DNA from: Nitrosopumilus sp.
GTDB lineage: Archaea; Thermoproteota; Nitrososphaeria; Nitrososphaerales; Nitrosopumilaceae
Length of the DNA: 64,000 nt
Assembly: GCA_029862745.1 (NCBI GenBank)
Contig: JAOTWS010000002.1
Location: forward strand, 62,001 to 126,000
Reading direction: 5' to 3'
The position numbers were made by a program, and so were the translations under genes. This document shows, piece by piece, positions 1 through 64,000 of this stretch (position 1 is the stretch's first letter; each line of letters opens with the position of its first letter). Below the pieces are notes generated by a model that was given only the letters and a program-made list of their open reading frames with translations, searched no databases and was not told the DNA's origin.

Positions 1-192
1 TTCGCATTTTGGCGATCTTTTAAGTGCTTTTTGAATGGCTTCTAAATTTTTTATTTCATTTTTAGAATTCAATGTTAGGATTTGAATCATTTCTGAGCCT
101 AATTGAACTGATTGTTCAGGTAACGTTTCTAAAAATTTTTCTAATCCTTTCTTATAACTTTCAATTAATTCTAATCCCTCTTCAAGAGTCAT
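1..192 (-). CDS. Partial hypothetical protein, runs off window start
   Basis: An open frame on the minus strand begins with ATG at 192 and is still open at base 1, giving 64 visible residues. The visible part is charged and helix-forming, with many Leu, Glu and Lys residues (it begins MTLEEGLELIESYKKG), and it ends at the window edge in a KRSPKCE stretch. It may be a small coiled-coil or helical protein. I do not recognise the family. It is divergent from tyrS, with about 90 AT-rich bases between the two starts. Confidence 0.6.
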   Translation of the reverse strand, partial: MTLEEGLELIESYKKGLEKFLETLPEQSVQLGSEMIQILTLNSKNEIKNLEAIQKALKRSPKCE

Positions 193-285
193 AATTATTG
201 AAAATTTATCTTCTATTCAAAGCTTACAAATTAAATTAATATTTTAAATAACTTTATACGTTTACTTTTAAAAAGTTGTTTTGAT

Positions 286-1332
286 TTGGATATAACAGAA
301 AAGATAGATCTAATGGAAAGATCACCAACGGAAGAAATAGTAACACATAATGAATTAGTCGAATTATTCAAAACGAATTCATCACCCAAACATTACATTG
401 GATTAGAAATTTCTGGATTTTTGCATCTTGGTAGTTTGATCAGTACTGGTTTCAAAATTAATGATTTTATAAAAGCAGGTGTAAAATGTACAGTTTTTCT
501 TGCAGATTGGCACACCCTTATTAACGATAAACTTGGGGGAGATTGGGAAGCTATATCCAAAGTTTCAAAATATTATCACGATGCTTTCAAGTTAGTTTGT
601 CCAGATGTAGAAATTGTTTTGGGATCAAAATTATATGAAGAAAAAAGAGAGTATTGGTCAGATCTTGTTAAATTTACAAAACATATGTCGATTGCCAGAA
701 CAATGAGAACACTTACAATTATGGGTCGTTCTGAGGATGATAAAAAAATTGATGTGGCTAAATTACTTTATCCTGCAATGCAAGCAGTTGATATTCATTC
801 TTTGGATGTAGATATAGCTCATGCTGGAATGGATCAGAGAAAGATCCACATGTTAGTCAGAGAAATTTTTCCTAAAATGAAATGGAGAGTTCCTGTTGCA
901 ATTCATCATAAACTGTTACCAGGACTTTCAAAACCTACTGGAATGAGTGATTCTCAGATATTAGGCAAGATGAGTAAATCAGATCCAAATTCAGGTATAT
1001 TTATTCACAATACAGATGAGGAAATAAAGAAAAAGATCAGTAAAGCATGGTGTGAGGAGGCAAATATTCAAAATAATCCATTGTTGGAAATTGCAAGAAC
1101 TTTAATTCTACATGAATTTGATGAAATTAATGTAGAAAGACCTGAGAAATTTGGTGGTAATGTATCATATTCAGATTATACACAATTGGAAACAGACTTC
1201 GTTGAAAAAAAATTGCATCCAGGTGATTTGAAACAGACAGTGGGAAATTATTTGGTGAAAATAATTTCGCCAATTCGAGATAAACTCAATTTGCATGAAG
1301 AAATTTTTGAGGTTATAAAGAAAAGCTATTAA
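286..1332 (+). CDS. tyrS: Tyrosyl-tRNA synthetase
   Basis: Class I aminoacyl-tRNA synthetase that charges tRNA-Tyr in the cytoplasm. The signature HLGS lies at residues 47-50 (HIGH motif) and GKMSKS at 227-232 (KMSKS loop). The ADWHTLINDKLGG segment near 74-86 and the compact length of 348 residues fit the archaeal TyrRS type rather than TrpRS. The frame opens at TTG 286; an in-frame ATG at 313 (residue 10) is the alternative start. The 3' end overlaps the end of cbiH by 4 bases, tail to tail. Confidence 0.93.
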   Translation: MDITEKIDLMERSPTEEIVTHNELVELFKTNSSPKHYIGLEISGFLHLGSLISTGFKINDFIKAGVKCTVFLADWHTLINDKLGGDWEAISKVSKYYHDAFKLVCPDVEIVLGSKLYEEKREYWSDLVKFTKHMSIARTMRTLTIMGRSEDDKKIDVAKLLYPAMQAVDIHSLDVDIAHAGMDQRKIHMLVREIFPKMKWRVPVAIHHKLLPGLSKPTGMSDSQILGKMSKSDPNSGIFIHNTDEEIKKKISKAWCEEANIQNNPLLEIARTLILHEFDEINVERPEKFGGNVSYSDYTQLETDFVEKKLHPGDLKQTVGNYLVKIISPIRDKLNLHEEIFEVIKKSY

Positions 1333-2123
1333 ACTTTGAGATTAGGATTAGTTTGTTCTTCTAAATTATATTTTGATTTGTATCCTCTTGGATTAATCAT
1401 TAGATCTTTGTAAGTATATGTTGAAGAGTTTCCAATTATTACTGTAGTGATCATACCTAATTGGTCAGAGTAATTTGGTAAATTCTCTAAATTAGTTATA
1501 ACAATAGTTTCAGAGTCTCTGAATGCTCCTTTAATTATTGCAACAGGAGTTGTAGGTTTCCTGTATTTCAGAAGAATTTTTCTAGTATCTTGTAATTGAT
1601 GAATTCTCTTTTTACTGGCAGGGTTATAAATTACAATTACAAAATCACCTTGTGCTGCAGACTCAACTCTTTTTTCTATAATTTCCCATGGAACCAACAA
1701 ATCACTCATACTAACAACTGCAAAGTCAGTCATTAATGGCGAACCAATTAATGATGCACATGAATTGAGTGCAGATACGCCTGGAATTATTTCAACTTGC
1801 AGGTCATCTTTAGGATCCCAACCGCTCTCAGCAAGTGTTTCATAAATTAATCCAGCCATACCATAAATTCCAGGATCTCCACTTGAGACCAACGATACTA
1901 TTTTTCCAGATTTTGCAAGATCAATACATTGATGAGCTCTTTCAACTTCTTGTGTCATTGCATAACGATAAACAGTTTTACCTTCAATGAGATCTTGGAC
2001 TAAATTCACATAAGTTTCATATCCAACAATTGTGTCACTTTTAGCAATAACTTCTTTTGCTCTAAATGTCATATGATCGTGATGGCCAGGGCCAACACCA
2101 ACAATGTGGAGTTTACCAGTCAA
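1329..2123 (-). CDS. cbiH: Cobalt-precorrin-3B C17-methyltransferase
   Basis: SAM-dependent tetrapyrrole methylase of the cobalamin (B12) pathway, which methylates C17 during ring contraction. The family hallmark GVGPG is at residues 9-13, the SGDPGIYGM loop at about 81-89, and IPGVSALNSCAS follows near 113. The length of 264 residues fits a single-domain CbiH/CobJ. It stands alone here, apart from the other cobalamin gene in the window (cbiE at 25678). CbiH is favoured over CbiF or CbiL because of the SLVSSGDPGIYGMAG signature and the NPASKKR segment near 168. Confidence 0.88.
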   Translation of the reverse strand: MTGKLHIVGVGPGHHDHMTFRAKEVIAKSDTIVGYETYVNLVQDLIEGKTVYRYAMTQEVERAHQCIDLAKSGKIVSLVSSGDPGIYGMAGLIYETLAESGWDPKDDLQVEIIPGVSALNSCASLIGSPLMTDFAVVSMSDLLVPWEIIEKRVESAAQGDFVIVIYNPASKKRIHQLQDTRKILLKYRKPTTPVAIIKGAFRDSETIVITNLENLPNYSDQLGMITTVIIGNSSTYTYKDLMINPRGYKSKYNLEEQTNPNLKV

Positions 2124-2169
2124 TTTTAAAATAATTTTTTACTTAAGTAATTTATCCCTTTAGTGAAGT

Positions 2170-3630
2170 CTATTGGAATGGATCTATGAATGGACAATTA
2201 ACAACATGATCGCTGTTAGTAGGTTTGGCAATACTTACAGACAGTAAATCAGCTGCATGAAATGAGTCAATGTCTGATTTTGTTTCTAGAATTTTTGAAG
2301 AATTGATATTATTCCATTCAACTAGGGAAATTCTCCATATTGGACTATAATTTGCATCACCAGGTAAGGTACTAGCAACTCCCGGTTGAAATCCCAATGA
2401 TCCTGTTCCCTTAATTCCATTTTTAAATTGAAAAAGATCATTATATCCTGAATTTGCGATCAGATTTAATAAAGATGGAGATGAAATAACTCCCATTGAT
2501 TTTGCAGGTCCTGAAGGTGTAGCATCGGTTACAATATAGTAAATAGTTTCTCCGTTAGGTCCCCATCCTCTGTGAGCTACAAAAGTTACAGTCATTTCAT
2601 TCTTGTTTATTTCAGTAATTTGGCCCACACCAAATAGCATTTCATTGGTGATTTCTTTATCAGGTCGGATTATCATTTGTCCATCTGGCCAAATTATTTG
2701 TGGGGTATTAAGAACAATTCCAGTTTCATTAAATTCAATTCTACCACCTTTTTCAGCTGCGATTATGTTATCTACAGATTCAAATATTGTTGGTTTTTGA
2801 CCAAACTTCCACGAAACTTCAATTACGGAACGTAATGCACTGTATTCTGAATTTTGTGATGGAGTATTAGAAAATACTTCACTTTGAAATCCATAAATTC
2901 CATCATCTCTAATTCCATTTTTAAAAATAAATAATTTTTGAAGATGTTGTTCTGGCACATTAGAAATTTTTGGAGCAAGCTCTACATTCCAATGTTGTTT
3001 TTCTGAAAGTAATTTTGCATAATCTTTATCACTGGAATCTGTTATAATGTAAAGAAGTTCATTACCTTCATAGATCCCTTTATGCATTGGAATTGTAGCT
3101 GGAACATTTGCTCTTGAAAGTGGCCATTCTGGATCTTTTTGTAATTCAATTCTTTGCATTATTACTTCAGTTGGTTGACCTCTGATCCAACCATCTACAC
3201 TTACAGTTACTGTAAATTCTTTTGAATTAGTAGAATGTAATGCAAGTGCAGCTCCAGTAAACTCGAAAGAATCTGATTTTTTTTGTAGATCAATTAATGA
3301 TAATCCATAAACAGTGTTTCCATCAACAGTCCAGACATGTTGACCTTTTGATTGTTGGGAGTTAAGTTCATGTAAAACTACAATCTGAACAGGTTCACTT
3401 GAGGTAAATGTCATAGAACCGTCATAAAGAGTTCCTTCATTTGGAGATAAAATAAGTGCTAATTGGTGATTTTCATGTCCCTGTCCAGGATCTTGTGAAG
3501 ATGTTATAGTTTGAGTAAAGTGAATTTTTTTTGTGGATCCTGCATCAATAAATTGATCAGTGTATATAGATCCAAATATCAGAGTGGATGCAAAAATTCC
3601 AATAATCAAAATAGCAATTAATTTTTTCAA
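2170..3630 (-). CDS. Secreted protein with duplicated domain, function unknown
   Basis: The 486-residue product begins with a Lys-Lys plus hydrophobic segment (residues 1-22), a likely signal peptide, so it is probably exported. Residues 23-165 form an N-terminal beta-rich part. Two related modules follow, at about 193-312 and 364-482. Each carries YIxTDx, then LFxFKNGIxGxGxxGFQ, then an S-x-x-P-x(4)-YSxxxR block ending in V-x-W. This looks like an internal duplication of a secreted module I associate with thaumarchaeal proteins of unknown function. There is no transmembrane anchor at the C terminus. No catalytic motif is visible. Confidence 0.8.
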   Translation of the reverse strand: MKKLIAILIIGIFASTLIFGSIYTDQFIDAGSTKKIHFTQTITSSQDPGQGHENHQLALILSPNEGTLYDGSMTFTSSEPVQIVVLHELNSQQSKGQHVWTVDGNTVYGLSLIDLQKKSDSFEFTGAALALHSTNSKEFTVTVSVDGWIRGQPTEVIMQRIELQKDPEWPLSRANVPATIPMHKGIYEGNELLYIITDSSDKDYAKLLSEKQHWNVELAPKISNVPEQHLQKLFIFKNGIRDDGIYGFQSEVFSNTPSQNSEYSALRSVIEVSWKFGQKPTIFESVDNIIAAEKGGRIEFNETGIVLNTPQIIWPDGQMIIRPDKEITNEMLFGVGQITEINKNEMTVTFVAHRGWGPNGETIYYIVTDATPSGPAKSMGVISSPSLLNLIANSGYNDLFQFKNGIKGTGSLGFQPGVASTLPGDANYSPIWRISLVEWNNINSSKILETKSDIDSFHAADLLSVSIAKPTNSDHVVNCPFIDPFQ

Positions 3631-3667
3631 TAAATTTTATTTATTGTGTTCCCTTAAATGATTTATC

Positions 3668-5071
3668 TTAATGGATTTTTTCAAGTGCAAATGCATCATG
3701 TAAAGCACGTACAGCTGCATCTGTATCAGAATTTTTTACAACAAATGCCAAGTTGAGCTCAGATGACCCTTGTGTTATCATTGATACGTTTACTTTGTTT
3801 TTCTCAATTGCGCCAAAAACTTTTGATGCAACTCCAACAGTTCCCCTCATCCCTGAACCAATTAACGCAATAATGGCAACATCTGTAGTAACATCCAGTT
3901 TTTTGATAATTTTCCCGAGTAACTCCATTTCCAAGGCACTAACTGCTTTGTCAAGGTCATCGTTCTTTACAACAATTGTTATGCTTGATTCAGAAGGGTT
4001 TTGGGAAATCATCATTACATTGATTCCAGCTTTTGCTAATGTTTGAAATATTTTTGCAGCTGTACCAGGTGTTCCAACCATACTACCACCTTGAACATCA
4101 ATTAACCCATTATTTCGAACATTACTAACACATTTTACAGTATTTTTAATAGATGCAGAAGTAGATGCCCTAACTAGCGTTCCTTGATTTGTAGTATTGA
4201 AAGAACTTCTAATCCTCATTGGAATTTTCTTAGATAGTAGTGGCTCAAATGTTCGTGGATGTATCTGTTTTGCACCAAATAAAGCCATTTCAATTGCTTC
4301 TATGTATGATACTTCTTTGAGTAATTTTGCATTTTTGACAATCTTTGGATCTGCAGTCATTAATCCATTGATATCACTCATGAGCCAAATCTCATCAGCT
4401 TTAATACAAGAACCAATAATTGTTGCAGAATAATCCGAACCTCCTCTACCAAATGTTGTTATATGTCCATGTTGATCAGCACCTGAAAATCCACCAACTA
4501 CAGGAATTATTTTCTTTGAGAATAAAGAATCAATTGTTTTTGATATTCTCAATCTGGTTGTATCCATTAATGGTTTAGACTCACCATATTTGGAATCAGT
4601 GACAATTCCTACTTCTTTGCCAGTTAGAGGAAGAGATTTATTTCCCAAATCATTGATTGCTGATGAAATTAATTTCATCGATAATCTTTCACCAAAGGAA
4701 ATCATATAATCCATTGATCTTGGAGTAACTTCACCTAGCAACACCATTCCATCAATTAATGCAAGAAGTTCAGAAAAATCTTGATCTAGTTTTAATACTA
4801 TTTTTTTTTGTAAATCTGATTTTTTGATTGTTTGTTTTGCTAATTGTTTATGTCTGTTGATAATTTTTGATGCAAGTTGTTCCGCTTTTGATTTATTTTC
4901 TTTTTTTATAGACTCAGATATTTCTATAAGATCATCGGTGATTCCACTAACTGCAGAACAAATAACTACGATTTGATCTTTTTTTGATAATTGATTAATA
5001 TATTTAGCCACAGCTTGGATGTCTTTTGAAGTGGAAATTGATGTTCCGCTGTATTTTATTACTAATTTCAA
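3668..5071 (-). CDS. lysC: Aspartate kinase
   Basis: Phosphorylates aspartate as the first step toward threonine, methionine and lysine. The N-terminal KYSGTS (6-11) corresponds to the KFGGTS phosphate-binding motif. GRGGSDYSA at 208-216 is the conserved kinase-core signature. Two ACT domains follow at about 321-390 and 398-465, containing SQNPSESSITIVV and TQGSSELNLAFVV, the usual allosteric sites for feedback by end-product amino acids. The length of 467 matches a monofunctional aspartokinase. It lies directly downstream of pcn on the same strand, 35 bases away. Confidence 0.93.
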   Translation of the reverse strand: MKLVIKYSGTSISTSKDIQAVAKYINQLSKKDQIVVICSAVSGITDDLIEISESIKKENKSKAEQLASKIINRHKQLAKQTIKKSDLQKKIVLKLDQDFSELLALIDGMVLLGEVTPRSMDYMISFGERLSMKLISSAINDLGNKSLPLTGKEVGIVTDSKYGESKPLMDTTRLRISKTIDSLFSKKIIPVVGGFSGADQHGHITTFGRGGSDYSATIIGSCIKADEIWLMSDINGLMTADPKIVKNAKLLKEVSYIEAIEMALFGAKQIHPRTFEPLLSKKIPMRIRSSFNTTNQGTLVRASTSASIKNTVKCVSNVRNNGLIDVQGGSMVGTPGTAAKIFQTLAKAGINVMMISQNPSESSITIVVKNDDLDKAVSALEMELLGKIIKKLDVTTDVAIIALIGSGMRGTVGVASKVFGAIEKNKVNVSMITQGSSELNLAFVVKNSDTDAAVRALHDAFALEKIH

Positions 5072-5106
5072 TTCAAAATACTTGAATTGTTTAATCTTTA
5101 AATGCT

Positions 5107-5853
5107 TTAACTTTCCACACGTGGAGCCAAGTAAAAGTGAATTCTGCCAATATTTGCTACCTTGAACTCAATTCTCAGAGGTTTTGCGCTTGAAAATTCA
5201 CATGTAATAAAACCTACAGTAGTTCCTACTGCTTTAACAACTGGATTAAGATATTCAAGGCTGTAAGTACCCACACTATCCTCTTTTGAAGAAATTTCTT
5301 CAATCTCTTCAGCATCCTTGTCAAGTTCAATTACAACTTCACCAGAATCACCTTTACCTGAAAAATCTCCTTTTGAATCAGATGTATGTATTGTTAGATA
5401 ATCAGATACAACTTGAACATCACCAAGTATTTTATCAAATTTTGAAGATGATAAAATAATTTTAGAATCATATGGAATTTTTGGTAATGGTGTATCAGTT
5501 GCAGAGCTTTCAATTAAACGCATTTTATATTTTTTATTTTTTCCAACTGTTACAAGTAACATGTTTTGTTCAGATATACTAATTTCTATGCTATCTTTTT
5601 TGTCTGCTCTTTTGATAAGTTTTGAAAACTCATCTATTCTTACTCCAAATTTAATATCACTATCGCATTCATATTTTTCAAATGCAGAGTTGGGCCATGA
5701 TATATCAATTAGTGCAACATGTGATGGATCCATTCCTCTAAAAGTAATTCCTTCTGTAGTTGCAACAAAAGTAGCTTCTTCAACAAGTGTGGATATTGCA
5801 GATATTATTGCCTTTAGATCATCTGAACCACTTGTTTTTGCTTCAAAAGTCAA
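5107..5853 (-). CDS. pcn: DNA polymerase sliding clamp (PCNA)
   Basis: Homologue of the ring-shaped processivity factor that tethers DNA polymerases, FEN1, ligase and other partners. The 248-residue length, the N-terminal FEAKTSGSDDLKAIISAIS, the GITFRGMDPSHVALIDI segment and the C-terminal FYLAPRVES are typical of archaeal PCNA. The start is TTG at 5853, because no ATG lies near the conserved N terminus. It follows tfs after 34 bases on the same strand. Only one PCNA is seen in this window, so a homotrimer is likely but not shown. Confidence 0.95.
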   Translation of the reverse strand: MTFEAKTSGSDDLKAIISAISTLVEEATFVATTEGITFRGMDPSHVALIDISWPNSAFEKYECDSDIKFGVRIDEFSKLIKRADKKDSIEISISEQNMLLVTVGKNKKYKMRLIESSATDTPLPKIPYDSKIILSSSKFDKILGDVQVVSDYLTIHTSDSKGDFSGKGDSGEVVIELDKDAEEIEEISSKEDSVGTYSLEYLNPVVKAVGTTVGFITCEFSSAKPLRIEFKVANIGRIHFYLAPRVES

Positions 5854-5887
5854 ATCAGTTTTCTTGAGTTTATGTTCCAGTTAAACC

Positions 5888-6205
5888 TTATGTGTAATCA
5901 CGCCAAGTGTACTTACATTTTTGACAACGATAAAATCTTGTTGTAGGTTCATCGGCACTTCTTGTTTGAAACATCCACCAAACTGCCTCGTCATGTCCAC
6001 ATTTTTCACAATCTAGTTTGATTGTTGGATTTGTATTCTCTCCTTCATTTCCTTCAAATGCTAACAATGAAAAATCTGGTTCTTCTTCATCAATAATTTT
6101 TTTTATTTGTTTTATTTTTTGTCCTTCAACATAACCACACAAATTACATTGAAGGCCTAAATCACCTTTTTTTAATTTGACCTCACATTTTGGGCAAAAC
6201 TTCAA
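5888..6205 (-). CDS. tfs: Transcription factor S (TFIIS-like RNA cleavage factor)
   Basis: Small zinc protein that stimulates transcript cleavage by backtracked RNA polymerase. Zinc ribbon 1 uses Cys4, Cys7, Cys20 and Cys23; ribbon 2 uses Cys66, Cys69, Cys94 and Cys97. The acidic hairpin needed for cleavage stimulation is present as RSADEPTT, with Asp85-Glu86. The length of 105 residues is normal. It was once called RNA polymerase subunit M, but the intact Asp-Glu tip argues for the cleavage-factor role. It is one base downstream of rpoL, so they are surely cotranscribed. Confidence 0.95.
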   Translation of the reverse strand: MKFCPKCEVKLKKGDLGLQCNLCGYVEGQKIKQIKKIIDEEEPDFSLLAFEGNEGENTNPTIKLDCEKCGHDEAVWWMFQTRSADEPTTRFYRCQKCKYTWRDYT

Positions 6206-6206
6206 T

Positions 6207-6485
6207 CTACTTAACCTGAACTTTGGAATTGAATAATTGTTTGAACTCCTTTGCCATCTTTATTGCTGAATCGGTTGCTTTTTTAATTTCACCCAATGGT
6301 TTTGTAGTTGAATTGATTCTCATCCAACATTCATTGGTAAGAGGGTGCTTTACAATAACTCCTGCAAAATCAATATTTGATGCTTTTAGAAGCTCGTGTT
6401 GAATAATGTATAGAATTCCTATATCAGTCTCTGTGATTGAGAGGCTAATTTCTTTGGGTTCAGAACTGATCACTTGAGCGTTCAT
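6207..6485 (-). CDS. rpoL: DNA-directed RNA polymerase subunit L (Rpo11)
   Basis: Homologue of eukaryotic Rpb11, which pairs with Rpo3 to start RNA polymerase assembly. The 92 residues show the family pattern: an N-terminal strand, then ETDIGILYIIQHELL, then VKHPLTNECWMRI, and a C-terminal helix. It leads the minus-strand run rpoL-tfs-pcn-lysC, which couples transcription and replication functions. A TATA-like element at 6511-6520 lies about 26 bases upstream of the ATG, implying a leaderless transcript. Confidence 0.92.
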   Translation of the reverse strand: MNAQVISSEPKEISLSITETDIGILYIIQHELLKASNIDFAGVIVKHPLTNECWMRINSTTKPLGEIKKATDSAIKMAKEFKQLFNSKVQVK

Positions 6486-6510
6486 GTATTCAGAAAAAGC
6501 ACTTATTGCG

Positions 6511-6520
6511 GATATAAATC
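6511..6520. promoter_or_regulatory. Shared TATA element between rpoL and the 6538 gene
   Basis: The sequence GATATAAATC reads as a TATA box on both strands. It is centred about 26-30 bases from the rpoL start (6485, minus) and about 22 bases from the ATG at 6538 (plus). Both distances suit leaderless archaeal transcription, so one element may serve two divergent genes. Confidence 0.5.
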
Positions 6521-6537
6521 ATTATGAGAGGAAGTAT

Positions 6538-7074
6538 ATGATAGAAAGTAAGATTTCAGAGATCAAATTAGTAAATTCAAAGGATGAGTACTCATTTGAT
6601 GAAAATGTTGAAATTTATGTCCAATTTTCAGTTGAAGGCGGTATTAGAGACGCATTTAACGAGGTAAATTGGACAAAAGCATACAATAACAATGATGTTT
6701 CCTTTAAAATGAAGTATGGTATAAAATTGATATCTGGTGGATTTAGGAAGAAAGAACTAGGCAGAACTATTGATACTTATAGAAAGGCATCGATCTTTTG
6801 GACAAGAAATCCAAAGCTTGTCAATCCAATGAAAAACAGAAGGATTTGGGTTCAGATAGCCAAAAATTTTGAGCCATTTATTAGACTTTCCGAAGAGGAG
6901 GTAAAACAAGAATTATTTGATTTTAATGAGAAATTTCTATTCAAAGCATCAGATTTAGGAAAAGGTAAACACAAGATTGGATCTGAAGTATTTGCATCAT
7001 GGCAAAAACATGATTATACTGAAACTGGAAATATAAAAAATAGTTCCAATGAAATTGAGATAACAATCAATTAG
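6538..7074 (+). CDS. Conserved-type hypothetical protein, about 178 residues
   Basis: The frame is open from ATG 6484, but that start would overlap the first codon of rpoL. ATG 6538 is preferred because it sits at leaderless distance from the TATA element at 6511-6520. The product begins MIESKISEIKLVNSKDEYS and looks like a soluble beta-rich protein with a middle basic segment (KNRRIWVQIAKNF). It ends near NSSNEIEITIN. There is no signal peptide or membrane segment. I do not recognise the family. It is followed by the two tandem microprotein genes on the same strand. Confidence 0.7.
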   Translation: MIESKISEIKLVNSKDEYSFDENVEIYVQFSVEGGIRDAFNEVNWTKAYNNNDVSFKMKYGIKLISGGFRKKELGRTIDTYRKASIFWTRNPKLVNPMKNRRIWVQIAKNFEPFIRLSEEEVKQELFDFNEKFLFKASDLGKGKHKIGSEVFASWQKHDYTETGNIKNSSNEIEITIN

Positions 7075-7105
7075 GGATATAAGTAACATTTTTGGAATAA
7101 TTAAC

Positions 7106-7258
7106 ATGGCAAAATATGATGGTCTTTTAGGACAACCAGTATTAGAAGTAGAAGAACCTGATAAAGAAAAGGGCATTACCTTTATCTTTAAAGACAACAG
7201 GTTTTTGTTCATCAAATCTGTTAATGGAAAAATTGAGACCGTATCAATACCAGAATAG
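7106..7258 (+). CDS. Microprotein A (50 residues), paralogue of its neighbour
   Basis: A short gene read directly from the sequence: ATG at 7106, stop TAG at 7256-7258, 50 residues. It contains LEVEEPDKEKGITFIFKDN followed by a short strand-rich tail. The next short gene (7269-7415) has the same layout (VEEPDSDGGITLIFQEN), so the pair looks like a tandem duplication under selection. The predicted fold is a small beta sheet of about four strands. Function is unknown. It starts 31 bases after the upstream gene and lies opposite an uninformative minus-strand frame. Confidence 0.65.
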   Translation: MAKYDGLLGQPVLEVEEPDKEKGITFIFKDNRFLFIKSVNGKIETVSIPE

Positions 7259-7268
7259 GTGAACATGA

Positions 7269-7415
7269 ATGGAAAAATTTGATCAAATCAAAATGTTAGA
7301 ACTTGTAAAAGTAGAAGAACCTGATTCGGATGGTGGAATAACTTTAATTTTTCAAGAAAATAAGATATTGAAGATTAAAATTATAGATGGTGAATTAGTT
7401 TCAGAATTTGTCTAA
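7269..7415 (+). CDS. Microprotein B (48 residues), paralogue of its neighbour
   Basis: ATG at 7269, stop TAA at 7413-7415, 48 residues. An out-of-frame ATG four bases upstream (7265) leads to a stop after five codons, so 7269 is the usable start. The core VEEPDSDGGITLIFQENK aligns with the upstream microprotein, and hydrophobic and charged positions alternate in the same way after it. It ends one base before the stop codon of the phosphatase gene on the other strand. Function is unknown; the conserved spacing argues that it is a real gene. Confidence 0.65.
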   Translation: MEKFDQIKMLELVKVEEPDSDGGITLIFQENKILKIKIIDGELVSEFV

Positions 7416-7416
7416 A

Positions 7417-7911
7417 CTAATTTTTTACATGTTTTTCGTAAAATCCAATAGCTAGTTCTTGTACCTCTGACTGAATAGAACCAGGTCTTGCAACTCGAAT
7501 TTTATTAATTGCATCAATAGCTGAAAACTTTTCATATTTTACAAAGTAACATGCAAGAATTGTTCCTGCTCTCCCCATTCCCGCAGCACAATGTACCATT
7601 ACTGTTTGATCATTTTTTATTTTTTCATGGATAAAATCTACTGCTAAATCTATCTTATCCATATCAGGAGCAGTAAGATCTGGAGTAGGAACATGTAGAT
7701 AATCAATATTATTTACCCAATCATTAGGTAAAGCATTTTCAGTCATAGTTATAATCGATTTTACACCTTGATTTAGAAGCCATTCAAATTCATCAAAACT
7801 TGTTGGAATACCTGATCCAGCTAATTTTTCTTCAATTAACCATGAGAAGTTAGTTGGCTTTTTTGTAATTTTTCCATGTACCTTTCTCCAGATATTTCCA
7901 GGCTTACTCAT
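7417..7911 (-). CDS. Dual-specificity protein phosphatase family protein
   Basis: Cysteine-based phosphatase that probably removes phosphate from Tyr or Ser/Thr residues of proteins. The P-loop HCAAGMGRAG at 107-116 has the catalytic Cys108 and Arg114 of the HCx5R motif, and Asp78 in the TPDLTAPD region could be the general acid. The length of 164 residues fits a stand-alone DSP/CDKN3-like domain. No signal peptide. It lies 41 bases downstream of the cyclase-family gene on the same strand. Its physiological substrate cannot be told from sequence. Confidence 0.85.
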   Translation of the reverse strand: MSKPGNIWRKVHGKITKKPTNFSWLIEEKLAGSGIPTSFDEFEWLLNQGVKSIITMTENALPNDWVNNIDYLHVPTPDLTAPDMDKIDLAVDFIHEKIKNDQTVMVHCAAGMGRAGTILACYFVKYEKFSAIDAINKIRVARPGSIQSEVQELAIGFYEKHVKN

Positions 7912-7952
7912 ATCAGATCAAGATATTTCTCCATATTTTTAGTATTACGAAA

Positions 7953-8609
7953 TTAAGCAGATGCGAATGGTGATGCTATCGCTCTTACAGGCGATCCCGT
8001 TGCATCCTTGATCTTTAATGGTAAAATGGTAAAATAGAATTCTTTTGATGAGATTTTATTCAAGTTTGACAAATTTTCTACTATCAAAATATTGTTTTTT
8101 GATAAGATGTGATGAACACTATACGATTTATCTTTTCCCAGATCTATGCTAGGAGAATCGATACCAACAAGATTGATTTGTTTTGATGCAAGATATTTAG
8201 CTGACGATAATGACAATCCAGGATTTTCAGTAAAGTAGTTACTTTGGTATAGATTTTTTTGCCATGTAGTAAAGAAGAAAACAGTGGAATTGTTAGGAAT
8301 TTTACCATTCTTTTTTTCGAATGAAATAATATCTAATTTTGTTATAGGTTTATTTTTAGTTTTTTTGAGTTTTATGAGAATGGCTTTTCCTAGGAGTCTA
8401 TCAAGCGGAATTTGGTGAATTTTTAGACCGTTTTTAACAAAATGATATGGTGCATCAATATGCGTACCAGTATGTGAACTAAAGAATAATAATTCAAGAT
8501 TATATCCGTTATTTTTGATATCAGACCAAACGATGAATTGTGGTTTTGGGGATCCTGGAAAATTTGGAAGTGATTTAGATATTGTGAGTGTAATATCTAT
8601 CGGTTTCAC
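7953..8609 (-). CDS. Cyclase family protein (arylformamidase-like metal hydrolase)
   Basis: The motif HTGTHIDAPYHF at 46-57 is the metal-binding signature HxGTHxDxPxH of the cyclase/kynurenine formamidase superfamily. Members hydrolyse amides or esters using zinc or manganese. The length of 218 residues is typical. GIDSPSIDLG near 145-154 is a second conserved block. The true substrate is unknown: no tryptophan catabolism genes are nearby, so kynurenine formamidase activity should not be assumed. It is divergent from the Lrp-type gene at 8686. Confidence 0.85.
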   Translation of the reverse strand: MKPIDITLTISKSLPNFPGSPKPQFIVWSDIKNNGYNLELLFFSSHTGTHIDAPYHFVKNGLKIHQIPLDRLLGKAILIKLKKTKNKPITKLDIISFEKKNGKIPNNSTVFFFTTWQKNLYQSNYFTENPGLSLSSAKYLASKQINLVGIDSPSIDLGKDKSYSVHHILSKNNILIVENLSNLNKISSKEFYFTILPLKIKDATGSPVRAIASPFASA

Positions 8610-8685
8610 ATCAGAGTGGGGTTATTAGTAATTAATCAATCTTTGAACTATGAAAGGTTAAATACTGTTTGATGAAAAACTTCAT

Positions 8686-8943
8686 GTGCCTACAGCATAT
8701 GTTCTACTAAATTCTGACTTGGGATCAGATGAATCAATTATCAATGAAGTGAAAAAAGTTCTTGCTAATGAGGGTATCAAATTTGAGGTTCAAGGAGTAT
8801 ACGGTGTATATGATATTGTATTAAAATTATCCTCAGATAATGCAGAAAAGCTTAGAGGAATTATCACCAACAAGGTCAGAAAAATTAGTAAAGTTCAATC
8901 TACATTGACTATGATGGTAATAGAAGAACAAGAAAAACTATAG
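8686..8943 (+). CDS. Stand-alone Lrp/AsnC ligand-binding (RAM) domain protein
   Basis: An 85-residue protein that matches only the effector-binding half of Lrp/AsnC regulators: AYVLLNSDLGSDESII, then GVYGVYDIVLKLSS, then VRKISKVQSTLTMMVIEE. It has no helix-turn-helix, so it may sense amino acids or modulate a partner regulator by forming mixed oligomers. The start is GTG at 8686. Such stand-alone domains are common in archaea. Its 3' end overlaps the aminotransferase gene on the other strand by 6 bases. Confidence 0.85.
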   Translation: MPTAYVLLNSDLGSDESIINEVKKVLANEGIKFEVQGVYGVYDIVLKLSSDNAEKLRGIITNKVRKISKVQSTLTMMVIEEQEKL

Positions 8944-10089
8944 TTTCTTTATTGCATCAATCACCTGCAGTATTTGAGATTCATTATTAAAGAAATGGGG
9001 TGATACACGTACAATATTTTTTTTCATAATTTCTCTAACAGTCAGAACAATATTTTGTTTTTCAAGCTTATCTACAATTTCCTGTGAATCAAATCCTTTA
9101 ATGTTAAAAGATACTATGCTGGTTCTAGCATTTGGATCATCTGGTCCATACAAAGTAATATTTGGAATTTTTGATAATTCTTCTCTTAGAATATTTGACA
9201 TGTATTGATTTTTTTGATGAATATTTTTTATTCCAAAATTTAGCAAATAATTTACAGAAGATTCTAATCCAACAATCCCAACATAATTTCTAAAACCAGT
9301 TTGGAATTTATCAGGTAATTGTTTGAAAGCAAGATTTGAATCTCCATACATAATTGCAGATTCACCACCAATAGTGATTGGTTCTAATAGTTCACTTGAC
9401 TTTCGATTACAATAAAATATACCAGTTCCCATCGGACCACATAACCATTTAGATCCATTAAATGACATAAAATCACATTGAATTTTAGATACATCAGTAT
9501 CTATTATACATCCAATAGTTTGCGCACTGTCTATAAAGAATGGTACTCTACCATGAAGAATTTTTCCTATTTTACCTACAGGTATAATGGAACCAGTATT
9601 GTATAATGCATGACTTAGAGATACTAATTTTGTATTATCATCAATGGATGATTGTAAATCATCTAATTTGAAAAAACCATTATCATCTATAGGAAGACTT
9701 TTTACCGAAATTCTAGATTTTAATTTAATCCATGGATAAAAGTTTGCATGATGTTCATGTGTCATTCCACGAATCACGATATTAGATTTATCATTAAAAG
9801 AAAGACCATTTGCCACAATATTGATTCCATCAGTTGTGCTTTGAGTAAGAATAACTTCATCAGGTTGACAAGAGATTATTTTTGAAATTATTTTTCTTAC
9901 ATTCCTTAGTTTTTCAGTAATAAATGGTTCTGACTCTTTGGAATCAGGTCCAATTGAATTGTATGTCTTTAGAAAATCATTCATTGCTTCAATACTTTGT
10001 AAGGGCATAAGAGAGATAGAGGCATTATTTAGATAGATTTTTTCAGAATGTTCAAAATCATCTGAAATATCTTTTGATGCTAAATTCAT
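8938..10089 (-). CDS. Class V aminotransferase (cysteine desulfurase-like)
   Basis: PLP-dependent enzyme of the NifS/SufS/CsdA superfamily. STTDGINIVANGL near 84-96 is the phosphate-binding region, FFIDSAQTIG near 184-193 carries the ring-stacking Asp, and NGSKWLCGP at 211-219 contains the Schiff-base lysine Lys214. The usual His before that Lys is replaced by Ser, which makes cysteine desulfurase less certain. Related isopenicillin-N epimerase-like proteins share this form. The length of 383 residues is normal. Start codons of this gene and the plus-strand gene at 10113 are only 23 bases apart. Confidence 0.85.
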   Translation of the reverse strand: MNLASKDISDDFEHSEKIYLNNASISLMPLQSIEAMNDFLKTYNSIGPDSKESEPFITEKLRNVRKIISKIISCQPDEVILTQSTTDGINIVANGLSFNDKSNIVIRGMTHEHHANFYPWIKLKSRISVKSLPIDDNGFFKLDDLQSSIDDNTKLVSLSHALYNTGSIIPVGKIGKILHGRVPFFIDSAQTIGCIIDTDVSKIQCDFMSFNGSKWLCGPMGTGIFYCNRKSSELLEPITIGGESAIMYGDSNLAFKQLPDKFQTGFRNYVGIVGLESSVNYLLNFGIKNIHQKNQYMSNILREELSKIPNITLYGPDDPNARTSIVSFNIKGFDSQEIVDKLEKQNIVLTVREIMKKNIVRVSPHFFNNESQILQVIDAIKKL

Positions 10090-10112
10090 TATTATATCTG
10101 TAAAATGTTAAA

Positions 10113-10724
10113 ATGGTGTTGGATAAAAATCCTGAGCAAGTTTTAGACAATGATTTAACATATATCCAAAATGAATTTGAACAAAATAATCCAAGCATAG
10201 TTTTATGCTCAGAGTCTTTCCATAAAGCAGAATTTCTAAATAGATTAATCAATGGAGTTAAGGAACCTGTTATTTTTGTAGATTTCGATTTACTTTATTC
10301 TGGGTATATTGAATCTGGAATGATTCAGAAGAAGAAGAATGTGATAATTGTTTGTCCTAATCAAACAGATTGGAAAGAAAAATTAGCAGAAATTATTACA
10401 AAGGCATCTGAAAAAAAATTTCTTGTTGTAATTGATTCATTTAATGGAGTTTACAACATGTTTGAGGATCGTGAATCTGCTATATTTGTCAATTCATGTA
10501 TAATGTTGATTTCATCTATTGGAAAACACGTTGGAACTTCAGTTATAGTAACAGCAATGGCAAGAAAAAAAGAGGTAAATGAATGGATATTGTCACCAGG
10601 AGGAAAACAGATAATCAAATCAGGAAAAACAGGAGTTTATTTTCTGAAAAAAATAGACAAAACTATAACAATCACTAATATTGAAAAAATAGATAAAAAT
10701 TCAAAAACTTCCAAAAGAGAATAA
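10113..10724 (+). CDS. RecA-fold-like protein lacking a Walker A motif
   Basis: A 203-residue soluble protein. FLVVIDSFNGVY at 103-114 looks like a Walker B strand followed by the layout of RadB/KaiC-type ATPases, and VGTSVIVTAMARKKEVNEWILSPGG resembles their C-terminal part. I see no GxxxxGK[ST] Walker A motif; the corresponding region reads VLCSESFHKAEF (30-41). It may be an inactive RecA-superfamily homologue that acts in protein interactions. The start at ATG 10113 is forced, since the next in-frame ATG removes a third of the protein. Family assignment is an inference from pattern only. Confidence 0.6.
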   Translation: MVLDKNPEQVLDNDLTYIQNEFEQNNPSIVLCSESFHKAEFLNRLINGVKEPVIFVDFDLLYSGYIESGMIQKKKNVIIVCPNQTDWKEKLAEIITKASEKKFLVVIDSFNGVYNMFEDRESAIFVNSCIMLISSIGKHVGTSVIVTAMARKKEVNEWILSPGGKQIIKSGKTGVYFLKKIDKTITITNIEKIDKNSKTSKRE

Positions 10725-11000
10725 AATACTTATTTTCGAACTTATCAAAAAATTCTAAATAGGATTTAAAAAATAAATAATATTTGCGAAATATAAAATA
10801 ATTTTACTTATAAAAAAATGATGATGAAGACATCAAAAAAATAATGGTTTAATTTTATGATGTTGAAGAAAGAACGAGTTTAATGATCTTTGAATAGTGA
10901 TGAAATTAAAAAATATAGATATTGAAAAGAATTAGAGGGAACTAAAAGTTTTAGATACAATCAGAATTTATTTTTATAATGGAATTAACAATTTGCTGTA

Positions 11001-11432
11001 ATGAATAAAAAAATTATTATTATTCCCATAATTATTGTAGTTGGAATTTTGATAATAAATTTTTTATCAGATCCTATTGAAAGAGAGAATACAATAGTAT
11101 TTCACATAACTCTTGCAAATCCCAATCTATATTCTAATGGGGTTTTTACAGATTCATTTGTGATCGATAAGGGAGAATATTTGTTTAGATTTGTACCCAA
11201 TGGTAGCAGTCCAGATATTTTATCAGTCACACTGTCAGGTGAAAAATTTAATTTTTCACAAGATTTTCATCTTAAAGGTACTCTTCATCAAACTGGAATT
11301 TCAGAATATTTTACTTGGGAATATGATGGAGTGAAAACCATTTTTGTTTCTGAAATGCAAGAATTATCAATAACTATCAATCCAAATGGAAAATTAATGG
11401 GTTCTGTATCAGTGGATATTTTAGAAAATTAA
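11001..11432 (+). CDS. Membrane-anchored exported hypothetical protein
   Basis: The 143-residue product has a basic N terminus (MNKK) and one hydrophobic segment at 4-22, either a signal anchor or an uncleaved signal peptide. The rest is a beta-rich extracytoplasmic domain with no cysteine (for example VIDKGEYLFRFVPNGSSPDIL). Function not recognised. It is preceded by 276 AT-rich bases in which I see no gene, and followed at once by the structured candidate RNA at about 11433-11530. Confidence 0.7.
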   Translation: MNKKIIIIPIIIVVGILIINFLSDPIERENTIVFHITLANPNLYSNGVFTDSFVIDKGEYLFRFVPNGSSPDILSVTLSGEKFNFSQDFHLKGTLHQTGISEYFTWEYDGVKTIFVSEMQELSITINPNGKLMGSVSVDILEN

Positions 11433-11530
11433 GAGGCGTATACCCCTTTACTGCAGATCAGTGAGAGATTTCCTCTCTTTCAGTTCGTAAAACGACTGAT
11501 TACTTTTTTGTTCTGCGGGGCTACGCAGTT
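11433..11530 (+). ncRNA. Candidate structured RNA, family unknown
   Basis: This stretch is more GC-rich than its surroundings and can fold into nested helices. GCGTA (11436-11440) pairs with TACGC (11522-11526) and CCCC (11443-11446) with GGGG (11517-11520). Inside these, GCAGA (11453-11457) pairs with TCTGC (11512-11516) and TCAGT (11458-11462) with ACTGA (11495-11499). An inner AGAGA/TCTCT hairpin has a TTTCC loop. An alternative hairpin CAGTTCGT/ACGACTG would compete with the TCAGT/ACTGA helix. It begins right after the stop codon at 11432, so it could be a 3' UTR element rather than a separate RNA. The strand is inferred. Confidence 0.4.
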
Positions 11531-11695
11531 TTAGTCGATAAGAATTATATCCTTCGACATTAATTACTGTTGGAAATTTAAGTATTTAAAATTTTAAATT
11601 AAATTTTATAATAATTAACAAGGTTTTATGTAAAATTTTATGCTTGTGTATTAGTCTAATGGATCTATAAATTACGAATTTTCATCTAAAAACTA

Positions 11696-12439
11696 TTGAA
11701 ACTATCAGGAAAGATTGCTCTAGTAACTGGGGGAAGTCGTGGAATAGGGTTTGCAACTGCAAAAATTTTATCAGAAAATGGGGCCATTGTTATTATCACG
11801 TCAAAAAATCAAGAAAGGTTAGAAAAAGCTGCATCAGAAATTCCTAATGCAATTGGGATTACATCTGATATTAGAAATACAAATGATGTAAAAAATGTTG
11901 TAACGAAAATAATTAAGAAATTTGGAAAATTGGATATTCTAGTAAATAATGCTGGAATTTTTCCAAAGATAAAACAATTACACGAAATTAATGAGGATGA
12001 ATGGAATGAAGTTTTAGATGTAAATCTTACAGGACAATTTAGATTTACGAAAGAGGCAATTCCATACTTACAAAAAACATCTGGTTCAATAATCAACATT
12101 TCATCTGATGCAGGGTTAAAAGCATATCAAGGATTTAATGCTGATGCATATTCTGCTTCAAAAGCTGCGTTAATTTTACTAACAAAATGTTGGGCATTAG
12201 AATATGCAAAAGACAAGATTAGGGTGAATTGTATTTGCCCAGGAGTAGTAGACACGGACATGACAAAACCATTTTTGAAAACTCAAAAAGATAAAGAATT
12301 CATGGATAACGAGCACCCAATAGGGAGAATTGGTCAACCACAAGAGATTGGAAAAGCAGTACTATATTTTGCATCAGATGATGCATCTTGGACTACAGGT
12401 GCAATACTTACAGTAGATGGAGGAGAATCAATAAAATGA
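11696..12439 (+). CDS. SDR family oxidoreductase
   Basis: Short-chain dehydrogenase/reductase that uses NAD(P)(H). The Rossmann signature TGGSRGIG is at 11-18, NNAG at 84-87, the catalytic Ser137 in NISSDAG, and Tyr152 with Lys156 in YSASK. The length of 247 residues and the C-terminal TGAILTVDGG are those of FabG-like classical SDRs. The substrate is unknown; archaea lack a standard fatty acid synthase, so 3-oxoacyl-ACP reductase should not be assumed. The start is TTG at 11696. Confidence 0.88.
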   Translation: MKLSGKIALVTGGSRGIGFATAKILSENGAIVIITSKNQERLEKAASEIPNAIGITSDIRNTNDVKNVVTKIIKKFGKLDILVNNAGIFPKIKQLHEINEDEWNEVLDVNLTGQFRFTKEAIPYLQKTSGSIINISSDAGLKAYQGFNADAYSASKAALILLTKCWALEYAKDKIRVNCICPGVVDTDMTKPFLKTQKDKEFMDNEHPIGRIGQPQEIGKAVLYFASDDASWTTGAILTVDGGESIK

Positions 12440-12479
12440 ATTCACATGGATTTAATATAACTATGGAATACAGCAAGGC

Positions 12480-12689
12480 ATGATAAGCAATAGAAAAGCA
12501 AAAGCTAAATTGTTAATACTTTTAGGAATTATTTGGGTATTAATCACATTACCATTACCATGGATAGTAAATAATCCAGAGGTATCAGAATCTCAATTTA
12601 ACACTATATTGGGTATCATAGGAATCATGTCAATTCCATTTATTGTTCTAGGTATTGTTTGGACATTAAAACCAGAATTAACAACTTAG
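12480..12689 (+). CDS. Small two-helix membrane protein
   Basis: A 69-residue protein with a basic N terminus (ISNRKAKAK) and two hydrophobic helices at about 11-30 and 42-62, separated by a short polar loop (NNPEVSESQ). It is probably an integral membrane protein with both ends in the cytoplasm. Function unknown. It lies between an SDR gene (40 bases upstream) and a CysQ-like gene (10 bases downstream), all on the same strand. Confidence 0.65.
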   Translation: MISNRKAKAKLLILLGIIWVLITLPLPWIVNNPEVSESQFNTILGIIGIMSIPFIVLGIVWTLKPELTT

Positions 12690-12699
12690 GTAGTTTTAA

Positions 12700-13515
12700 T
12701 TGAAAGACATACCCATTTCTGATAAAATTCCCGAATTAGATCTTGCTATCAAGGCTGCAAAAGAGGCAGGAAATGCAATTTTAGAAATTTATTTGGGAGA
12801 TTATAAAATATCTACAAAAAATGATGATTCTCCAATTACAGATGCAGATCTTAAAAGTAATGAGATAATCAAAAGTATTCTTTCACAAACTGAACATATG
12901 ATTTTGTCTGAAGAGGATAAAGATGATCTAAGTAGATTGTCAAAAGATATGATTTGGATTGTAGATCCACTTGATGGAACTTCTGATTTTATTGATAAAA
13001 CAGGAGAATTTACAGTTATGATTGCATTGATAAAAAATAAAAAGCCAATTCTTGGTGTGATTGCTTGGCCTACAGAAAATACAATATTTGTTGCACAGAA
13101 AGGGAGCGGTTCATTTAGATATTCTCATAATGAATGGAAAAAAATATCGGTAACTAGAGTAACTGAACTAGAAAAATGTAGAACAGTTGGTTCAAGACAT
13201 CATTTATCAGACAAAGAGAAAGCATTTATCAAAAAATTAGGAGTTAAAAAATTCACAAGTATAGGAAGCTCATTAAAAGTTGGAAAAATTAGTTCTGGTG
13301 AAGCAGAAGCATATATCACCACCACAAATAAAATGAAAGAATGGGATTCGGCTGCATCATACTCAATAATTTCAGAAGCTGGAGGAAAAATGACGGATAT
13401 GTTAGGTAATGACATTACATACAATAACAAAGAGATACATCATCTAAACGGAATTCTAGTAACAAATGGATTAATCCATGATAAAATAGTAAAAGAATTT
13501 AAAAAATTAGAGTAA
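12700..13515 (+). CDS. Inositol monophosphatase / CysQ-family phosphatase
   Basis: Magnesium-dependent phosphatase of the IMPase superfamily. Metal-binding residues are visible as Glu71-Glu72 in LSEED, Asp89-x-x-Asp92-Gly93-Thr94 in VDPLDGT, and Trp215-Asp216 in EWDSAA. The length of 271 residues fits. Substrates in this family include inositol phosphates, fructose-1,6-bisphosphate and 3'-phosphoadenosine 5'-phosphate. It converges on cysC with a 9-base overlap of 3' ends, which makes a PAP phosphatase (CysQ) role plausible: CysC supplies the PAPS whose use produces PAP. The start is TTG at 12700. Confidence 0.82.
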   Translation: MKDIPISDKIPELDLAIKAAKEAGNAILEIYLGDYKISTKNDDSPITDADLKSNEIIKSILSQTEHMILSEEDKDDLSRLSKDMIWIVDPLDGTSDFIDKTGEFTVMIALIKNKKPILGVIAWPTENTIFVAQKGSGSFRYSHNEWKKISVTRVTELEKCRTVGSRHHLSDKEKAFIKKLGVKKFTSIGSSLKVGKISSGEAEAYITTTNKMKEWDSAASYSIISEAGGKMTDMLGNDITYNNKEIHHLNGILVTNGLIHDKIVKEFKKLE

Positions 13516-14022
13516 GTTTCTTCCGATAAGGAAGTCCTTTACTTGTTTTGCACAATCTGTAAGAGATTTGTGTTCAGTGTCAATTACTAAATCTGCTTTT
13601 TCTGGAGCTTCGTAGGGATCATCAATTCCAGTAAATCCTTTAATTTCTCCTTTTCTTGCTTTGGCATACATGCCTTTGACATCTCTTTCTTCACATTTTT
13701 CAAGTGAACATTTTACATAACATTCTGCAAATTGAACGCCTGCATTAATAATCTCTCTTGCATTTTCTCTATTCTCAACATATGGAGAAACCAGAGATAC
13801 GGCGCTTGGAACACCATGCTTTAGTAAAAGCTTAGCCAAATGAGCAACTTTTTTGTTGTGCTCATCACGTCCTGTTTTTGAAAAATCTTTTGGTGAGAAC
13901 CATTCTCTTAATTCATCACCGTCAAGCATTGCCAAATTTGGAATATCTTTTTGTAAATCTTTTACAATGCTAGTCTTTCCCGAACAAGGAAGACCAGTCA
14001 TCCAAAGAACAAAAGGTTTCAT
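13507..14022 (-). CDS. cysC: Adenylyl-sulfate kinase
   Basis: Phosphorylates adenosine 5'-phosphosulfate to PAPS, used for sulfate assimilation or sulfation. The P-loop GLPCSGKTS is at 10-18, DGDELREWF at about 35-43 is the conserved APS-binding region, and FTGIDDPYEAPEKADLVID near 133-151 is the family C-terminal signature. The length of 171 is that of a stand-alone APS kinase. No ATP sulfurylase is in the window. The adjacent convergent CysQ-like phosphatase suggests a linked PAPS/PAP metabolism. Confidence 0.92.
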   Translation of the reverse strand: MKPFVLWMTGLPCSGKTSIVKDLQKDIPNLAMLDGDELREWFSPKDFSKTGRDEHNKKVAHLAKLLLKHGVPSAVSLVSPYVENRENAREIINAGVQFAECYVKCSLEKCEERDVKGMYAKARKGEIKGFTGIDDPYEAPEKADLVIDTEHKSLTDCAKQVKDFLIGRNLL

Positions 14023-14059
14023 AAATGAAATTATCTGAGTAACACATAAAGAGCTTACG

Positions 14060-14602
14060 TTAATTTACAGCCCAAGATTGATTTTCTAAATAATCAATTT
14101 CTGCAATCAATTCTTCCACTTTTTTTACTATTGCAAAAACTGATCTATATTGTTCATACATTTCAATTTCTTCTTCTTTTGATAAGACGTTTGTTTCTGC
14201 ATCATCAAAGAATTTATTTTCTTTGTTAAGATGATCATTTAGGAAAATAGCATATGTTCTCAAATATCTCGATACAGGTTCTTGTGCATCTTCCCCATCT
14301 TTCCATCTTTTTAAATGATGGAATATTTGTCGAGCAATATTTCTTCCAAATTCATGCTCTATCATAAATTTTCGAATTTCTTCTTTTAATGTATCATAAC
14401 TTGCAACACATGGAAAGTAAGAATCTTCTTCTCTTGAATGGTGAATGGAATCAACAAATTCTGAAATTATTATTGTAATTTTTGTCAGATCTGAAAATGG
14501 AATTTTTGTTCCTTTGTATAGTTCATCTGCACATTTCGATACTATTTTTTCTAGTCGACGAACTTGATCATGATCTGCACGAAGTTGATTTGTTGCACTC
14601 AT
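14060..14602 (-). CDS. Hemerythrin HHE domain protein
   Basis: Four-helix bundle that probably binds a di-iron centre. Candidate ligands are His11 (RADHD), His54 or His55 with nearby Glu58/Glu59 (HHSREED), His83 (IEHEFGRN) and His124 with Glu128 (NDHLNKEN). The pattern matches the HHE cation-binding family, whose members sense or store oxygen, nitric oxide or iron. The length of 180 residues allows one full domain plus a C-terminal helix. Cytoplasmic, no signal peptide. Function in this organism is unknown. Confidence 0.85.
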   Translation of the reverse strand: MSATNQLRADHDQVRRLEKIVSKCADELYKGTKIPFSDLTKITIIISEFVDSIHHSREEDSYFPCVASYDTLKEEIRKFMIEHEFGRNIARQIFHHLKRWKDGEDAQEPVSRYLRTYAIFLNDHLNKENKFFDDAETNVLSKEEEIEMYEQYRSVFAIVKKVEELIAEIDYLENQSWAVN

Positions 14603-14810
14603 AATGTTGTCTTTCAGTATATGTTATTTAAAATCAATTATAGCTTTGTAATTATTGACTAAATTATCTTTAATTTAGGTTGACTCACTAATAGATTTAA
14701 TAGTTTTATCTATTTTGAATTTGATTACAAGAGGATATGTTATTTTAATATCTAATTTAGATTATACTACAATTTTAGATAAATTAATTGAATTACAAAA
14801 TTTCATAGGC

Positions 14811-15003
14811 ATGTTATCTATTCAAGATGGATCAATCGTTTCAGTTCATGTAATATTACTTGCAGCAGTAGTAGTAATTTTTTTGGGTGTGGCTGATGAA
14901 GCATTCTTTAAAAAACAGGCATCCAGATGTCGCATTTTTGATGATTCTAAGAGTAATAGTATAGCCCCCCTTGATTGTTAAGCATATAAAAAAAGATTCA
15001 ATG
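14811..15003 (+). pseudogene. Remnant of a Kef/CPA2-type cation:proton antiporter N terminus
   Basis: From ATG 14811 the frame reads MLSIQDGSIVSVHVILLAAV and continues to GVADEAFFKK, the first transmembrane helix of CPA2 antiporters. After the A-run near 14910-14918 the expected continuation appears in other frames: TG in one and then PDVAFLMILRVIV in another, before a TAG and then PPLIV. The order matches the family sequence FKKTG-PDV-FLMILG-GP. At least two indels and a stop are therefore needed. The rest of the gene (over 300 residues) is absent and the TFB gene follows. An open frame from TTG 14715 to 14981 covers part of this but its tail is out of frame. Confidence 0.6.
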
Positions 15004-15011
15004 AAAAGAAA

Positions 15012-15917
15012 TCATAAATCAAGTGATTCTTTGAGGCCTTTGTATCTATTTCTGATAGTTACCTCAGTAACATTAGCAGCTTCTGCAATATCACGTTGAG
15101 TCTTGTCCTCACCAGTTTTGACACAGGATAGGTATAGTGCTGCTGCAGCTAAGCCCATTGGATCCTTTCCAGCTGATACTTCATTTTCCTGTGCAAGTTT
15201 TAACACTTTCATTGCATATCTTTTTGTCTTTTCAGCAATTCCAATTCTGCTTGCAATTCTTGCAACACATTGAATTGAATCAGTTACTGGCATCTTCAAA
15301 TTAAGTTCTTTGACCAATAATCTGTAACATCTTGCAATATCTTTTCTTTTGATGTTTGCTGCTGCTTCTACATCTTTTAGATTTCTTGGAGTTGCAGTAT
15401 CACGACATGCAGCATAAAGTGCAGATGCCATTAAAGCTGAAATAGAACGTCCTCGAACAAGACCTTTTTCAAGTGCTTTTCTATAAATGTAAGCTGCTTT
15501 TTCAATTACTGCATCAGAAATTACTAGTTTATCTTTTAATCTGTTTAATTCACTAAATGCTTGTCTAAAGTTTCTATCAACTGGTTCATGAACTTGACTT
15601 CTACTATCCCAAGTTCTTAGTCTCTCAATTGTACTTTTCATTGATGCTGTTAGTGGTCTTCCAGATGCATCTTTGTTTACAGGATTGATAATTGTTGCAA
15701 GACCCATATCGTGCATTGTTAATGATGTTGGTGCGCCAGATCTTGCTTTATTACCGCCTTCATCCTGAGCAAAGGATCTCCATTCAGGTCCTGTCTCTTG
15801 TAGTTTTTCATTAATTACAAATCCACATTTAGAGCAGAACATTTCACCAGATTCATTATCAGTAACTAATTTACCCTGAGCACATCTTGGGCATAGTTCT
15901 TTTGTTTTGCTTACCAT
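15012..15917 (-). CDS. tfb: Transcription initiation factor IIB (copy 1)
   Basis: Bridges TBP-bound promoter DNA and RNA polymerase. The N-terminal zinc ribbon uses Cys9, Cys12, Cys28 and Cys31. The B-reader/linker region (GPEWRSFAQDEGGNKARSG) follows at about 43-61, and two cyclin-fold repeats occupy roughly 105-200 and 205-300, ending with a helix-turn-helix that contacts the BRE (TQRDIAEAANVTEVTIRNRY). The length of 301 is standard. A second, more divergent TFB lies at 19575-20495. Confidence 0.95.
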   Translation of the reverse strand: MVSKTKELCPRCAQGKLVTDNESGEMFCSKCGFVINEKLQETGPEWRSFAQDEGGNKARSGAPTSLTMHDMGLATIINPVNKDASGRPLTASMKSTIERLRTWDSRSQVHEPVDRNFRQAFSELNRLKDKLVISDAVIEKAAYIYRKALEKGLVRGRSISALMASALYAACRDTATPRNLKDVEAAANIKRKDIARCYRLLVKELNLKMPVTDSIQCVARIASRIGIAEKTKRYAMKVLKLAQENEVSAGKDPMGLAAAALYLSCVKTGEDKTQRDIAEAANVTEVTIRNRYKGLKESLDL

Positions 15918-16040
15918 ATTGATTCTAGGTGACTGAATTGATGTTATTTATTAATCAACAACTTTTTTCTTTAAATTTTGAGCAAAAATCGAGTCTAAAA
16001 TACACAGAATAGTCATAATGGAGTTCTCCATAATAAGAGC

Positions 16041-16988
16041 ATGAATTTTCTTTGGATTATGCCAATGCTAGTTTTCTTGTTTTTTCTAGTACCTAATTCC
16101 TACGCAGCTACAATTACTCATAATTTGGAAGGTGGTATGGATATTGAGATAACGTATCCAAATGAAATCATAGCAGGAAGAGAGTATAGTATCTCAGTTT
16201 GGATAAAAAATAACGGATGGGAAGACAAACAAGATATTTCATTAATTTTCTCTAGTCAAGACAAAGTTTTAGCTGCAGGAATATCAGATAGTATCACTAT
16301 TGATAAACTTACTCAAGGTGGAACATATGGTGGAAATATTGATTTGTTAATTCCAAGTAATTCAAGTTCTGGTGTTCATTTTATTAATTTGAAATATTCT
16401 CAGGTTCATGCTACAAATAACAAAACACCTGAACCTACAATTTATCATGATATTGCAATTCCAATTGTAATAAAAAAAGATCCTACTGTAACAGTTTATA
16501 CAAAAATTCCAGAGTCAATTTTTGCAAATGCTGAATTTCCAATTACAGTTGAAGTGTTATCAAAAAACATAGATATTACAGATGTTAACATAAAGATAAT
16601 CACACCAAAAGATATTGAATTAAGAGGAGAAACATCACATACATTTTCAAAAATAGAAAAAAATATCCCTATTGAAATCACATCACAAATTATTACAACA
16701 AATAAAGAAGTAAATTCAGAATACAAATTACCATTTGAAATTATTGTAACATATACAGATGACATTGGGAATAAAAAAGAAGATTCGCAGACAGTTTCAG
16801 TAGTTTTACGACCTAGGACATTCATGGAATTAACTGTAGATGGTGGAATTTGGATTGGTGATTTCTTTATTGCGCCATATGTGAGTCTTGGAACAATCAT
16901 AGGAATCCCTGCAGGCACGATAATCTCATTAATTATTAGAAGAAAGCAAAGTTCTAGTAAAAAGCATTCAAAAAAGAAAAAACTTTAG
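16041..16988 (+). CDS. Exported, C-terminally anchored beta-domain protein
   Basis: The 315-residue product has a signal peptide (hydrophobic 2-17, then SYAAT), two Ig-like/CARDB-like beta domains (about 25-140 and 145-250, with ISVWIKNNGWED and TVEVLSKNIDITDV), a transmembrane helix near 277-298 (LGTIIGIPAGTIISLII) and a highly basic tail (RRKQSSSKKHSKKKKL) that would stay in the cytoplasm. This is the layout of a cell-surface protein anchored at the C terminus. Ligand and function are unknown. Its end overlaps the next gene by 4 bases, tail to tail. Confidence 0.8.
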   Translation: MNFLWIMPMLVFLFFLVPNSYAATITHNLEGGMDIEITYPNEIIAGREYSISVWIKNNGWEDKQDISLIFSSQDKVLAAGISDSITIDKLTQGGTYGGNIDLLIPSNSSSGVHFINLKYSQVHATNNKTPEPTIYHDIAIPIVIKKDPTVTVYTKIPESIFANAEFPITVEVLSKNIDITDVNIKIITPKDIELRGETSHTFSKIEKNIPIEITSQIITTNKEVNSEYKLPFEIIVTYTDDIGNKKEDSQTVSVVLRPRTFMELTVDGGIWIGDFFIAPYVSLGTIIGIPAGTIISLIIRRKQSSSKKHSKKKKL

Positions 16989-17323
16989 GATTTGAGTTTT
17001 TCTTGAATTATTTGAATATACTTGTTATTGTATTCATTAAAAAGCTGAATTTTGTCTTGAGCCAGAGCCATAGCACCAGGTCTGCTGTTAATGTGTGCTT
17101 CAGCAATTTTCTGTTTCTCTAAGAGTTTTTCAAGATTTTCTTGCGGTTGTGATTTAAGATCTTCAAGTAAAATTGTAAATTCATTTTTCAGAAGATGGTC
17201 AGTATCAGGTATTGCAGGTGGATCAGCCCCAATAATTTCTTTAGTTGTGATTTTTCCAAATACTTTTTTATTTAATTCAAGCAATAGTTGAAAATAGAAT
17301 TTGAGGTATAAATTTAATTTCAT
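16985..17323 (-). CDS. Hypothetical helical protein, 112 residues
   Basis: The frame has good coding character (helical, Leu/Glu/Lys/Gln-rich, with conserved-looking EIIGADPPAIPDTDHLLKN near 30-48 and INSRPGAMALAQDKIQLFNE near 78-97). The N-terminal 19 residues are hydrophobic-aromatic and may be an artefact of an overlong start; no better ATG is available. No signal or catalytic motif is seen. I do not recognise the family. It converges with the surface protein upstream and is divergent from the zinc-ribbon gene at 17396. Confidence 0.55.
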   Translation of the reverse strand: MKLNLYLKFYFQLLLELNKKVFGKITTKEIIGADPPAIPDTDHLLKNEFTILLEDLKSQPQENLEKLLEKQKIAEAHINSRPGAMALAQDKIQLFNEYNNKYIQIIQEKLKS

Positions 17324-17395
17324 TTAAGAATTTTTTACAAAAGTGAGTGCAGTGCAATCAAAAATTTTATCTTTTAATAATTTCATTAGATTTTG

Positions 17396-17629
17396 ATGAC
17401 TTATTGTATAGGCAACTGCAAAAAATACAAAGCCCTCAAACCCACACAGATTGGTAGATATGCATCTGGACAGAAAAGATACAATTATTGTGAAATATTT
17501 GTAAATTATAATGGAATTATCTGTCCTTGTTGCAACAGCCAATTAAGATGTCTTCCTAGAAGTAGAAAGGGGAAAGAAAAGTATCTGGCTCAAATTGTTA
17601 AATTTAAAAAAAATATTGCATCAAGATAA
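17396..17629 (+). CDS. Small cysteine-rich, probable zinc-binding protein
   Basis: A 77-residue basic protein from ATG 17396 (a TTG lies just upstream). Cysteines at 4, 8, 32, 43, 45, 46 and 52 form C-x3-C and CPCC clusters, suggesting one zinc site. The rest is rich in Lys/Arg/Tyr (KKYKALKPTQIGRYASGQKR and RSRKGKEKYLAQIVKFKK), so nucleic acid binding is possible. Function unknown. The following 550 bases hold only a decayed fragment and no convincing gene before 18186. Confidence 0.65.
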   Translation: MTYCIGNCKKYKALKPTQIGRYASGQKRYNYCEIFVNYNGIICPCCNSQLRCLPRSRKGKEKYLAQIVKFKKNIASR

Positions 17630-17777
17630 ATTTTCTGTATTGAATTTTTGTAGGTTTCAATTTTATGGGAGATATTTAGAAAATCATTAGAAAGTTCTGT
17701 TTTTATTTGAGATACAATAATGTTTTCAGTTAAAGAGATTATTGTTCTGTATTAGTATATCTGACTACATTCTTTTC

Positions 17778-17904
17778 TTAGTTAGTTTTCTTTTTGTCCT
17801 CAGATTTTTCTGTGTTCTGCTGAAACTTCTAGATAATCTTCAGTCACATTGAGTTTGATCTCATTTTTCTTAATTTCAGAAACAATATTAATTCCAAAAA
17901 TGAA
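17778..17904 (-). pseudogene. Decayed small heat shock protein (Hsp20) fragment
   Basis: Reading the minus strand from 17904 gives INIVSEIKKN followed by EIKLNVTEDYLEVSAEHRK, then a stop. Shifting one base at the A-run restores SEDKKKTN and a stop at 17778. The pattern (x-I-K-K-x-x-I-x-L-x-V-T-E-D-x-L-x-V-S-A-E) resembles the middle strands of an archaeal Hsp20/alpha-crystallin domain. A TGA lies in frame just upstream (17905-17907). A further minus-strand frame at about 17897-18052 (MTFSWVDNNRSIDNLRKEVE) may be more of the same lost gene, but I cannot confirm it. Confidence 0.4.
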
Positions 17905-18185
17905 TCATATATTTTGTCATGTAATAGATGAAAGAAAAACAATTTCTTGTAAAAATGATTGCTGGAAATGTTGAAAATACTTTTTCCACTTCTTTTCTGA
18001 GATTGTCAATTGATCTGTTATTATCGACCCAACTAAACGTCATAGATGATATTGTTGTCAGACCTTTTTTAGAAGATTTTTTGTTAATTAATAAGATGAG
18101 TAGTTATTGTTAGAAACCAAAAATAGTTCAATCATGCCTGAAAATCAAAGTTCCGTTTATAAGAAATCAATGTATAAGCAGTCAT

Positions 18186-18458
18186 ATGGCAATTCCAGCT
18201 GATGTTGAAGAATTTGTTGAAAAACACATTAAATTAATGATTTCCCAAACGGAGACATATTTACCATTTATCAGAGTTGCATTTCCATATTCAAACAATG
18301 TTGCTGATGGTGTTTACAATCTAATAATAGGTAGTGCGCTATCGATATTTATCAATCAATTTGCAATGAAGATGAAATATCCAACTGCAGATGATTTTTC
18401 AGAATTTGGAAAAATTGCTATAAAATACAGAGATCAAGTTGATCAATTTTTTAAATAG
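18186..18458 (+). CDS. Hypothetical protein, 90 residues
   Basis: Starts at ATG 18186 with AIPADVEEFVEKHIKLMIS, then a mildly hydrophobic helical middle (SNNVADGVYNLIIGSALSIFINQFAMKM, about 48-73) and a polar end (KYRDQVDQFFK). It looks like a small helical soluble or peripheral protein with no clear transmembrane segment. Composition is typical of a real coding region. Family not recognised. Its 3' end is 2 bases from the end of the minus-strand gene at 18461. Confidence 0.65.
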   Translation: MAIPADVEEFVEKHIKLMISQTETYLPFIRVAFPYSNNVADGVYNLIIGSALSIFINQFAMKMKYPTADDFSEFGKIAIKYRDQVDQFFK

Positions 18459-18460
18459 TC

Positions 18461-18691
18461 TTATGCCAATTCGCCTAGAAAGTGTACAGTGTTATTAATT
18501 ATAACAACTGTTCTGTCTTTTGGTACATGGTACAATTTTTTTGTGTTATTGGAAGATTGCACAATAATTTTTGAAAATGGATCTTTTAGCGATTTGTAAA
18601 GAATTCCCTTTTCGCTTACTGATTGAGACCAATGTGTTCCTTGAACAAAAGAAATTGCTTGAAACTTTACAACCTGATAAGAATGTACCAT
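18461..18691 (-). CDS. Hypothetical protein downstream of crcB
   Basis: A 76-residue frame starting at ATG 18691, five bases after the crcB stop, so it is probably cotranscribed with crcB. It has no membrane segment or motif; the C-terminal half is strand-rich (LYHVPKDRTVVIINNTVHFLG). I do not recognise it. The close spacing to the fluoride channel is the only clue to its role. Confidence 0.55.
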   Translation of the reverse strand: MVHSYQVVKFQAISFVQGTHWSQSVSEKGILYKSLKDPFSKIIVQSSNNTKKLYHVPKDRTVVIINNTVHFLGELA

Positions 18692-18696
18692 TCTAA

Positions 18697-19077
18697 TTAA
18701 TGATTAATAATTACAGTCATTAATGACTTTCCTCCAATTAATGCTGTTATAGACAAGCCAGTATTGGCAATAATGTTAATTGCAAGAGTTCCATAATGAT
18801 TGCCTTCAAGGAGATTACTTGAATCAAGAGCAAATGCAGACATTGTTGTAAGGGATCCACAAAATCCTACAGCTGCAAAGAGAGAGTATCTTCCATCAAG
18901 ATTCCATTGTTGTGATATTATAACAAATATACCAAGAATAAATGCCCCTAAAATATTTACAATCAAAACATTCAGAGGTAATGTGTTAAAAAGTAATGGA
19001 GATTCAGTTACTTTGTATCTTAGAAAAGCTCCCAGTACAGAGCCAACTGCAAGAAAAACATATTCTAGTCCTTTCAT
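18697..19077 (-). CDS. crcB: Fluoride ion channel CrcB/Fluc
   Basis: Small dual-topology channel that exports fluoride. The 126 residues have four hydrophobic helices. Conserved features are GAFLRY (16-21), N41 in VNILGAFILG, and GFCGSLTTMSAF at 71-82, which holds the sodium-binding break and the Phe-box region (the second Phe position is occupied by Phe82). A single gene suggests a homodimer. I looked upstream for a fluoride riboswitch and saw none. Confidence 0.92.
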   Translation of the reverse strand: MKGLEYVFLAVGSVLGAFLRYKVTESPLLFNTLPLNVLIVNILGAFILGIFVIISQQWNLDGRYSLFAAVGFCGSLTTMSAFALDSSNLLEGNHYGTLAINIIANTGLSITALIGGKSLMTVIINH

Positions 19078-19209
19078 CTAATATGATTACAAATTAACTG
19101 ATATTATTAGTGCTATTTGAAAGAATTTTGGGATAGATATGGCTAATTATTGCTAATTCAGAAAGATATGTCTATGGTTTTTATAGGTTTGATATTTTCT
19201 TCAGAATAA

Positions 19210-19401
19210 TTGACACTGAAATTGAGATGTGAAGACTATGGTTTTGAATGTGAGTTCATTTTAGATGAAGAAAAAACCGTAGGCCTAATTGAAAAATTAA
19301 GAATGCATTTTGAAGAAGAACACGGAATCGACTATACTATAGAAGCAGTTACTCAAATGATTACCAATAGAGGGCATTCTTTAGAATCAATTAGAAAATA
19401 A
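19210..19401 (+). CDS. DUF1059 family small protein
   Basis: A 63-residue protein starting at TTG 19210. CEDYGFECEFILDEEKTVGLI near 7-27 followed by MHFEEEHGIDYTIEAV near 32-47 matches the DUF1059 pattern: two cysteines, then an H-F-x-E-E-H-G-I-D-Y block. The Cys and His residues suggest a zinc site. Function is unknown. It sits between the divergently transcribed crcB and the second TFB. Confidence 0.82.
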   Translation: MTLKLRCEDYGFECEFILDEEKTVGLIEKLRMHFEEEHGIDYTIEAVTQMITNRGHSLESIRK

Positions 19402-19574
19402 TCTTTAACAAATTGTTTTATTTTTAACATTTATTACGTTGTTCATTGTATATTGATTATTAAATTACTAATAAAGAAAATTTGAGGAATTTTCAGTTTA
19501 TAAATTCAAGTTTTAGTTACAAAATTACCTTAAGCAATCTGTTTTTATTTCAAAAACACGTACGTGAATTAGTA

Positions 19575-20495
19575 GTGATAGAAAATTTTTCAAACGATTA
19601 TGATGTAAAGTGTCATCTAGATACTTGCAAAACCTATCCTGCAATAACAGATTCTGAAAGGGGTGAAATTGTTTGTGGGGGATGCGGTCTTATCTTATTG
19701 CAAAATATGGCTGATGTATCATATGAAAACAACGGTTATTCTCAGAAAGATTTTATCAAACTATCAAGAACAGGCCCTGCTTCATCATTAACAATGTATG
19801 ACAAAGGATTATCAACTGTGATTGGGACTAACAAAGATTCTTCAGGAAATGCATTATCTAATAAAACAAAATATGAATTCAATAGACTACGAACATGGGA
19901 TCAAAGAAGCAAATCAAGAAAGACTGCTACATTAAGCAAAGCATTTACTTTGCTTCATGGAATGAAAACAAAGTTAGGTATTCCAGATAACGTTGTAGAA
20001 AATGCTGCCTACATATACAGGAAAGTAGTTAATGCTAAACTGACGAGAGGGAGAACAATGACTTCATTGATCTCGGCTTCACTATATGCAGCATGTAGAG
20101 AAAATAACATCCCAAGAACATTAGATGATATTGCAAATGCTGGAAATGTTGAAAGAAGAATACTTTCGAGAGATCTAAGAACCATAATCAAAAAATTTGG
20201 GTTGAATCTTAATCAGTATGATATTTCCTCGTTTATCTCAAAAATTTCAAACAACATGGATCTAAAAGAAAAAACTAAACGAGACGCATTTGAGATACTA
20301 AAACGATGTGAAAAGAAACAGATTACTGCTGGAAAACATCCTGTAGCACAAGCCGCTGCATCATTATACATATCATGTATAATCAATGGTGAAAAAATAA
20401 GTCAAAAAAAAATTTCAGTAGAAGCTGGAGTAAGTGATGTTACAATCAGAAACAGAGTAGACTTGATTAAGAAAACACTAAGCCTAATTGAGTGA
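19575..20495 (+). CDS. tfb: Transcription initiation factor IIB (copy 2)
   Basis: Second TFB. The open frame extends back to TTG 19482, but GTG 19575 gives the usual N-terminal length and an AT-rich TATA-like element lies about 30 bases before it. The zinc ribbon is unusual: Cys pairs are C-x4-C (CHLDTC) and CGGC, instead of CxxC and CxxC. The linker (ASSLTMYDKGLSTVIG) and two cyclin repeats follow, ending with the helix-turn-helix SQKKISVEAGVSDVTIRNRV. Multiple TFBs are common in this phylum and are thought to direct different promoter sets. Confidence 0.92.
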   Translation: MIENFSNDYDVKCHLDTCKTYPAITDSERGEIVCGGCGLILLQNMADVSYENNGYSQKDFIKLSRTGPASSLTMYDKGLSTVIGTNKDSSGNALSNKTKYEFNRLRTWDQRSKSRKTATLSKAFTLLHGMKTKLGIPDNVVENAAYIYRKVVNAKLTRGRTMTSLISASLYAACRENNIPRTLDDIANAGNVERRILSRDLRTIIKKFGLNLNQYDISSFISKISNNMDLKEKTKRDAFEILKRCEKKQITAGKHPVAQAAASLYISCIINGEKISQKKISVEAGVSDVTIRNRVDLIKKTLSLIE

Positions 20496-20513
20496 TTAAT
20501 CCTAAAAAAATTC

Positions 20514-20951
20514 CTACAAATTAATTATAGGAGAAAATATTTTCTCAAATGATATATCTTTTAATCTGTTTACTAAATCCATTATTACACGAATTTGTTC
20601 CATTGTGATTTCTTTTAGACTTTGAATAGTTTTTTCAAGCTCTAATATTTTAGATTCTGATCTTGAATTTTCGATTTTCAAATTTGTTATCTGATCTTGA
20701 AAGTTAGAATTTTGTTGTTTTAGTCTATCATTTTCTTCTGTTAATCTTTTAATTTTTTCTGAATTAGATTCCTCTGGAAATGGATTAGGAATAGGTACGG
20801 GTTCTGGAATTTTGATTGGTTCTGGTTCTGGAGAAGGTTCAGGAATTTTTGGTGGTTCTGGTTCTTGTTCTGTTTCATATGCCATAGTAATTTGCAAGGA
20901 ACTAAGAAAAAAGAGCATGACAGATAAGCCAAAAAGATACGTGGATTTCAT
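20514..20951 (-). CDS. Exported Pro-Glu-rich coiled-coil protein
   Basis: Signal peptide at 1-24 (KSTYLFGLSVMLFFLSSLQ, then MAYE), followed by a Pro/Glu-rich stretch of PEP-type repeats at about 30-60, then a coiled coil at about 63-125 with regular heptads (LTEENDRLKQQNSNFQDQI). The C-terminal 20 residues are amphipathic. The layout suggests a stiff, extended surface or periplasmic-like spacer protein. No family recognised, and the low-complexity composition makes homology hard to judge. Confidence 0.7.
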   Translation of the reverse strand: MKSTYLFGLSVMLFFLSSLQITMAYETEQEPEPPKIPEPSPEPEPIKIPEPVPIPNPFPEESNSEKIKRLTEENDRLKQQNSNFQDQITNLKIENSRSESKILELEKTIQSLKEITMEQIRVIMDLVNRLKDISFEKIFSPIINL

Positions 20952-21025
20952 TTTATTGTTTCACAAAAATATTAGGATTTTTTTGTATATCAATATGATT
21001 ATTAATTTTATAGAATAAAAAAGAG

Positions 21026-21244
21026 TTACTTGTAGAAATCAGGTTCTTGATCTCTTTTTTGTTTTGGAAGATCTTCCATAACTGCTTGAACAACTTCATT
21101 GTGATTATATGTTAAATGCCTGAGAAATTTTGCAGATTCATCTGCTCTAGTCTTTTCATCAGCAAATAACATTTTTGGGCTACTCAATTCTGCCATCATT
21201 GTATTGCATTCCTGGCAAGGATCAAAATCAAGATAGAGTTTCAT
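21026..21244 (-). CDS. Small CxxC protein, unknown function
   Basis: A 72-residue protein that begins with a strand (MKLYLDFD), then PCQECNTMM with a CxxC pair at 10-13, and a charged helical remainder (EKTRADESAKFLRHLTYNHNEVV). The two cysteines could bind metal with His residues 43 and 48, or be redox active. It is soluble with no signal. The same strand downstream carries nothing until the Pro-Glu-rich gene. Family not recognised. Confidence 0.6.
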   Translation of the reverse strand: MKLYLDFDPCQECNTMMAELSSPKMLFADEKTRADESAKFLRHLTYNHNEVVQAVMEDLPKQKRDQEPDFYK

Positions 21245-21274
21245 TGTATTCCCTCATCTTCATTAGTATTTAGA

Positions 21275-21598
21275 CTATTTTATAGAATGAATGAGAGGTG
21301 CCTCTTTCTTTTGAGGCTTTATCTTATCTACTGCATCAATAAGATCTTGTTGCATAATTTGGATTTCTTTGACATTTTCAGGTTTACCCTCAACATATCT
21401 TTTCAGAGCAGTGAGTGCGGCTCTTTGCTATAGCAACAATTTCTGCTCCACTGAAACCGTCTGTAATCTCTACTAGTTTTGCAATATCTACATCACTATC
21501 AAGTGGTTTCTTTTTGGTATGAATCTCAAAGATATGCTTTCTTCCTTTAGAGTCAGGATTTGGAACTTTAATTATTCTATCAAATCTTCCTAATGGAT
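21275..21598 (-). pseudogene. 3' remnant of a Cdc48/VCP-like AAA+ ATPase gene
   Basis: The minus strand reads GRFDRIIKVPNPDSKGRKHI at its start and continues through DGFSGAEIVAIAKS, which matches the second AAA domain of Cdc48 (GRFDR arginine-finger region and sensor-2 helix). The frame breaks at about 21417-21427. After the shift it reads AALTALKRYVEGKPENVKE and on to a C-terminal tail KKEAPLIHSIK with stop at 21275. An in-frame TAA lies just upstream of the remnant (about 21602). Walker A and B and the whole N-terminal and D1 parts are missing. It ends inside the start of the ACT-domain gene at 21593. Confidence 0.8.
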
Positions 21599-22168
21599 TT
21601 GATTAACTACACAGCACTAGCAGTAAAGATTCAACCAGAGATTGAAAGGATTCTAGGGAATTCCGTTAATCTCCATACAGTGGTAGTTGCAATTAAACGA
21701 TATTCTGATTCATTTGAAAATAAAGAACAAGTTAAAGAAGAATCAGTTTTGAAAAATGCTAGGTTGTCATTAACTGATGGAATTATGGATATTAAATTTT
21801 CAGTACAGGAATCAAATAAGATGGATCCTACTACAATTTTAAATCAATTCTCAAAGGTAACTAACAACTATAAATTTTTTAGAATGGCTGATTCCTTTAG
21901 ATTTCTTATAGAAGATGTTAGACAGATTTTTAGTAATTTTTCAAATAGTGATGATGTATTTAGTACAGGTCTTGTAAAAATTAGAATCTCAATACCTAAT
22001 TTTCAGAATAAATCTGATATAGTATCCTATGTTGCTGAAGTTTTACATGCTAATGGGATAGAATTAGTTAATGCATTTTTCAGCCAAGAACACATCATTA
22101 TTATTTTAAACGAGAGGGATTCATTAAAAGCATATGATATCTTACATTCGGATATCATAAGAACTTAA
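21593..22168 (+). CDS. ACT-domain-like regulatory protein, probably N-terminally truncated
   Basis: The 191 residues begin abruptly with DLINYTALAVKIQPEIERIL, which in relatives I recall lies after an N-terminal helical (winged-helix-like) region of about 25 residues. The middle (KNARLSLTDGIMDIKFSV) and the C-terminal ACT-like fold (VSYVAEVLHANGIELVNAFFSQEHIIIIL) look intact. The first codons lie exactly at the break with the Cdc48 remnant, so the gene appears to have lost its original start and to use an ATG created at the junction. Likely role: amino acid sensing. Function unproven. Confidence 0.7.
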   Translation: MDLINYTALAVKIQPEIERILGNSVNLHTVVVAIKRYSDSFENKEQVKEESVLKNARLSLTDGIMDIKFSVQESNKMDPTTILNQFSKVTNNYKFFRMADSFRFLIEDVRQIFSNFSNSDDVFSTGLVKIRISIPNFQNKSDIVSYVAEVLHANGIELVNAFFSQEHIIIILNERDSLKAYDILHSDIIRT

Positions 22169-22237
22169 GAAAATTTAATGATTTTAGGAGAGATTATCTT
22201 ATAGCATATATTCAGTCAGGTTATGGAGAGAGCGTAA

Positions 22238-23593
22238 TTGGCTAAAAAAAAGAAGATCGTGATTTTGGGTGGGGGTTTTGCAGGAGTAGAATGTGCTAGA
22301 CAGTTAGAATCACAGTTTAAGAATAATTCTAAAATAGAACTATTAATGGTAAGTGAAGATAATTTTCTCTTATTTACACCAATGCTACCTCAAGTTGCAT
22401 CTGGAATGATTGAAACTAGGCATATAGTATTGCCAATTAGGACAATATGCAAGAATACAAAATTTTATGAGGGTAGAGTAAAAAATATCGATCCTTATGG
22501 AAAACTAGTAACATTATGGGGTACAGGAGATAGAAGAAGTATCTCAATTCATTATGATTTTTTAGTGGTTGCATTAGGAAGTGAAACAAACTTTTTTGGA
22601 ATGTCAGATGTTGAAAAAAATGCATATACAATGAAAACACTCAATGATGCAGTAGTATTAAGAAACAGAGTTATCGATATGCTTGAACAAGCAGAAAATG
22701 AGACTGATCCAATTCTCCGAAAAAGTTTCTTAAATTTTGTTGTGGTGGGAGGCGGTTTTGCAGGAATTGAAACTGCAGGTGAATTAATGGACCTTCTTTT
22801 AGATGCACGAAAACATTATCCAACTATTCAGAAAAAAGATCTTAGAGTAATTGTATTAGAAGCATTAGGGATGATCCTACCTGGATTTAATCAAAAATTA
22901 GCAGGTTTTGCAAAAGACAAGATGGTTGAAAGAGGAATAGACATTAGATTAAAAACTGCAGTAACTAGTTTTGATGGGAATGAAGTAACTACAAAAACAG
23001 TAGATCCAGCTCCAAACGATTCTATTGATGATGCAGTTATTGATTCTATTAGAACAAAGACTTTGATTTGGACTGCAGGAGTTACCCCTGTTAATACAAT
23101 CAAGAGATCAATGTTCAAGACGGATAAGGGAAAATTAATCATTAATGATTTTCTTGAAGTTCCAGATTTTCCAGGAGTTTTTGCAATAGGAGATTGCGCA
23201 TTGTTTTTAGATCCTGAAACTCAAAGGCCATTTCCTCCAACTGCTCAAATTGCAGAAGCTCAAGCAAAGGTTGCTGCTAAAAATTTGATATCTTTAATCA
23301 AAAATTCAGAGAAAAAAAAATTTGTTTATCATTCTAAGGGACAAATGGCAATTATCGGAAAAAGATCTGGGATTGCTACATTTTTAGGAATGAACATTTC
23401 AGGATTTTGGGCCTGGTTAATTTGGAGAAATGTATACCTTTCAAAAATTGCAACGCTTGATAAAAGAATACGTGTATTTCTTGATTGGACCATAGACTTG
23501 TTCTTTGATAGAGATATTTCAAGACTAAAACTAATGAAAGATAAAACTGAAAAAGAATACAAACTACTTGATGAAGTTGATGATGTTTGGTAA
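22238..23593 (+). CDS. ndh: Type II NADH dehydrogenase (NDH-2 family)
   Basis: FAD-dependent membrane-associated oxidoreductase that passes electrons from NAD(P)H to quinone without pumping ions. Two dinucleotide folds are visible: GGGFAG at 11-16 (FAD) and VVGGGFAGIETAGEL near 168-182 (NADH). GDCALF near 326-331 contacts FAD. The C-terminal part (WRNVYLSKIATLDKRIRVFLDW) is the amphipathic membrane-binding region of NDH-2. The length of 451 fits. The start is TTG at 22238. Substrate choice (NADH or NADPH) is not decidable here. Confidence 0.88.
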   Translation: MAKKKKIVILGGGFAGVECARQLESQFKNNSKIELLMVSEDNFLLFTPMLPQVASGMIETRHIVLPIRTICKNTKFYEGRVKNIDPYGKLVTLWGTGDRRSISIHYDFLVVALGSETNFFGMSDVEKNAYTMKTLNDAVVLRNRVIDMLEQAENETDPILRKSFLNFVVVGGGFAGIETAGELMDLLLDARKHYPTIQKKDLRVIVLEALGMILPGFNQKLAGFAKDKMVERGIDIRLKTAVTSFDGNEVTTKTVDPAPNDSIDDAVIDSIRTKTLIWTAGVTPVNTIKRSMFKTDKGKLIINDFLEVPDFPGVFAIGDCALFLDPETQRPFPPTAQIAEAQAKVAAKNLISLIKNSEKKKFVYHSKGQMAIIGKRSGIATFLGMNISGFWAWLIWRNVYLSKIATLDKRIRVFLDWTIDLFFDRDISRLKLMKDKTEKEYKLLDEVDDVW

Positions 23594-23595
23594 AA

Positions 23596-25110
23596 TTATT
23601 TTCTAATTTTAAAAATAATTATTGTGGGTACGGCAAAATATATTCCCATATTTAATAAAATCAAACTAATTCCATAGCCTAACATTTCTTGTTCAGAATC
23701 AATATCAACATAATTCAGAATTGATAAAGAAGTCAACATGGGAGTAATGGTGACCTTTACTGCCTCTTTAAATACAGGATTTTCTCTTTCATAATCTGCA
23801 ATAATAGGACTAAATGAATAATAGAAACTATCGAATGTGTTCATGAATATAGTTCCTGAGTTTGTTTGTAACAGTATGTTATCCCTAAATTCTCTTAATT
23901 GTTGAACTTGAGGAGTTAATTCAGAGCCAAAAGTTGCAGTAGCAATAAGACACCCACCACCTTCTTCAACGTCTTCATTTTTAGGAGGAGGGGGATCATT
24001 TGATAATATTTCAAAGGAGTCAATTGTTTCAATGAATCTTGGTAGTTGTGAATCAAAATCATCGACACCATTACTATAAGCAAGTGTGTAAAATTTTTCA
24101 GTATCATAAAACATAATTTCTTTAAATTTAACATCATATTGTTCATTGTTAGAAGAAAATAGTCCTTCTGCATCAGTCACATATGTCTCATATCCATTAA
24201 CAATTGTTTTTTCTTGTAAAATAATATTCAAGTTTCCTGAGTCAATAGCGGATTGTATTACTATAGTTTTTTCAGTAATGAGATCATCTAAAGATTTTTG
24301 ATTAGTTTCTTGTATTGTTAAAGAGATAACTGGATTTATTACACCAGTTTTTGGTCCGACTGCAACAACATCAGGAGAATTTGGTTGTGTTTTATCGGGT
24401 TGTTGCAATAACCATCCTTCAGGTACACTAAATCTGATTTCGTGTTCAGAATTTTCATATTTTTGATTACCAGTTGATTGGATAACTGAAGATTGTATAC
24501 GTTCTGGTTCAGATAATTCGAGGATATTTGAAACATCAGAACGGTTAACTATGGTAGTTTTTGTAATTCTGACTTGTTCAGGATCTATTGGATTGTCTTT
24601 ACTTCCTGTTTCAACTGCGGCAATTTTATCGAGTGTTTGAAAACTTTCTTCAGTTACAATTCTACCAAATACAGTGTATTGTTCATCAAGAAAATTGGAA
24701 TCTTTATGGACAACAAAAAATTGAGATCCTCCGCTATTTGGATCTTGTGATCTTGCCATTGAAACAATTCCACGATTATGTTTTATTGTATTAAATTCCG
24801 CATTTACTCTTTCATCAGGACCACCAATCCCCCAAGTATCTGGATCACCACTAATTGTATTAGGATCACCACCCTGAATCATAAAACCAGGAATTATTCT
24901 ATGAAAGATAGTTCCGTCATAGAATCCAGATTCAGATAATTTGATAAAGTTGGCAACATGATTTGGTGCATCATCTGAAAAAAACTCTATTACTATATTT
25001 CCAAGATTTGTTTCCAAGATAACTAATTTGTCATTATTTTGAGCAAATGTATAATTTCCAAAACTAATTAAAAGTAATAATACTGTTAATGTTAGAAAAA
25101 TTTTGTTCAA
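23596..25110 (-). CDS. Exported cyclophilin with CFI-box C-terminal domain
   Basis: Residues 1-23 are a signal peptide. Residues about 28-190 are a cyclophilin peptidyl-prolyl isomerase with FHRIIPGFMIQGGD and GGSQFFVV, including the catalytic Arg in FHR. A middle domain of about 170 residues (EIRFSVPEGWLLQQPD onward) resembles secreted beta domains. Near 388 a GGGCLIATATFGSEL motif begins the CFI-box C-terminal region (with LREFRDNIL), ending in a transmembrane helix and FKIRK. The product is thus a surface-anchored folding enzyme. The CFI-box is a conserved module of unknown role. Confidence 0.9.
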   Translation of the reverse strand: MNKIFLTLTVLLLLISFGNYTFAQNNDKLVILETNLGNIVIEFFSDDAPNHVANFIKLSESGFYDGTIFHRIIPGFMIQGGDPNTISGDPDTWGIGGPDERVNAEFNTIKHNRGIVSMARSQDPNSGGSQFFVVHKDSNFLDEQYTVFGRIVTEESFQTLDKIAAVETGSKDNPIDPEQVRITKTTIVNRSDVSNILELSEPERIQSSVIQSTGNQKYENSEHEIRFSVPEGWLLQQPDKTQPNSPDVVAVGPKTGVINPVISLTIQETNQKSLDDLITEKTIVIQSAIDSGNLNIILQEKTIVNGYETYVTDAEGLFSSNNEQYDVKFKEIMFYDTEKFYTLAYSNGVDDFDSQLPRFIETIDSFEILSNDPPPPKNEDVEEGGGCLIATATFGSELTPQVQQLREFRDNILLQTNSGTIFMNTFDSFYYSFSPIIADYERENPVFKEAVKVTITPMLTSLSILNYVDIDSEQEMLGYGISLILLNMGIYFAVPTIIIFKIRK

Positions 25111-25183
25111 TAAATTTTTTTAAAATTCCTTACATAAAAGCTAATTGTATTAGTTTTTAACAAAGTCCAATAAATTATCCAAC

Positions 25184-25675
25184 ATGGAACCTGATGAAAA
25201 GATTCAGGCGCATTTAGTTTCAGTGTGGAGAGAATCTAAAAAATTCTTTTCAATAGGTGGAAGAGAAGGTATGCTATTACTTACGGATAAACATCTAATG
25301 TTTATACATAAAACAGAGGCTAAGATAAATTGGTGGAAGGCCATTACTCAAAGACAGGTGATTAATTTTATCAAATCAAAAAACACGATGATTCATCATG
25401 ATGGATATGATGAAGAACAATTAATGAATGATTTAGAAGATAATAGAAATGTAGAATTATCATTTGATGATATTTCGAGTATTAGTTATCAAGAAAAAGA
25501 TTGGGGAAGTTCATTATTACTAGAATATCAAAAAGATGGAAAACAAGAAAAATTCCAGTATTCTATAGCCCAAGATTGGGTAAAATATCCTGCAAAAGAG
25601 CCTACAAAGTACATGAAAGTGGACTGGGAACCTTTTGTGAAATATATTAAAGACAGACAGAAATTTACAAAGTAA
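25184..25675 (+). CDS. PH/GRAM-like hypothetical protein
   Basis: The 163-residue product begins MEPDEKIQAHLVSVWRESKK, followed by GMLLLTDKHLMFIHKT, a pattern of small PH-like (GRAM) domains. An insertion rich in charged residues (NTMIHHDGYDEEQLMNDLED) and a C-terminal part (FVKYIKDRQKFTK) follow. Soluble, cytoplasmic, no catalytic motif. It ends 2 bases before cbiE on the same strand, so they are probably cotranscribed, though a shared pathway is not evident. Confidence 0.65.
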   Translation: MEPDEKIQAHLVSVWRESKKFFSIGGREGMLLLTDKHLMFIHKTEAKINWWKAITQRQVINFIKSKNTMIHHDGYDEEQLMNDLEDNRNVELSFDDISSISYQEKDWGSSLLLEYQKDGKQEKFQYSIAQDWVKYPAKEPTKYMKVDWEPFVKYIKDRQKFTK

Positions 25676-25677
25676 AA

Positions 25678-26394
25678 TTGGGAAAAGTTTTTGCTGTAGG
25701 TGTTGGACCTGGTTCTCCAAAATACGTTACAGAAATTGTAAAAGAAATTATATTAAATTGTGATATAATAATTGGTTACAAGTATACCATTAAAACTATC
25801 GAGCATTTGGTTGAAGGGAAAGAAATCTATGAAATTACTATGAATAATCAGGAGGAAGCATATCAAAAAATTCTTCCTGAACTTGAGGATAGGACGTTGG
25901 TAATTCCATTTACTGGAGATGTTAATTTTTCAGAATCAGAAGTAGTAGATCGATTAATAGAAGTTTTTGGGAAAGTTGAGATCATACCAGGAATTAGCTC
26001 AATTCAAGTTGCAGCTTCAAGAGCGAAGATTCCTCTTGATAAATCCAAAGTAATTACAATGCATGTTACCACCTCAATTGAGGATAAAAAATTAGAATTG
26101 CAAAAGGCCTTAATTGATGGATTTAGTGTAGTTTTGATTCCAAGGCCGTGGCCTAAACAACCAGACAAACATTTTATGCCATCTGAGATAGCAGTTTATC
26201 TCCGAAAACATGGTTTTGATACTAATAGAATAAAAGTTCATGTTTATGAGGCAATAACAACTGAAAATGAGACTGATTTCGTAGGAACTGTAAAAGATTT
26301 GGAAGGAAAAGAATTTTCCGATTTGTCTGTAATGGTGTTTAATCAGACAAGTTTAGATTCATACATAAATTATAGATGGCAATGGGAAATTTAA
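25678..26394 (+). CDS. cbiE: Cobalt-precorrin-7 C5-methyltransferase
   Basis: Tetrapyrrole methylase of the cobalamin pathway. The SAM-binding GVGPGSP is at 8-14, TGDVNFSESEV near 80-90 replaces the usual GDPxxxG loop, and IPGISSIQVAASRA near 104-117 is a family signature. The length of 238 matches the CbiE domain without the CbiT part that is fused in bacterial CobL. The start is TTG at 25678. It is the second isolated cobalamin gene in this window (with cbiH). CbiE is the best fit, though other precorrin methylases share the fold. Confidence 0.82.
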   Translation: MGKVFAVGVGPGSPKYVTEIVKEIILNCDIIIGYKYTIKTIEHLVEGKEIYEITMNNQEEAYQKILPELEDRTLVIPFTGDVNFSESEVVDRLIEVFGKVEIIPGISSIQVAASRAKIPLDKSKVITMHVTTSIEDKKLELQKALIDGFSVVLIPRPWPKQPDKHFMPSEIAVYLRKHGFDTNRIKVHVYEAITTENETDFVGTVKDLEGKEFSDLSVMVFNQTSLDSYINYRWQWEI

Positions 26395-27317
26395 TTTTGT
26401 TTGTTGCCTGTTCCTAGAATTACATTATCATTATTTGGAAACACATATGCTACAATTCCCATCCATTGATAATTAGGATCATATAGCCTATAGAATCCTG
26501 CATCATTTAATGTTACACTAATTGATTTTCCAGGTAGGATTTCCCCTGTTGATATTCTACCATCTGATGTATATTTATCATAACGAGATCCATAATTTTC
26601 CGTACCACTTAGAATATTGTGTGGAACAGTATCATCATTTACAATAGTAATTGTAGTTCCTGGTTGAACTGAAATTCTATCTTGTGAGAAATATCTCAAT
26701 CTAAATCCATCTATAAAGCTTTGAGTTGATGTTGTATCTGATTTAACTGAACCAGTACCAATGTAAGAATCAACACCTTGCGTTGATGAGCCTTTGAGAA
26801 TATGAACTGTTAATTCATTAGATTTTTTTGAATCTGTAGAAACTGGAGTTATTTTAGTTAATGTTGATAATTTTGTTGTGTAAATTATTTTGAAAGTATC
26901 ATCAAGAGTTGTAATTCTGCCTGTAAAACCATAAACGGATGCATTCTTACTTTCTTCAACTAGTCTTCCAAAGAAGTTAATTGATGTATCAAACCCGTTT
27001 GAGTCTTCAATGTTTCCATTAATTCTAATATATCGACCCTCACGCAAAAACTTTCCATCTATTTTAGAGATGATAAATTCTTCATCATCTAATGTAATAA
27101 AACCATCTTCTGTAAGAAAGTTAATTGTACTTCCTTTTTGTTGTTGAGAAGACAAACCAAGATCAATTTCAGATATTCTTATAAAATCTTCACTTACGGC
27201 AAATCCAGAACCTTCCAAAAGAAATGCTTGATTCTCAGAAATTTCAGCAAATGACTCAGTTATAAAATATCCTGACGAAACAACAAGCAATGTTAGTAGA
27301 GTAATACTTGTCTGCAT
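26391..27317 (-). CDS. Exported cupredoxin-like protein lacking copper ligands
   Basis: Signal peptide at 1-24. Residues about 30-170 are a beta-rich domain. The C-terminal part, about 205-300, has the cupredoxin pattern: ISVQPGTTITIVNDDTVPHN, then a beta-hairpin and GFYRLYDPNYQWMGIVAYV. In a type 1 copper site the last block reads Y-x-C-x-x-H-P-x-M; here the Cys and the following His are absent, and the protein contains no cysteine at all. It may be a non-copper structural relative or bind a different metal. The thaumarchaeal lineage is rich in cupredoxins. Confidence 0.78.
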   Translation of the reverse strand: MQTSITLLTLLVVSSGYFITESFAEISENQAFLLEGSGFAVSEDFIRISEIDLGLSSQQQKGSTINFLTEDGFITLDDEEFIISKIDGKFLREGRYIRINGNIEDSNGFDTSINFFGRLVEESKNASVYGFTGRITTLDDTFKIIYTTKLSTLTKITPVSTDSKKSNELTVHILKGSSTQGVDSYIGTGSVKSDTTSTQSFIDGFRLRYFSQDRISVQPGTTITIVNDDTVPHNILSGTENYGSRYDKYTSDGRISTGEILPGKSISVTLNDAGFYRLYDPNYQWMGIVAYVFPNNDNVILGTGNKQN

Positions 27318-27403
27318 GATTAATTTCTTCTTAAATTTGGTTTATAATTTACTACTAAATTATTTTAGACTGAATAGGCAAATTCATAGGTAAAATCTAA
27401 TAA

Positions 27404-27961
27404 TCATAAATCCGGCATAACGACACCTTGTTCTTGAGCTAATTCTATCATGTAAAATTCAAGATAGCCACCAGTTAATAGAAGCCCAACAACAATTCCA
27501 ATTTCAATTAATGTTGGTTTGATAAATGGAATTAAGTTGATCCTTTTGCTAATAGCTCTTATCAAAATAAAACTCCTAGAGATTCCAAACGAATATGCAA
27601 CAAGCTCCATTAATCCAAAAGGAGATAAGAAAAGAATTGAAAGTGGTGGAATATCTTCAAGTTGGGGAGCAACAACAATTATCGAGGCAAAGGCAAATCC
27701 CGTAGACCAAGCTGAAAAAAGTCCCCATGCAACTCCAAATCCAGGGATAAACATGGGTAATGCAATAGTTACGTTGTGAGCAAAGATTCCAATAGCATCA
27801 ATATCAGATATCAGTTCTTCAAACTCAGACATGAAGATATTGGCTTCATCTTCACTAACTGAAGACATAGAGCCAATTTGATAAGCAGCAGCAAAAATTC
27901 CCATAAAAATGAAAAATGTGATTATTCTTACTTTATTCACAATAGCATTTCTTGTACACAA
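27404..27961 (-). CDS. SpoIIM (DUF95) family membrane protein
   Basis: The 185 residues show about four hydrophobic helices and the family core IGIFAHNVTIALPMFIPGFG, then WGLFSAWSTGFAFAS. SpoIIM-family proteins in bacteria take part in engulfment membranes during sporulation; the archaeal members have no known function. The start is TTG at 27961. It is divergent from DP1, with about 55 bases between the starts. Confidence 0.85.
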   Translation of the reverse strand: MCTRNAIVNKVRIITFFIFMGIFAAAYQIGSMSSVSEDEANIFMSEFEELISDIDAIGIFAHNVTIALPMFIPGFGVAWGLFSAWSTGFAFASIIVVAPQLEDIPPLSILFLSPFGLMELVAYSFGISRSFILIRAISKRINLIPFIKPTLIEIGIVVGLLLTGGYLEFYMIELAQEQGVVMPDL

Positions 27962-28016
27962 TATTTGAGGGTTAGTATAGGCGCAGATTTAATTAAACCA
28001 AATTATATTTTTTTGT

Positions 28017-29462
28017 ATGAAAAAGGAATTATCCTTTGCATTAAACTATGCATTAAACAAAGGATTCCAAATTCATCCAGATGCTTTTAAAATATTAGAA
28101 AATGTAGATGTAAAAAAATTAGAGAGGATAATAAAGGAAATAGTAAGACAGAAAACAAAACAAAAACTATTTCAGATTAACCAGGATGATTTAGAGACTT
28201 ATCTCGGAATTAAGGAGGACTTGACACTTCAAAATGAAATCAAAGTGATATTTGAACCAACCAACAAGATAACATCAGGTGAAGGAGTTAAAGGTTATAA
28301 TGCTTTATTTTCAAGTCGTTTTAACAAACTTAAACGAATTATTTCAGATAGACCAGAATCAAGATTATTGAAATCTGCAGCATTAGTTAAAACTACAAAA
28401 AATGATGATGATGTTTATGTATGTGGTCTTGTATCAGTCAGAAGTACTGAAAGAAATATCACAAAATTGGTTCTTGAGGACCCTTCAGGCTCATTTGAAG
28501 GAATTGTTTTTGATAATGAGCTGCAAAAGACTGCAGGAACTCTTCTAATTGATCAATTTGTAATGGCAAGAGTAGGTTTAGCAAAGAATTCAGGATATAT
28601 AATCAAAGATTTGATCTTGCCAGATATTCCAGAACAGGTCAAAAACAAATCAGAGACTGAAGCATACGCAGTATTTCTTTCAGATTTGCATATTGGAAGT
28701 AAATATTTCATGGAGGAGGAGTTTGCAGAGTTTATTTCATGGATATCTAGTCCTGATCCAACTGCTAGAAAAATTCGTTTTGTCCTAATTGGTGGAGATG
28801 TAGTTGATGGGGTTGGAATTTATCCAAATCAGAATAAAGAATTGATTTGTTTAACCATTCAAGAGCAATTAAAAAAGGTAGAGGATTTGATTGATAAAAT
28901 TCCAAAAAATATAAAGATTGTCATTATGCCTGGAAACCACGATCCTGGAAGAAGGGCATTGCCACAACCTGCTATACCAAAAAAATACAATTCAGGTTTA
29001 TGGGATAGAGAGAATGTGATAATGGTTGGAAATCCTGCGGTAGTCTCATTGAATGGTGTAAGAGTAATGATGTTTCATGGACAAAGTATTGATGATATAG
29101 TAAAAACCACACCTGGATTAAGTTATGATAAACCAACAAATGTTATGAAACACCTTCTTAGAGCAAGACATTTGAGTCCAATTTATGGCAGTCAGACACC
29201 AATAGCACCTGAAATAGAGGATTTTTTAGTTATTGAGGATATTCCAGATATTTTTCATGTTGGACATGTTCATAGAGCAGAGTTAGATATGTACAAAGGA
29301 ATTTTGTTAATTAATTCAGGTTCATGGCAAAAACAAACTCCTTTTCAGGCAAGTGTAGGAATGACTCCAAATCCAGGAATAGCTATTATGGTAAATTTGA
29401 AAACTTTCCAAGTTTTTCATGAAAATTATAGTTCAAACTTAAATAATATCTTGCAAAGTTAG
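28017..29462 (+). CDS. polB: DNA polymerase D small subunit (DP1)
   Basis: Small subunit of the replicative DNA polymerase D, carrying the 3'-5' exonuclease. An OB-fold region (about 130-200) precedes an Mre11-type phosphoesterase with DLHIGS at 223-228, GGDVVDG at 259-265, GNHD at 306-309, HGQS at 354-357 and GHVHR at 416-420, all metal ligands present. The N terminus has the helical PolD-interaction region (SFALNYALNKGFQIHPDA). The length of 481 is near the usual. Its 3' end overlaps the end of cdc6 by 24 bases on the other strand. Confidence 0.95.
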   Translation: MKKELSFALNYALNKGFQIHPDAFKILENVDVKKLERIIKEIVRQKTKQKLFQINQDDLETYLGIKEDLTLQNEIKVIFEPTNKITSGEGVKGYNALFSSRFNKLKRIISDRPESRLLKSAALVKTTKNDDDVYVCGLVSVRSTERNITKLVLEDPSGSFEGIVFDNELQKTAGTLLIDQFVMARVGLAKNSGYIIKDLILPDIPEQVKNKSETEAYAVFLSDLHIGSKYFMEEEFAEFISWISSPDPTARKIRFVLIGGDVVDGVGIYPNQNKELICLTIQEQLKKVEDLIDKIPKNIKIVIMPGNHDPGRRALPQPAIPKKYNSGLWDRENVIMVGNPAVVSLNGVRVMMFHGQSIDDIVKTTPGLSYDKPTNVMKHLLRARHLSPIYGSQTPIAPEIEDFLVIEDIPDIFHVGHVHRAELDMYKGILLINSGSWQKQTPFQASVGMTPNPGIAIMVNLKTFQVFHENYSSNLNNILQS

Positions 29463-30647
29463 CTCGTTTTTGAAGGATTTTTTTATCATTTCAGATGAGA
29501 CCGTAAGTTTGTATTTTTTAGTTCTACCATGTATTCCTTGATGGATAATTCGTCCGGAAATAATTCCAGACATTTCAATTTCACTTAGCATTTGTGTGAC
29601 TCTTCTTTGAGTAAGTTCATTGCGTCCTACTATTTTACAGAGATTTTTGTATGATGAATAAATCTCTCCTGTAGATGATCCATTTGCTTTCATTATTGCA
29701 ATAATCACTAATTTTTCATGAAGTGGGTATGATTTTAGGGATGTTTCCTCTTTATTTTCCTCAATTTTTTGAGTTGCTTCTCTAACATGCTCAATTGTAA
29801 CCTTGTCAGATTGTTGTCTTTCTGCAATTTCACCAGCAACGCGAATCAAATCGATTGCTCTACGAGCATCGCCATGTTCTCCCCCTGCAAGGGCTGCACA
29901 TAGATTTAAAGCTGGTTCTTCAACTGAGTTCTCTATAAATGAATCATGAATTCTTTCTTCAAGAATTTTTTTGATTTGTTCTACATTATAATTTGTAAAT
30001 ACAATCTCTTCTTCACCAAGACTACTGATTACCCTAGGATCAAGTTTTTCTTTGAATGTTAAATCATTTGAAATTCCTACCAAAGTCAAAGATCCTTGTT
30101 TTAGACGTTCATTTGCTCTCGTAAATTGATATAAAATATCTTTACCTGTTTTCGCTATTAATTGGGCAAGATAATCAATCTCATCAATTACAAAAATGGC
30201 ATTAAGTTTGTCTTCATCAATTTTATTTAGTAGTCTCTTAAAGACCTCACTTGTTGCCAAACCTGTTGAGGGTAATTCCTTTTCAGTCAGGTTTAGTTGC
30301 CTGCCTAGATTAACAAGTAAACCATATAGTGTTGTTTCGTCTTTTGAGTTAGAATATATTAATTTAATTGGAAAATTAGTTTTTTCAACTCTTTCTTGGA
30401 TTTTTGAAAGTACTTTTTTAACTACTAATGTTTTACCTGTCCCAGGTTTTCCATAAACTAGAAGATTAGAAGGTCTAGATTGTTTTAGTATTGGTAATAA
30501 GGATTGTGTGACTTGTTCTTGTTCAGAATTTCTATGTAGAATGGTATTTGGAATGTATGTGAAATGAAGAATGTCTCTGTTTTTTATTATAGATTTTCCA
30601 GATTCTGCTGCATCAAGCATTCTTTCAATAGGATCAGACATACTCAC
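29439..30647 (-). CDS. cdc6: Orc1/Cdc6 replication initiator
   Basis: AAA+ ATPase that binds the origin and recruits MCM. Walker A GKPGTGKT is at 66-73, Walker B IFVIDEID at 151-158, GEEEIVFTNYN near 213-223 precedes the lid, and EHGDARRAIDLIRVAGE near 256-272 is the sensor-2 helix. A C-terminal winged helix (about 305-400) includes RNELTQRRVTQMLSEIEMSG, which contacts origin boxes. The length of 402 is typical. The gene faces away from the intergenic region holding the ORB-type repeats, the usual arrangement for an archaeal origin. Confidence 0.95.
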   Translation of the reverse strand: MSMSDPIERMLDAAESGKSIIKNRDILHFTYIPNTILHRNSEQEQVTQSLLPILKQSRPSNLLVYGKPGTGKTLVVKKVLSKIQERVEKTNFPIKLIYSNSKDETTLYGLLVNLGRQLNLTEKELPSTGLATSEVFKRLLNKIDEDKLNAIFVIDEIDYLAQLIAKTGKDILYQFTRANERLKQGSLTLVGISNDLTFKEKLDPRVISSLGEEEIVFTNYNVEQIKKILEERIHDSFIENSVEEPALNLCAALAGGEHGDARRAIDLIRVAGEIAERQQSDKVTIEHVREATQKIEENKEETSLKSYPLHEKLVIIAIMKANGSSTGEIYSSYKNLCKIVGRNELTQRRVTQMLSEIEMSGIISGRIIHQGIHGRTKKYKLTVSSEMIKKSFKNELTLQDII

Positions 30648-30689
30648 ACACCCTCATTTCCTACCAATGTTATCATATTCATATCTGAA

Positions 30690-30786
30690 TTATGAGGGTA
30701 TAGTATAGAATAGTAATTGTAGTTTAGTTTGTAATTAATTATTTTTAGTTAGTTTTAGATTTCTAAAAAAAAATAAATAAAAAAAG
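30690..30786. other. AT-rich stretch, candidate duplex-unwinding element
   Basis: This stretch is almost entirely A and T, with long A and T runs (for example TTAATTATTTTTAGTTAGTTT and an A9 run). It lies between an inverted ORB-like copy at 30790-30812 and the cdc6 start, and a weaker ORB-like element on the other strand near 30645-30666. Position and composition suit strand opening, but it also contains the cdc6 promoter. Confidence 0.45.
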
Positions 30787-30789
30787 ACA

Positions 30790-30812
30790 GAGTGGAAATA
30801 TTGGTGTGTGGG
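30790..30812 (+). repeat. ORB-like element, plus orientation (degenerate)
   Basis: The first ten bases GAGTGGAAAT are identical to the core of the two ORB repeats read on the opposite strand, and a G/T-rich tail (GGTGTGTGGG) replaces their AAAGGG tail. It is inverted relative to the other two and borders the AT-rich stretch. Confidence 0.5.
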
Positions 30813-30876
30813 TAAATCTAGTTTTTTGAGTTAACGTTTTTGTTAATGGGATGTTAAGAAATTTCAAAAAAAGCCT

Positions 30877-30907
30877 ATTTTGACCCTTTCATTTCCACTC
30901 CAGGCGT
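30877..30907 (-). repeat. Origin recognition box repeat 1
   Basis: The first of two identical 31-bp direct repeats. On the minus strand it contains GGAGTGGAAATGAAAGGG, which I recognise as close to the archaeal ORB consensus bound by Orc1/Cdc6 (C-C-A-G-T-G-G-A-A-A-C-G-A-A-A-G-G-G). The repeat units start 62 bases apart. Confidence 0.75.
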
Positions 30908-30916
30908 TAAGATTGA

Positions 30917-31104
30917 TGTTAACAGTGTTAATACCTTTATTTTGACCCTTTCATTTCCACTCCAGGCGTAAAAGTAATCTATCTTAGAATGTTTAATGAT
31001 AAACCTGTGTTAATAACAAAAAATAGGTCAGGCGTGGCTTACGCAGTCAATGTTAACAAACTATTTTGTTAACAAACATGATCGGATCTATTGAACTGTT
31101 AACA
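30917..31104. promoter_or_regulatory. Cluster of four TGTTAACA palindromes
   Basis: The 8-bp palindrome TGTTAACA occurs at 30917-30924, 31051-31058, 31067-31074 and 31097-31104. The middle two form a larger inverted repeat with 10-base arms (31051-31060 and 31065-31074) around CTAT. Related GTTAAC sequences occur near 30832. The dyad symmetry suggests binding of a dimeric protein, possibly the winged-helix protein encoded just downstream. Confidence 0.55.
30939..30969 (-). repeat. Origin recognition box repeat 2
   Basis: Second identical 31-bp copy, same orientation as the first, separated by 31 bases. Sequence identity extends from ATTTTGACCC to CCAGGCGT on the plus strand. A truncated CAGGCGT also occurs near 31030, without the rest of the box. 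Confidence 0.75.
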
Positions 31105-31122
31105 TCTGACTTTGTAGATCCG
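31083..31122. promoter_or_regulatory. Inverted repeat before the 31127 gene
   Basis: CGGATCTA at 31083-31090 is perfectly complementary to TAGATCCG at 31115-31122, with 24 bases between that include a TGTTAACA palindrome. It ends four bases before the ATG at 31127, a place suited to an operator or a 5' structure controlling that gene. Confidence 0.5.
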
Positions 31123-31126
31123 ACCG

Positions 31127-31516
31127 ATGGCCAAAAAACGTATTAGAATAGGTATGGAGGATGCAGACGGTGCACGTTATGATATTAAACTAGAAGGCAA
31201 TGTGACCAGAGAAAAAGTCCTTAAAATATTTGAGATGATGGATTTGATGAATATTGAAGAAGATTTACCAGAAACAATTAATATGGACTCAATTGGCTCT
31301 AAAATTTGGTATATTGTGGATAAATTTTTCCCAATGGGCAAATTTACATCCACAAATATTCTTGAAAAATATGAAGATGAATTTAATGAACCTGTAAAAC
31401 TAAGTATAATTTCTACATATTTGTCTAGATTTTCTTCAAAAGGTAGGGTGGATAGAATTAGGACAGGTCGTGAATGGACTTACCAAACCATTAAAATTGG
31501 CCAAAATCAACATTAA
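31127..31516 (+). CDS. Origin-adjacent winged-helix-like protein
   Basis: The 129-residue product has a basic start (AKKRIRIG), a short strand-helix region (DADGARYDIKLEGN, then REKVLKIFEMMD) and a C-terminal part at about 55-125 that looks like a winged helix: SKIWYIVDKFF, TSTNILEKYEDEFN, KLSIISTYLSRFSSKG, then a wing RVDRIRTGREWTYQ. I do not recognise a named family. Its promoter region is the origin itself, with TGTTAACA palindromes, so it may bind them and be self-regulated. That link is inference. Confidence 0.7.
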   Translation: MAKKRIRIGMEDADGARYDIKLEGNVTREKVLKIFEMMDLMNIEEDLPETINMDSIGSKIWYIVDKFFPMGKFTSTNILEKYEDEFNEPVKLSIISTYLSRFSSKGRVDRIRTGREWTYQTIKIGQNQH

Positions 31517-31520
31517 TTAC

Positions 31521-31682
31521 TTAAGAAATAACCACTTTTCTTACTATTAATCTATCTTTTCCAAGAATTACTTTAACATATTCACCTTTTTGAATATCCA
31601 TATATTTTCTAAATTGTTTAGGGATTGAAATTGTACCAGCCGAAGTGATTTTTACTAAAACTTCATTTTCCTGTACTGACAT
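31521..31682 (-). CDS. AbrB/SpoVT-type DNA-binding protein (53 residues)
   Basis: A short gene read directly: ATG at 31680-31682 on the minus strand, stop TAA at 31521-31523. The protein contains VLVKITSAGTISIPKQFRKYM and then GEYVKVILGKDRLIVRK. This is the swapped-hairpin AbrB fold (x-I-x-x-x-G-x-I-x-I-P-K-x-x-R). Such proteins bind DNA as dimers and often act as transition regulators or antitoxins; no toxin gene is adjacent. It ends 4 bases after the stop of the winged-helix-like gene, tail to tail. Confidence 0.8.
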   Translation of the reverse strand: MSVQENEVLVKITSAGTISIPKQFRKYMDIQKGEYVKVILGKDRLIVRKVVIS

Positions 31683-31805
31683 ATTACCATTATAATTTAT
31701 TAATATATATAATTTATTAAAATATATAATTAATAATTAAATATAAAATTAGGCCTATTTTACTATAATTAATCTAAAACACTACAAATTATTTTGTAAA
31801 AGAAC

Positions 31806-32411
31806 TTATGTGATTGCTGGGTTTAATTCACTTTGTTCTATTTTTGCTATCCCTTTTTTGGTAATTGAATAAGTATATGGCTTAGTTTCAGTATTTCTTT
31901 GTACATATCCATCTTCAAATAACTTCTTCATTAATCTTGAAGTATGTTCCCTACTACGTTTTAATGTGATTTGTATATCACGTGATGTCATAGTTTTGTT
32001 TGTGATTAAATGCAACACATAATCTATTGGATTTATGTGATTTGGAGGAGGAACGCTAGGCAGAGAAACAGGTTTTTCATGAATAACTTCAGGTTTGTTA
32101 GTGTTTTCACTCTTATTTTCCTGAACTTCATTCCTTGCTAATTTTTCTAAGAACTGCTTTAGTTCTAGATTAGGATCTTCTATTTTTTGCTCATTTTCTT
32201 GTATTTCTAATGCATCTAGGCGTATTTTCATATCAATTAACTGTTTTTCATAATACTCTAGACGTTCAGATTGTGATGCATCATAGATTTCGCCTCTAGG
32301 CTTTACAAATGGACGTACTTTATAGTATGAATACAACCCTACTAATCCAATTAAAAATGCCAAAATCACACCTAAAATTACTTCAGGTTCAGGAATTTCT
32401 ATTAACATCAC
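31806..32411 (-). CDS. Membrane-anchored winged-helix protein with coiled coil
   Basis: The 201-residue product has one transmembrane helix at about 10-29 (EVILGVILAFLIGLVGLYSYY), then positive residues (KVRPFVKPRGE) placing the rest in the cytoplasm. A coiled coil spans about 45-100. A Pro-rich linker (VSLPSVPPPNHINPID) leads to a winged helix at about 128-195 (TSRDIQITLKRSREHTSRLMKKLFEDGYV, then a wing TKPYTYSITKKG). The layout suggests a DNA-binding protein held at the membrane next to the origin. No family name recognised. The upstream region holds TGTGAT repeats. Confidence 0.75.
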   Translation of the reverse strand: MMLIEIPEPEVILGVILAFLIGLVGLYSYYKVRPFVKPRGEIYDASQSERLEYYEKQLIDMKIRLDALEIQENEQKIEDPNLELKQFLEKLARNEVQENKSENTNKPEVIHEKPVSLPSVPPPNHINPIDYVLHLITNKTMTSRDIQITLKRSREHTSRLMKKLFEDGYVQRNTETKPYTYSITKKGIAKIEQSELNPAIT

Positions 32412-32551
32412 AACTTTTACGCCTAAATTGTGATTTATTGTGATTGAACAATATTATTTCACACTTTGGATTGACAAACTCACACATACAATCACAATTA
32501 TTATCACACCTAATTCAACTTTGTACTTAATTTACTCACACATACATCACA
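32407..32551. promoter_or_regulatory. TGTGAT/ATCACA repeat cluster
   Basis: TGTGAT occurs at 32429-32434 and 32439-32444, exactly one helical turn apart, and its complement ATCACA at 32407-32412, 32491-32496, 32503-32508 and 32546-32551. The 13-base sequence ACTCACACATACA is also repeated at 32478-32490 and 32534-32546. These sit in the upstream region of the membrane winged-helix gene and suit binding of a cooperative regulator. The ATCACA hexamer recurs in the next gene, so composition contributes. Confidence 0.5.
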
Positions 32552-32909
32552 TATTACATGCACGACGAACAAGCTTATCAATCACACTAATGACTTCATC
32601 TTCTCTTTCAGGAAATATATCACTCTCATTAATCACACTAATTTGTTCGGAAAGTTTGGATATCACATCTATATCATCAGGTAAAAGTATGCCTAAACCA
32701 CGTAAAAGTATGATTGAGTAATACAATCCAATTAATTTCTCTCTAGATTGTTTAACTTGCCTGTAATAGGCACCTTTTGTTATAGAAAATTTAGATTCTA
32801 AAAGATCTTTTTGATTTAAAATAATTTCAATTTGTCGCTCCGTAAACAGAGATTTTTTGATAATTTTACTAATAATATTATTAAATTTGGATTGTTCAAT
32901 ATCGTTCAT
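32547..32909 (-). CDS. Hypothetical helical protein near the origin
   Basis: The open frame begins at ATG 32972, but ATG 32909 is preferred because a TATA-like CTTTAAAG at 32946-32953 lies at a suitable distance and would otherwise fall inside the gene. The 120-residue protein is mostly helical: IEQSKFNNIISKIIKK, then TERQIEIILNQKDLLESKF and SREKLIGLYYSIILLRGLG. The segment TKGAYYRQVKQSREK may be a recognition helix of a helix-turn-helix, but this is weak. No family recognised. Confidence 0.6.
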   Translation of the reverse strand: MNDIEQSKFNNIISKIIKKSLFTERQIEIILNQKDLLESKFSITKGAYYRQVKQSREKLIGLYYSIILLRGLGILLPDDIDVISKLSEQISVINESDIFPEREDEVISVIDKLVRRACNM

Positions 32910-32945
32910 AGCTATACAAATCTGTATATCGGTATTCCAATTAAA

Positions 32946-32953
32946 CTTTAAAG
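32946..32953. promoter_or_regulatory. Palindromic TATA element shared by divergent genes
   Basis: CTTTAAAG is its own reverse complement. Its centre is about 25 bases before the ATG of GGGP synthase (32975, plus), right for a leaderless transcript, and about 40 bases before the preferred start of the minus-strand gene (32909). Confidence 0.45.
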
Positions 32954-32974
32954 AGCCATGTACAAATTTCATTT

Positions 32975-33724
32975 ATGGCTGGAAATAAAATTGAGACATT
33001 CTTAAACTTAGAATTAAAAAAGAAAAATGCATTACTATTTGTATTAATTGATTCAGAAGTATCAAATTTAGAAGCATCACGCAAGCTAGCTAAAGATGTA
33101 GAAAAAATTGGGGCTTCTGCAATTTTAGTTGGAGGTTCTTCCGCGTCTGATCAGATTGAAATGGCTCAAGTGGTTAAAGGTATTAAAAAAGGAATTAAAA
33201 TTCCAGTAATCCTATTTCCTGGAAACATTACAGGTGTTGTACCTGATGCTGATGCAATATTATTTAGTTCATTAATGAATTCAGAGAATCCTTACTTCAT
33301 CACACAAGCACAGGCCTTAGGTGCTCCAAGTGTTCTTAAATTTGGTTTAGAACCACTTCCAACCGCTTATTTAGTAATAGGAGATGGAACATCTGCTTGG
33401 TTTGTTGGTTCAGCAAGAGGAATTCCATTTGAAAAACCAAAAATTGCTGCTGCATATGCTCTTGCAGCACAATTTCTTGGAATGAGATTTGTATATTTAG
33501 AGGCGGGCTCTGGTGCAAAAACCAATGTTACACCTGAAATGGTCAAGGCTGTAAGACATGTATTTAATGGCTTTCTGATTGTGGGAGGGGGAATTAGAGA
33601 TGTTAAAACTGCTCAAAATTTGGTTAAAGCAGGAGCTAATGCTTTAGTTATTGGAACATTCCTTGAAAAAGGTGGAAGTATTAAAAAACTAGAGCAAATA
33701 TCAAAAGCAATTCAAAAAAAGTAA
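32975..33724 (+). CDS. Geranylgeranylglyceryl phosphate synthase
   Basis: Prenyltransferase that joins geranylgeranyl diphosphate to sn-glycerol-1-phosphate, the first committed step of archaeal ether lipid synthesis. A TIM-barrel protein of 249 residues. ALLFVLIDSE (19-28) holds the magnesium-binding Asp; FPGN at about 86-89, YLEAGSGA near 168-175, GGGIRD near 202-207 and ANALVIGT near 218-225 are the conserved phosphate-binding loops. Directly followed after 17 bases by the large subunit of DNA polymerase D. Confidence 0.92.
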   Translation: MAGNKIETFLNLELKKKNALLFVLIDSEVSNLEASRKLAKDVEKIGASAILVGGSSASDQIEMAQVVKGIKKGIKIPVILFPGNITGVVPDADAILFSSLMNSENPYFITQAQALGAPSVLKFGLEPLPTAYLVIGDGTSAWFVGSARGIPFEKPKIAAAYALAAQFLGMRFVYLEAGSGAKTNVTPEMVKAVRHVFNGFLIVGGGIRDVKTAQNLVKAGANALVIGTFLEKGGSIKKLEQISKAIQKK

Positions 33725-33741
33725 GTAATAGAACAATTATC

Positions 33742-36700
33742 ATGTCTGAAAACAATGCAATTTCCCGTATCAATGGTATTAAAATGCCTGATTATTATCG
33801 TGAATACTACTCAAATCTTTCATCTGATACATATTCTATCTTTGAGCATGCAGCAAAAGCAAAATCTAGTCTAGTTGATTCTTCAGGAATTATTGAGCCA
33901 AAAATTGCTTTTGATTTAGCAGACAGAGTTGCTAAAATGCACGAAATCGATATTGCTGAACCACTCAGAGAAATACTAAAAATAAATGGAAAAGAACTCT
34001 CAGCATTAATTCTTTCAAAAGAAATTGCATTAGGAAAATATTCATTACAAAATGCATCTTTAGAAGAGAAGTTAGATCTTGCAGTTCGTGTTGGGTTAGC
34101 AATTGTTACAGAAGGTGTCACGATTGCACCATTACAAGGAATTAATGAAGTCAAAATTAAGAAAAATAAAGACGGTACAGAATACCTTTCTGTTTCGATC
34201 GCAGGGCCTATGCGTTCAGCAGGAGGTACAGAATCTGCTGTAACAATGCTAATTGCAGATCATGTTAGAAAAATTGCTGGATTATCAAAATTTCAAGCTA
34301 ACTCTTTTGATGATGAAACAGGCAGATTTGTTGAAGAATTACGAATCTATGAAAGAGAAGCAAGTAGCTTTCAATTCCATATTTTAGATGAAGATATTGA
34401 ACGTGTCATATCTAATCTTCCTGTAGAACTAGATGGTGTGGATACTGATCCTTATGAGGTTGTAAATCACAAAGGTATGACTCGTATCAAAACTGATAGA
34501 GTTAGAGGAGGTGCATTACGTGTTTTAAATGATGGATTAATTGGACGCTCTAAAAAACTACTAAAAAGAATTGAATTATACAATCTTGATGGATGGGAGT
34601 GGCTTAATGATCTTAAAGGTGCAGTTCAAACTGGTGATAATCAAGAAGATGCTGCTGCTAAAAGAATGCGAGAAGTAATCACTGGCAGATCTGTTTTATC
34701 TATGCCTAACAAATTAGGAGGATTCCGATTAAGATATGGGAGAGCATGTAATACTGGTTTCGCGGCAGTTGGGATTCATCCTGTAATTGCTGAAATTCTT
34801 GATCATACTATAGTTGTAGGCACACAAATCAAAATAGATATTCCTGGAAAAGGTGCTACTGTTGCATTTGTAGATTCAATAGATACCCCAATTGTTCGTC
34901 TGAAAAACGGAGATGTAGTAAAAATTAAAGATGTAAAACATGGATTAGAAATCAAAAATGAAATTAAAAAAATACTCCATTTAGGCGATATATTGATTTC
35001 ATTTGGGGACTTTCTTGAAAATAATGCTCAACTTGTACCTTCGGGTTACGTTGAAGAATTTTGGATTGAGGAACTAAAACAAAAAATTCAAAAATACGAA
35101 CCTTATGACCAACATCTAAATCAATTTTTAAGAAAAATACCTACAATTGACGAAGCACTGAAAATCTCTCTTGACTTTCAAATTCCATTACATCCACACT
35201 ATCTGTATTACTGGGATTGTATTTCATCAGATGAACTTAACAAACTTTTAGAACCCAATAAGGTCAACTCTACATCGATAGAATATCCAATACAAATTAA
35301 ACAAATTCTTGAAGACTTGGGTGTTCCCCATAAAGTTAAAAATGAAATAATTATTCTTGAAGAACAAGAGGCAAAAATATTCTTTAACCTTTTATTCAGA
35401 CAAAAACCAATTATCACTGATTTATCAGTCCCAAAAATTTTAACACAAACATCTGGCATTAAAATAAATAATAAATTCTCAACCTCAATTGGGGTTAGAA
35501 TAGGAAGACCTGAAAAAGCAGCTGCCAGACAAATGAAACCTCCAACACATGTGTTATTTCCAATTAGTGATAAAGGTGGCCCTACTAGAGATCTTCTCAA
35601 GGCATCTAGAAATGAACATTTCTTTGCTGATATTTTTAATAGACACTGTAATCAGTGCAATCAACCTTCTATTGGTATAAAATGTTCCATTTGTGGTACA
35701 AAAACGACAATTACTTACAGATGTACAAATTGCAGAGATGATCTAATTGAGCCATTCTGTCATAAATGTAAACGTAAAGCACCAACTCATTCACATAAAG
35801 AATTTCCATTAAAAAAAAGATTACTTTTAGCTCAAGAAAAAATGGGGCTTCGTGCAAAAGAACCATACAAAGGAGTCAAAGAATTAATCAACCAAGATAA
35901 AATTGCTGAACCTCTTGAAAAGGGACTTGCACGCCAAAACTTTGGACTAACAACATTCAAAGATGGAACTGTTAGATTTGATGCAACAAATTCCCCACTA
36001 ACTCATTTCAAACCATCATGGATAGGAACCTCTATTAAAAAATTAAAACAACTTGGATATTCTTATGATATTGATGGAAAACCTCTTGAGCACATGGATC
36101 AGATCATTGAGATTCGTATGCAAGATGTGATAATACCATATGAAAGTGGAAATTATCTAGTATCTACTTGTAAATACATAGATGTTCTTTTAGAAAAATT
36201 TTATGGTCACTCTTCATTTTATAATGTTCAAAACTCTAAAGATCTAATTGGACATCTAATAATTGGTTTAGCGCCACATACTTCTGTTGGAATAGTTGGA
36301 CGAATAATTGGATTTACAGAAACACATGTTTGTTTTGCAACACCTAATTGGCATTCTGCAAAAAGACGAGATGCTGATGGTGATGCTGATTCAATCATGC
36401 TTTTAATGGATAGTCTTCTCAATTTCTCAAGACAATTCCTTTCCGATAGAATAGGTGGATTAATGGATGCACCATTACTTATACAACCACTTGTTTTACC
36501 ACATGAATCTCAACCACAAGCTCATAACCTTGAAGTTACAAAATACCTCTCATTAGAATTCTTTGAATCTACACTCACTAAGATTAAAGCATCAAATGTT
36601 TTATCTGTTGAAATTATCAAAACACGACTTGAAACTGAAAGACAATTCTATGACTACTTTTTCACACATCCAACTTCATCTTTGACCGCTTCAAAATCAC

Positions 36701-37119
36701 GTAGTGCATATTCAACGCTTGGTTCTATGCTTGATAAATTTGATATGCAAGTAAAAAATGCTGAATTAATTAATGCAGTAAACACTTCCGAGATTGTTTC
36801 AAATGTTATCTCAACTCATCTTGTTCCAGACATTATGGGAAATCTCAGAGCATATGCAAGACAGAACTTCAGGTGTACTGGTTGTGGAAAATCATTTCGT
36901 CGAATACCTCTTATCCAAACTTGTTATTGTGGTCATAAATTAATTCCTACAATTACAAGAGGCTCTGTTGAAAAATATCTTAAACTTGCAAAAAGACTTG
37001 TAGAGAAATATAATGTAGGAGAATATCAAAAAGGAAGAATCCATGCTTTGTCAGATGAAATTGAATTAGTATTTGGTAAGAGTAAAGGAGATCAATCACT
37101 TCTTACTGATTATGACTAA
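33742..37119 (+). CDS. polC: DNA polymerase D large subunit (DP2)
   Basis: Catalytic subunit of replicative polymerase D, with a double-psi beta-barrel active site like RNA polymerases. The 1125 residues include SIAGPMRSAGGTESA near 152-166, a first zinc module around 635-680 (CNQCNQPSIGIKCSICG, then CTNCRDDLIEPFCHKC), the catalytic Asp-rich loop RRDADGDADS near 874-883 and a C-terminal zinc module (CTGCGKSFRRIP, then CYCGHK) near 1045-1073. The length is close to normal and no intein is present, although this gene often carries one in other archaea. It pairs with DP1 at 28017. Confidence 0.96.
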   Translation: MSENNAISRINGIKMPDYYREYYSNLSSDTYSIFEHAAKAKSSLVDSSGIIEPKIAFDLADRVAKMHEIDIAEPLREILKINGKELSALILSKEIALGKYSLQNASLEEKLDLAVRVGLAIVTEGVTIAPLQGINEVKIKKNKDGTEYLSVSIAGPMRSAGGTESAVTMLIADHVRKIAGLSKFQANSFDDETGRFVEELRIYEREASSFQFHILDEDIERVISNLPVELDGVDTDPYEVVNHKGMTRIKTDRVRGGALRVLNDGLIGRSKKLLKRIELYNLDGWEWLNDLKGAVQTGDNQEDAAAKRMREVITGRSVLSMPNKLGGFRLRYGRACNTGFAAVGIHPVIAEILDHTIVVGTQIKIDIPGKGATVAFVDSIDTPIVRLKNGDVVKIKDVKHGLEIKNEIKKILHLGDILISFGDFLENNAQLVPSGYVEEFWIEELKQKIQKYEPYDQHLNQFLRKIPTIDEALKISLDFQIPLHPHYLYYWDCISSDELNKLLEPNKVNSTSIEYPIQIKQILEDLGVPHKVKNEIIILEEQEAKIFFNLLFRQKPIITDLSVPKILTQTSGIKINNKFSTSIGVRIGRPEKAAARQMKPPTHVLFPISDKGGPTRDLLKASRNEHFFADIFNRHCNQCNQPSIGIKCSICGTKTTITYRCTNCRDDLIEPFCHKCKRKAPTHSHKEFPLKKRLLLAQEKMGLRAKEPYKGVKELINQDKIAEPLEKGLARQNFGLTTFKDGTVRFDATNSPLTHFKPSWIGTSIKKLKQLGYSYDIDGKPLEHMDQIIEIRMQDVIIPYESGNYLVSTCKYIDVLLEKFYGHSSFYNVQNSKDLIGHLIIGLAPHTSVGIVGRIIGFTETHVCFATPNWHSAKRRDADGDADSIMLLMDSLLNFSRQFLSDRIGGLMDAPLLIQPLVLPHESQPQAHNLEVTKYLSLEFFESTLTKIKASNVLSVEIIKTRLETERQFYDYFFTHPTSSLTASKSRSAYSTLGSMLDKFDMQVKNAELINAVNTSEIVSNVISTHLVPDIMGNLRAYARQNFRCTGCGKSFRRIPLIQTCYCGHKLIPTITRGSVEKYLKLAKRLVEKYNVGEYQKGRIHALSDEIELVFGKSKGDQSLLTDYD

Positions 37120-37121
37120 AT

Positions 37122-38453
37122 TTATCTCAGTTTGACATATTCATAAGCACCTAGCTTATTATCAAAACAAAATTTTACTTTTTGAAAGTCCTTTCTGAAA
37201 TTTTTTACTTTAGAAAGTATCTTTTTTGGATCCTTTTTATCAATTACAACTTGTTTTATGAAAGATGCAATCTCTTCCATCTCATTCTTTTTCATTCCAA
37301 GTCGCGTAATTTCAGAAACCCCTAATCTAATTCCACCTGGATGGAAATAGTTTCTTCCTGCTTTAATATCTCCTGGAATAAGTTGTCTGTTTACTATGAT
37401 GTTAGCTTTTTCTAAATTAGCTTCTACGTTACCACCATCAGAATAATCTAAAACATTTACTGCAATCTGATGTGATTCTGTAAATCCTCTTCTTTCTCCT
37501 AATACTTTGAATCCTATATCATTAAGAGCTTCTGCAAGCACCTTTGCATTTTTTATAACCTCAACTGCATATTTTTTTCCAAATTCTAAAACTTCTGTAA
37601 ATGCTACAGCTTTTCCAGCCATATGATGAATATGATGACTACTAGTAAGACCAGGAAATGTTGCTTTTTTAATTACTTCTTCGTGTTTTTCAGAACCTAA
37701 AACTAAACCTCCTTGAGGTCCAAACAAAGTCTTATGAGTACTCATAGTCATAGTATCAGCTCCCTCTCGTAAAGGATCTTGAAATTTGCCACCTGCAATT
37801 AATCCAGCAACATGAGCTGCATCATAATTAATATGTATATCATAACTTTTTAGAAAATCTGATAATTCTTTGACTGGATGTGGAAACAAAAACAATGAAC
37901 CACCAAACATTGCCATCTTTGGAACTCGATTCTCTTTTTTAAGATCTTTTATCTTTTGTTTTGTTTTGTCAATATCAATTGTCATTTCTTCTGCATCAAA
38001 TGGATAGAATTCGATTTCTAATCCGTGAACTAAACCTGCAGTTCCCGAATGTTCTTTTTTACCATGAGAAATATGTCCACCAGCAGGTATTGATGGTGCT
38101 AACATTACATCACCTGGATTAGTAAAAGCAGAATATACTGCCAAATTCGCAACTACTCCTGAAATTGGTCTCACGTCAGCAAATTGTGCTTTGAATAATT
38201 TTTTGGCTAGTTTCATACATTCAAATTCAACATCATCAATGTATAGACAACCAGCATAAACCCGTTCTCCAGGCCATCCTTCAGCATATCTATTACCAAA
38301 ATCAGAAATTATTGCCTCTCTAACAGCTGGACTTGGAATATTTTCACTTGCAATTAATGGAATTGAATTTTCAAACCATTTATGATGTTCCTTCAATTTT
38401 GTAAAAATTTTATCATAAGATTTTTTATTTGCTGATTTGACCATGTTTTGCAA
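37122..38453 (-). CDS. glyA: Serine hydroxymethyltransferase
   Basis: PLP enzyme that interconverts serine and glycine and loads one-carbon units onto a pterin carrier. The Schiff-base lysine lies in TMSTHKTLFGPQGG near 235-248, the cofactor-stacking region in INYDAAHVAGLIAGG near 207-221, and YAEGWPGERVYAG near 56-68 is the substrate-binding loop. The length of 443 fits. Its end is 2 bases after the DP2 stop, tail to tail. The start used is ATG 38453; an in-frame ATG is at residue 4. Confidence 0.94.
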   Translation of the reverse strand: MQNMVKSANKKSYDKIFTKLKEHHKWFENSIPLIASENIPSPAVREAIISDFGNRYAEGWPGERVYAGCLYIDDVEFECMKLAKKLFKAQFADVRPISGVVANLAVYSAFTNPGDVMLAPSIPAGGHISHGKKEHSGTAGLVHGLEIEFYPFDAEEMTIDIDKTKQKIKDLKKENRVPKMAMFGGSLFLFPHPVKELSDFLKSYDIHINYDAAHVAGLIAGGKFQDPLREGADTMTMSTHKTLFGPQGGLVLGSEKHEEVIKKATFPGLTSSHHIHHMAGKAVAFTEVLEFGKKYAVEVIKNAKVLAEALNDIGFKVLGERRGFTESHQIAVNVLDYSDGGNVEANLEKANIIVNRQLIPGDIKAGRNYFHPGGIRLGVSEITRLGMKKNEMEEIASFIKQVVIDKKDPKKILSKVKNFRKDFQKVKFCFDNKLGAYEYVKLR

Positions 38454-38516
38454 CTTAATTTTCCCAATTTAAAAACACCGATGTTATACTGATTTCATAT
38501 CATCTGATCTGGAAGG

Positions 38517-38525
38517 TATAAAAGG
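38517..38525 (+). promoter_or_regulatory. Thermosome promoter TATA box
   Basis: TATAAAAGG is a strong TATA box, centred about 27 bases before the thermosome ATG at 38548, with a purine-rich BRE-like GGAAG just before it. The predicted transcript has a leader of at most a few bases. Confidence 0.65.
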
Positions 38526-38547
38526 GGAATTAGAGGTTTTCCCATCT

Positions 38548-40251
38548 ATGGGTATGCAAGCTACATCCAAAGGAACTATGCCAGTTGTATTACTAAAAGA
38601 AGGCGGTTCAGAAACTAAGGGTAGAGATGCTCAAAAGAATAATATTGCTGCAGCCAAAATTATTGCTGAAATCGTTCATACTAGTCTAGGTCCACGAGGC
38701 ATGGATAAAATGCTAGTTGACTCATTAGGTGATGTTACTATAACTAATGATGGTGCAACCATCTTAAAAGAAATCGATGTTCAACATCCAGCTGCAAAAA
38801 TGCTGGTTGAAATTTCCAAAACTACTGATAATGAAGTAGGAGATGGTACAACCTCTGCAGTTATCTTAGCAGGTGCCTTGCTTTCACAAGCTGAATCATT
38901 AATAGATCAAGATGTACATCCAACAATCATAGTTGATGGTTATAGAAAAGCTGCACGAAAAGCAAAGGAATACCTTGAAAACATCGCAGATAAAATTTCA
39001 CCAAATGACAAAACTATTCTAAATAAAATTGCAAAAACTTCAATGCAAACTAAACTTGTAAGAAAAGACTCAGATCTACTTGCCGATATTATTGTAAAAT
39101 CAGTATTGGCTGTTGCTGAAAAGAATGGTGAAAAATATGATGTTGACATTGATGATATTAAAGTAGAAAAGAAAGCAGGAGGATCAATTAAAGATTCAAT
39201 GATTATTCAAGGTATTGTTCTTGACAAAGAAATTGTTCATGGAGGAATGCCAAGAAGAATCAATGATGCTAAAATTGCATTAATTAACACCGCATTAGAA
39301 ATTAGTAAGACTGAAACTGATGCAAAAATTAACATTTCAAACCCTCAACAACTAAAATCATTTCTAGATGAAGAAAATAGAATGTTGAAAACAATGGTTG
39401 ACAAAGTAATTGGTTCTGGTGCAAATGTAGTTTTATGTCAAAAAGGACTTGATGACATGGCTCAACACTATCTTGCAAAAGCAGGAATCATTGCTGTTAG
39501 AAGAATTAAGGAAAGCGATCTTACAAAATTAGCAAAAGCAACAGGCGCAAGAATAGTTACAAATCTTGATGATCTTTTTGAAAAGGATCTAGGAAGTGCT
39601 GAACTTGTTGAAGAAAGAAAAATTGAAGAGGATAAATGGGTGTTCATTGAAGGATGTAAACATCCAAAATCTGTTACATTACTTTTACGCGGAGGTTCAC
39701 AAAGAGTAGTAGATGAGGTTGAACGTTCTGTTCATGATGCATTAATGGTAGTAAAAGATGTAATTTTAAAGCCTGAAATTGTTGCAGGTGGAGGTGCTCC
39801 TGAAACATTCGCTGCAACAAAAATTAGAAACTGGGCTAAATCTTTAGAAGGAAGAGAACAATTAGCTGCAGAAAAATTTGCCGATGCATTAGAAGAAATT
39901 CCATTAACGTTAGCTGAAAATGCTGGAATGGATCCAATTGATACACTAACACTTCTTCGTTCTAAACAACAGAAAGGAGAAAAATGGACTGGAATTGACG
40001 TAATGAAAGCAAAGATTGGTAATATGAAATCTAGTGACATTATTGAACCACTTGCAGTTAAACTTCAAATTGTTTCTGCAGCAGCAGAAGCTGCATGTAT
40101 GATTCTTAGAATAGATGATGTAATTGCTACACAGAAATCTAGTGGAGGACCACCTGGTGGTGGAGAAGGAATGCCTGGAATGGGTGGAATGCCTGGAATG
40201 GGTGGAATGCCTGGAATGGGTGGAATGCCTGACATGGGCGGAATGATGTAA
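38548..40251 (+). CDS. Thermosome subunit (group II chaperonin)
   Basis: ATP-driven protein-folding chamber subunit, homologue of [23 protein letters not shown] near 46-65 and [12 protein letters not shown] near 96-107 are nucleotide-binding motifs, and [11 protein letters not shown] near 414-424 is the C-terminal ATPase signature. The tail has the Gly-Gly-Met repeats usual for archaeal chaperonins (four GMGGMP-type units, about 540-567). The length of 567 fits. One subunit gene is in this window; others could be elsewhere. It has its own strong promoter and is divergent from glyA. Confidence 0.95.
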
Positions 40252-40305
40252 ATTATTTTAAAAATTTTTCAAAAGTTTATTTGATTACTGTTTTTACGAA
40301 CAACA

Positions 40306-40584
40306 TTGAGTAAAACAACATTAAAAATGCTTACTGGATTCAAATATGTTTACTTAATAGTGTTTTTTGCATTACTTGCTGGCTTCTTTCATCCAATTAT
40401 TACAAATACAAGATTCGATAGTGTGATTAGTGGCGTTTTCATATTGTTTATAGGTCTTGCAGGTGGAATTTTATTGTACAAATCTACAACAACTGAGAAT
40501 AAAACAATGATGTTTCTAGGCGGAGGATTTGGTCTAATAACTATTTCATTATACTATGTCTTTCAGTTTACTGGAAGAATCTAG
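40306..40584 (+). CDS. Small three-helix membrane protein
   Basis: The 92-residue product has three hydrophobic helices, at about 14-29, 38-54 and 67-88, with short polar loops (NTRFDSV and STTTENKTMM). Start TTG at 40306. No motif is recognisable. Its stop overlaps the end of the glutamine synthetase gene by 4 bases, tail to tail, and it is downstream of the thermosome gene by 54 bases on the same strand. Confidence 0.65.
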   Translation: MSKTTLKMLTGFKYVYLIVFFALLAGFFHPIITNTRFDSVISGVFILFIGLAGGILLYKSTTTENKTMMFLGGGFGLITISLYYVFQFTGRI

Positions 40585-42041
40585 ACATCAAAGTATAGAT
40601 AAAATTCATGTGGATGTGGTCTAATAGCTATTTCACGTTGATCTCTTCTTTCTAATTCTATAATCTTGTCAATTACATCATTAGTGTAAATTGGGCTAAG
40701 GAATTTTCTGTCACATTCAAGTTCATCTAATGCCTCCCCTAGGCTTTTTGGAAGAACTCCAATTCCTCTTTTAGCTCTGTCTGATTTAGTCATCTTGAAA
40801 ATATCATCACGAATTTGTTCTCCAGGATCTATCTTCTTTTTAATTCCATCCATTCCTGCTGCTGTTACTGCAGCAAATACAAGATATGGATTTGAAGAAG
40901 GATCAGGCGCTCTAAATTCTAGTCTTTTAAGATTTGAATATTGCTTTCCTTTAAGATGTTTTGGAACTCTCACAATAGCAGAACGATTTCCTGAACTCCA
41001 TGCAATGTATGCCGGCGCTTCATATCCTGGAACTAGTCTATGATATGAATTGGTAGTAGGATTGCCAAATGCAGATAGTGCCTTTGCATGATTGATTATT
41101 CCACCACAAAAATATCTTCCAATTTGACTTAATTCTATCTCGTCATCTGGATCAAAAAATGCATTTTCCTTTCCTTTCCATAAACTAACATTAACATGCA
41201 TTCCAGAACCTGCATCCATAGCAACTGGTTTTGGCATCATTGTTGCAACTTTTCCATATTTTTGTGCAACATTTTTAATTACATATTTGTACGATTGTGC
41301 AGCATCTGCAGCATTTGTCATTTGATCATATCTGATATCTATTTCACATTGTCCTGCAGTTGCAACTTCATGATGATGATTGTCACATAATATTCCAAAA
41401 TTTTGGTTGAGAATATTCACACATTCATTTCTATATGGTGTAAGTGTATCTGATGGTGTACTTGGATAATATCCTTCTTGCAATCCCATTGGATATCCGT
41501 CTCCAGATTGACTCCATGGAGCTTCCTTTGATTCAATTGAATATGATTGTCCTTTATATGGTGTCAAAACATCCCAATGTACCTTATCAAATACAAAAAA
41601 CTCCACTTCTGGTCCCCATGTACTAAAATCAAAACCCTGAGTTTTGACGAATTCCTCTGCTTTTTGAGAAATTCCTCTTGGGTCTCTTGATAATCTTCCT
41701 CTGTTTTCTCCCCAATAGATATCACAAAGAAGCCTAGCAGTTTTATTTTCAGTCATCCAAGGAATTATTGCAAATGTATTTGGATCTGGTTTTAGTAATA
41801 GATCTGAGTCATCTATTGTTGTAAAACCCACAATAGATGAACCATCTAATTTTGGTAATCCGTCTCTCATTTGTTCTGGGGTAAAAGTATTTGCTGAAAT
41901 TGTTGTATGGTGAAAATGACCTGTAAGACCAGTAAATTGTAGATCAATAAATTGAATGCCTTCATGCTGAATTCTAGCGAAAACTTCATCAGGCGAATAT
42001 GTTACTTGAATCGGTTTACCGTGACTGACTTTATAGGGCAA
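40581..42041 (-). CDS. glnA: Glutamine synthetase, type I (copy 1)
   Basis: Makes glutamine from glutamate, ammonia and ATP. GPEVEFFVFD near 143-152 has the metal-binding Glu residues, HHHEVATAGQCEIDIRYD near 221-238 the second metal site, GMHVNVSLW near 280-288 the His of the active site, and NSYHRLVPGYEAP near 329-341 the substrate loop. The length of 486 fits GSI. The start is TTG at 42041. No C-terminal adenylylation tyrosine motif is evident. A second, divergent copy is at 56100-57545. Confidence 0.95.
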   Translation of the reverse strand: MPYKVSHGKPIQVTYSPDEVFARIQHEGIQFIDLQFTGLTGHFHHTTISANTFTPEQMRDGLPKLDGSSIVGFTTIDDSDLLLKPDPNTFAIIPWMTENKTARLLCDIYWGENRGRLSRDPRGISQKAEEFVKTQGFDFSTWGPEVEFFVFDKVHWDVLTPYKGQSYSIESKEAPWSQSGDGYPMGLQEGYYPSTPSDTLTPYRNECVNILNQNFGILCDNHHHEVATAGQCEIDIRYDQMTNAADAAQSYKYVIKNVAQKYGKVATMMPKPVAMDAGSGMHVNVSLWKGKENAFFDPDDEIELSQIGRYFCGGIINHAKALSAFGNPTTNSYHRLVPGYEAPAYIAWSSGNRSAIVRVPKHLKGKQYSNLKRLEFRAPDPSSNPYLVFAAVTAAGMDGIKKKIDPGEQIRDDIFKMTKSDRAKRGIGVLPKSLGEALDELECDRKFLSPIYTNDVIDKIIELERRDQREIAIRPHPHEFYLYFDV

Positions 42042-42095
42042 CTTTATTCTTCAATCAAACACAAATACATCCATCATTTAAGGATTAGGTAAGAA

Positions 42096-42653
42096 ATGTC
42101 AGAATCAAGTCAAATTGATATTAACTCATTACATCACATAGTTTTACGAGAAACTGAAAGTGATTCAATTTTAGAAATTGATCCAACTTTTTACAGAAAT
42201 CTATCTGATTTTATTGGAAATTTGAGAAAACAAGAATTTGATGGTACAGAAAATAAAATTAAAGATACTATGATAGAAATGGCAATTGAACTTACATCAT
42301 TGCTAATCAAAATCAGACTCGAGAAAATTTTAAAATCTTCTGATTTGGAAATTAGTCATCTTTTAGATGAAGAAAAATTCATTTTTGATTCACAAGAGAA
42401 TGAGCAAGAAAGAATTGAAATGATAATTTCTGCAATCATAAATGGAAAATCAAAATTTCTTGAATCATTAGCTCAAAACCATAAAACAAAAAAAGTGGTT
42501 ATAAGATTTCTCAATGAGGTAGATGAGATTGTTGGTGCTGACCTTGAAAAATATGGTCCTTTCAGGACTGAAGATATAGCTACAATTCCATATGAAAATG
42601 CTCAGGCCTTAATTGCTAAAAATATTGCAACTAAGGTTCATTGGGAAGATTAG
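42096..42653 (+). CDS. GINS complex subunit (Gins51-like)
   Basis: Component of the CMG-type replicative helicase, linking MCM and polymerase. The helical A domain comes first (EIDPTFYRNLSDFIGNLR near 28-45, and DTMIEMAIELTSLLIKIRLEKIL), then a small C-terminal B domain (VVIRFLNEVDEIVGADLEK, then YGPFRTEDIATIPYENAQAL). The order A then B is that of Gins51/Sld5-Psf1 type. The length of 185 residues fits. It is divergent from glnA with 54 bases between the starts and lies about 11 kb from the probable origin. Confidence 0.85.
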   Translation: MSESSQIDINSLHHIVLRETESDSILEIDPTFYRNLSDFIGNLRKQEFDGTENKIKDTMIEMAIELTSLLIKIRLEKILKSSDLEISHLLDEEKFIFDSQENEQERIEMIISAIINGKSKFLESLAQNHKTKKVVIRFLNEVDEIVGADLEKYGPFRTEDIATIPYENAQALIAKNIATKVHWED

Positions 42654-42684
42654 GTAAAAATTATGCCTTTTTCTTTGATATTGC

Positions 42685-42969
42685 ATGTCCCATACAGGCG
42701 TTGACGTAATTGATTTTTTATTTTACACAATTTATCCAGTAATTGGGATTTTTGTTGTTGAAATTATAAGCAGATTAGTTAAATCTCCAAAATGGATAAA
42801 GCTATGGATTCAAGCAGTTGTATCTATTGGTTTTGGAGTTTATTATTGGTTTATTTTACCACCACCACAAAATTTCCCATTAACTGCGATGGTAATGTTT
42901 GCACTTGCAATAGCTCTCATTTATCAAGGGAGACGCGCAAAAATTTCTCCTGATAAAAGTCCTTACTGA
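42685..42969 (+). CDS. Small membrane protein, 94 residues
   Basis: Three hydrophobic segments at about 8-24, 36-54 and 61-80, with a basic loop (SRLVKSPKWIKLW) and a basic C-terminal tail (RRAKISPDKSPY). It starts at ATG 42685, 31 bases after GINS, so cotranscription is likely. No function recognised. It converges with the AN1 zinc finger gene. Confidence 0.65.
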   Translation: MSHTGVDVIDFLFYTIYPVIGIFVVEIISRLVKSPKWIKLWIQAVVSIGFGVYYWFILPPPQNFPLTAMVMFALAIALIYQGRRAKISPDKSPY

Positions 42970-42972
42970 TTT

Positions 42973-43194
42973 TTAAAATCTGCCAAAAATACGTTTGAAA
43001 ATATTTGGTTTGTCTCGTCCACCATCTCGTATGACTTTTTTTTCACCAAATCTTTTTGCTCTAATTTGATTGAGTTTTACACATCTATGCTCTTCAGGAA
43101 GTCTGTGTTCTGCACAAAATGGATCTTTACAATAATTACATTGAAATGGCAAATCTGTCAAGTTACCACAATATGCGCAATTTTCTGCTTGCAT
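42973..43194 (-). CDS. AN1-type zinc finger protein
   Basis: The 73-residue protein has the AN1 pattern: CAYCG at 6-10, CNYCKDPFCAEH at 19-30 and HRC at 36-38, which binds two zinc ions. A basic tail follows (KRFGEKKVIRDGGRDKPNIFKRIFGRF). In eukaryotes such domains occur in ubiquitin and stress proteins; archaeal stand-alone versions have no assigned role. Cytoplasmic. Confidence 0.88.
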   Translation of the reverse strand: MQAENCAYCGNLTDLPFQCNYCKDPFCAEHRLPEEHRCVKLNQIRAKRFGEKKVIRDGGRDKPNIFKRIFGRF

Positions 43195-43303
43195 GATTTT
43201 ATTTATTATTTTTCTTTTAATAAAGGTGCCATATTTCTTTTGAAATTTCGTAATGTCTAAACATTTTTACAATGTAAAGGACAAAATCCTTGTGTTATCT
43301 AAT

Positions 43304-44044
43304 ATGATTAAAGGTAAAGTTGCAATAATAACTGGTGCCAGTAGTGGGATTGGATTTGCTACTGCTTTGACCCTGGCAAAAGCAGGTGCTAAGGTTGCAA
43401 TAGGAGCTAGAAGAGTTGATAGATTAGAGGATCTTGCAAAAAAAATCTCTACTAATGGAGGAGAAGTTTTTTATCAAAAATTAGATGTAACGCAAAGATC
43501 TGAATGTGAGAATTTCGCTAAAGCAGTTTTAGATAAATGGGGTTCTATTGATATTCTTGTAAATAATGCGGGTTTGATGCCTTTGAGTTTCTTCAAAAGT
43601 CTCAAAATAAATGAATGGGATAGAATGATTGATGTAAATATCAAGGGCGTATTGTATTCTACAGCTGCGGTAATCTCACATATGAAAGAGAAAAAATCAG
43701 GCCATATTGTAAATCTTTCATCAGTAGCTGGAAGAATTGTTTTTCCTGCAGGTAGTGTTTATTGTGCAACAAAACATGCTGTTGCAGCATTTACTGAGGG
43801 ATTAAGGCAAGAATTTAGTGTACGTTCCAACATTAGAGTAACTAGTATTGAACCTGGAGTTGTTGCAACAGAACTTAATGATACAATTACTGATGAATCC
43901 TTACAAGGATTTATAGAAAATACAAAAAAGATGGAAGCATTACAAGCAGAAGATATTGCAAATGCAATTTTATATGCTGTTGAGTCACCACCACATGTTA
44001 ATGTAAATGAGATTTTGATAAGACCTACAACACAAGAACGTTAA
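43304..44044 (+). CDS. SDR family NAD(P)-dependent oxidoreductase
   Basis: The open frame begins at ATG 43253, but ATG 43304 (residue 18) is preferred because SDRs normally begin within about ten residues of the nucleotide motif. That motif reads TGASSGIG at about 10-17 of the shorter form; NNAG, SSVAGRI and YCATKH (catalytic Tyr and Lys) follow. The length of 246 residues is classical. It resembles YdfG-like (serine dehydrogenase) SDRs, but the substrate is unknown. It ends one base before the flavoprotein gene on the same strand, so an operon is likely. Confidence 0.88.
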   Translation: MIKGKVAIITGASSGIGFATALTLAKAGAKVAIGARRVDRLEDLAKKISTNGGEVFYQKLDVTQRSECENFAKAVLDKWGSIDILVNNAGLMPLSFFKSLKINEWDRMIDVNIKGVLYSTAAVISHMKEKKSGHIVNLSSVAGRIVFPAGSVYCATKHAVAAFTEGLRQEFSVRSNIRVTSIEPGVVATELNDTITDESLQGFIENTKKMEALQAEDIANAILYAVESPPHVNVNEILIRPTTQER

Positions 44045-44045
44045 A

Positions 44046-45194
44046 TTGTCAAGTATTCCACATGTTGTTATATTAGGTGGGGGTTTTGGTGGACTTTCAT
44101 CAGCCCATGAACTAAGAAATTCACTTTCTTCATCACAAGTAAAAATCACAATAATCGATAAAAAAGACTGGTTCATGGTAGGATTTGCAAAATTATGGAT
44201 AATGAATGGAACTAGGACTTTTGAAAATTCTATTGGTTCACTTAATGAATTACCAAAAAAAGAAATTAATTTCATTAAAGATGAAATTTTAGCAATTGAT
44301 CTTCAAAATAAAAATGTAAAAACTATATCTCAAAATATTTCTTATGATTTTCTAATTATTTCAATGGGATCTATATTGGCCCCTGAAAGAATTCCTGGAT
44401 TAAAAAATAACGGATTAAATCTGTATGATCATAATCAACTTCTAGAAATTCATGATAAATTAATGAGTATAAAATCTGGAAAAATTGCTATATGTATAAT
44501 GGGAATGCCTTACAAATGTCCTCCCGCACCATTTGAGGCTAGTCTATTAGTAGATTCCATGCTTAAAGAACGTGGAATACGAAATTCCATTCAAATTGAT
44601 TTTTACAGTCCAGCTCCTATTACTTTACCAGCAGCTGGTCCTGAAGTAAGTAAACAAATTCTTGAACTAGTAAATTCTGAGAAAATTATTTTTCATAATT
44701 CTTGCAAAATAAAATCTGTAGAATCTAACAAACTTATTTTTGAAAACAGTAAAGCTAACTTTGATTTGCTTTTATTTATTCCTCCACACATTGCTCCCAA
44801 AGTTATTTATGATTCTAGTTTAGCTAAAGAACCTGGATTTATTCCAATTGACAGAGATTGTAAAACATCTTTTGAAAATGTATTTGCAATAGGTGATGTT
44901 ACTAGTATGTCTGTTACAGAAACCATGACAGTTCCAAAAGCAGGAGTTTTTGCAGAAGGAGAGGGAATAACAGTTGCCAAAAATATAATTTCAAAAATTC
45001 AATCTAAAGAAGAACTAACCTTATTTGATGGAAAAGGTGGATGTTTTATAGAATCGGGTAAAGAAACAGCATCAATTCTTGAAGTTGATATGTTTTCACA
45101 ATCTAAACCTTCAACAAATCTCTCAGAATCTACTTCTGATAATCTTTCTAAAAAAATTGAATTTGAAAAAGAACGAATGACAAAGTGGTTATGA
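44046..45194 (+). CDS. Sulfide:quinone oxidoreductase-like flavoprotein
   Basis: FAD-dependent oxidoreductase of 382 residues. GGGFGGLSSA at 10-19 binds FAD, and AIGDVTSM near 282-289 is the second FAD motif. MGMPYKCPPAPFEA near 152-165 contains a cysteine at the place conserved in SQR and flavocytochrome c sulfide dehydrogenase relatives. SQR needs two to three cysteines; Cys158 and the late Cys337 are the candidates. The start is TTG at 44046. Function as a sulfide oxidase is possible but unproven. Confidence 0.75.
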   Translation: MSSIPHVVILGGGFGGLSSAHELRNSLSSSQVKITIIDKKDWFMVGFAKLWIMNGTRTFENSIGSLNELPKKEINFIKDEILAIDLQNKNVKTISQNISYDFLIISMGSILAPERIPGLKNNGLNLYDHNQLLEIHDKLMSIKSGKIAICIMGMPYKCPPAPFEASLLVDSMLKERGIRNSIQIDFYSPAPITLPAAGPEVSKQILELVNSEKIIFHNSCKIKSVESNKLIFENSKANFDLLLFIPPHIAPKVIYDSSLAKEPGFIPIDRDCKTSFENVFAIGDVTSMSVTETMTVPKAGVFAEGEGITVAKNIISKIQSKEELTLFDGKGGCFIESGKETASILEVDMFSQSKPSTNLSESTSDNLSKKIEFEKERMTKWL

Positions 45195-45404
45195 CTCATC
45201 TGATCTGTTTTTATCTTTTGAAAGATGTTCTAAGATAGCTCTTACCTCTATACTCAATTCATGAGTATCTTTTGATAGACTCAGTTTTTCTGGAATACTA
45301 TTTTTAAAATCAGCATCTTCCAACTCAATACTTCTTTTTTGAATACAATCAAGATGATCCTTGTCAGTAGCGGAAATTTTGTGACAAATATTACAAAGTT
45401 TCAA
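45189..45404 (-). CDS. Small hypothetical protein with CxxC
   Basis: A 71-residue protein starting MKLCNICHKISATDKDHLDC; Cys4, Cys7, His17 and Cys20 could form a zinc site. The rest is charged and helical (SIELEDADFKN and HELSIEVRAILEHLSKDKN). The start is ATG 45404. It overlaps the end of the flavoprotein gene by 6 bases, tail to tail. Function unknown; thaumarchaeal genomes hold many such small zinc proteins. Confidence 0.6.
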   Translation of the reverse strand: MKLCNICHKISATDKDHLDCIQKRSIELEDADFKNSIPEKLSLSKDTHELSIEVRAILEHLSKDKNRSDES

Positions 45405-45428
45405 TAATTATGTTAAACAATACGACGA

Positions 45429-45437
45429 TTTAATAAT
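45429..45437 (+). promoter_or_regulatory. Probable tRNA-Pro promoter TATA element
   Basis: TTTAATAAT is centred about 28 bases before the mature 5' end of the tRNA at 45461. The spacing fits an archaeal TATA box with a short 5' leader that would be removed by RNase P. Confidence 0.4.
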
Positions 45438-45460
45438 TTCATTTTATGCCTCTGAAACAA

Positions 45461-45534
45461 GGGATCGTAGTCTAGCTTGGTATGATACTAGTCTGGGGGA
45501 CTAGTGGTCGCAGGTTCAAATCCTGCCGGTCCCA
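45461..45534 (+). tRNA. tRNA-Pro (anticodon GGG)
   Basis: A cloverleaf can be drawn in full. The acceptor stem GGGATCG pairs with CGGTCCC, with A45534 as discriminator. The anticodon stem CTAGT/ACTAG encloses the loop CTGGGGG, whose middle bases give anticodon GGG (codons CCC and CCT). The T arm is GCAGG-TTCAAAT-CCTGC. No intron is present. The 3' CCA is not encoded; the CCA-adding enzyme gene is nearby at 46271. Confidence 0.95.
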
Positions 45535-46296
45535 TCACACTCTTAAAATTTTCAACAATTTTTCAAAACTTTCCCTAGATTTTTCTTCCTTATATTGTCT
45601 CAAAATACTAATAAGTTGTTCTTTAGATGGATTTTTGTAAATTTTTTGGGCTTTTTTTGCAAATCCCGAACCAATGAAGAATGCTTGAGTGATTGATGTA
45701 ACGTTAGATGGTCTTCTATTAATGCTAGAACTTTCAAAATCAATTATGGTTGATTTTATTTTTCCAACTATAACATGTTTAGAAATATTGCTTAATTCTC
45801 CATGATCAAAACCAATTTGATCTAATCTATAGCAATCTTCTAAAATTTTTCTAATTGTAGATTTTAATTTTTTTGCACTACCTGTACCTTTTAAGGAATC
45901 TATCCATTCATTAATTTTAATCCCTTCAAGATATTCCATTACTAAAAAATTTTTACTGACATCAATCATTTTTGGTCCAACATTTACTGAATTTACAAGT
46001 TTTAGTAAAACTGCCTCACTCCTCATTTCTTTTCTTTGAGAATCTGTTCTTCGAATTTTTAATGCAACTTCTTTGGTTCCTTTTTTTGCAAGAACAACGA
46101 CTCCAACATACCCCTTTCCCAAAACTGCTGTTTTTCCAAGAGTTGTAGAACCTACTAATGCAATTGATTTTATTTTTAATTTTTCTAGTTCTACAATTCT
46201 TGATTTTATTTGTCTAGAAGTGGCTTTTGGGTATCCAAGAATTTTTGAGTATGGTTCATCAACAAACCTCTTAATTGAAATAAAGAAGTGTGCCAT
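45535..46296 (-). CDS. RIO/ABC1-like serine/threonine protein kinase
   Basis: The 253 residues contain a glycine-rich loop GKGYVGVVV at 60-68, the ATP-anchoring Lys80 in VALKIRR, a helix-C Glu94 in RSEAVLL, FLVMEYLEG near 117-125 as the hinge, a catalytic-loop region DHGELSNISKHVIV near 164-177 and a metal-binding Asp in IIDFESSS near 184-191. This is a compact atypical kinase as found in many archaea (COG2112 type). The true substrate is unknown. It overlaps the CCA enzyme gene by 26 bases, with its start inside that gene, so translation is probably coupled. Confidence 0.8.
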   Translation of the reverse strand: MAHFFISIKRFVDEPYSKILGYPKATSRQIKSRIVELEKLKIKSIALVGSTTLGKTAVLGKGYVGVVVLAKKGTKEVALKIRRTDSQRKEMRSEAVLLKLVNSVNVGPKMIDVSKNFLVMEYLEGIKINEWIDSLKGTGSAKKLKSTIRKILEDCYRLDQIGFDHGELSNISKHVIVGKIKSTIIDFESSSINRRPSNVTSITQAFFIGSGFAKKAQKIYKNPSKEQLISILRQYKEEKSRESFEKLLKILRV

Positions 46297-47605
46297 CTGT
46301 TGAAATCAGTTCACTTGCAGTCTCTTTAATTGATTTGCTTAAATTTTTATTTCCTACTGATATCTTAAAACCTTTTTTAAAATCTGCTTGAAGACCTTTT
46401 GGTATCCCTATATGGAGATTCTTTTTCAAAAATTCTGTCATAAAATTTACTGCCTCGATATGTTTTCTTTTTTCTAATGAGATTATCTTTTTATTATTTC
46501 CAATCCACAAAAGTTCCGAATTTTGAAGATTTTTAGAAATAAAACTTTTAGAGCTATCTTCTCTAAAAAATTCTGGTCCGTTTTTTGAATATATTCGACT
46601 GATTTTTGTAGATTCTAAGAAGAAAAATAAATAGATTTCATTTTGGTGATCTATATGAGGTTTGCTTCGTAAAACTCTAAATCCTCCTAATTCTAATTGT
46701 ATTGACAATGATGATGTGACTCTTTTAATTTGCCCCCATATTATATCTGGACTTCTAGTTTGATAACTAAATTTAATCACTAGTAAATTATTCCAATATT
46801 TTTTTGATATTCGTGATTTTTTACTTTTGAAGAAATCTATTTTTGTTTTTTCTTTGAATGCTCTGCAAACAAGAACAAATTTTCCAATATTTTCATCAGA
46901 AATAGCTGCAGCCAAATTTCTATTGTTATCAATGGGATCTATGATTACGATAGATGTTTCAAATTTTTTCAATGTTTTTCCAATAACTTGATTTTCTTTA
47001 ATTGCTGATATTGATTTAATAACATTTTCAAAACTCCCAAAATATAAAATTAAAACTTCTGAAACATATCCACTGAATCCTTGTTTTGCAATCTCTGCAC
47101 CATAAATTCCATTTAACTTAAGAAATGTTTTAAGAATTCTAACATCATTTTTCATTTTAGATGTTAATGATTTATTCATAAATTTTGTATGAAATGTTGA
47201 TCTATCTGCAGCACTTTTCCACTTTCCAATTTTTACATCATAAAATGGTACTACATTGATCTTAGTGTTCTTAATTCTAGCTTCAACATATGGATGTTGT
47301 GAATATCTAACATAAGGAGAATATTTTTTTAAGGAATCAAAACCAATTTTCTTAGAAATTTTTCCAAACTTTTCTTCTGATGTATTTTTCTTAAATCTAA
47401 TGAAAATATCAATGTCCGCATCTTTTGATAACCATGTACCTTTTGCAAATGAACCTCCAAATTCTAATCCTATTACTTCTGGAAATTTTATGATTTCTTT
47501 TTGAATTAAATTAAATGCCAATTCTGCAATTCCTTTTTTCGTTTTTTCAAGCGATTTAGATGGAATTACAGTCTTAGAAATTGCGGAGATTATATTTTTC
47601 TTCAT
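46271..47605 (-). CDS. cca: CCA tRNA nucleotidyltransferase, archaeal class I
   Basis: Adds or repairs the 3' CCA of tRNA. The nucleotidyltransferase signature GGSFAKGTWLSKDADIDIFI is at 50-69, with catalytic Asp64 and Asp66. A further substrate domain and C-terminal tail region complete the archaeal class I form. The length of 444 fits. It overlaps ThpR by 4 bases upstream and the kinase gene by 26 bases downstream. Its partner on the map is tRNA-Pro at 45461, which lacks an encoded CCA. Confidence 0.93.
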   Translation of the reverse strand: MKKNIISAISKTVIPSKSLEKTKKGIAELAFNLIQKEIIKFPEVIGLEFGGSFAKGTWLSKDADIDIFIRFKKNTSEEKFGKISKKIGFDSLKKYSPYVRYSQHPYVEARIKNTKINVVPFYDVKIGKWKSAADRSTFHTKFMNKSLTSKMKNDVRILKTFLKLNGIYGAEIAKQGFSGYVSEVLILYFGSFENVIKSISAIKENQVIGKTLKKFETSIVIIDPIDNNRNLAAAISDENIGKFVLVCRAFKEKTKIDFFKSKKSRISKKYWNNLLVIKFSYQTRSPDIIWGQIKRVTSSLSIQLELGGFRVLRSKPHIDHQNEIYLFFFLESTKISRIYSKNGPEFFREDSSKSFISKNLQNSELLWIGNNKKIISLEKRKHIEAVNFMTEFLKKNLHIGIPKGLQADFKKGFKISVGNKNLSKSIKETASELISTDGTLLYFN

Positions 47606-48156
47606 TTTGCATTTATTTCCACTAAATCCAAATAAATTGGTCCTTTTGATGTTAATTTACTTTTTTTCAATTTTATGCTGACTATCTCTTGTATGCCAAA
47701 ATCTACCATTTTTCGATTTTTTAGTTCGTTTGTTATATTACCGATTTTCTTTTTAATCCTAAATACTGTAATATGAGGCTTGAAAGCTTTATTCGAAGAA
47801 AATCCCAATGGTTTTAATACTTTTTCCACCTTCTTTGATAATTCAATTAACATATTTCCTCCATTTTCATCTGTACCAATCCAAATTATTCTTGGGAATT
47901 CAGGTCTTGGAAATACACCTACACCTTTTAGATTTACACTAAAACTTGTAAATTCAATTAAATTAAGAGCTTTGATTATTTTTTTGGATACTTCTTCTGT
48001 AATTTCTCCTAAAAATTGTAATGTAAAATGAAAATTATTTGATTCTACAGGCTTTGCATCGATTTTAATGCTATCTTGAAATTTCTTTACAGAATTGATA
48101 ATTTCATTATTTGTTATTTCAATTGCTACAAAAGTTCGCATTACACCATTCTTCAA
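47602..48156 (-). CDS. thpR: RNA 2',3'-cyclic phosphodiesterase
   Basis: 2H phosphoesterase that opens 2',3'-cyclic phosphates on RNA; older name 2'-5' RNA ligase. Two catalytic HxT motifs are visible: HFTLQFLG near 44-51 and HITVFRIK near 128-135. The length of 184 residues is typical. It leads the operon thpR-cca-kinase, and a role in tRNA ends or repair fits that context. The start is ATG 48156; ATG at residue 6 is an alternative. Confidence 0.92.
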   Translation of the reverse strand: MKNGVMRTFVAIEITNNEIINSVKKFQDSIKIDAKPVESNNFHFTLQFLGEITEEVSKKIIKALNLIEFTSFSVNLKGVGVFPRPEFPRIIWIGTDENGGNMLIELSKKVEKVLKPLGFSSNKAFKPHITVFRIKKKIGNITNELKNRKMVDFGIQEIVSIKLKKSKLTSKGPIYLDLVEINAK

Positions 48157-48213
48157 CGTATCTTTATAATAATTTCCGGTAACTTCATAGACAGGAATTA
48201 TTTTTGATATATT

Positions 48214-48762
48214 ATGACCAAACTGATAGTATGTTTAACAGGCATGCCAGGCGCTGGTAAATCTACTATTGCAGAAGGATTGAAAGTAAAAGGATATACT
48301 GTAATTAATATGGGTAATACTATCCGAGAAGAGGCAAAAAACAGAAATCTTGAACCAACACGAGATAATCTTGGAAATTTAATGCTTGAGCTCAGAGAAA
48401 AAAATGGCCCGGGCGCTGTTGCAGAATTAGTTAAATTGCAAATAGATTCCTCAACTGCAGATGTTATTCTAATAGATGGAGTAAGATCAAATGATGAGAT
48501 TAAGGTACTTCGTAAATTTGGTGATGTAAAATTACTAGCAATTCATGCATCAACAGATGCCAGATTTAATTTTCTACAAAAAAGAGGAAGATTAGATGAT
48601 CCACAAACAAAAGAACATTTTGAAGAAAGAGATAATCGTGAATTAAATGTGGGTATTAACAATTCAATTGCATTATCTGATTATATAATATCCAATATTG
48701 GTTTAACAAAAGATCAATTAATTGAAACTGCTTTCAAAATTATTCAAAGTTGGATTAAATGA
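48214..48762 (+). CDS. P-loop nucleotide kinase, UPF0200 / dephospho-CoA kinase-like
   Basis: The 182-residue protein has a P-loop GMPGAGKST at 10-18, a lid region FLQKRGRLDDPQTKEHFEER near 126-145 and a conserved VILIDGVRS strand near 86-94. It belongs to a nucleotide kinase family that archaeal genomes pair with UPF0201. Candidates are dephospho-CoA kinase or a nucleoside monophosphate kinase; substrate cannot be set from sequence. It overlaps the next gene by 4 bases, so it is translationally coupled. Confidence 0.8.
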   Translation: MTKLIVCLTGMPGAGKSTIAEGLKVKGYTVINMGNTIREEAKNRNLEPTRDNLGNLMLELREKNGPGAVAELVKLQIDSSTADVILIDGVRSNDEIKVLRKFGDVKLLAIHASTDARFNFLQKRGRLDDPQTKEHFEERDNRELNVGINNSIALSDYIISNIGLTKDQLIETAFKIIQSWIK

Positions 48763-49157
48763 ATATTCCTAATATTAATTGCAAAATTGAAATGTTTTCA
48801 TCAGTAAATCCTTCAGAAGATCCTGATAAAATCAAAATGGCAATTTCTAATATTTTACCATATTCTACAATTAAAACTGAAAATTATTCAATTAATGCTA
48901 TTTCTAAAGAATTACGATCTTTTGAAAAAATTTATGAAACAATTCATAATAATCGCTTTCAAAAAGTCTTTAGTCGTAATTTAGAAAAAAATTTAGAAAA
49001 TAATACAACATGGTTTTATCTCAACAAACAAACTGCATTTGTTGGAAAAATAGTGATTTGTGAAGAAGCAGAGGAATCTCCATTGGGTCCTATCAAGACA
49101 ATTCTTACTTCATCAAATATTGATGGAATAATTGATTGGATAGTTTATGGTAATTAA
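48759..49157 (+). CDS. UPF0201 family RNA-binding-like protein
   Basis: The 132 residues match the UPF0201 layout: IEMFSSVNPSEDPDKIKMAISNILP at the start and a strand-rich C terminus (TTWFYLNKQTAFVGKIVI, then EESPLGPIKTIL). The fold in relatives resembles ribosomal L5-type RNA-binding proteins. The gene is coupled to the P-loop kinase, a pairing known in archaea, where the two are sometimes fused. Exact role unknown. Confidence 0.8.
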   Translation: MNIPNINCKIEMFSSVNPSEDPDKIKMAISNILPYSTIKTENYSINAISKELRSFEKIYETIHNNRFQKVFSRNLEKNLENNTTWFYLNKQTAFVGKIVICEEAEESPLGPIKTILTSSNIDGIIDWIVYGN

Positions 49158-49242
49158 AAAAAATCTAGCTAAAGTAAATTTGTTCTTTTTTGACTTTTTC
49201 TAGTATTAATTTATAATCTATCTATCTTCTTACAGCCATAAT

Positions 49243-49965
49243 TTAATTTCTTTTGAAAATTGATACAAATTCAGGTAAAGCAAATGTACTTGTACTTCTT
49301 ATGGTGAGATCCATTTCTGTTGACATTTCTGTTTTTTCTGGATTAATTTCTATCAATACTGCGTCATTTTGTTTTGCATAAATTGGAAGTATATTTGCAG
49401 GTGATACAACTAATGATGTACCAACAATTATCATTAGATCACATTCACTAGCAGAAAACATGGCTTTTTTCCATACATCTTGAAGTAAAGATTCTCCAAA
49501 CCATACTACATCAGGACGAAGTATATTTCCACAACTACACAATGGTGGTATTTCAATAAATTCTGTGAGGACTTCATCTCTAAATCCACAAGATGAACAT
49601 TTGATCTTAATGATACTCCCATGTAATTCTAGCACTTGTGTACTGCCTGCTTTCTGATGTAATCCATCAATATTTTGTGTTAAAACCACAACGTCAACAT
49701 ATTTTTCTAGTTCGGCAATTGCTTTATGACCTTGGTTAGGTTGCGCTGCAAAAATATTCTTTCTTCGTTCATTATACCATTCCCAAACTAATCTTGGATT
49801 TGTATAAAAAGCGTCTACTGTAGCTAATTTCATTGCATCATAATTTCTCCATAACCCATCTTTTCCTCTAAATGTGGGTATCCCACTTTCTTGTGAAATT
49901 CCAGCACCTGTTACAAATATGATTTTTTTAGCATCTCTAATTTGATCATTAATTATTTCAAACAT
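49243..49965 (-). CDS. Sir2 family NAD-dependent deacylase
   Basis: Removes acyl groups from lysine using NAD. GAGISQESGIPTFRG is at 20-34, NIDGLHQKAGS at 98-108, catalytic His115 in LELHGS, and the zinc site Cys123, Cys126, Cys143 and Cys145. The segment WEWYNERRKN has Tyr64 and Arg67, the pair that lets SIRT5-like and CobB-like enzymes act on succinyl- or malonyl-lysine. The length of 240 fits. It follows RNase Z with 3 bases between. Confidence 0.93.
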   Translation of the reverse strand: MFEIINDQIRDAKKIIFVTGAGISQESGIPTFRGKDGLWRNYDAMKLATVDAFYTNPRLVWEWYNERRKNIFAAQPNQGHKAIAELEKYVDVVVLTQNIDGLHQKAGSTQVLELHGSIIKIKCSSCGFRDEVLTEFIEIPPLCSCGNILRPDVVWFGESLLQDVWKKAMFSASECDLMIIVGTSLVVSPANILPIYAKQNDAVLIEINPEKTEMSTEMDLTIRSTSTFALPEFVSIFKRN

Positions 49966-49968
49966 ATT

Positions 49969-50868
49969 TCATTTAATTTCAATTTCTAAAAGATCTCTTG
50001 CAGTTATGACTGAATCATGAATTTCTAATGCTTCTTTCAAATGTTCAACCTCATCTTTATATCTAGCAGAAAAATGTGTTAGTACTAAATTTTTTACTTT
50101 TGCATTCTTTCCCAAAATTGCTGCTTGCTTTGCAGTAGAATGACATGTATCTTGTGCTTTTTGTTTTTCCTTATCTAAAAATGTTGAATCAAACACAAGA
50201 TAATCACAATTCTCAAAAAATTTCTCTAATTGATTTGTGGGCATTGTATCACCTGATATTCCTATTTTTTTACCTTGCCGTTTTTCTCCTAACACTTGTT
50301 CTGGAGTAATTATTTTATCGTTAATAGTTATTTCATTTCCCTTTTGTAATTTATTCCATAATTCACTTTCAGGTATCTCTAATTCCCTTGCTTTTTTAAT
50401 ATTAAATCTTCCAGGCTTATCTTTTTCTTCAAACAAATAAGAAAATGCTGTTACTGAATGATTTGCTTTAGATGCATAAATTAAGTATTTTTCATTTTCA
50501 AACACTTTTCCTTCTTTGATTATATTGATTAAAACAGAAAATGATAATCCAAAATTTAGTACCTTGATATTAGCTGCAATAAATTCTTCAATTCCAATTG
50601 GTCCAAAAATTTCTAATGTTTCAGTTCGATGTTGCATAGACATCGTTTGAAGTAATCCAAGAATTCCTATACAATGATCTCCATGTAAATGTGTAACAAA
50701 CAACTTCATTTTTTTATTCCATCCTAATCCTGATTTCATATATGAAATTTGAGCAGCTTCTCCTGCATCAAACATTAAAATCTCTCCATCTCTTTCTAAA
50801 CATATACAAGATAATCCTCTATTCTCAGTAGGTTGTGCAGCTGATGTTCCTAGAAATACAAGTTTCAT
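49969..50868 (-). CDS. rnz: Ribonuclease Z (tRNA 3' processing)
   Basis: Beta-lactamase-fold endonuclease that cuts tRNA precursors at the discriminator base. HLHGDH at 60-65 holds the zinc ligands, and the N-terminal FLGTSAAQPTENRGLSC is the family signature. VLTHFSARYKD near 263-273 holds the RNase Z motif HFSxRY. The length of 299 is normal. It overlaps the Trm11-like gene by 4 bases. Together with that gene it forms a tRNA maturation operon. Confidence 0.93.
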   Translation of the reverse strand: MKLVFLGTSAAQPTENRGLSCICLERDGEILMFDAGEAAQISYMKSGLGWNKKMKLFVTHLHGDHCIGILGLLQTMSMQHRTETLEIFGPIGIEEFIAANIKVLNFGLSFSVLINIIKEGKVFENEKYLIYASKANHSVTAFSYLFEEKDKPGRFNIKKARELEIPESELWNKLQKGNEITINDKIITPEQVLGEKRQGKKIGISGDTMPTNQLEKFFENCDYLVFDSTFLDKEKQKAQDTCHSTAKQAAILGKNAKVKNLVLTHFSARYKDEVEHLKEALEIHDSVITARDLLEIEIK

Positions 50869-51812
50869 TTAATTAAGATTGTTCTTGTCAAGCTTTTATG
50901 TCTATAAATATTATATTTTTTTAATCCGCTTAATTTCAACTTATTGTCTAATTCTTTTTTATACATGATTGCAATTTTTTTTCTTTTAGGCATGATTGAA
51001 AAAAATTTATTTAAAATTTCTTGGGGTTTTTCTGATGTTTTTGAAGATGTCCCATAAGGTAAATCAGTTACAATACCATCAAATTTTTCAGATATTTTTG
51101 CTAATTCCTGAAAATCAGATTGGATAACTTGTGATTTGTATCCATTCGCCTTTAGATTTTCTTTAGACATTTTACACATTTTTTCATCAAAATCTAACCC
51201 AATTGCGTGTATTTCCATAGATTCTGCTTCCAAAAGAGTGGTACCTGTACCACAAAACGGATCACAAACAGTTTCACCTTTCTTTAATCCTAGCAAATTA
51301 ATCATCACTCTTGTTAGTTTCCAATCTAATTCATGTGGATATTTTTTCACCTTTATTGGTCTTTTTATTTTCTTAACTCGTTTTGAAAACCCAAAAAAGT
51401 TTTCTTCATTAGTAAAAATAAGATAAACCGTAATGTCAGGATCATCTAATTTTACTTTTGCATGAGAAAATTTTGATATCATATCTCCCATAGAATTTTC
51501 TAATTCTACTACATTAAATTGATTTGAGGATAAATTAATTATTCTACAAACAAACGTCTTTGCATTTTTGAGTACTTCAAAATTATCTTCATCTAAGAAC
51601 AAACCTGACATCTTTCGTAATATCTGACCTGAGATCTTAACAAAAGTAGATCGTTTTGTAATTTCTTTCCAATTAGTCTTTGATTGAACAATAACTAAAT
51701 TTGCTATTATCTTTATTTTTGAAAACCTATCATACATTTTTGCTATAGCAATAATTTCATCTGTTGCAAGTTCTAGATAGTCTTTAGATAAAACAAAAAA
51801 ACTTTCTGGCAT
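50865..51812 (-). CDS. tRNA guanine-N2 methyltransferase (Trm11/TrmG10 family)
   Basis: The 315-residue protein has a SAM motif DPFCGTGTTLLEAE at 184-197 and the catalytic DLPYGTSS at 250-257, a D/N-P-P-Y variant of N2-guanine methylases. The N-terminal part (about 1-150) matches the THUMP-type tRNA-binding region. The best fit is the enzyme acting on G10 of tRNA. It overlaps prs by one base upstream and rnz by four bases downstream. Confidence 0.85.
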   Translation of the reverse strand: MPESFFVLSKDYLELATDEIIAIAKMYDRFSKIKIIANLVIVQSKTNWKEITKRSTFVKISGQILRKMSGLFLDEDNFEVLKNAKTFVCRIINLSSNQFNVVELENSMGDMISKFSHAKVKLDDPDITVYLIFTNEENFFGFSKRVKKIKRPIKVKKYPHELDWKLTRVMINLLGLKKGETVCDPFCGTGTTLLEAESMEIHAIGLDFDEKMCKMSKENLKANGYKSQVIQSDFQELAKISEKFDGIVTDLPYGTSSKTSEKPQEILNKFFSIMPKRKKIAIMYKKELDNKLKLSGLKKYNIYRHKSLTRTILIK

Positions 51813-52690
51813 TATATTATTGCCCTTGCAATTGTATTAGAGATATCAACTAACGATGTTTTACCTGGAATTGTGTTTGTACTAATAATACTTGTCACTC
51901 CTGATTTTTTTATCTTCTTTTCTGCATTATTCATTAAAAGTGCATGTGTACATGCAACATACACTTTTTTACATTTTTGTTTTTTAAGAAACTGTGTAGC
52001 TTTGATTATACTCCCTCCTGTACTTATCATATCATCAACTAAAATAAGATCTCTTCCTGTAACTTCTATGTTTTTTGTTTTAATCTCTATCTTACCTGTT
52101 TTTCTATCTCGTTTTTTCTCTAAAGCAATATAATCTGAATTAAATTGTATTGCAAATTCTTTTGCTCTTTCTTTTCCACCTTGATCCGGTGATATTACAA
52201 GAGGATTTTTTAGGCTTAATTTTTTAAAATATTTGGCAAGATCTGGTATTGCAGACACATTTTTTGTTTTTATGGTGAAATGTTTGAAACCAATAATACT
52301 GTGAATATCTACAGCAATTATTTTTGATGCACCTACACCTTTGAATAATTTACCTAAAACTTTCATTGTAATTATTTCCCCTGGTAAAAACTCTCTATCT
52401 TGTCTTGCATATCCCATATATGGAATTACTGCGATCACTTCTGAAGAAACTTCTTTTACTTTTGAAATCAATGATAATATTTGAACTAGATTAGTATCTA
52501 CAGGCGGATTCATTGATTGTACTACGATTGATTTTTTCTTTGATAACCTTCCACTCAAAGTAATCTTACTTTCTCCATCAGGAAAAACTCTGATCTCTGA
52601 TTTTATAAAATTCGCTTCTAATTTCTTTGATAATCTTTTTGCTAATTTCTCTGATGATTTTCCTGCAATAATAGATAGTTTACTCATCAA
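51812..52690 (-). CDS. prs: Ribose-phosphate pyrophosphokinase
   Basis: Makes PRPP from ribose 5-phosphate and ATP for nucleotide, histidine and NAD synthesis. The PRPP-binding loop DLILVDDMISTGGSI is near 213-227, DQGGKERAKEFA near 169-180 is the flexible loop, and GYARQDREFLPGE near 92-104 is the ATP loop. The length of 292 is that of archaeal Prs. It is the first gene of the prs-trm11-rnz-sir2 operon. Confidence 0.94.
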   Translation of the reverse strand: MMSKLSIIAGKSSEKLAKRLSKKLEANFIKSEIRVFPDGESKITLSGRLSKKKSIVVQSMNPPVDTNLVQILSLISKVKEVSSEVIAVIPYMGYARQDREFLPGEIITMKVLGKLFKGVGASKIIAVDIHSIIGFKHFTIKTKNVSAIPDLAKYFKKLSLKNPLVISPDQGGKERAKEFAIQFNSDYIALEKKRDRKTGKIEIKTKNIEVTGRDLILVDDMISTGGSIIKATQFLKKQKCKKVYVACTHALLMNNAEKKIKKSGVTSIISTNTIPGKTSLVDISNTIARAII

Positions 52691-52729
52691 AAAAGCGTGA
52701 TTTGAAGGGATTCTTAAGTTTTGAGAAGA

Positions 52730-54529
52730 TCAATCCTCTCCACTTCCACGACCAATATCTCCAATTCCATACTTATCTATGATTTTGTCTCTTTCGTCAC
52801 TGAGCTTATTAATTTCACTTATCTCTTGTTTTTCATCTCCTTGATATATAGTTCTAATTGGCCATGGAATTCTAATATCATATTTCTTAAATTCTTCGTA
52901 CATAATTAGCCTCATCTCAGTTTTAGCTTTGAACTGTGCTCCATAATCCCTTACATAAAGCCACAATGAAAAATCTAAGGATGAATCATTAAATTTGTTA
53001 AATCTAACAACAGGTTGGCTAATATCAACATGAATATCTTTATCACATCCACAACTTGGTTTATTATCTTCTAAATACGGACATCGTAATTGTACAACTA
53101 GATGTCTTCCTTTATTATCTACAGTTTCTTTCATGGCACGTTTTCCAACCTTTACAAGAATTGCTGCAACTTGTTTAGGATCATTAAGATATGAAACACC
53201 TACATCCACAACTGCAGGAACCATCTTAATTTCTTTAGAGTAATTAATGATCTGAGCATTTACTAGTTGTCTTGTAGGGATTATCGCAAATGATTCATTT
53301 AGTGCATCTCTAACATATGTTACTCTTGGTGTAATTTTATGTACATAGCCATTATATCCAGTATCAAGCTTGATACGTTCACCTTCAGAAAATATCTTGT
53401 CTTTTCGAATCAAAATATATGCAAAATAATTTTGCATTGTCTCTTGTAATGCCAAGCCAATTCCTATAGCTAAACCCCCTGTAGCAGTAGCAAGTACTAT
53501 CAAATCTACACCCCACCAACTCACTATAGCAATAATCACAGCACCAAAAATTCCTAAAGGTAAAATCTGAGAAATTGTTTTTGGAAGATTTTTTCTTTTT
53601 CTAGTTGCATAACCTGGCGGTCTTCCACCTGGTATTATTGGTTCAAATCCTTCTAATCTTTTTTCTTCTCTCCATGTATCTATTGGATAAACTTCTTCTT
53701 CTTCTTGCCCTAATCTTAATTTTTTTCCAGATTGATTATCTCCAGAAATACATTTTTCTAAATAATCTGCATATTTCAATCTCTCAGATTTTTTCCACTC
53801 TTCAAATGGATTTTTTACTAATTGCTCATAACTTCCAATTGGTAATCCTTTAGTGGTTCTAAATTCTTCAAGGAATTTTCTCCCATCTTCTGTTTTGAGA
53901 TTTTTTTCAAAGTCTTCATCAGAAATATCTTCTGGTGTTTTTTTTGGTGGAACCCATTTGAAAAATTTATGAAATAAATCACCATTATCATCAAGAAAAC
54001 CTCTCATATCTTTCCACTCTTCAAAATCTTCTCGTTCCAGAATAGATTTTGATCGTTTCGTAATCATGATAGGGATTAGATGGGCAATTGAATATCCAAT
54101 TACCAATATGTTAATTGTATTTAGAATCTTTGAAAAAGTTTTAGCAGGAGTTAAATTTTTCTCATTTTTTCCTATTATTATCTCCCCATCTAGATTTGTT
54201 ATAACTGCATCCTCAGAATTTGATAATATTTTATCATTAAACAGATCAAAAGATTGTATGTATACATTCATGCTAGTTATCAAAATAATTGCAAAAAAAG
54301 GTAAAACTCCAACCCGAACAAACCTTGAAAGATGAGGTCTTGCATAGCTGAATTTTTGAGTCCTTACCCAGTTTGAAAAAAAACGATATACTAAGACAAT
54401 TCCTACAATTCCAAGAATTAATACTGTAAAGGCAATCTGTAACGCTTCAGATGAAGCAATTAATTGAAAAACATTCTGAAATACATCTGTTTGTCCTGCA
54501 ACTGCTCCAATAATTTCATCTTCAGCCAT
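52730..54529 (-). CDS. MscS-type mechanosensitive channel
   Basis: The 599-residue protein has hydrophobic helices near 28-47, 71-89 and 131-153, a long soluble insertion (about 155-305), then helices near 318-335 and 341-358, and an MscS domain: TGGLAIGIGLALQETMQNYFAYILI is the pore-lining TM3. A cytoplasmic beta domain includes GDRI-like SEGERIKLDTGYNGYVHKI. A Cys cluster (CPYLEDNKPSCGCDKD) near 514-529 is an unusual insertion and may bind metal. The tail is acidic. Likely role: release of solutes under osmotic downshock. Confidence 0.88.
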   Translation of the reverse strand: MAEDEIIGAVAGQTDVFQNVFQLIASSEALQIAFTVLILGIVGIVLVYRFFSNWVRTQKFSYARPHLSRFVRVGVLPFFAIILITSMNVYIQSFDLFNDKILSNSEDAVITNLDGEIIIGKNEKNLTPAKTFSKILNTINILVIGYSIAHLIPIMITKRSKSILEREDFEEWKDMRGFLDDNGDLFHKFFKWVPPKKTPEDISDEDFEKNLKTEDGRKFLEEFRTTKGLPIGSYEQLVKNPFEEWKKSERLKYADYLEKCISGDNQSGKKLRLGQEEEEVYPIDTWREEKRLEGFEPIIPGGRPPGYATRKRKNLPKTISQILPLGIFGAVIIAIVSWWGVDLIVLATATGGLAIGIGLALQETMQNYFAYILIRKDKIFSEGERIKLDTGYNGYVHKITPRVTYVRDALNESFAIIPTRQLVNAQIINYSKEIKMVPAVVDVGVSYLNDPKQVAAILVKVGKRAMKETVDNKGRHLVVQLRCPYLEDNKPSCGCDKDIHVDISQPVVRFNKFNDSSLDFSLWLYVRDYGAQFKAKTEMRLIMYEEFKKYDIRIPWPIRTIYQGDEKQEISEINKLSDERDKIIDKYGIGDIGRGSGED

Positions 54530-54662
54530 TTATGTTATATGCCGTGTTTTCCAGAATACAAATGTTAACCTCTATTACTAATGAAAATTTTTATAAATTT
54601 AAAATTTTTTGTGCCTGAATAATTCTGTAACATTTAACAATGGTAAATGTATTATTAGGTGA

Positions 54663-56027
54663 GTGACCTATCAAACCACAATTTGGAGTGATTCACCATC
54701 TTTAAAATCATACACTCTATCTAATTTTCGGACTATTCCACAAATTCAGAATCTCGGTGATAAAACTCAATTTGAGATGGAAGTTGTGGGAAACGTTTTA
54801 CCATTTAAAGCAAATAACTATGTTATTGAGCAACTAATTGATTGGAATAATATCCCTAATGATCCTATATTTGTTCTAACTTTTCCTCAAAAAGGGATGC
54901 TAAAACCCGAGCATTATAAAAAAATGGAAAGTGCTTTAAAAAATAATTTAGATAAAAAAGAAATTACATCTATCGCAAATGAGATTCGTTTACAGCTAAA
55001 CCCACATCCTGCAGGTCAAATGGAGCTCAATGTTCCAACTCTAAAAGATGGAACCAAATTATATGGAATGCAGCATAAATACAAGGAAACTTGCCTCTTT
55101 TTTCCTAGTCAGAGTCAGACATGTCATGCATATTGCAGCTTTTGTTTTAGATGGCCTCAATTTGTTGGAATGGATGAAATGAAATTTGCAATGCAAGAGG
55201 GAGAACAACTTGTTCAATATGTTAGAGAACATCCAGAGATTTCTGATGTACTCTTTACTGGTGGTGATCCAATGATTATGAAAGCAAAAATTTTCTCAAA
55301 ATATGTTGATACATTAATTGATGCAAAACTTCCAAATCTAAAAACAATTAGAATTGGAACAAAAGCGCTTGCATATTGGCCTTACAAATTTCTCACAGAT
55401 TCTGATTCTCAGGAAATGTTAGATGTTTTTAGGAAGATTACTGATAATGGATTACATCTTGCATTTATGGCTCACTTTAATCACTTGAATGAATTATCAA
55501 CTGATGCTGTAAAACAAGCAATAAAGGCAGTACGGACAACTGGTGCTCAAATTAGAACTCAATCTCCTATTCTAGCACACATTAATGATGATGCAGTGAT
55601 GTGGGCAAAAATGTGGAGTAAACAGGTTCAATTGGGATGTATTCCATATTACATGTTTGTGGTTAGAGATACAGGTGCTCAACACTACTTTGGCATCCCT
55701 CTAGTCAAAGCATATCAAATTTTCAAAAAGGCGTATTCATCAGTAAGTGGTTTAGCTAAAACTGTTCGCGGACCAAGTATGTCTGCAACTCCAGGTAAAG
55801 TACACATTATTGGAACTGCAGATCTTAGTGATCAAAAAGTAATTGTTTTAAGATTTTTACAAGGTAGAAATCCTGATTGGATACAAATTCCATTTTTTGC
55901 AAAGTATGACGAAAAAGCAATTTGGCTAGATGATTTGAAACCTGCACTTACTGAAAAATTCTTCTTTGATGAGGAAATGAAAAATTTTCGAAAATCTAAC
56001 CCACTTGATGATTATCCAGAATCTTAG
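54663..56027 (+). CDS. KamA family radical SAM protein (lysine 2,3-aminomutase-like)
   Basis: The 454-residue enzyme has the [4Fe-4S]/SAM motif CHAYCSFC, with Cys154, Cys158 and Cys161. DVLFTGGDPMIM follows near 194-205. SATPGK near 375-380 offers a lysine for PLP in the place used by lysine 2,3-aminomutase. KamA enzymes move an amino group between C2 and C3; relatives act on lysine, glutamate or EF-P lysine. A role in beta-lysine (compatible solute) synthesis is plausible, but no partner acetyltransferase is adjacent. The start is GTG at 54663. Confidence 0.82.
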   Translation: MTYQTTIWSDSPSLKSYTLSNFRTIPQIQNLGDKTQFEMEVVGNVLPFKANNYVIEQLIDWNNIPNDPIFVLTFPQKGMLKPEHYKKMESALKNNLDKKEITSIANEIRLQLNPHPAGQMELNVPTLKDGTKLYGMQHKYKETCLFFPSQSQTCHAYCSFCFRWPQFVGMDEMKFAMQEGEQLVQYVREHPEISDVLFTGGDPMIMKAKIFSKYVDTLIDAKLPNLKTIRIGTKALAYWPYKFLTDSDSQEMLDVFRKITDNGLHLAFMAHFNHLNELSTDAVKQAIKAVRTTGAQIRTQSPILAHINDDAVMWAKMWSKQVQLGCIPYYMFVVRDTGAQHYFGIPLVKAYQIFKKAYSSVSGLAKTVRGPSMSATPGKVHIIGTADLSDQKVIVLRFLQGRNPDWIQIPFFAKYDEKAIWLDDLKPALTEKFFFDEEMKNFRKSNPLDDYPES

Positions 56028-56099
56028 AATTAACCTGACTAACTTGACAAATCTATCTTACAAGATAACATTAGTAAACTAATTTACTAAAAATATCAA

Positions 56100-57545
56100 T
56101 TGAACCCAGATCAAGTGTTACAGACTATAGAAAATGAAAAGATATCATTCATTGATTTTTGGTTTGTAGATATTTTCGGTGAACTTCATAATGTTGGAAT
56201 GCCTAGATATGCAATTGATAAAAATAGTTTTGTAAATGGTCTTGAAAAATTAGATGCAAGTTCAATCGTTGGATTCAAAGCAGTAAATAATTCTGACATG
56301 ATTTTAATGCCAGATCCAAATTCATTTAAGATTCTTCCAAATGAATATGATCCTGGAAATAGAAAAAACGCAAGAATATTTTGTGATCTGTATGATGGTA
56401 GTACAAACAAAGAGTCAAGATATAATCGAGATTCAAGAGGTATAGCACAGAAGGCAGCAGAAAAACTCCAAGAGTTTGGATTAACTCATACTAATTGGGG
56501 CCCTGAGATTGAATTTTTTGTTTTTGATGCAATCAGCGTTTATCCATCACCCTATGCTGCAACTCATTCTGGAGGCGGATCTGGATATTCTATTGAATCT
56601 AAAGAATCACCTTGGGCAAAAGGAAATGTAAGTACTGCAATAGATCTCAAAGAAGGGTACTATCCATCACAACCAAAAGATACACTCAATTCTTTTAGAA
56701 AAGATGTATGTGATGATTTATACAATTATTTTGGGATAAAAATTGAAGCGGAACACCATGAAGTAGCAACTTCTGGTCAGTGTGAGATCAATTTAGTTTA
56801 TGATGAAATGATTGCTATGGCAGATAATGTAATTGCAGTTAAAAATTTGATCAAGGTAAAAGCTAAAAGAAAAAACAAAGTTGCAACCTTTATGCCAAAA
56901 CCAATTTTTGGTGACAACGCTTCTGCAATGCATACACATCAAAGTTTATGGAATAAAAATACGAATGTTATGTATGATCGTAATGACGACATAGCACAAA
57001 TGAGCCAAACCGGAAGATATTATGTTGGCGGGATCTTGAGTCATGCATCAGCTCTTTGTGCAATCTCAAATCCTACAACCAATTCTTACAAACGACTTGT
57101 TCCTGGATTTGAAGCACCTGTAAATGTTTGTTGGGGATTAGGTAATAGATCTACTGCGATAAGAATCCCCATGTATAATAGAAATCAAGAAAAAAGTAAA
57201 AGAATTGAATATCGAGTACCTGATCCAACTGCAAATATCTATCTTTTAGAAGCTGCATTATTATTGGCAGGTTTAGATGGAATAAAAAATAAAATTGATC
57301 CTGGTGATCCTGTTGAAGAAAATGTATACAAACTTTCTTCAGAAAAAAAACGAGAATATAATATTGGTTCTTTGCCAGTTTCTTTGAAGGGTGCACTTGA
57401 TTCATTATGTAGTGATTCAAATTTCTTAGAAGAAGTTTTCACCAAAGATTTTCTTGATGCATATACGGAATTAAAATATAAAGAATATACCGCATTTGCA
57501 CAAACTCCTACAGCATGGGAAGTTTCAATGTATGCAGATGCATAA
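56100..57545 (+). CDS. Glutamine synthetase, type I (copy 2)
   Basis: The 481-residue protein matches copy 1 over its length: GPEIEFFVFD near 138-147, HHEVATSGQCEINLVYD near 219-235 and NSYKRLVPGFEAP near 326-338 are present. In the region around 275-285 it reads GDNASAMHTHQSLW where canonical enzymes have GSGMHxHxSL, so one Gly is Ala. All other visible catalytic residues remain. The start is TTG at 56100. Two GS genes 14 kb apart suggest divided roles, for example different ammonia ranges. Confidence 0.92.
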   Translation: MNPDQVLQTIENEKISFIDFWFVDIFGELHNVGMPRYAIDKNSFVNGLEKLDASSIVGFKAVNNSDMILMPDPNSFKILPNEYDPGNRKNARIFCDLYDGSTNKESRYNRDSRGIAQKAAEKLQEFGLTHTNWGPEIEFFVFDAISVYPSPYAATHSGGGSGYSIESKESPWAKGNVSTAIDLKEGYYPSQPKDTLNSFRKDVCDDLYNYFGIKIEAEHHEVATSGQCEINLVYDEMIAMADNVIAVKNLIKVKAKRKNKVATFMPKPIFGDNASAMHTHQSLWNKNTNVMYDRNDDIAQMSQTGRYYVGGILSHASALCAISNPTTNSYKRLVPGFEAPVNVCWGLGNRSTAIRIPMYNRNQEKSKRIEYRVPDPTANIYLLEAALLLAGLDGIKNKIDPGDPVEENVYKLSSEKKREYNIGSLPVSLKGALDSLCSDSNFLEEVFTKDFLDAYTELKYKEYTAFAQTPTAWEVSMYADA

Positions 57546-57617
57546 TATTACTAATTACCATTATCTTTAGTGGAAATAAGTAGAACATTTTTAAAATAAG
57601 ATTTGTCTTTTTTAGTA

Positions 57618-58250
57618 TTGAAAATAAAATTTTTAATATTATCATTGTTAATTATACCATTTTTTTCTGGAATCGTATTTGCACATACAGTTGATTCTGT
57701 TGGTGAATATAGAGTAGAAATTGGTTGGATGAATGAACCAGTTGTTTCTGGAGAAACCAACGCAATTGAATTCTATGTTAGTCCACTTGAACCTACATTA
57801 GCTCTGAAAGATCAAGTATTTAAAAATGGAATTCCAGAATTAAAAAAAACAGTAAAAATTCAACTAATATACAAAGATGAAAGTATTATGCTTCCGTTAT
57901 CTCCTGATCATAATATACCGGGAAAATATTATGCATTTATCAATCCCACAGTTTCTGGATTTTATCAAGCAAACATTTTGGGAATTATTGAAGATACACC
58001 AATCAGTCTATCTATGCATCCTCCAAAAGTTGAAGAACGTTCATACATTGAATTTCCAGAACCAACAGATCTTACATTAAATCAAATTATTGATGGCCAT
58101 ACTGCATTAATTTCAGATATACATAATTTGAAGAAATCAGTAAAAAATCTTGAAGAAAAATCAATCAATATAGGATATGCAAGTATTGGGCTTGCACTTG
58201 GTGGTATTAGTATTGCAGTTATTGCACTAATAAGATCTAAAAAGATCTAA
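57618..58250 (+). CDS. Exported, C-terminally anchored protein
   Basis: A TTG at 57618 gives a normal signal peptide (KIKFLILSLLIIPFFSGIVFA); a TTG at 57603 would add five residues. The mature domain starts at AHTVDSVGEYRVEIGW and is beta-rich, similar in layout to CopC/YtkA-like extracytoplasmic domains, with His at the mature N terminus that could bind copper. A helical segment (IIDGHTALISDIHNLKKSVKNLEEK) precedes a final transmembrane helix (IGLALGGISIAVIALI) and RSKKI. Function is not certain. Confidence 0.72.
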   Translation: MKIKFLILSLLIIPFFSGIVFAHTVDSVGEYRVEIGWMNEPVVSGETNAIEFYVSPLEPTLALKDQVFKNGIPELKKTVKIQLIYKDESIMLPLSPDHNIPGKYYAFINPTVSGFYQANILGIIEDTPISLSMHPPKVEERSYIEFPEPTDLTLNQIIDGHTALISDIHNLKKSVKNLEEKSINIGYASIGLALGGISIAVIALIRSKKI

Positions 58251-58253
58251 TTA

Positions 58254-58283
58254 GAATTTTAAAATATATTATTTTTAAAATTC
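58254..58283. terminator. Candidate bidirectional terminator hairpin
   Basis: GAATTTTAAAA (58254-58264) is perfectly complementary to TTTTAAAATTC (58273-58283), with an 8-base loop. It begins 3 bases after the stop of the surface-protein gene and lies between convergent genes. All arms are AT-only apart from the end pair, so it is weak as a stem but gives T-rich ends on both strands. Confidence 0.4.
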
Positions 58284-58302
58284 ATTACTGTATCTTGTTA
58301 TT

Positions 58303-58322
58303 AATTATAGAATGCTATAATT
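58303..58322. repeat. Second inverted repeat in the convergent intergenic region
   Basis: AATTATAG (58303-58310) pairs with CTATAATT (58315-58322) around AATG. With the hairpin at 58254-58283 it makes two dyads in a 217-base gap between convergent genes; a termination or processing role is inferred. I see no gene in the gap. Confidence 0.35.
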
Positions 58323-58467
58323 ATTGACGTAATAATCACACTATACTTAATATTAAAACATCGATTACGAATTACACAATTATTGAATTTTCATAAAATT
58401 TAGAAATTATTATCCCTATATCTATGAAAAACAACAAGACAATAAAACCTGTTTTGTTCTTCTATGT

Positions 58468-59766
58468 TTATTGTTTAATATTACTATCGATTTTTTTATT
58501 CTTAAAAATTATAAAAAATATTCCTCCTATTCCTATTATTAAAATTCCTACAAGTATGATTTCAATTTCAAATTGGAATCCCATATAGACTGAAATTCCT
58601 ACTCCAAATAATGGAAGTATGGGTAATTTACCTATATTTATTGGAACTCTAAATTTTCGTTCAATATTAGGCTCTATATAGCGTAAAACAATTACAGCTA
58701 GATTTATTGCAGCAAAAGTTATCACAATTGCAAAAACTGCAATGTTTGCAACAATTACAATATCTCCAATTAACGTAAAGGCTATTGAAGCAATCAGAAT
58801 TACAATAATTGCAATCCATGGTGTTTTTGTTTTCAAATGAATTTTTTCAAGTATTTGAGGATAGACTCTCTCTCTTGCCATTCCATAAAACATTCTGGAT
58901 CCTGCAACAAGTGTGATCAAAACAGTATTGGTTATTGCAAAAAGAGCAATAAAAGAAAGTATGATATGAGCTTCTGATCCTAAACCTATTTCAGCTACTA
59001 GTGCCATCGGTGCTGCTGAAGTGGCAAGTTCTTCCCAATTTACTACACGAACTACTGCCAAAGAAACTAGAATGTATATTGTCCCAGATATCAAAACAGA
59101 CAAGATTATTGCTCTCGGAATTGTTTTTTTGGGCTTTTTTACCTCCTCAGCTACATTTGCCATATCTTCAAATCCAATAAATGCAAAAAATATCAAAACA
59201 AATGCAATAACAACTCCGCTAAAACCAGAAGGACTTTCAAGATAATTTACTGATTCTGGATTACTAAATGTAAAACCAATTATGATAATTAGTATTAATC
59301 CAGAAGCTTCAATTAATGTAAAAATAGTGTTTGTCCAAGCTGACTCTCTTATTCCTATAAAATTTACTATAGAAAGAATAACTAACAAACCAATAGCAGA
59401 AATTATTATTGGAATATTGGCAAATTCTGCCAAATATCCACCAAATCCTAATGATACTGTTGCAGCAGTAATAATAGATGTAATTGATGTTAACCATCCT
59501 ATTAGAAATGCAAAAAAATTACTTTTAAAGGCATTTTTAATGAATACATATTCTGCAGCAGATTTTGGAAATATCGATGATAATTCTGCATAACTAAATC
59601 CTGCAAATAATGCAACAATTGATCCTAAAACAAATGCAATCCAGACTGAATCTCCGGCAAATCCTACAGCTTCACCCATTAGCACATAAATTCCTGCGCC
59701 GAGAATCAATCCAACCCCATACGTTGTAAGTTGGAAAAGTCCTATGTGACGTTTTAATTCAGACAT
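58468..59766 (-). CDS. APC family amino acid/amine permease
   Basis: The 432-residue protein is almost wholly hydrophobic, with about twelve transmembrane helices. The start LFQLTTYGVGLILGAGIYVLMGE has the GxGxGxxxGAGIY-type first helix of the APC superfamily. FIGFEDMANVAEEVKKPKKTIPRAI near 200-224 is the conserved helix 6 loop. The substrate is probably an amino acid or polyamine, not decidable here. It follows the VIT1-like gene by 13 bases on the same strand. Confidence 0.88.
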   Translation of the reverse strand: MSELKRHIGLFQLTTYGVGLILGAGIYVLMGEAVGFAGDSVWIAFVLGSIVALFAGFSYAELSSIFPKSAAEYVFIKNAFKSNFFAFLIGWLTSITSIITAATVSLGFGGYLAEFANIPIIISAIGLLVILSIVNFIGIRESAWTNTIFTLIEASGLILIIIIGFTFSNPESVNYLESPSGFSGVVIAFVLIFFAFIGFEDMANVAEEVKKPKKTIPRAIILSVLISGTIYILVSLAVVRVVNWEELATSAAPMALVAEIGLGSEAHIILSFIALFAITNTVLITLVAGSRMFYGMARERVYPQILEKIHLKTKTPWIAIIVILIASIAFTLIGDIVIVANIAVFAIVITFAAINLAVIVLRYIEPNIERKFRVPINIGKLPILPLFGVGISVYMGFQFEIEIILVGILIIGIGGIFFIIFKNKKIDSNIKQ

Positions 59767-59779
59767 TTTATTGCCAATC

Positions 59780-60463
59780 CTAAGAAACCAGAAAATTTAA
59801 TCCGTATCCTACCAAATATGCAACAACTGCTGCAATACCACCAATGATTAATGTGGTTACTCCTGAACTCATCATTGATTTTTTAACTATTTTTCCTTTG
59901 ATCATCCCTACTAGGAAAAATGCAGCAAGAACAGAAATTGTAGAATATATGAAAGCTTCTGAGTTTTGATCAATTCCAATTATCATAAAAATCATGAATG
60001 GTAGCAGTGGAATTAATCCGATCATATTAAAGCCAATAAAAGTACTCACAGAACTATCCATTGAATTCTTTTCGTCTTCAACTAGTCCAAGTTCCTCTTT
60101 CATCATTGTATCTATCCAAACTTTTCTTCTTGATGTGATGATTCGTACAACATCATCAAGTAATTCATCTTTGAATCCTTTTTCTCTATAAATTTTTCTA
60201 ATCTCGTTTCTTTCTTGTTCTGCTAAATTATCTATCTCCCATTCTTCTTGTCTTCTTTTCATTTGAACAAATTCATTTCGAGCTTTTGATGCTTGATAAT
60301 TTGCAGCAGCCATTGAAAATCCATCAGCAAACAAATTTGCAAATCCTAGAATTAAGATAATTCCTGCAGGTAGTGATGCTCCAACTGTACCGGCAACTAT
60401 GGCAAATGTTGTTACTGCACCATCTATTGATCCATAAATAAAATCATCAAAATTCCATTTCAT
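59780..60463 (-). CDS. VIT1/CCC1-like metal transporter
   Basis: The 227 residues have [17 protein letters not shown] near 14-30 and [20 protein letters not shown] near 42-61, the metal-binding helices 1 and 2 of the VIT1/CCC1 family, which moves iron(II) or manganese(II). A charged helical cytoplasmic part ([24 protein letters not shown]) follows, then three more helices. The family usually has about five helices, as here. It overlaps the CBS remnant gene by 4 bases. Confidence 0.85.
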
Positions 60464-60864
60464 ACTGATACTAAGACTTTAGATACAGTGGTTTTACTAA
60501 AAATACCTAAAACATCATTATCATCATCATGTACAATTAAACCATTAACATTATTTTCTAAAACAGTTTCACATGCAACATATAACTCCTTATCAAATTT
60601 TACAATAATTAGTACTTTAGTTACTATGTATCTTGTTAATGAATTAATACTATTTTGACTCATAATTTCAGCAGCTTTCTTAGGATTAATTTCATTATCT
60701 GCAAATTTGATTGGCTTCATAATTTTTGTAATCAATGTATCTTCTAATCTTTGAGTTAAAGTTTCAGAAAATAAAAACAACTCAATATCTTTTTCAGTGA
60801 TTATTTCTACATACTTACTATTATCTACAATAACTAATATGCAAATTTTTATATTCAATAGCAT
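60460..60864 (-). CDS. Truncated CBS-domain protein
   Basis: The 134-residue frame is open but looks damaged. It begins within a CBS motif ([17 protein letters not shown]), continues with [30 protein letters not shown], then jumps to [32 protein letters not shown] and ends [14 protein letters not shown]. The first half of CBS1 and the end of CBS2 (after NSINSL) are missing relative to a normal two- or four-motif protein. It could be a functioning short form or a decaying gene. It overlaps the transporter gene by 4 bases. Confidence 0.55.
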
Positions 60865-61058
60865 TTTAATGCACTATGAAATTGATGATTTTTTCAGAAC
60901 CAAAATGGGTTTATTTAAAAAATTAATTATTGACATTATTTTTTTGTAAGATATTTTATATAAAAAGAGAAGATATAATTTTCAATTTTGATTATATTTT
61001 ATAATTCCAATCTTGAAAATTAATGATCTATTTTACATTAACACACTGAAATTTTTGT

Positions 61059-61160
61059 ATGGTGAAATTCAATAAAATTTTGGCATCTTTTGATGGTTTT
61101 GTAAATTCAATTAGAAGATTAAATAGAGCAATTGAAATTGCAAAAGGTAGTGATGCTCTC
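61059..61160 (+). pseudogene. N-terminal remnant of a universal stress protein
   Basis: From ATG 61059 the frame reads FNKILASFDGFVNSIRRLNRAIE, closely like the Usp N terminus (K-I-L-V-P-x-D-G-S-x-N-S-x-R-A-L-x-x-A-I-E). It then departs at about 61155 and the remaining 120 residues of a Usp are absent. On the opposite strand a short frame (61125-61262) reads QTKLVKTIGSATSKAQKDGA and resembles a Usp interior, suggesting a local inversion. The bases 60865-61058 hold no gene that I can see. Confidence 0.55.
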
Positions 61161-61292
61161 CTCCAGTTTGTATTTAAAAACAGCACCATCTTTTTGAGCT
61201 TTACTTGTTGCAGAACCAATAGTTTTGACAAGCTTTGTCTGTGGATTTTCTTTCATTTTCTGCGTAAATTTTATTCATATAGTCAGAGGTAA

Positions 61293-61560
61293 ATGAAACA
61301 CGTAAAAACCTGTGATTTCAGAACCCTGATTCTGAAATTGTTAAATTACACAACAAGAAAAATTTGACATGATCATATAGGTGCTAGAGAGACATTTCTT
61401 GGGAGCATATCAAATTATGTTATGCACAAAACAAAGATTCTTGTATTGGTTCTAAAACAAACAGGTTTCATTTTTGTATGTTTTTAATTCTAGATATTTT
61501 ATTAGTATAATAACCTACAAGTAAGGGAAATATAAAAAAATAACTTTGATGATGTAAGTG
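61293..61560. other. Intergenic stretch with inverted repeat and DnaJ-like gene promoter
   Basis: About 270 bases with no gene. It holds a perfect 9-bp inverted repeat (ATTTCAGAA at 61315-61323 and TTCTGAAAT at 61330-61338, spacer CCCTGA) and, at 61530-61540, a TATA box TATAAAAAAA about 27 bases before the ATG at 61561. The dyad could be an operator or a transcript end. Confidence 0.45.
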
Positions 61561-62715
61561 ATGGTAGAAAATAACTATGATATTTTAGGAATAGTAGAAG
61601 GTTCTACTGAAAAAGAGATTCGAGATGCATTTAGACGATTAGCCCTTCAATTTCATTCAGATCGAGGTGGAGAGAATGAACAATTTATCAAAATCAAACA
61701 AGCATATGATGATCTAAAAATTGGAAAAAAGTATCCTGATACCGACATTGAAAAAATAAAGAATGCAAGAGTGTATTCTGAAGATAATGAATCTGATGTT
61801 AGAAAGAAAAATCAGATACTTGGTCAAGAATTATTTAAAGAAATGAAAACAGCTGAAGAATGGGCAGCTGCACTAAACAGAACGAATTCAACTGGAATTA
61901 GATTATTTGGATCAAAAACTCTTGGTGAAATAGAATTAGAAAGAAAAGCAACAGGTACTTTATCAATTAAAGGAAATTTTATGGCAGGAAGTCTAACTTA
62001 TGATGGTCCAATAATTATGCAAGGAAGTATAACAAGCCCATCTTGGACACAGGAATATCAAACAAATATACATTTAACTAAAGGGGATTTCAAATTCATT
62101 GATCCTTTAGAAAATAAATACAAAATTGATAATGGTGCTAGAATAACTGTTGATCATGGAAATGTTATCGTAGGAAATGTTTATGGTAGAAAATACAGAG
62201 TTGAAGATCTAGATGGAAGAGTAGGAATTTTTCAAATTCAGGAACATAAAACATGTATCTCAGCTCCAAATGGAAAAATTATTGTTGAAAATGTTGTTAA
62301 TACTGTATTATTAGAGGCTGATTCTATTATTGTTCTAAATGTTGAAGATGATGTAACATTATCTGCACGTGAAATTTTATTTTACGGGAGTAAGCTTACC
62401 TATGATTCTACAATTGAATTAAAACAAGGTGGTTCAATACGATTTTTTGAAAATTTTTCAATTCAAGGATTAAGTGGTGATGCAATGATCAAACTTGAAA
62501 ATGGTAAAAAAATTAGAATGTTTAATCTCAAAACTAAAAGAATTAAAGATTTACCTGATGAATTTATTCCAAATAAAGAAAATTATGCAAAAGATGCCAC
62601 TATGGTTGGGCATGGATTTACAATTACATATGATATGTTAGATAATCTCTCAAAAAAACCAACTAAAAAACAAAAAACTAGTTGGGCATCAAAGCTTGGC
62701 TTTTCAAAAAATTAA
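61561..62715 (+). CDS. J-domain protein with degenerate HPD motif and beta-rich domain
   Basis: ATG 61561 is preferred to the GTG just before it. Residues 4-60 form a J domain: YDILGIVEGSTEKEIRDAFRRLALQFHSDRGGENEQF, in which the invariant HPD is His32-Ser33-Asp34. The HPD Pro is needed to stimulate Hsp70 ATPase in known J proteins. Residues about 95-340 are a beta-rich repeat domain similar in style to polymer-forming (bactofilin-like) or beta-helix proteins (GNFMAGSLTYDGPIIMQGSIT). The C terminus is basic. Function unknown. Confidence 0.75.
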   Translation: MVENNYDILGIVEGSTEKEIRDAFRRLALQFHSDRGGENEQFIKIKQAYDDLKIGKKYPDTDIEKIKNARVYSEDNESDVRKKNQILGQELFKEMKTAEEWAAALNRTNSTGIRLFGSKTLGEIELERKATGTLSIKGNFMAGSLTYDGPIIMQGSITSPSWTQEYQTNIHLTKGDFKFIDPLENKYKIDNGARITVDHGNVIVGNVYGRKYRVEDLDGRVGIFQIQEHKTCISAPNGKIIVENVVNTVLLEADSIIVLNVEDDVTLSAREILFYGSKLTYDSTIELKQGGSIRFFENFSIQGLSGDAMIKLENGKKIRMFNLKTKRIKDLPDEFIPNKENYAKDATMVGHGFTITYDMLDNLSKKPTKKQKTSWASKLGFSKN

Positions 62716-62770
62716 CTAATTCATATTTTTAGCATTACAAAAAAATTAAATTTATACCGGTAAACATGGA

Positions 62771-64000
62771 TTACCTTCCTCCAAATCTATCTAATTCTGT
62801 TCTTCTAACTTCAAATACATTGTAATCATACTTTTGTTTTAATTCAATAACACACAATTCAATAAACTCATACCCCGTCAATTTTTTTGCCATTTTATAC
62901 ATATTCTCACCAATAACAAAGCTATTTCTTGGACAAAGAGAATTAATTTTAAAACATCGATTGACTGTAGGACCAAAAATATCACTAATATTAGAAGTAT
63001 TGCTCTCTGCCACTTTTACTGAACCATATGTTAAACTAATCTTGTAATCTAATTTAGGTAAGTTTGCTGCTTTAAGCTTTTCTTGTAATTTACCGTGAGA
63101 TTCAATCATTGACAAACAACATTCTACAACATTTTTCAATACTGCATCATCTGTAATGTCTACATTTGAAAATCTGAACATCAAAGCATCTCCAATATTT
63201 TTAACTACTTGACCTTTGTATTCTTGAATAATTTTTGCCATAAAATTAAGAAATATTTCGTATAATTTTGTAATGTCTTGATCAGATAATTTTGAAGTTA
63301 TTCTAGTAGAATCTGACATATCAACTACTCCAACACAATCATTTTGTTCATGTTGCGAAAACTTTAACATATCACCTTTAAGCTGTTTGATGACTTCTTC
63401 TTTTTGTTTGATCTCAATTAATGACTCTTGTAGTTTTTGTGCCATTGAATCAAATGCATTTGATAATTCTTCAATTTCATCTCCAGTTTTAATACTAGTT
63501 CTAACATCAAAATTTCCGCTTGAAATTTTATTGGCAGCAATTTTTAATTTTATTAACGGTCTTGAAATTGATTTTGATATTACAAAAGCAACAATACTCA
63601 TTACTATAGTAATTACTATTCCTGTCTGAAGAATTCTTTCTTGTAGGATGTTTATTGGTTTTTCTACTTCTGATTTATCAATTTCTACTAACAAAACAAT
63701 TCCTAAATCAACTGCACAATATGAAGAGCCGTAGATTGGAATATTTCTATAATCTTCATAAAATCCTAAATAATTTTCTCCTTCCTTAAAACATTTTTGA
63801 ACACCTAAAGTATCTACTTTCTGATTAAACACTACATCTTCATAAAATCTAGATTCAGATAACATCAAAAATTTGTCACTTACAATATAAGATTCTCCAG
63901 TTTCTCCTAACCCACTTCTATTTAGAAGAACACTATCTATTGCAGCAGTTCGCATTCGTGAAATTATTACTCCAATTGACTCATCACCTTTTTTACTCTC
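62771..64000 (-). CDS. Cache-HAMP-adenylate/guanylate cyclase receptor, N terminus cut by window
   Basis: The frame is open to the window edge at 64000, so the start lies outside; ATG 63955 is only an internal Met. In the visible part an extracytoplasmic Cache-like sensor comes first (GESYIVSDKFLMLSESRF), then a transmembrane helix (TGIVITIVMSIVAFVIS), a HAMP linker (PLIKLKIAANKISSGNFDVR) and a class III nucleotide cyclase domain with VVDMSDSTRIT and VKNIGDALMFRF carrying the two metal Asp residues. It would sense a ligand outside and form cyclic nucleotide inside, if active. Confidence 0.82.
   Translation of the reverse strand, partial: ESKKGDESIGVIISRMRTAAIDSVLLNRSGLGETGESYIVSDKFLMLSESRFYEDVVFNQKVDTLGVQKCFKEGENYLGFYEDYRNIPIYGSSYCAVDLGIVLLVEIDKSEVEKPINILQERILQTGIVITIVMSIVAFVISKSISRPLIKLKIAANKISSGNFDVRTSIKTGDEIEELSNAFDSMAQKLQESLIEIKQKEEVIKQLKGDMLKFSQHEQNDCVGVVDMSDSTRITSKLSDQDITKLYEIFLNFMAKIIQEYKGQVVKNIGDALMFRFSNVDITDDAVLKNVVECCLSMIESHGKLQEKLKAANLPKLDYKISLTYGSVKVAESNTSNISDIFGPTVNRCFKINSLCPRNSFVIGENMYKMAKKLTGYEFIELCVIELKQKYDYNVFEVRRTELDRFGGR

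Follow-up and report, generated by a model that had tools for sequence, protein, structure and literature searches.

Archaeal origins of the Orc1/Cdc6-ORB type, such as Pyrococcus oriC, combine direct and inverted ORBs, an AT-rich tract, an adjacent cdc6 gene, and a skew extremum. According to papers that cite the mapping work, just one origin has been mapped in Nitrosopumilus maritimus (Pelve et al. 2013, as cited in PMC4010727; PMC5333045), and the origin of Ca. Nitrosocaldus cavascurensis has been placed by its ORB repeats and cdc, by analogy with N. maritimus (PMC5797428). The locus considered here, from Nitrosopumilus sp., shares these features and has one cdc6 gene. Unlike the origins described in the literature searched, it also contains an interleaved array of TGTKAAC sites and a conserved, divergently transcribed winged-helix gene, here called wHTH1.

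A second motif between ORBs is known from Sulfolobus, in which the protein UBP binds the ucm element between ORBs and contacts MCM (PMC12141716). A ucm/UBP element is recognised by a motif that is needed for firing and a protein that contacts MCM; UBP itself has a strand-swapped beta-hairpin saddle fold, contacts DNA through beta-hairpins, and has more than 300 genomic sites (PMC12141716). The Nitrosopumilus locus resembles this system in having a second motif between its ORBs, which is proposed to recruit a small DNA-binding protein other than the initiator. However, ucm is one site and the array several, and the published ucm oligonucleotide, when compared with the array, lacks GTTAAC. In addition, the density of sites found in the array was seen, in the DNA examined, at the origin only, in contrast to the genome-wide distribution of UBP sites, and wHTH1 is modelled as a winged helix rather than a beta saddle. 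By fold and by site, then, wHTH1 is not UBP; we propose that it would work as UBP does at ucm without being homologous to it. WhiP, the winged-helix initiator of Sulfolobus oriC3, is also encoded beside an origin. Compared by description, though, WhiP stands in for Orc1/Cdc6-ORB, whereas wHTH1 accompanies an Orc1/Cdc6-ORB origin. Neither a second array nor a linked winged-helix gene is described in the literature searched, which dealt with the ORBs of ammonia-oxidising archaea and with origin-linked winged-helix proteins in Thaumarchaeota; the original N. maritimus mapping paper lay outside that search.

The reading favoured here, with a probability of roughly 0.6, is that positions 30642-31126 of the window (the whole 64,000-nucleotide stretch that was analysed) form an origin at which Cdc6 acts on the ORBs and the array is most likely partnered by wHTH1 as a second origin factor. 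The interval is a 0.48-kb gap adjoining the cdc6 gene and holding ORB boxes, an AT-rich tract, and GTTAAC sites. The features of the region are as follows.

28017-29462: Pol D subunit DP1 (Pfam)
29439-30647, minus strand: orc1/cdc6 initiator, single copy (Pfam and NCBIfam); likely ATG start at 30641
30642-30661, minus strand: ORB4, degenerate (GGAAATGAGGGTGTGTGAGT), just upstream of the cdc6 start (sequence; pattern in relatives)
30700-30789, unstranded: AT-rich tract, candidate unwinding element (AT content, genus alignment)
30790-30812, plus strand: ORB3, degenerate, inverted relative to ORB1 and ORB2 (sequence; conserved in the genus)
30830-30835, unstranded: GTTAAC site 1, between ORB2 and ORB3 (sequence)
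30876-30907, minus strand: ORB2 in a 32-bp perfect repeat, core 30883-30902
30918-30923, unstranded: GTTAAC site 2, between ORB1 and ORB2 (sequence)
30938-30969, minus strand: ORB1 in a 32-bp perfect repeat, core 30945-30964
31052-31073, unstranded: GTTAAC sites 3 and 4 (GTTAACAAACTATTTTGTTAAC), starting at 31052 and 31068, the most conserved block of the array (alignment)
31098-31103, unstranded: GTTAAC site 5, just before the wHTH1 gene (sequence)
31127-31516, plus strand: wHTH1, 129 aa, divergent from cdc6, candidate array binder (conservation, linkage, winged-helix model, motif covariation)
31806-32411, minus strand: wh2, a conserved winged-helix gene at the side of the origin, with a hydrophobic N-terminus (Pfam, conservation)
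33742-37119: Pol D subunit DP2 (Pfam)

Pfam and NCBIfam bear out the first-pass annotation in placing the region beside cdc6, which is present once in the 1.81-Mb genome. Some relatives (G009, G030, G035, G077, G081, and G124) also encode a second Cdc6-like protein, about 30% identical, at a distance from the origin and possibly within integrated elements. The same annotation had the origin flanked by both polymerase D genes. This holds in outline, since Pfam recognises DP1 and DP2, but the origin is separated from DP2 by four genes, one of them wHTH1. A 141-aa ORF at 32547-32972 of the window (minus strand) belongs to no Pfam family and is kept near the origin in several families.

The two direct repeats are identical over 32 bp, one more than first given, and 97% identical over 35 bp. 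Their minus strand reads TGGAGTGGAAATGAAAGGGT, with 3 mismatches to the common archaeal ORB motif TCCASTKGAAAYRAAGGGGT published with Ori-Finder 2 (PMC4164010). At the level of 3 or fewer mismatches, the ORB consensus matches the window at ORB1 and ORB2 only, where shuffled windows give an expectation of 0.02, so the proposed closeness to ORB is borne out. Within the 1.81-Mb genome, the 27-bp repeat core occurs at this locus alone when up to 3 mismatches are allowed; the 20-bp ORB pattern has one weaker stray match elsewhere. The degenerate inverted copy, ORB3, is present as proposed and strongly conserved in relatives, and the stretch that it borders is indeed AT-rich (82-88% at 30700-30799, in 50-bp steps). 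Two elements had gone unremarked, the GTTAAC array and ORB4. The latter is of the same subtype as ORB3 (GGTGTGTG) and inverted relative to it, and the pair brackets the AT-rich tract. Within this tract, a block at 30700-30740 (AACTAAAAATAATTAATTA... / AACTAAAAATAATTAATTACAAACTAAACTA) is almost unchanged in the genus alignment and might either serve as the promoter of cdc6 or belong to the unwinding element.

Related genomes, whose alignment the first-pass annotation had expected to reveal conserved repeats, do so. When the DNA upstream of cdc6 was extracted and aligned for 33 genomes of the same genus group, the cores of ORB1, ORB2, and inverted ORB3 were found in 32, with the direct TGGAAA cores 56-62 bp apart and the inverted core closer to cdc6; the exception is G022, in which no exact inverted core is present. 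In 29 genomes the distance from ORB2 to the inverted core is 92-107 bp; G025, G029, and G020 are spaced otherwise. The ORB4 pattern is present in 23 of the 33, at 149-155 bp from ORB3 where both match.

Nucleotide skew, computed from stretches of sequence at a resolution of tens of kb, is also consistent with an origin here. On the 257-kb contig that holds the window, cumulative GC skew has its peak at 107 kb, and its amplitude was reached by 26 of 5000 block shuffles; the peak is 14 kb away from the origin, an offset that counts against the assignment. For a complete relative (G007, 1563 kb), of which half was sampled in steps of 20 kb, cumulative A-T reaches its maximum close to the cdc6 end and its minimum near 780 kb, half a turn away. 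These turning points agree with the locus, and the skew did not place the origin elsewhere, the outcome that had been named in advance as telling against it.

The interval thus shows clustered ORBs, an adjacent orc1/cdc6 gene, an AT tract flanked by inverted ORBs, and a skew extremum, as archaeal ORB origins do. A different reading sees no origin here, only the conserved promoter region of two divergent genes; the gene pair is indeed divergent, and its conserved AT block is a possible promoter. That reading is nevertheless extremely improbable given the match to ORB, its uniqueness in the genome, the skew, and the one origin that the citing papers give for N. maritimus, and it is nearly certain that 30642-31126 is a chromosomal replication origin. 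The first-pass view of an Orc1/Cdc6-type origin is therefore sound, supported by the ORB match and its uniqueness, the relatives, the single cdc6, and the skew, but incomplete in that neither the array nor the linked winged-helix gene figures in it. As an origin, the locus belongs to a known kind and was to be expected, given the single origin reported for N. maritimus and the placement in Ca. Nitrosocaldus cavascurensis.

The array comprises five GTTAAC (TGTTAAC) sites in 274 bp, interleaved with the ORBs. In a count of all hexamers, made with no prior choice of word, TGTTAA ranks first in the origin interval, with 12 occurrences against 0.74 expected. Elsewhere on the 257-kb contig, GTTAAC was seen at most once in any 500-bp window; in a sample of 800 kb from G007, the next-best window holds three. 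Across the genus, sites fall at approximately -465, -435, -419, -285, and -197 from cdc6, and most are kept in nearly all members. Other families have the same word or TGTGAA/GTGAAC, with TGTGAAC arrays in place of TGTTAAC in some lineages.

The protein encoded across the gap from cdc6, wHTH1, has no family in NCBIfam. It scores 17.2 bits (E 0.0066) against Pfam Penicillinase_R (PF03965), below the gathering cut-off of 22.6, and a sequence search of solved structures gave no confident homologue, the best E being 0.04. An AlphaFold2 model predicts a winged helix at residues 56-121 (pLDDT about 90), preceded by a less certain beta-beta-alpha N-terminus. The structures that Foldseek matches to this model, MecI, TubR, and AspA among them, are generic winged helices, none with E of 0.001 or less, and for this reason the fold does not identify a function. 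With MecI/BlaI repressors (Penicillinase_R), wHTH1 shares the winged-helix fold and a weak similarity in its C-terminal half; in contrast to them, it has the additional N-terminal beta-beta-alpha part and is linked to a replication origin.

This linkage extends throughout the class. The gene was found in 118 of 120 genomes drawn from it, and in the 114 genomes with wHTH1 and cdc6 on one contig the two are divergent in 112 and, in 105 of these, no more than 700 bp apart (median 488). The only co-oriented cases belong to one family (f21: G070 and G067; L176 and L174/L194), in which wHTH1 is flipped to the cdc6 strand. More widely, 130 of 200 genomes sampled from the phylum have a homologue. Outside the class, gene coordinates for 33 genomes place wHTH1 divergent from cdc6 in 14 (13 within 0.9 kb, one at 3.4 kb) and not beside cdc6 in 19.

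Since the array lies within the divergent promoter region, with site 5 just before the wHTH1 start, and since the fold resembles that of repressors such as MecI, the GTTAAC sites might be an operator through which wHTH1 controls its own promoter and that of cdc6, with no role in replication, beside an otherwise ordinary ORB origin. Genomes in which the wHTH1 gene has moved bear on this reading. In four f2 genomes, the gene and cdc6 are about 2.9 kb apart, and all or nearly all GTTAAC sites are within about 500 bp of cdc6, leaving few or none at the wHTH1 gene. In G105 (L195, L196) the two genes are on different contigs; 3 kb at the wHTH1 gene contain no GTTAAC, and the cdc6 side retains both ORBs and TGTTAA words. 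Because the sites remain beside cdc6 when the gene moves, the array belongs with the ORBs, and a self-operator is rejected as the main explanation. The fixed spacing of sites between ORB1, ORB2, and ORB3 also argues against the operator reading, which we consider unlikely as a whole; the array may still control cdc6 alone.

A second question is which protein binds the array. At residue 94, which lies in its recognition helix, wHTH1 has Thr in lineages with TGTGAA arrays and one of Ile, Val, Leu, Met, or Ala in those with TGTTAA arrays. This rule holds in 37 of 39 genomes, the exceptions being G048 and G078, and no other wHTH1 or Cdc6 column scored does as well. Of 14 further genomes to which the rule was then applied, 13 follow it; the other, G173, which was aligned by eye, gives a tie from few sites. 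Beyond the class the rule holds less well: of 12 linked genomes, 7 conform, 4 go against it (e.g., G184, with Ala and 8 TGTGAA), and 1 gives a tie. On the Cdc6 tree there are only about 3 switches of motif type, which leaves an independent-pairs test without power, and for this reason no significance can be claimed for the covariation once phylogeny is corrected for.

Other candidate binders of the array are wh2, a nucleoid protein, and Cdc6. The gene for wh2, tail-to-tail with wHTH1, is conserved beside the origin throughout the class and in some genomes outside it, and it is still there in G105 after wHTH1 has left. However, the wh2 recognition helix, SREHTARLMKKL, is nearly invariant and hardly differs with the type of array, TGTTAA or TGTGAA. 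The best wh2 column scores 81%, compared with 29 of 31 for residue 94 of wHTH1 in the same genomes. The near constancy of this helix between motif types disfavours wh2 as the array binder. The best Cdc6 column, at 35 of 39, likewise falls short of residue 94. A binder other than wHTH1 therefore appears improbable. With its hydrophobic N-terminus, wh2 could have a different part, tethering the origin to the membrane.

In plasmid partition, arrays bound by small winged-helix proteins occur, and TubR and AspA are among the structure matches of wHTH1. The array could accordingly be read as a centromere-like partition site beside the origin, with wHTH1 as a segregation adaptor. Yet its sites lie in among the ORBs instead of to one side, the annotated neighbours yielded no recognised partition ATPase, and the structure matches in question are the generic ones noted above, so this reading is very unlikely.

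The favoured reading, with wHTH1 as the partner of the array, suggests the following mechanism. Orc1/Cdc6 made from the adjacent gene would bind the direct ORB1 and ORB2 and the inverted pair ORB3 and ORB4 round the AT-rich tract, and, by analogy with characterised archaeal origins, Cdc6 on the ORBs would load MCM. As a second origin factor with sequence specificity, wHTH1 would act in trans and occupy the TGTTAAC array between and beside the ORBs. We infer that this binding would affect initiation; the step concerned might be the positioning or release of MCM (by analogy with UBP), its activation, the control of Cdc6, repression, or segregation of the origin.

Little was found on the origins of ammonia-oxidising archaea in the literature searched, beyond mapping and prediction. 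For these organisms the locus now offers a concrete candidate protein, an array of sites, and a prediction of specificity that turns on a single residue, and the array sequence and one gene suffice for an in vitro test of the proposal. At a larger scale, there is perhaps an even chance that the uncharacterised wHTH1 family, found beside cdc6 throughout Nitrososphaeria and paired with it in further Thermoproteota families, is a second, sequence-specific origin-binding factor that acts on an origin-restricted TGTTAAC/TGTGAAC array co-evolving with its recognition helix, and would thus be the counterpart of UBP in divergent archaea.
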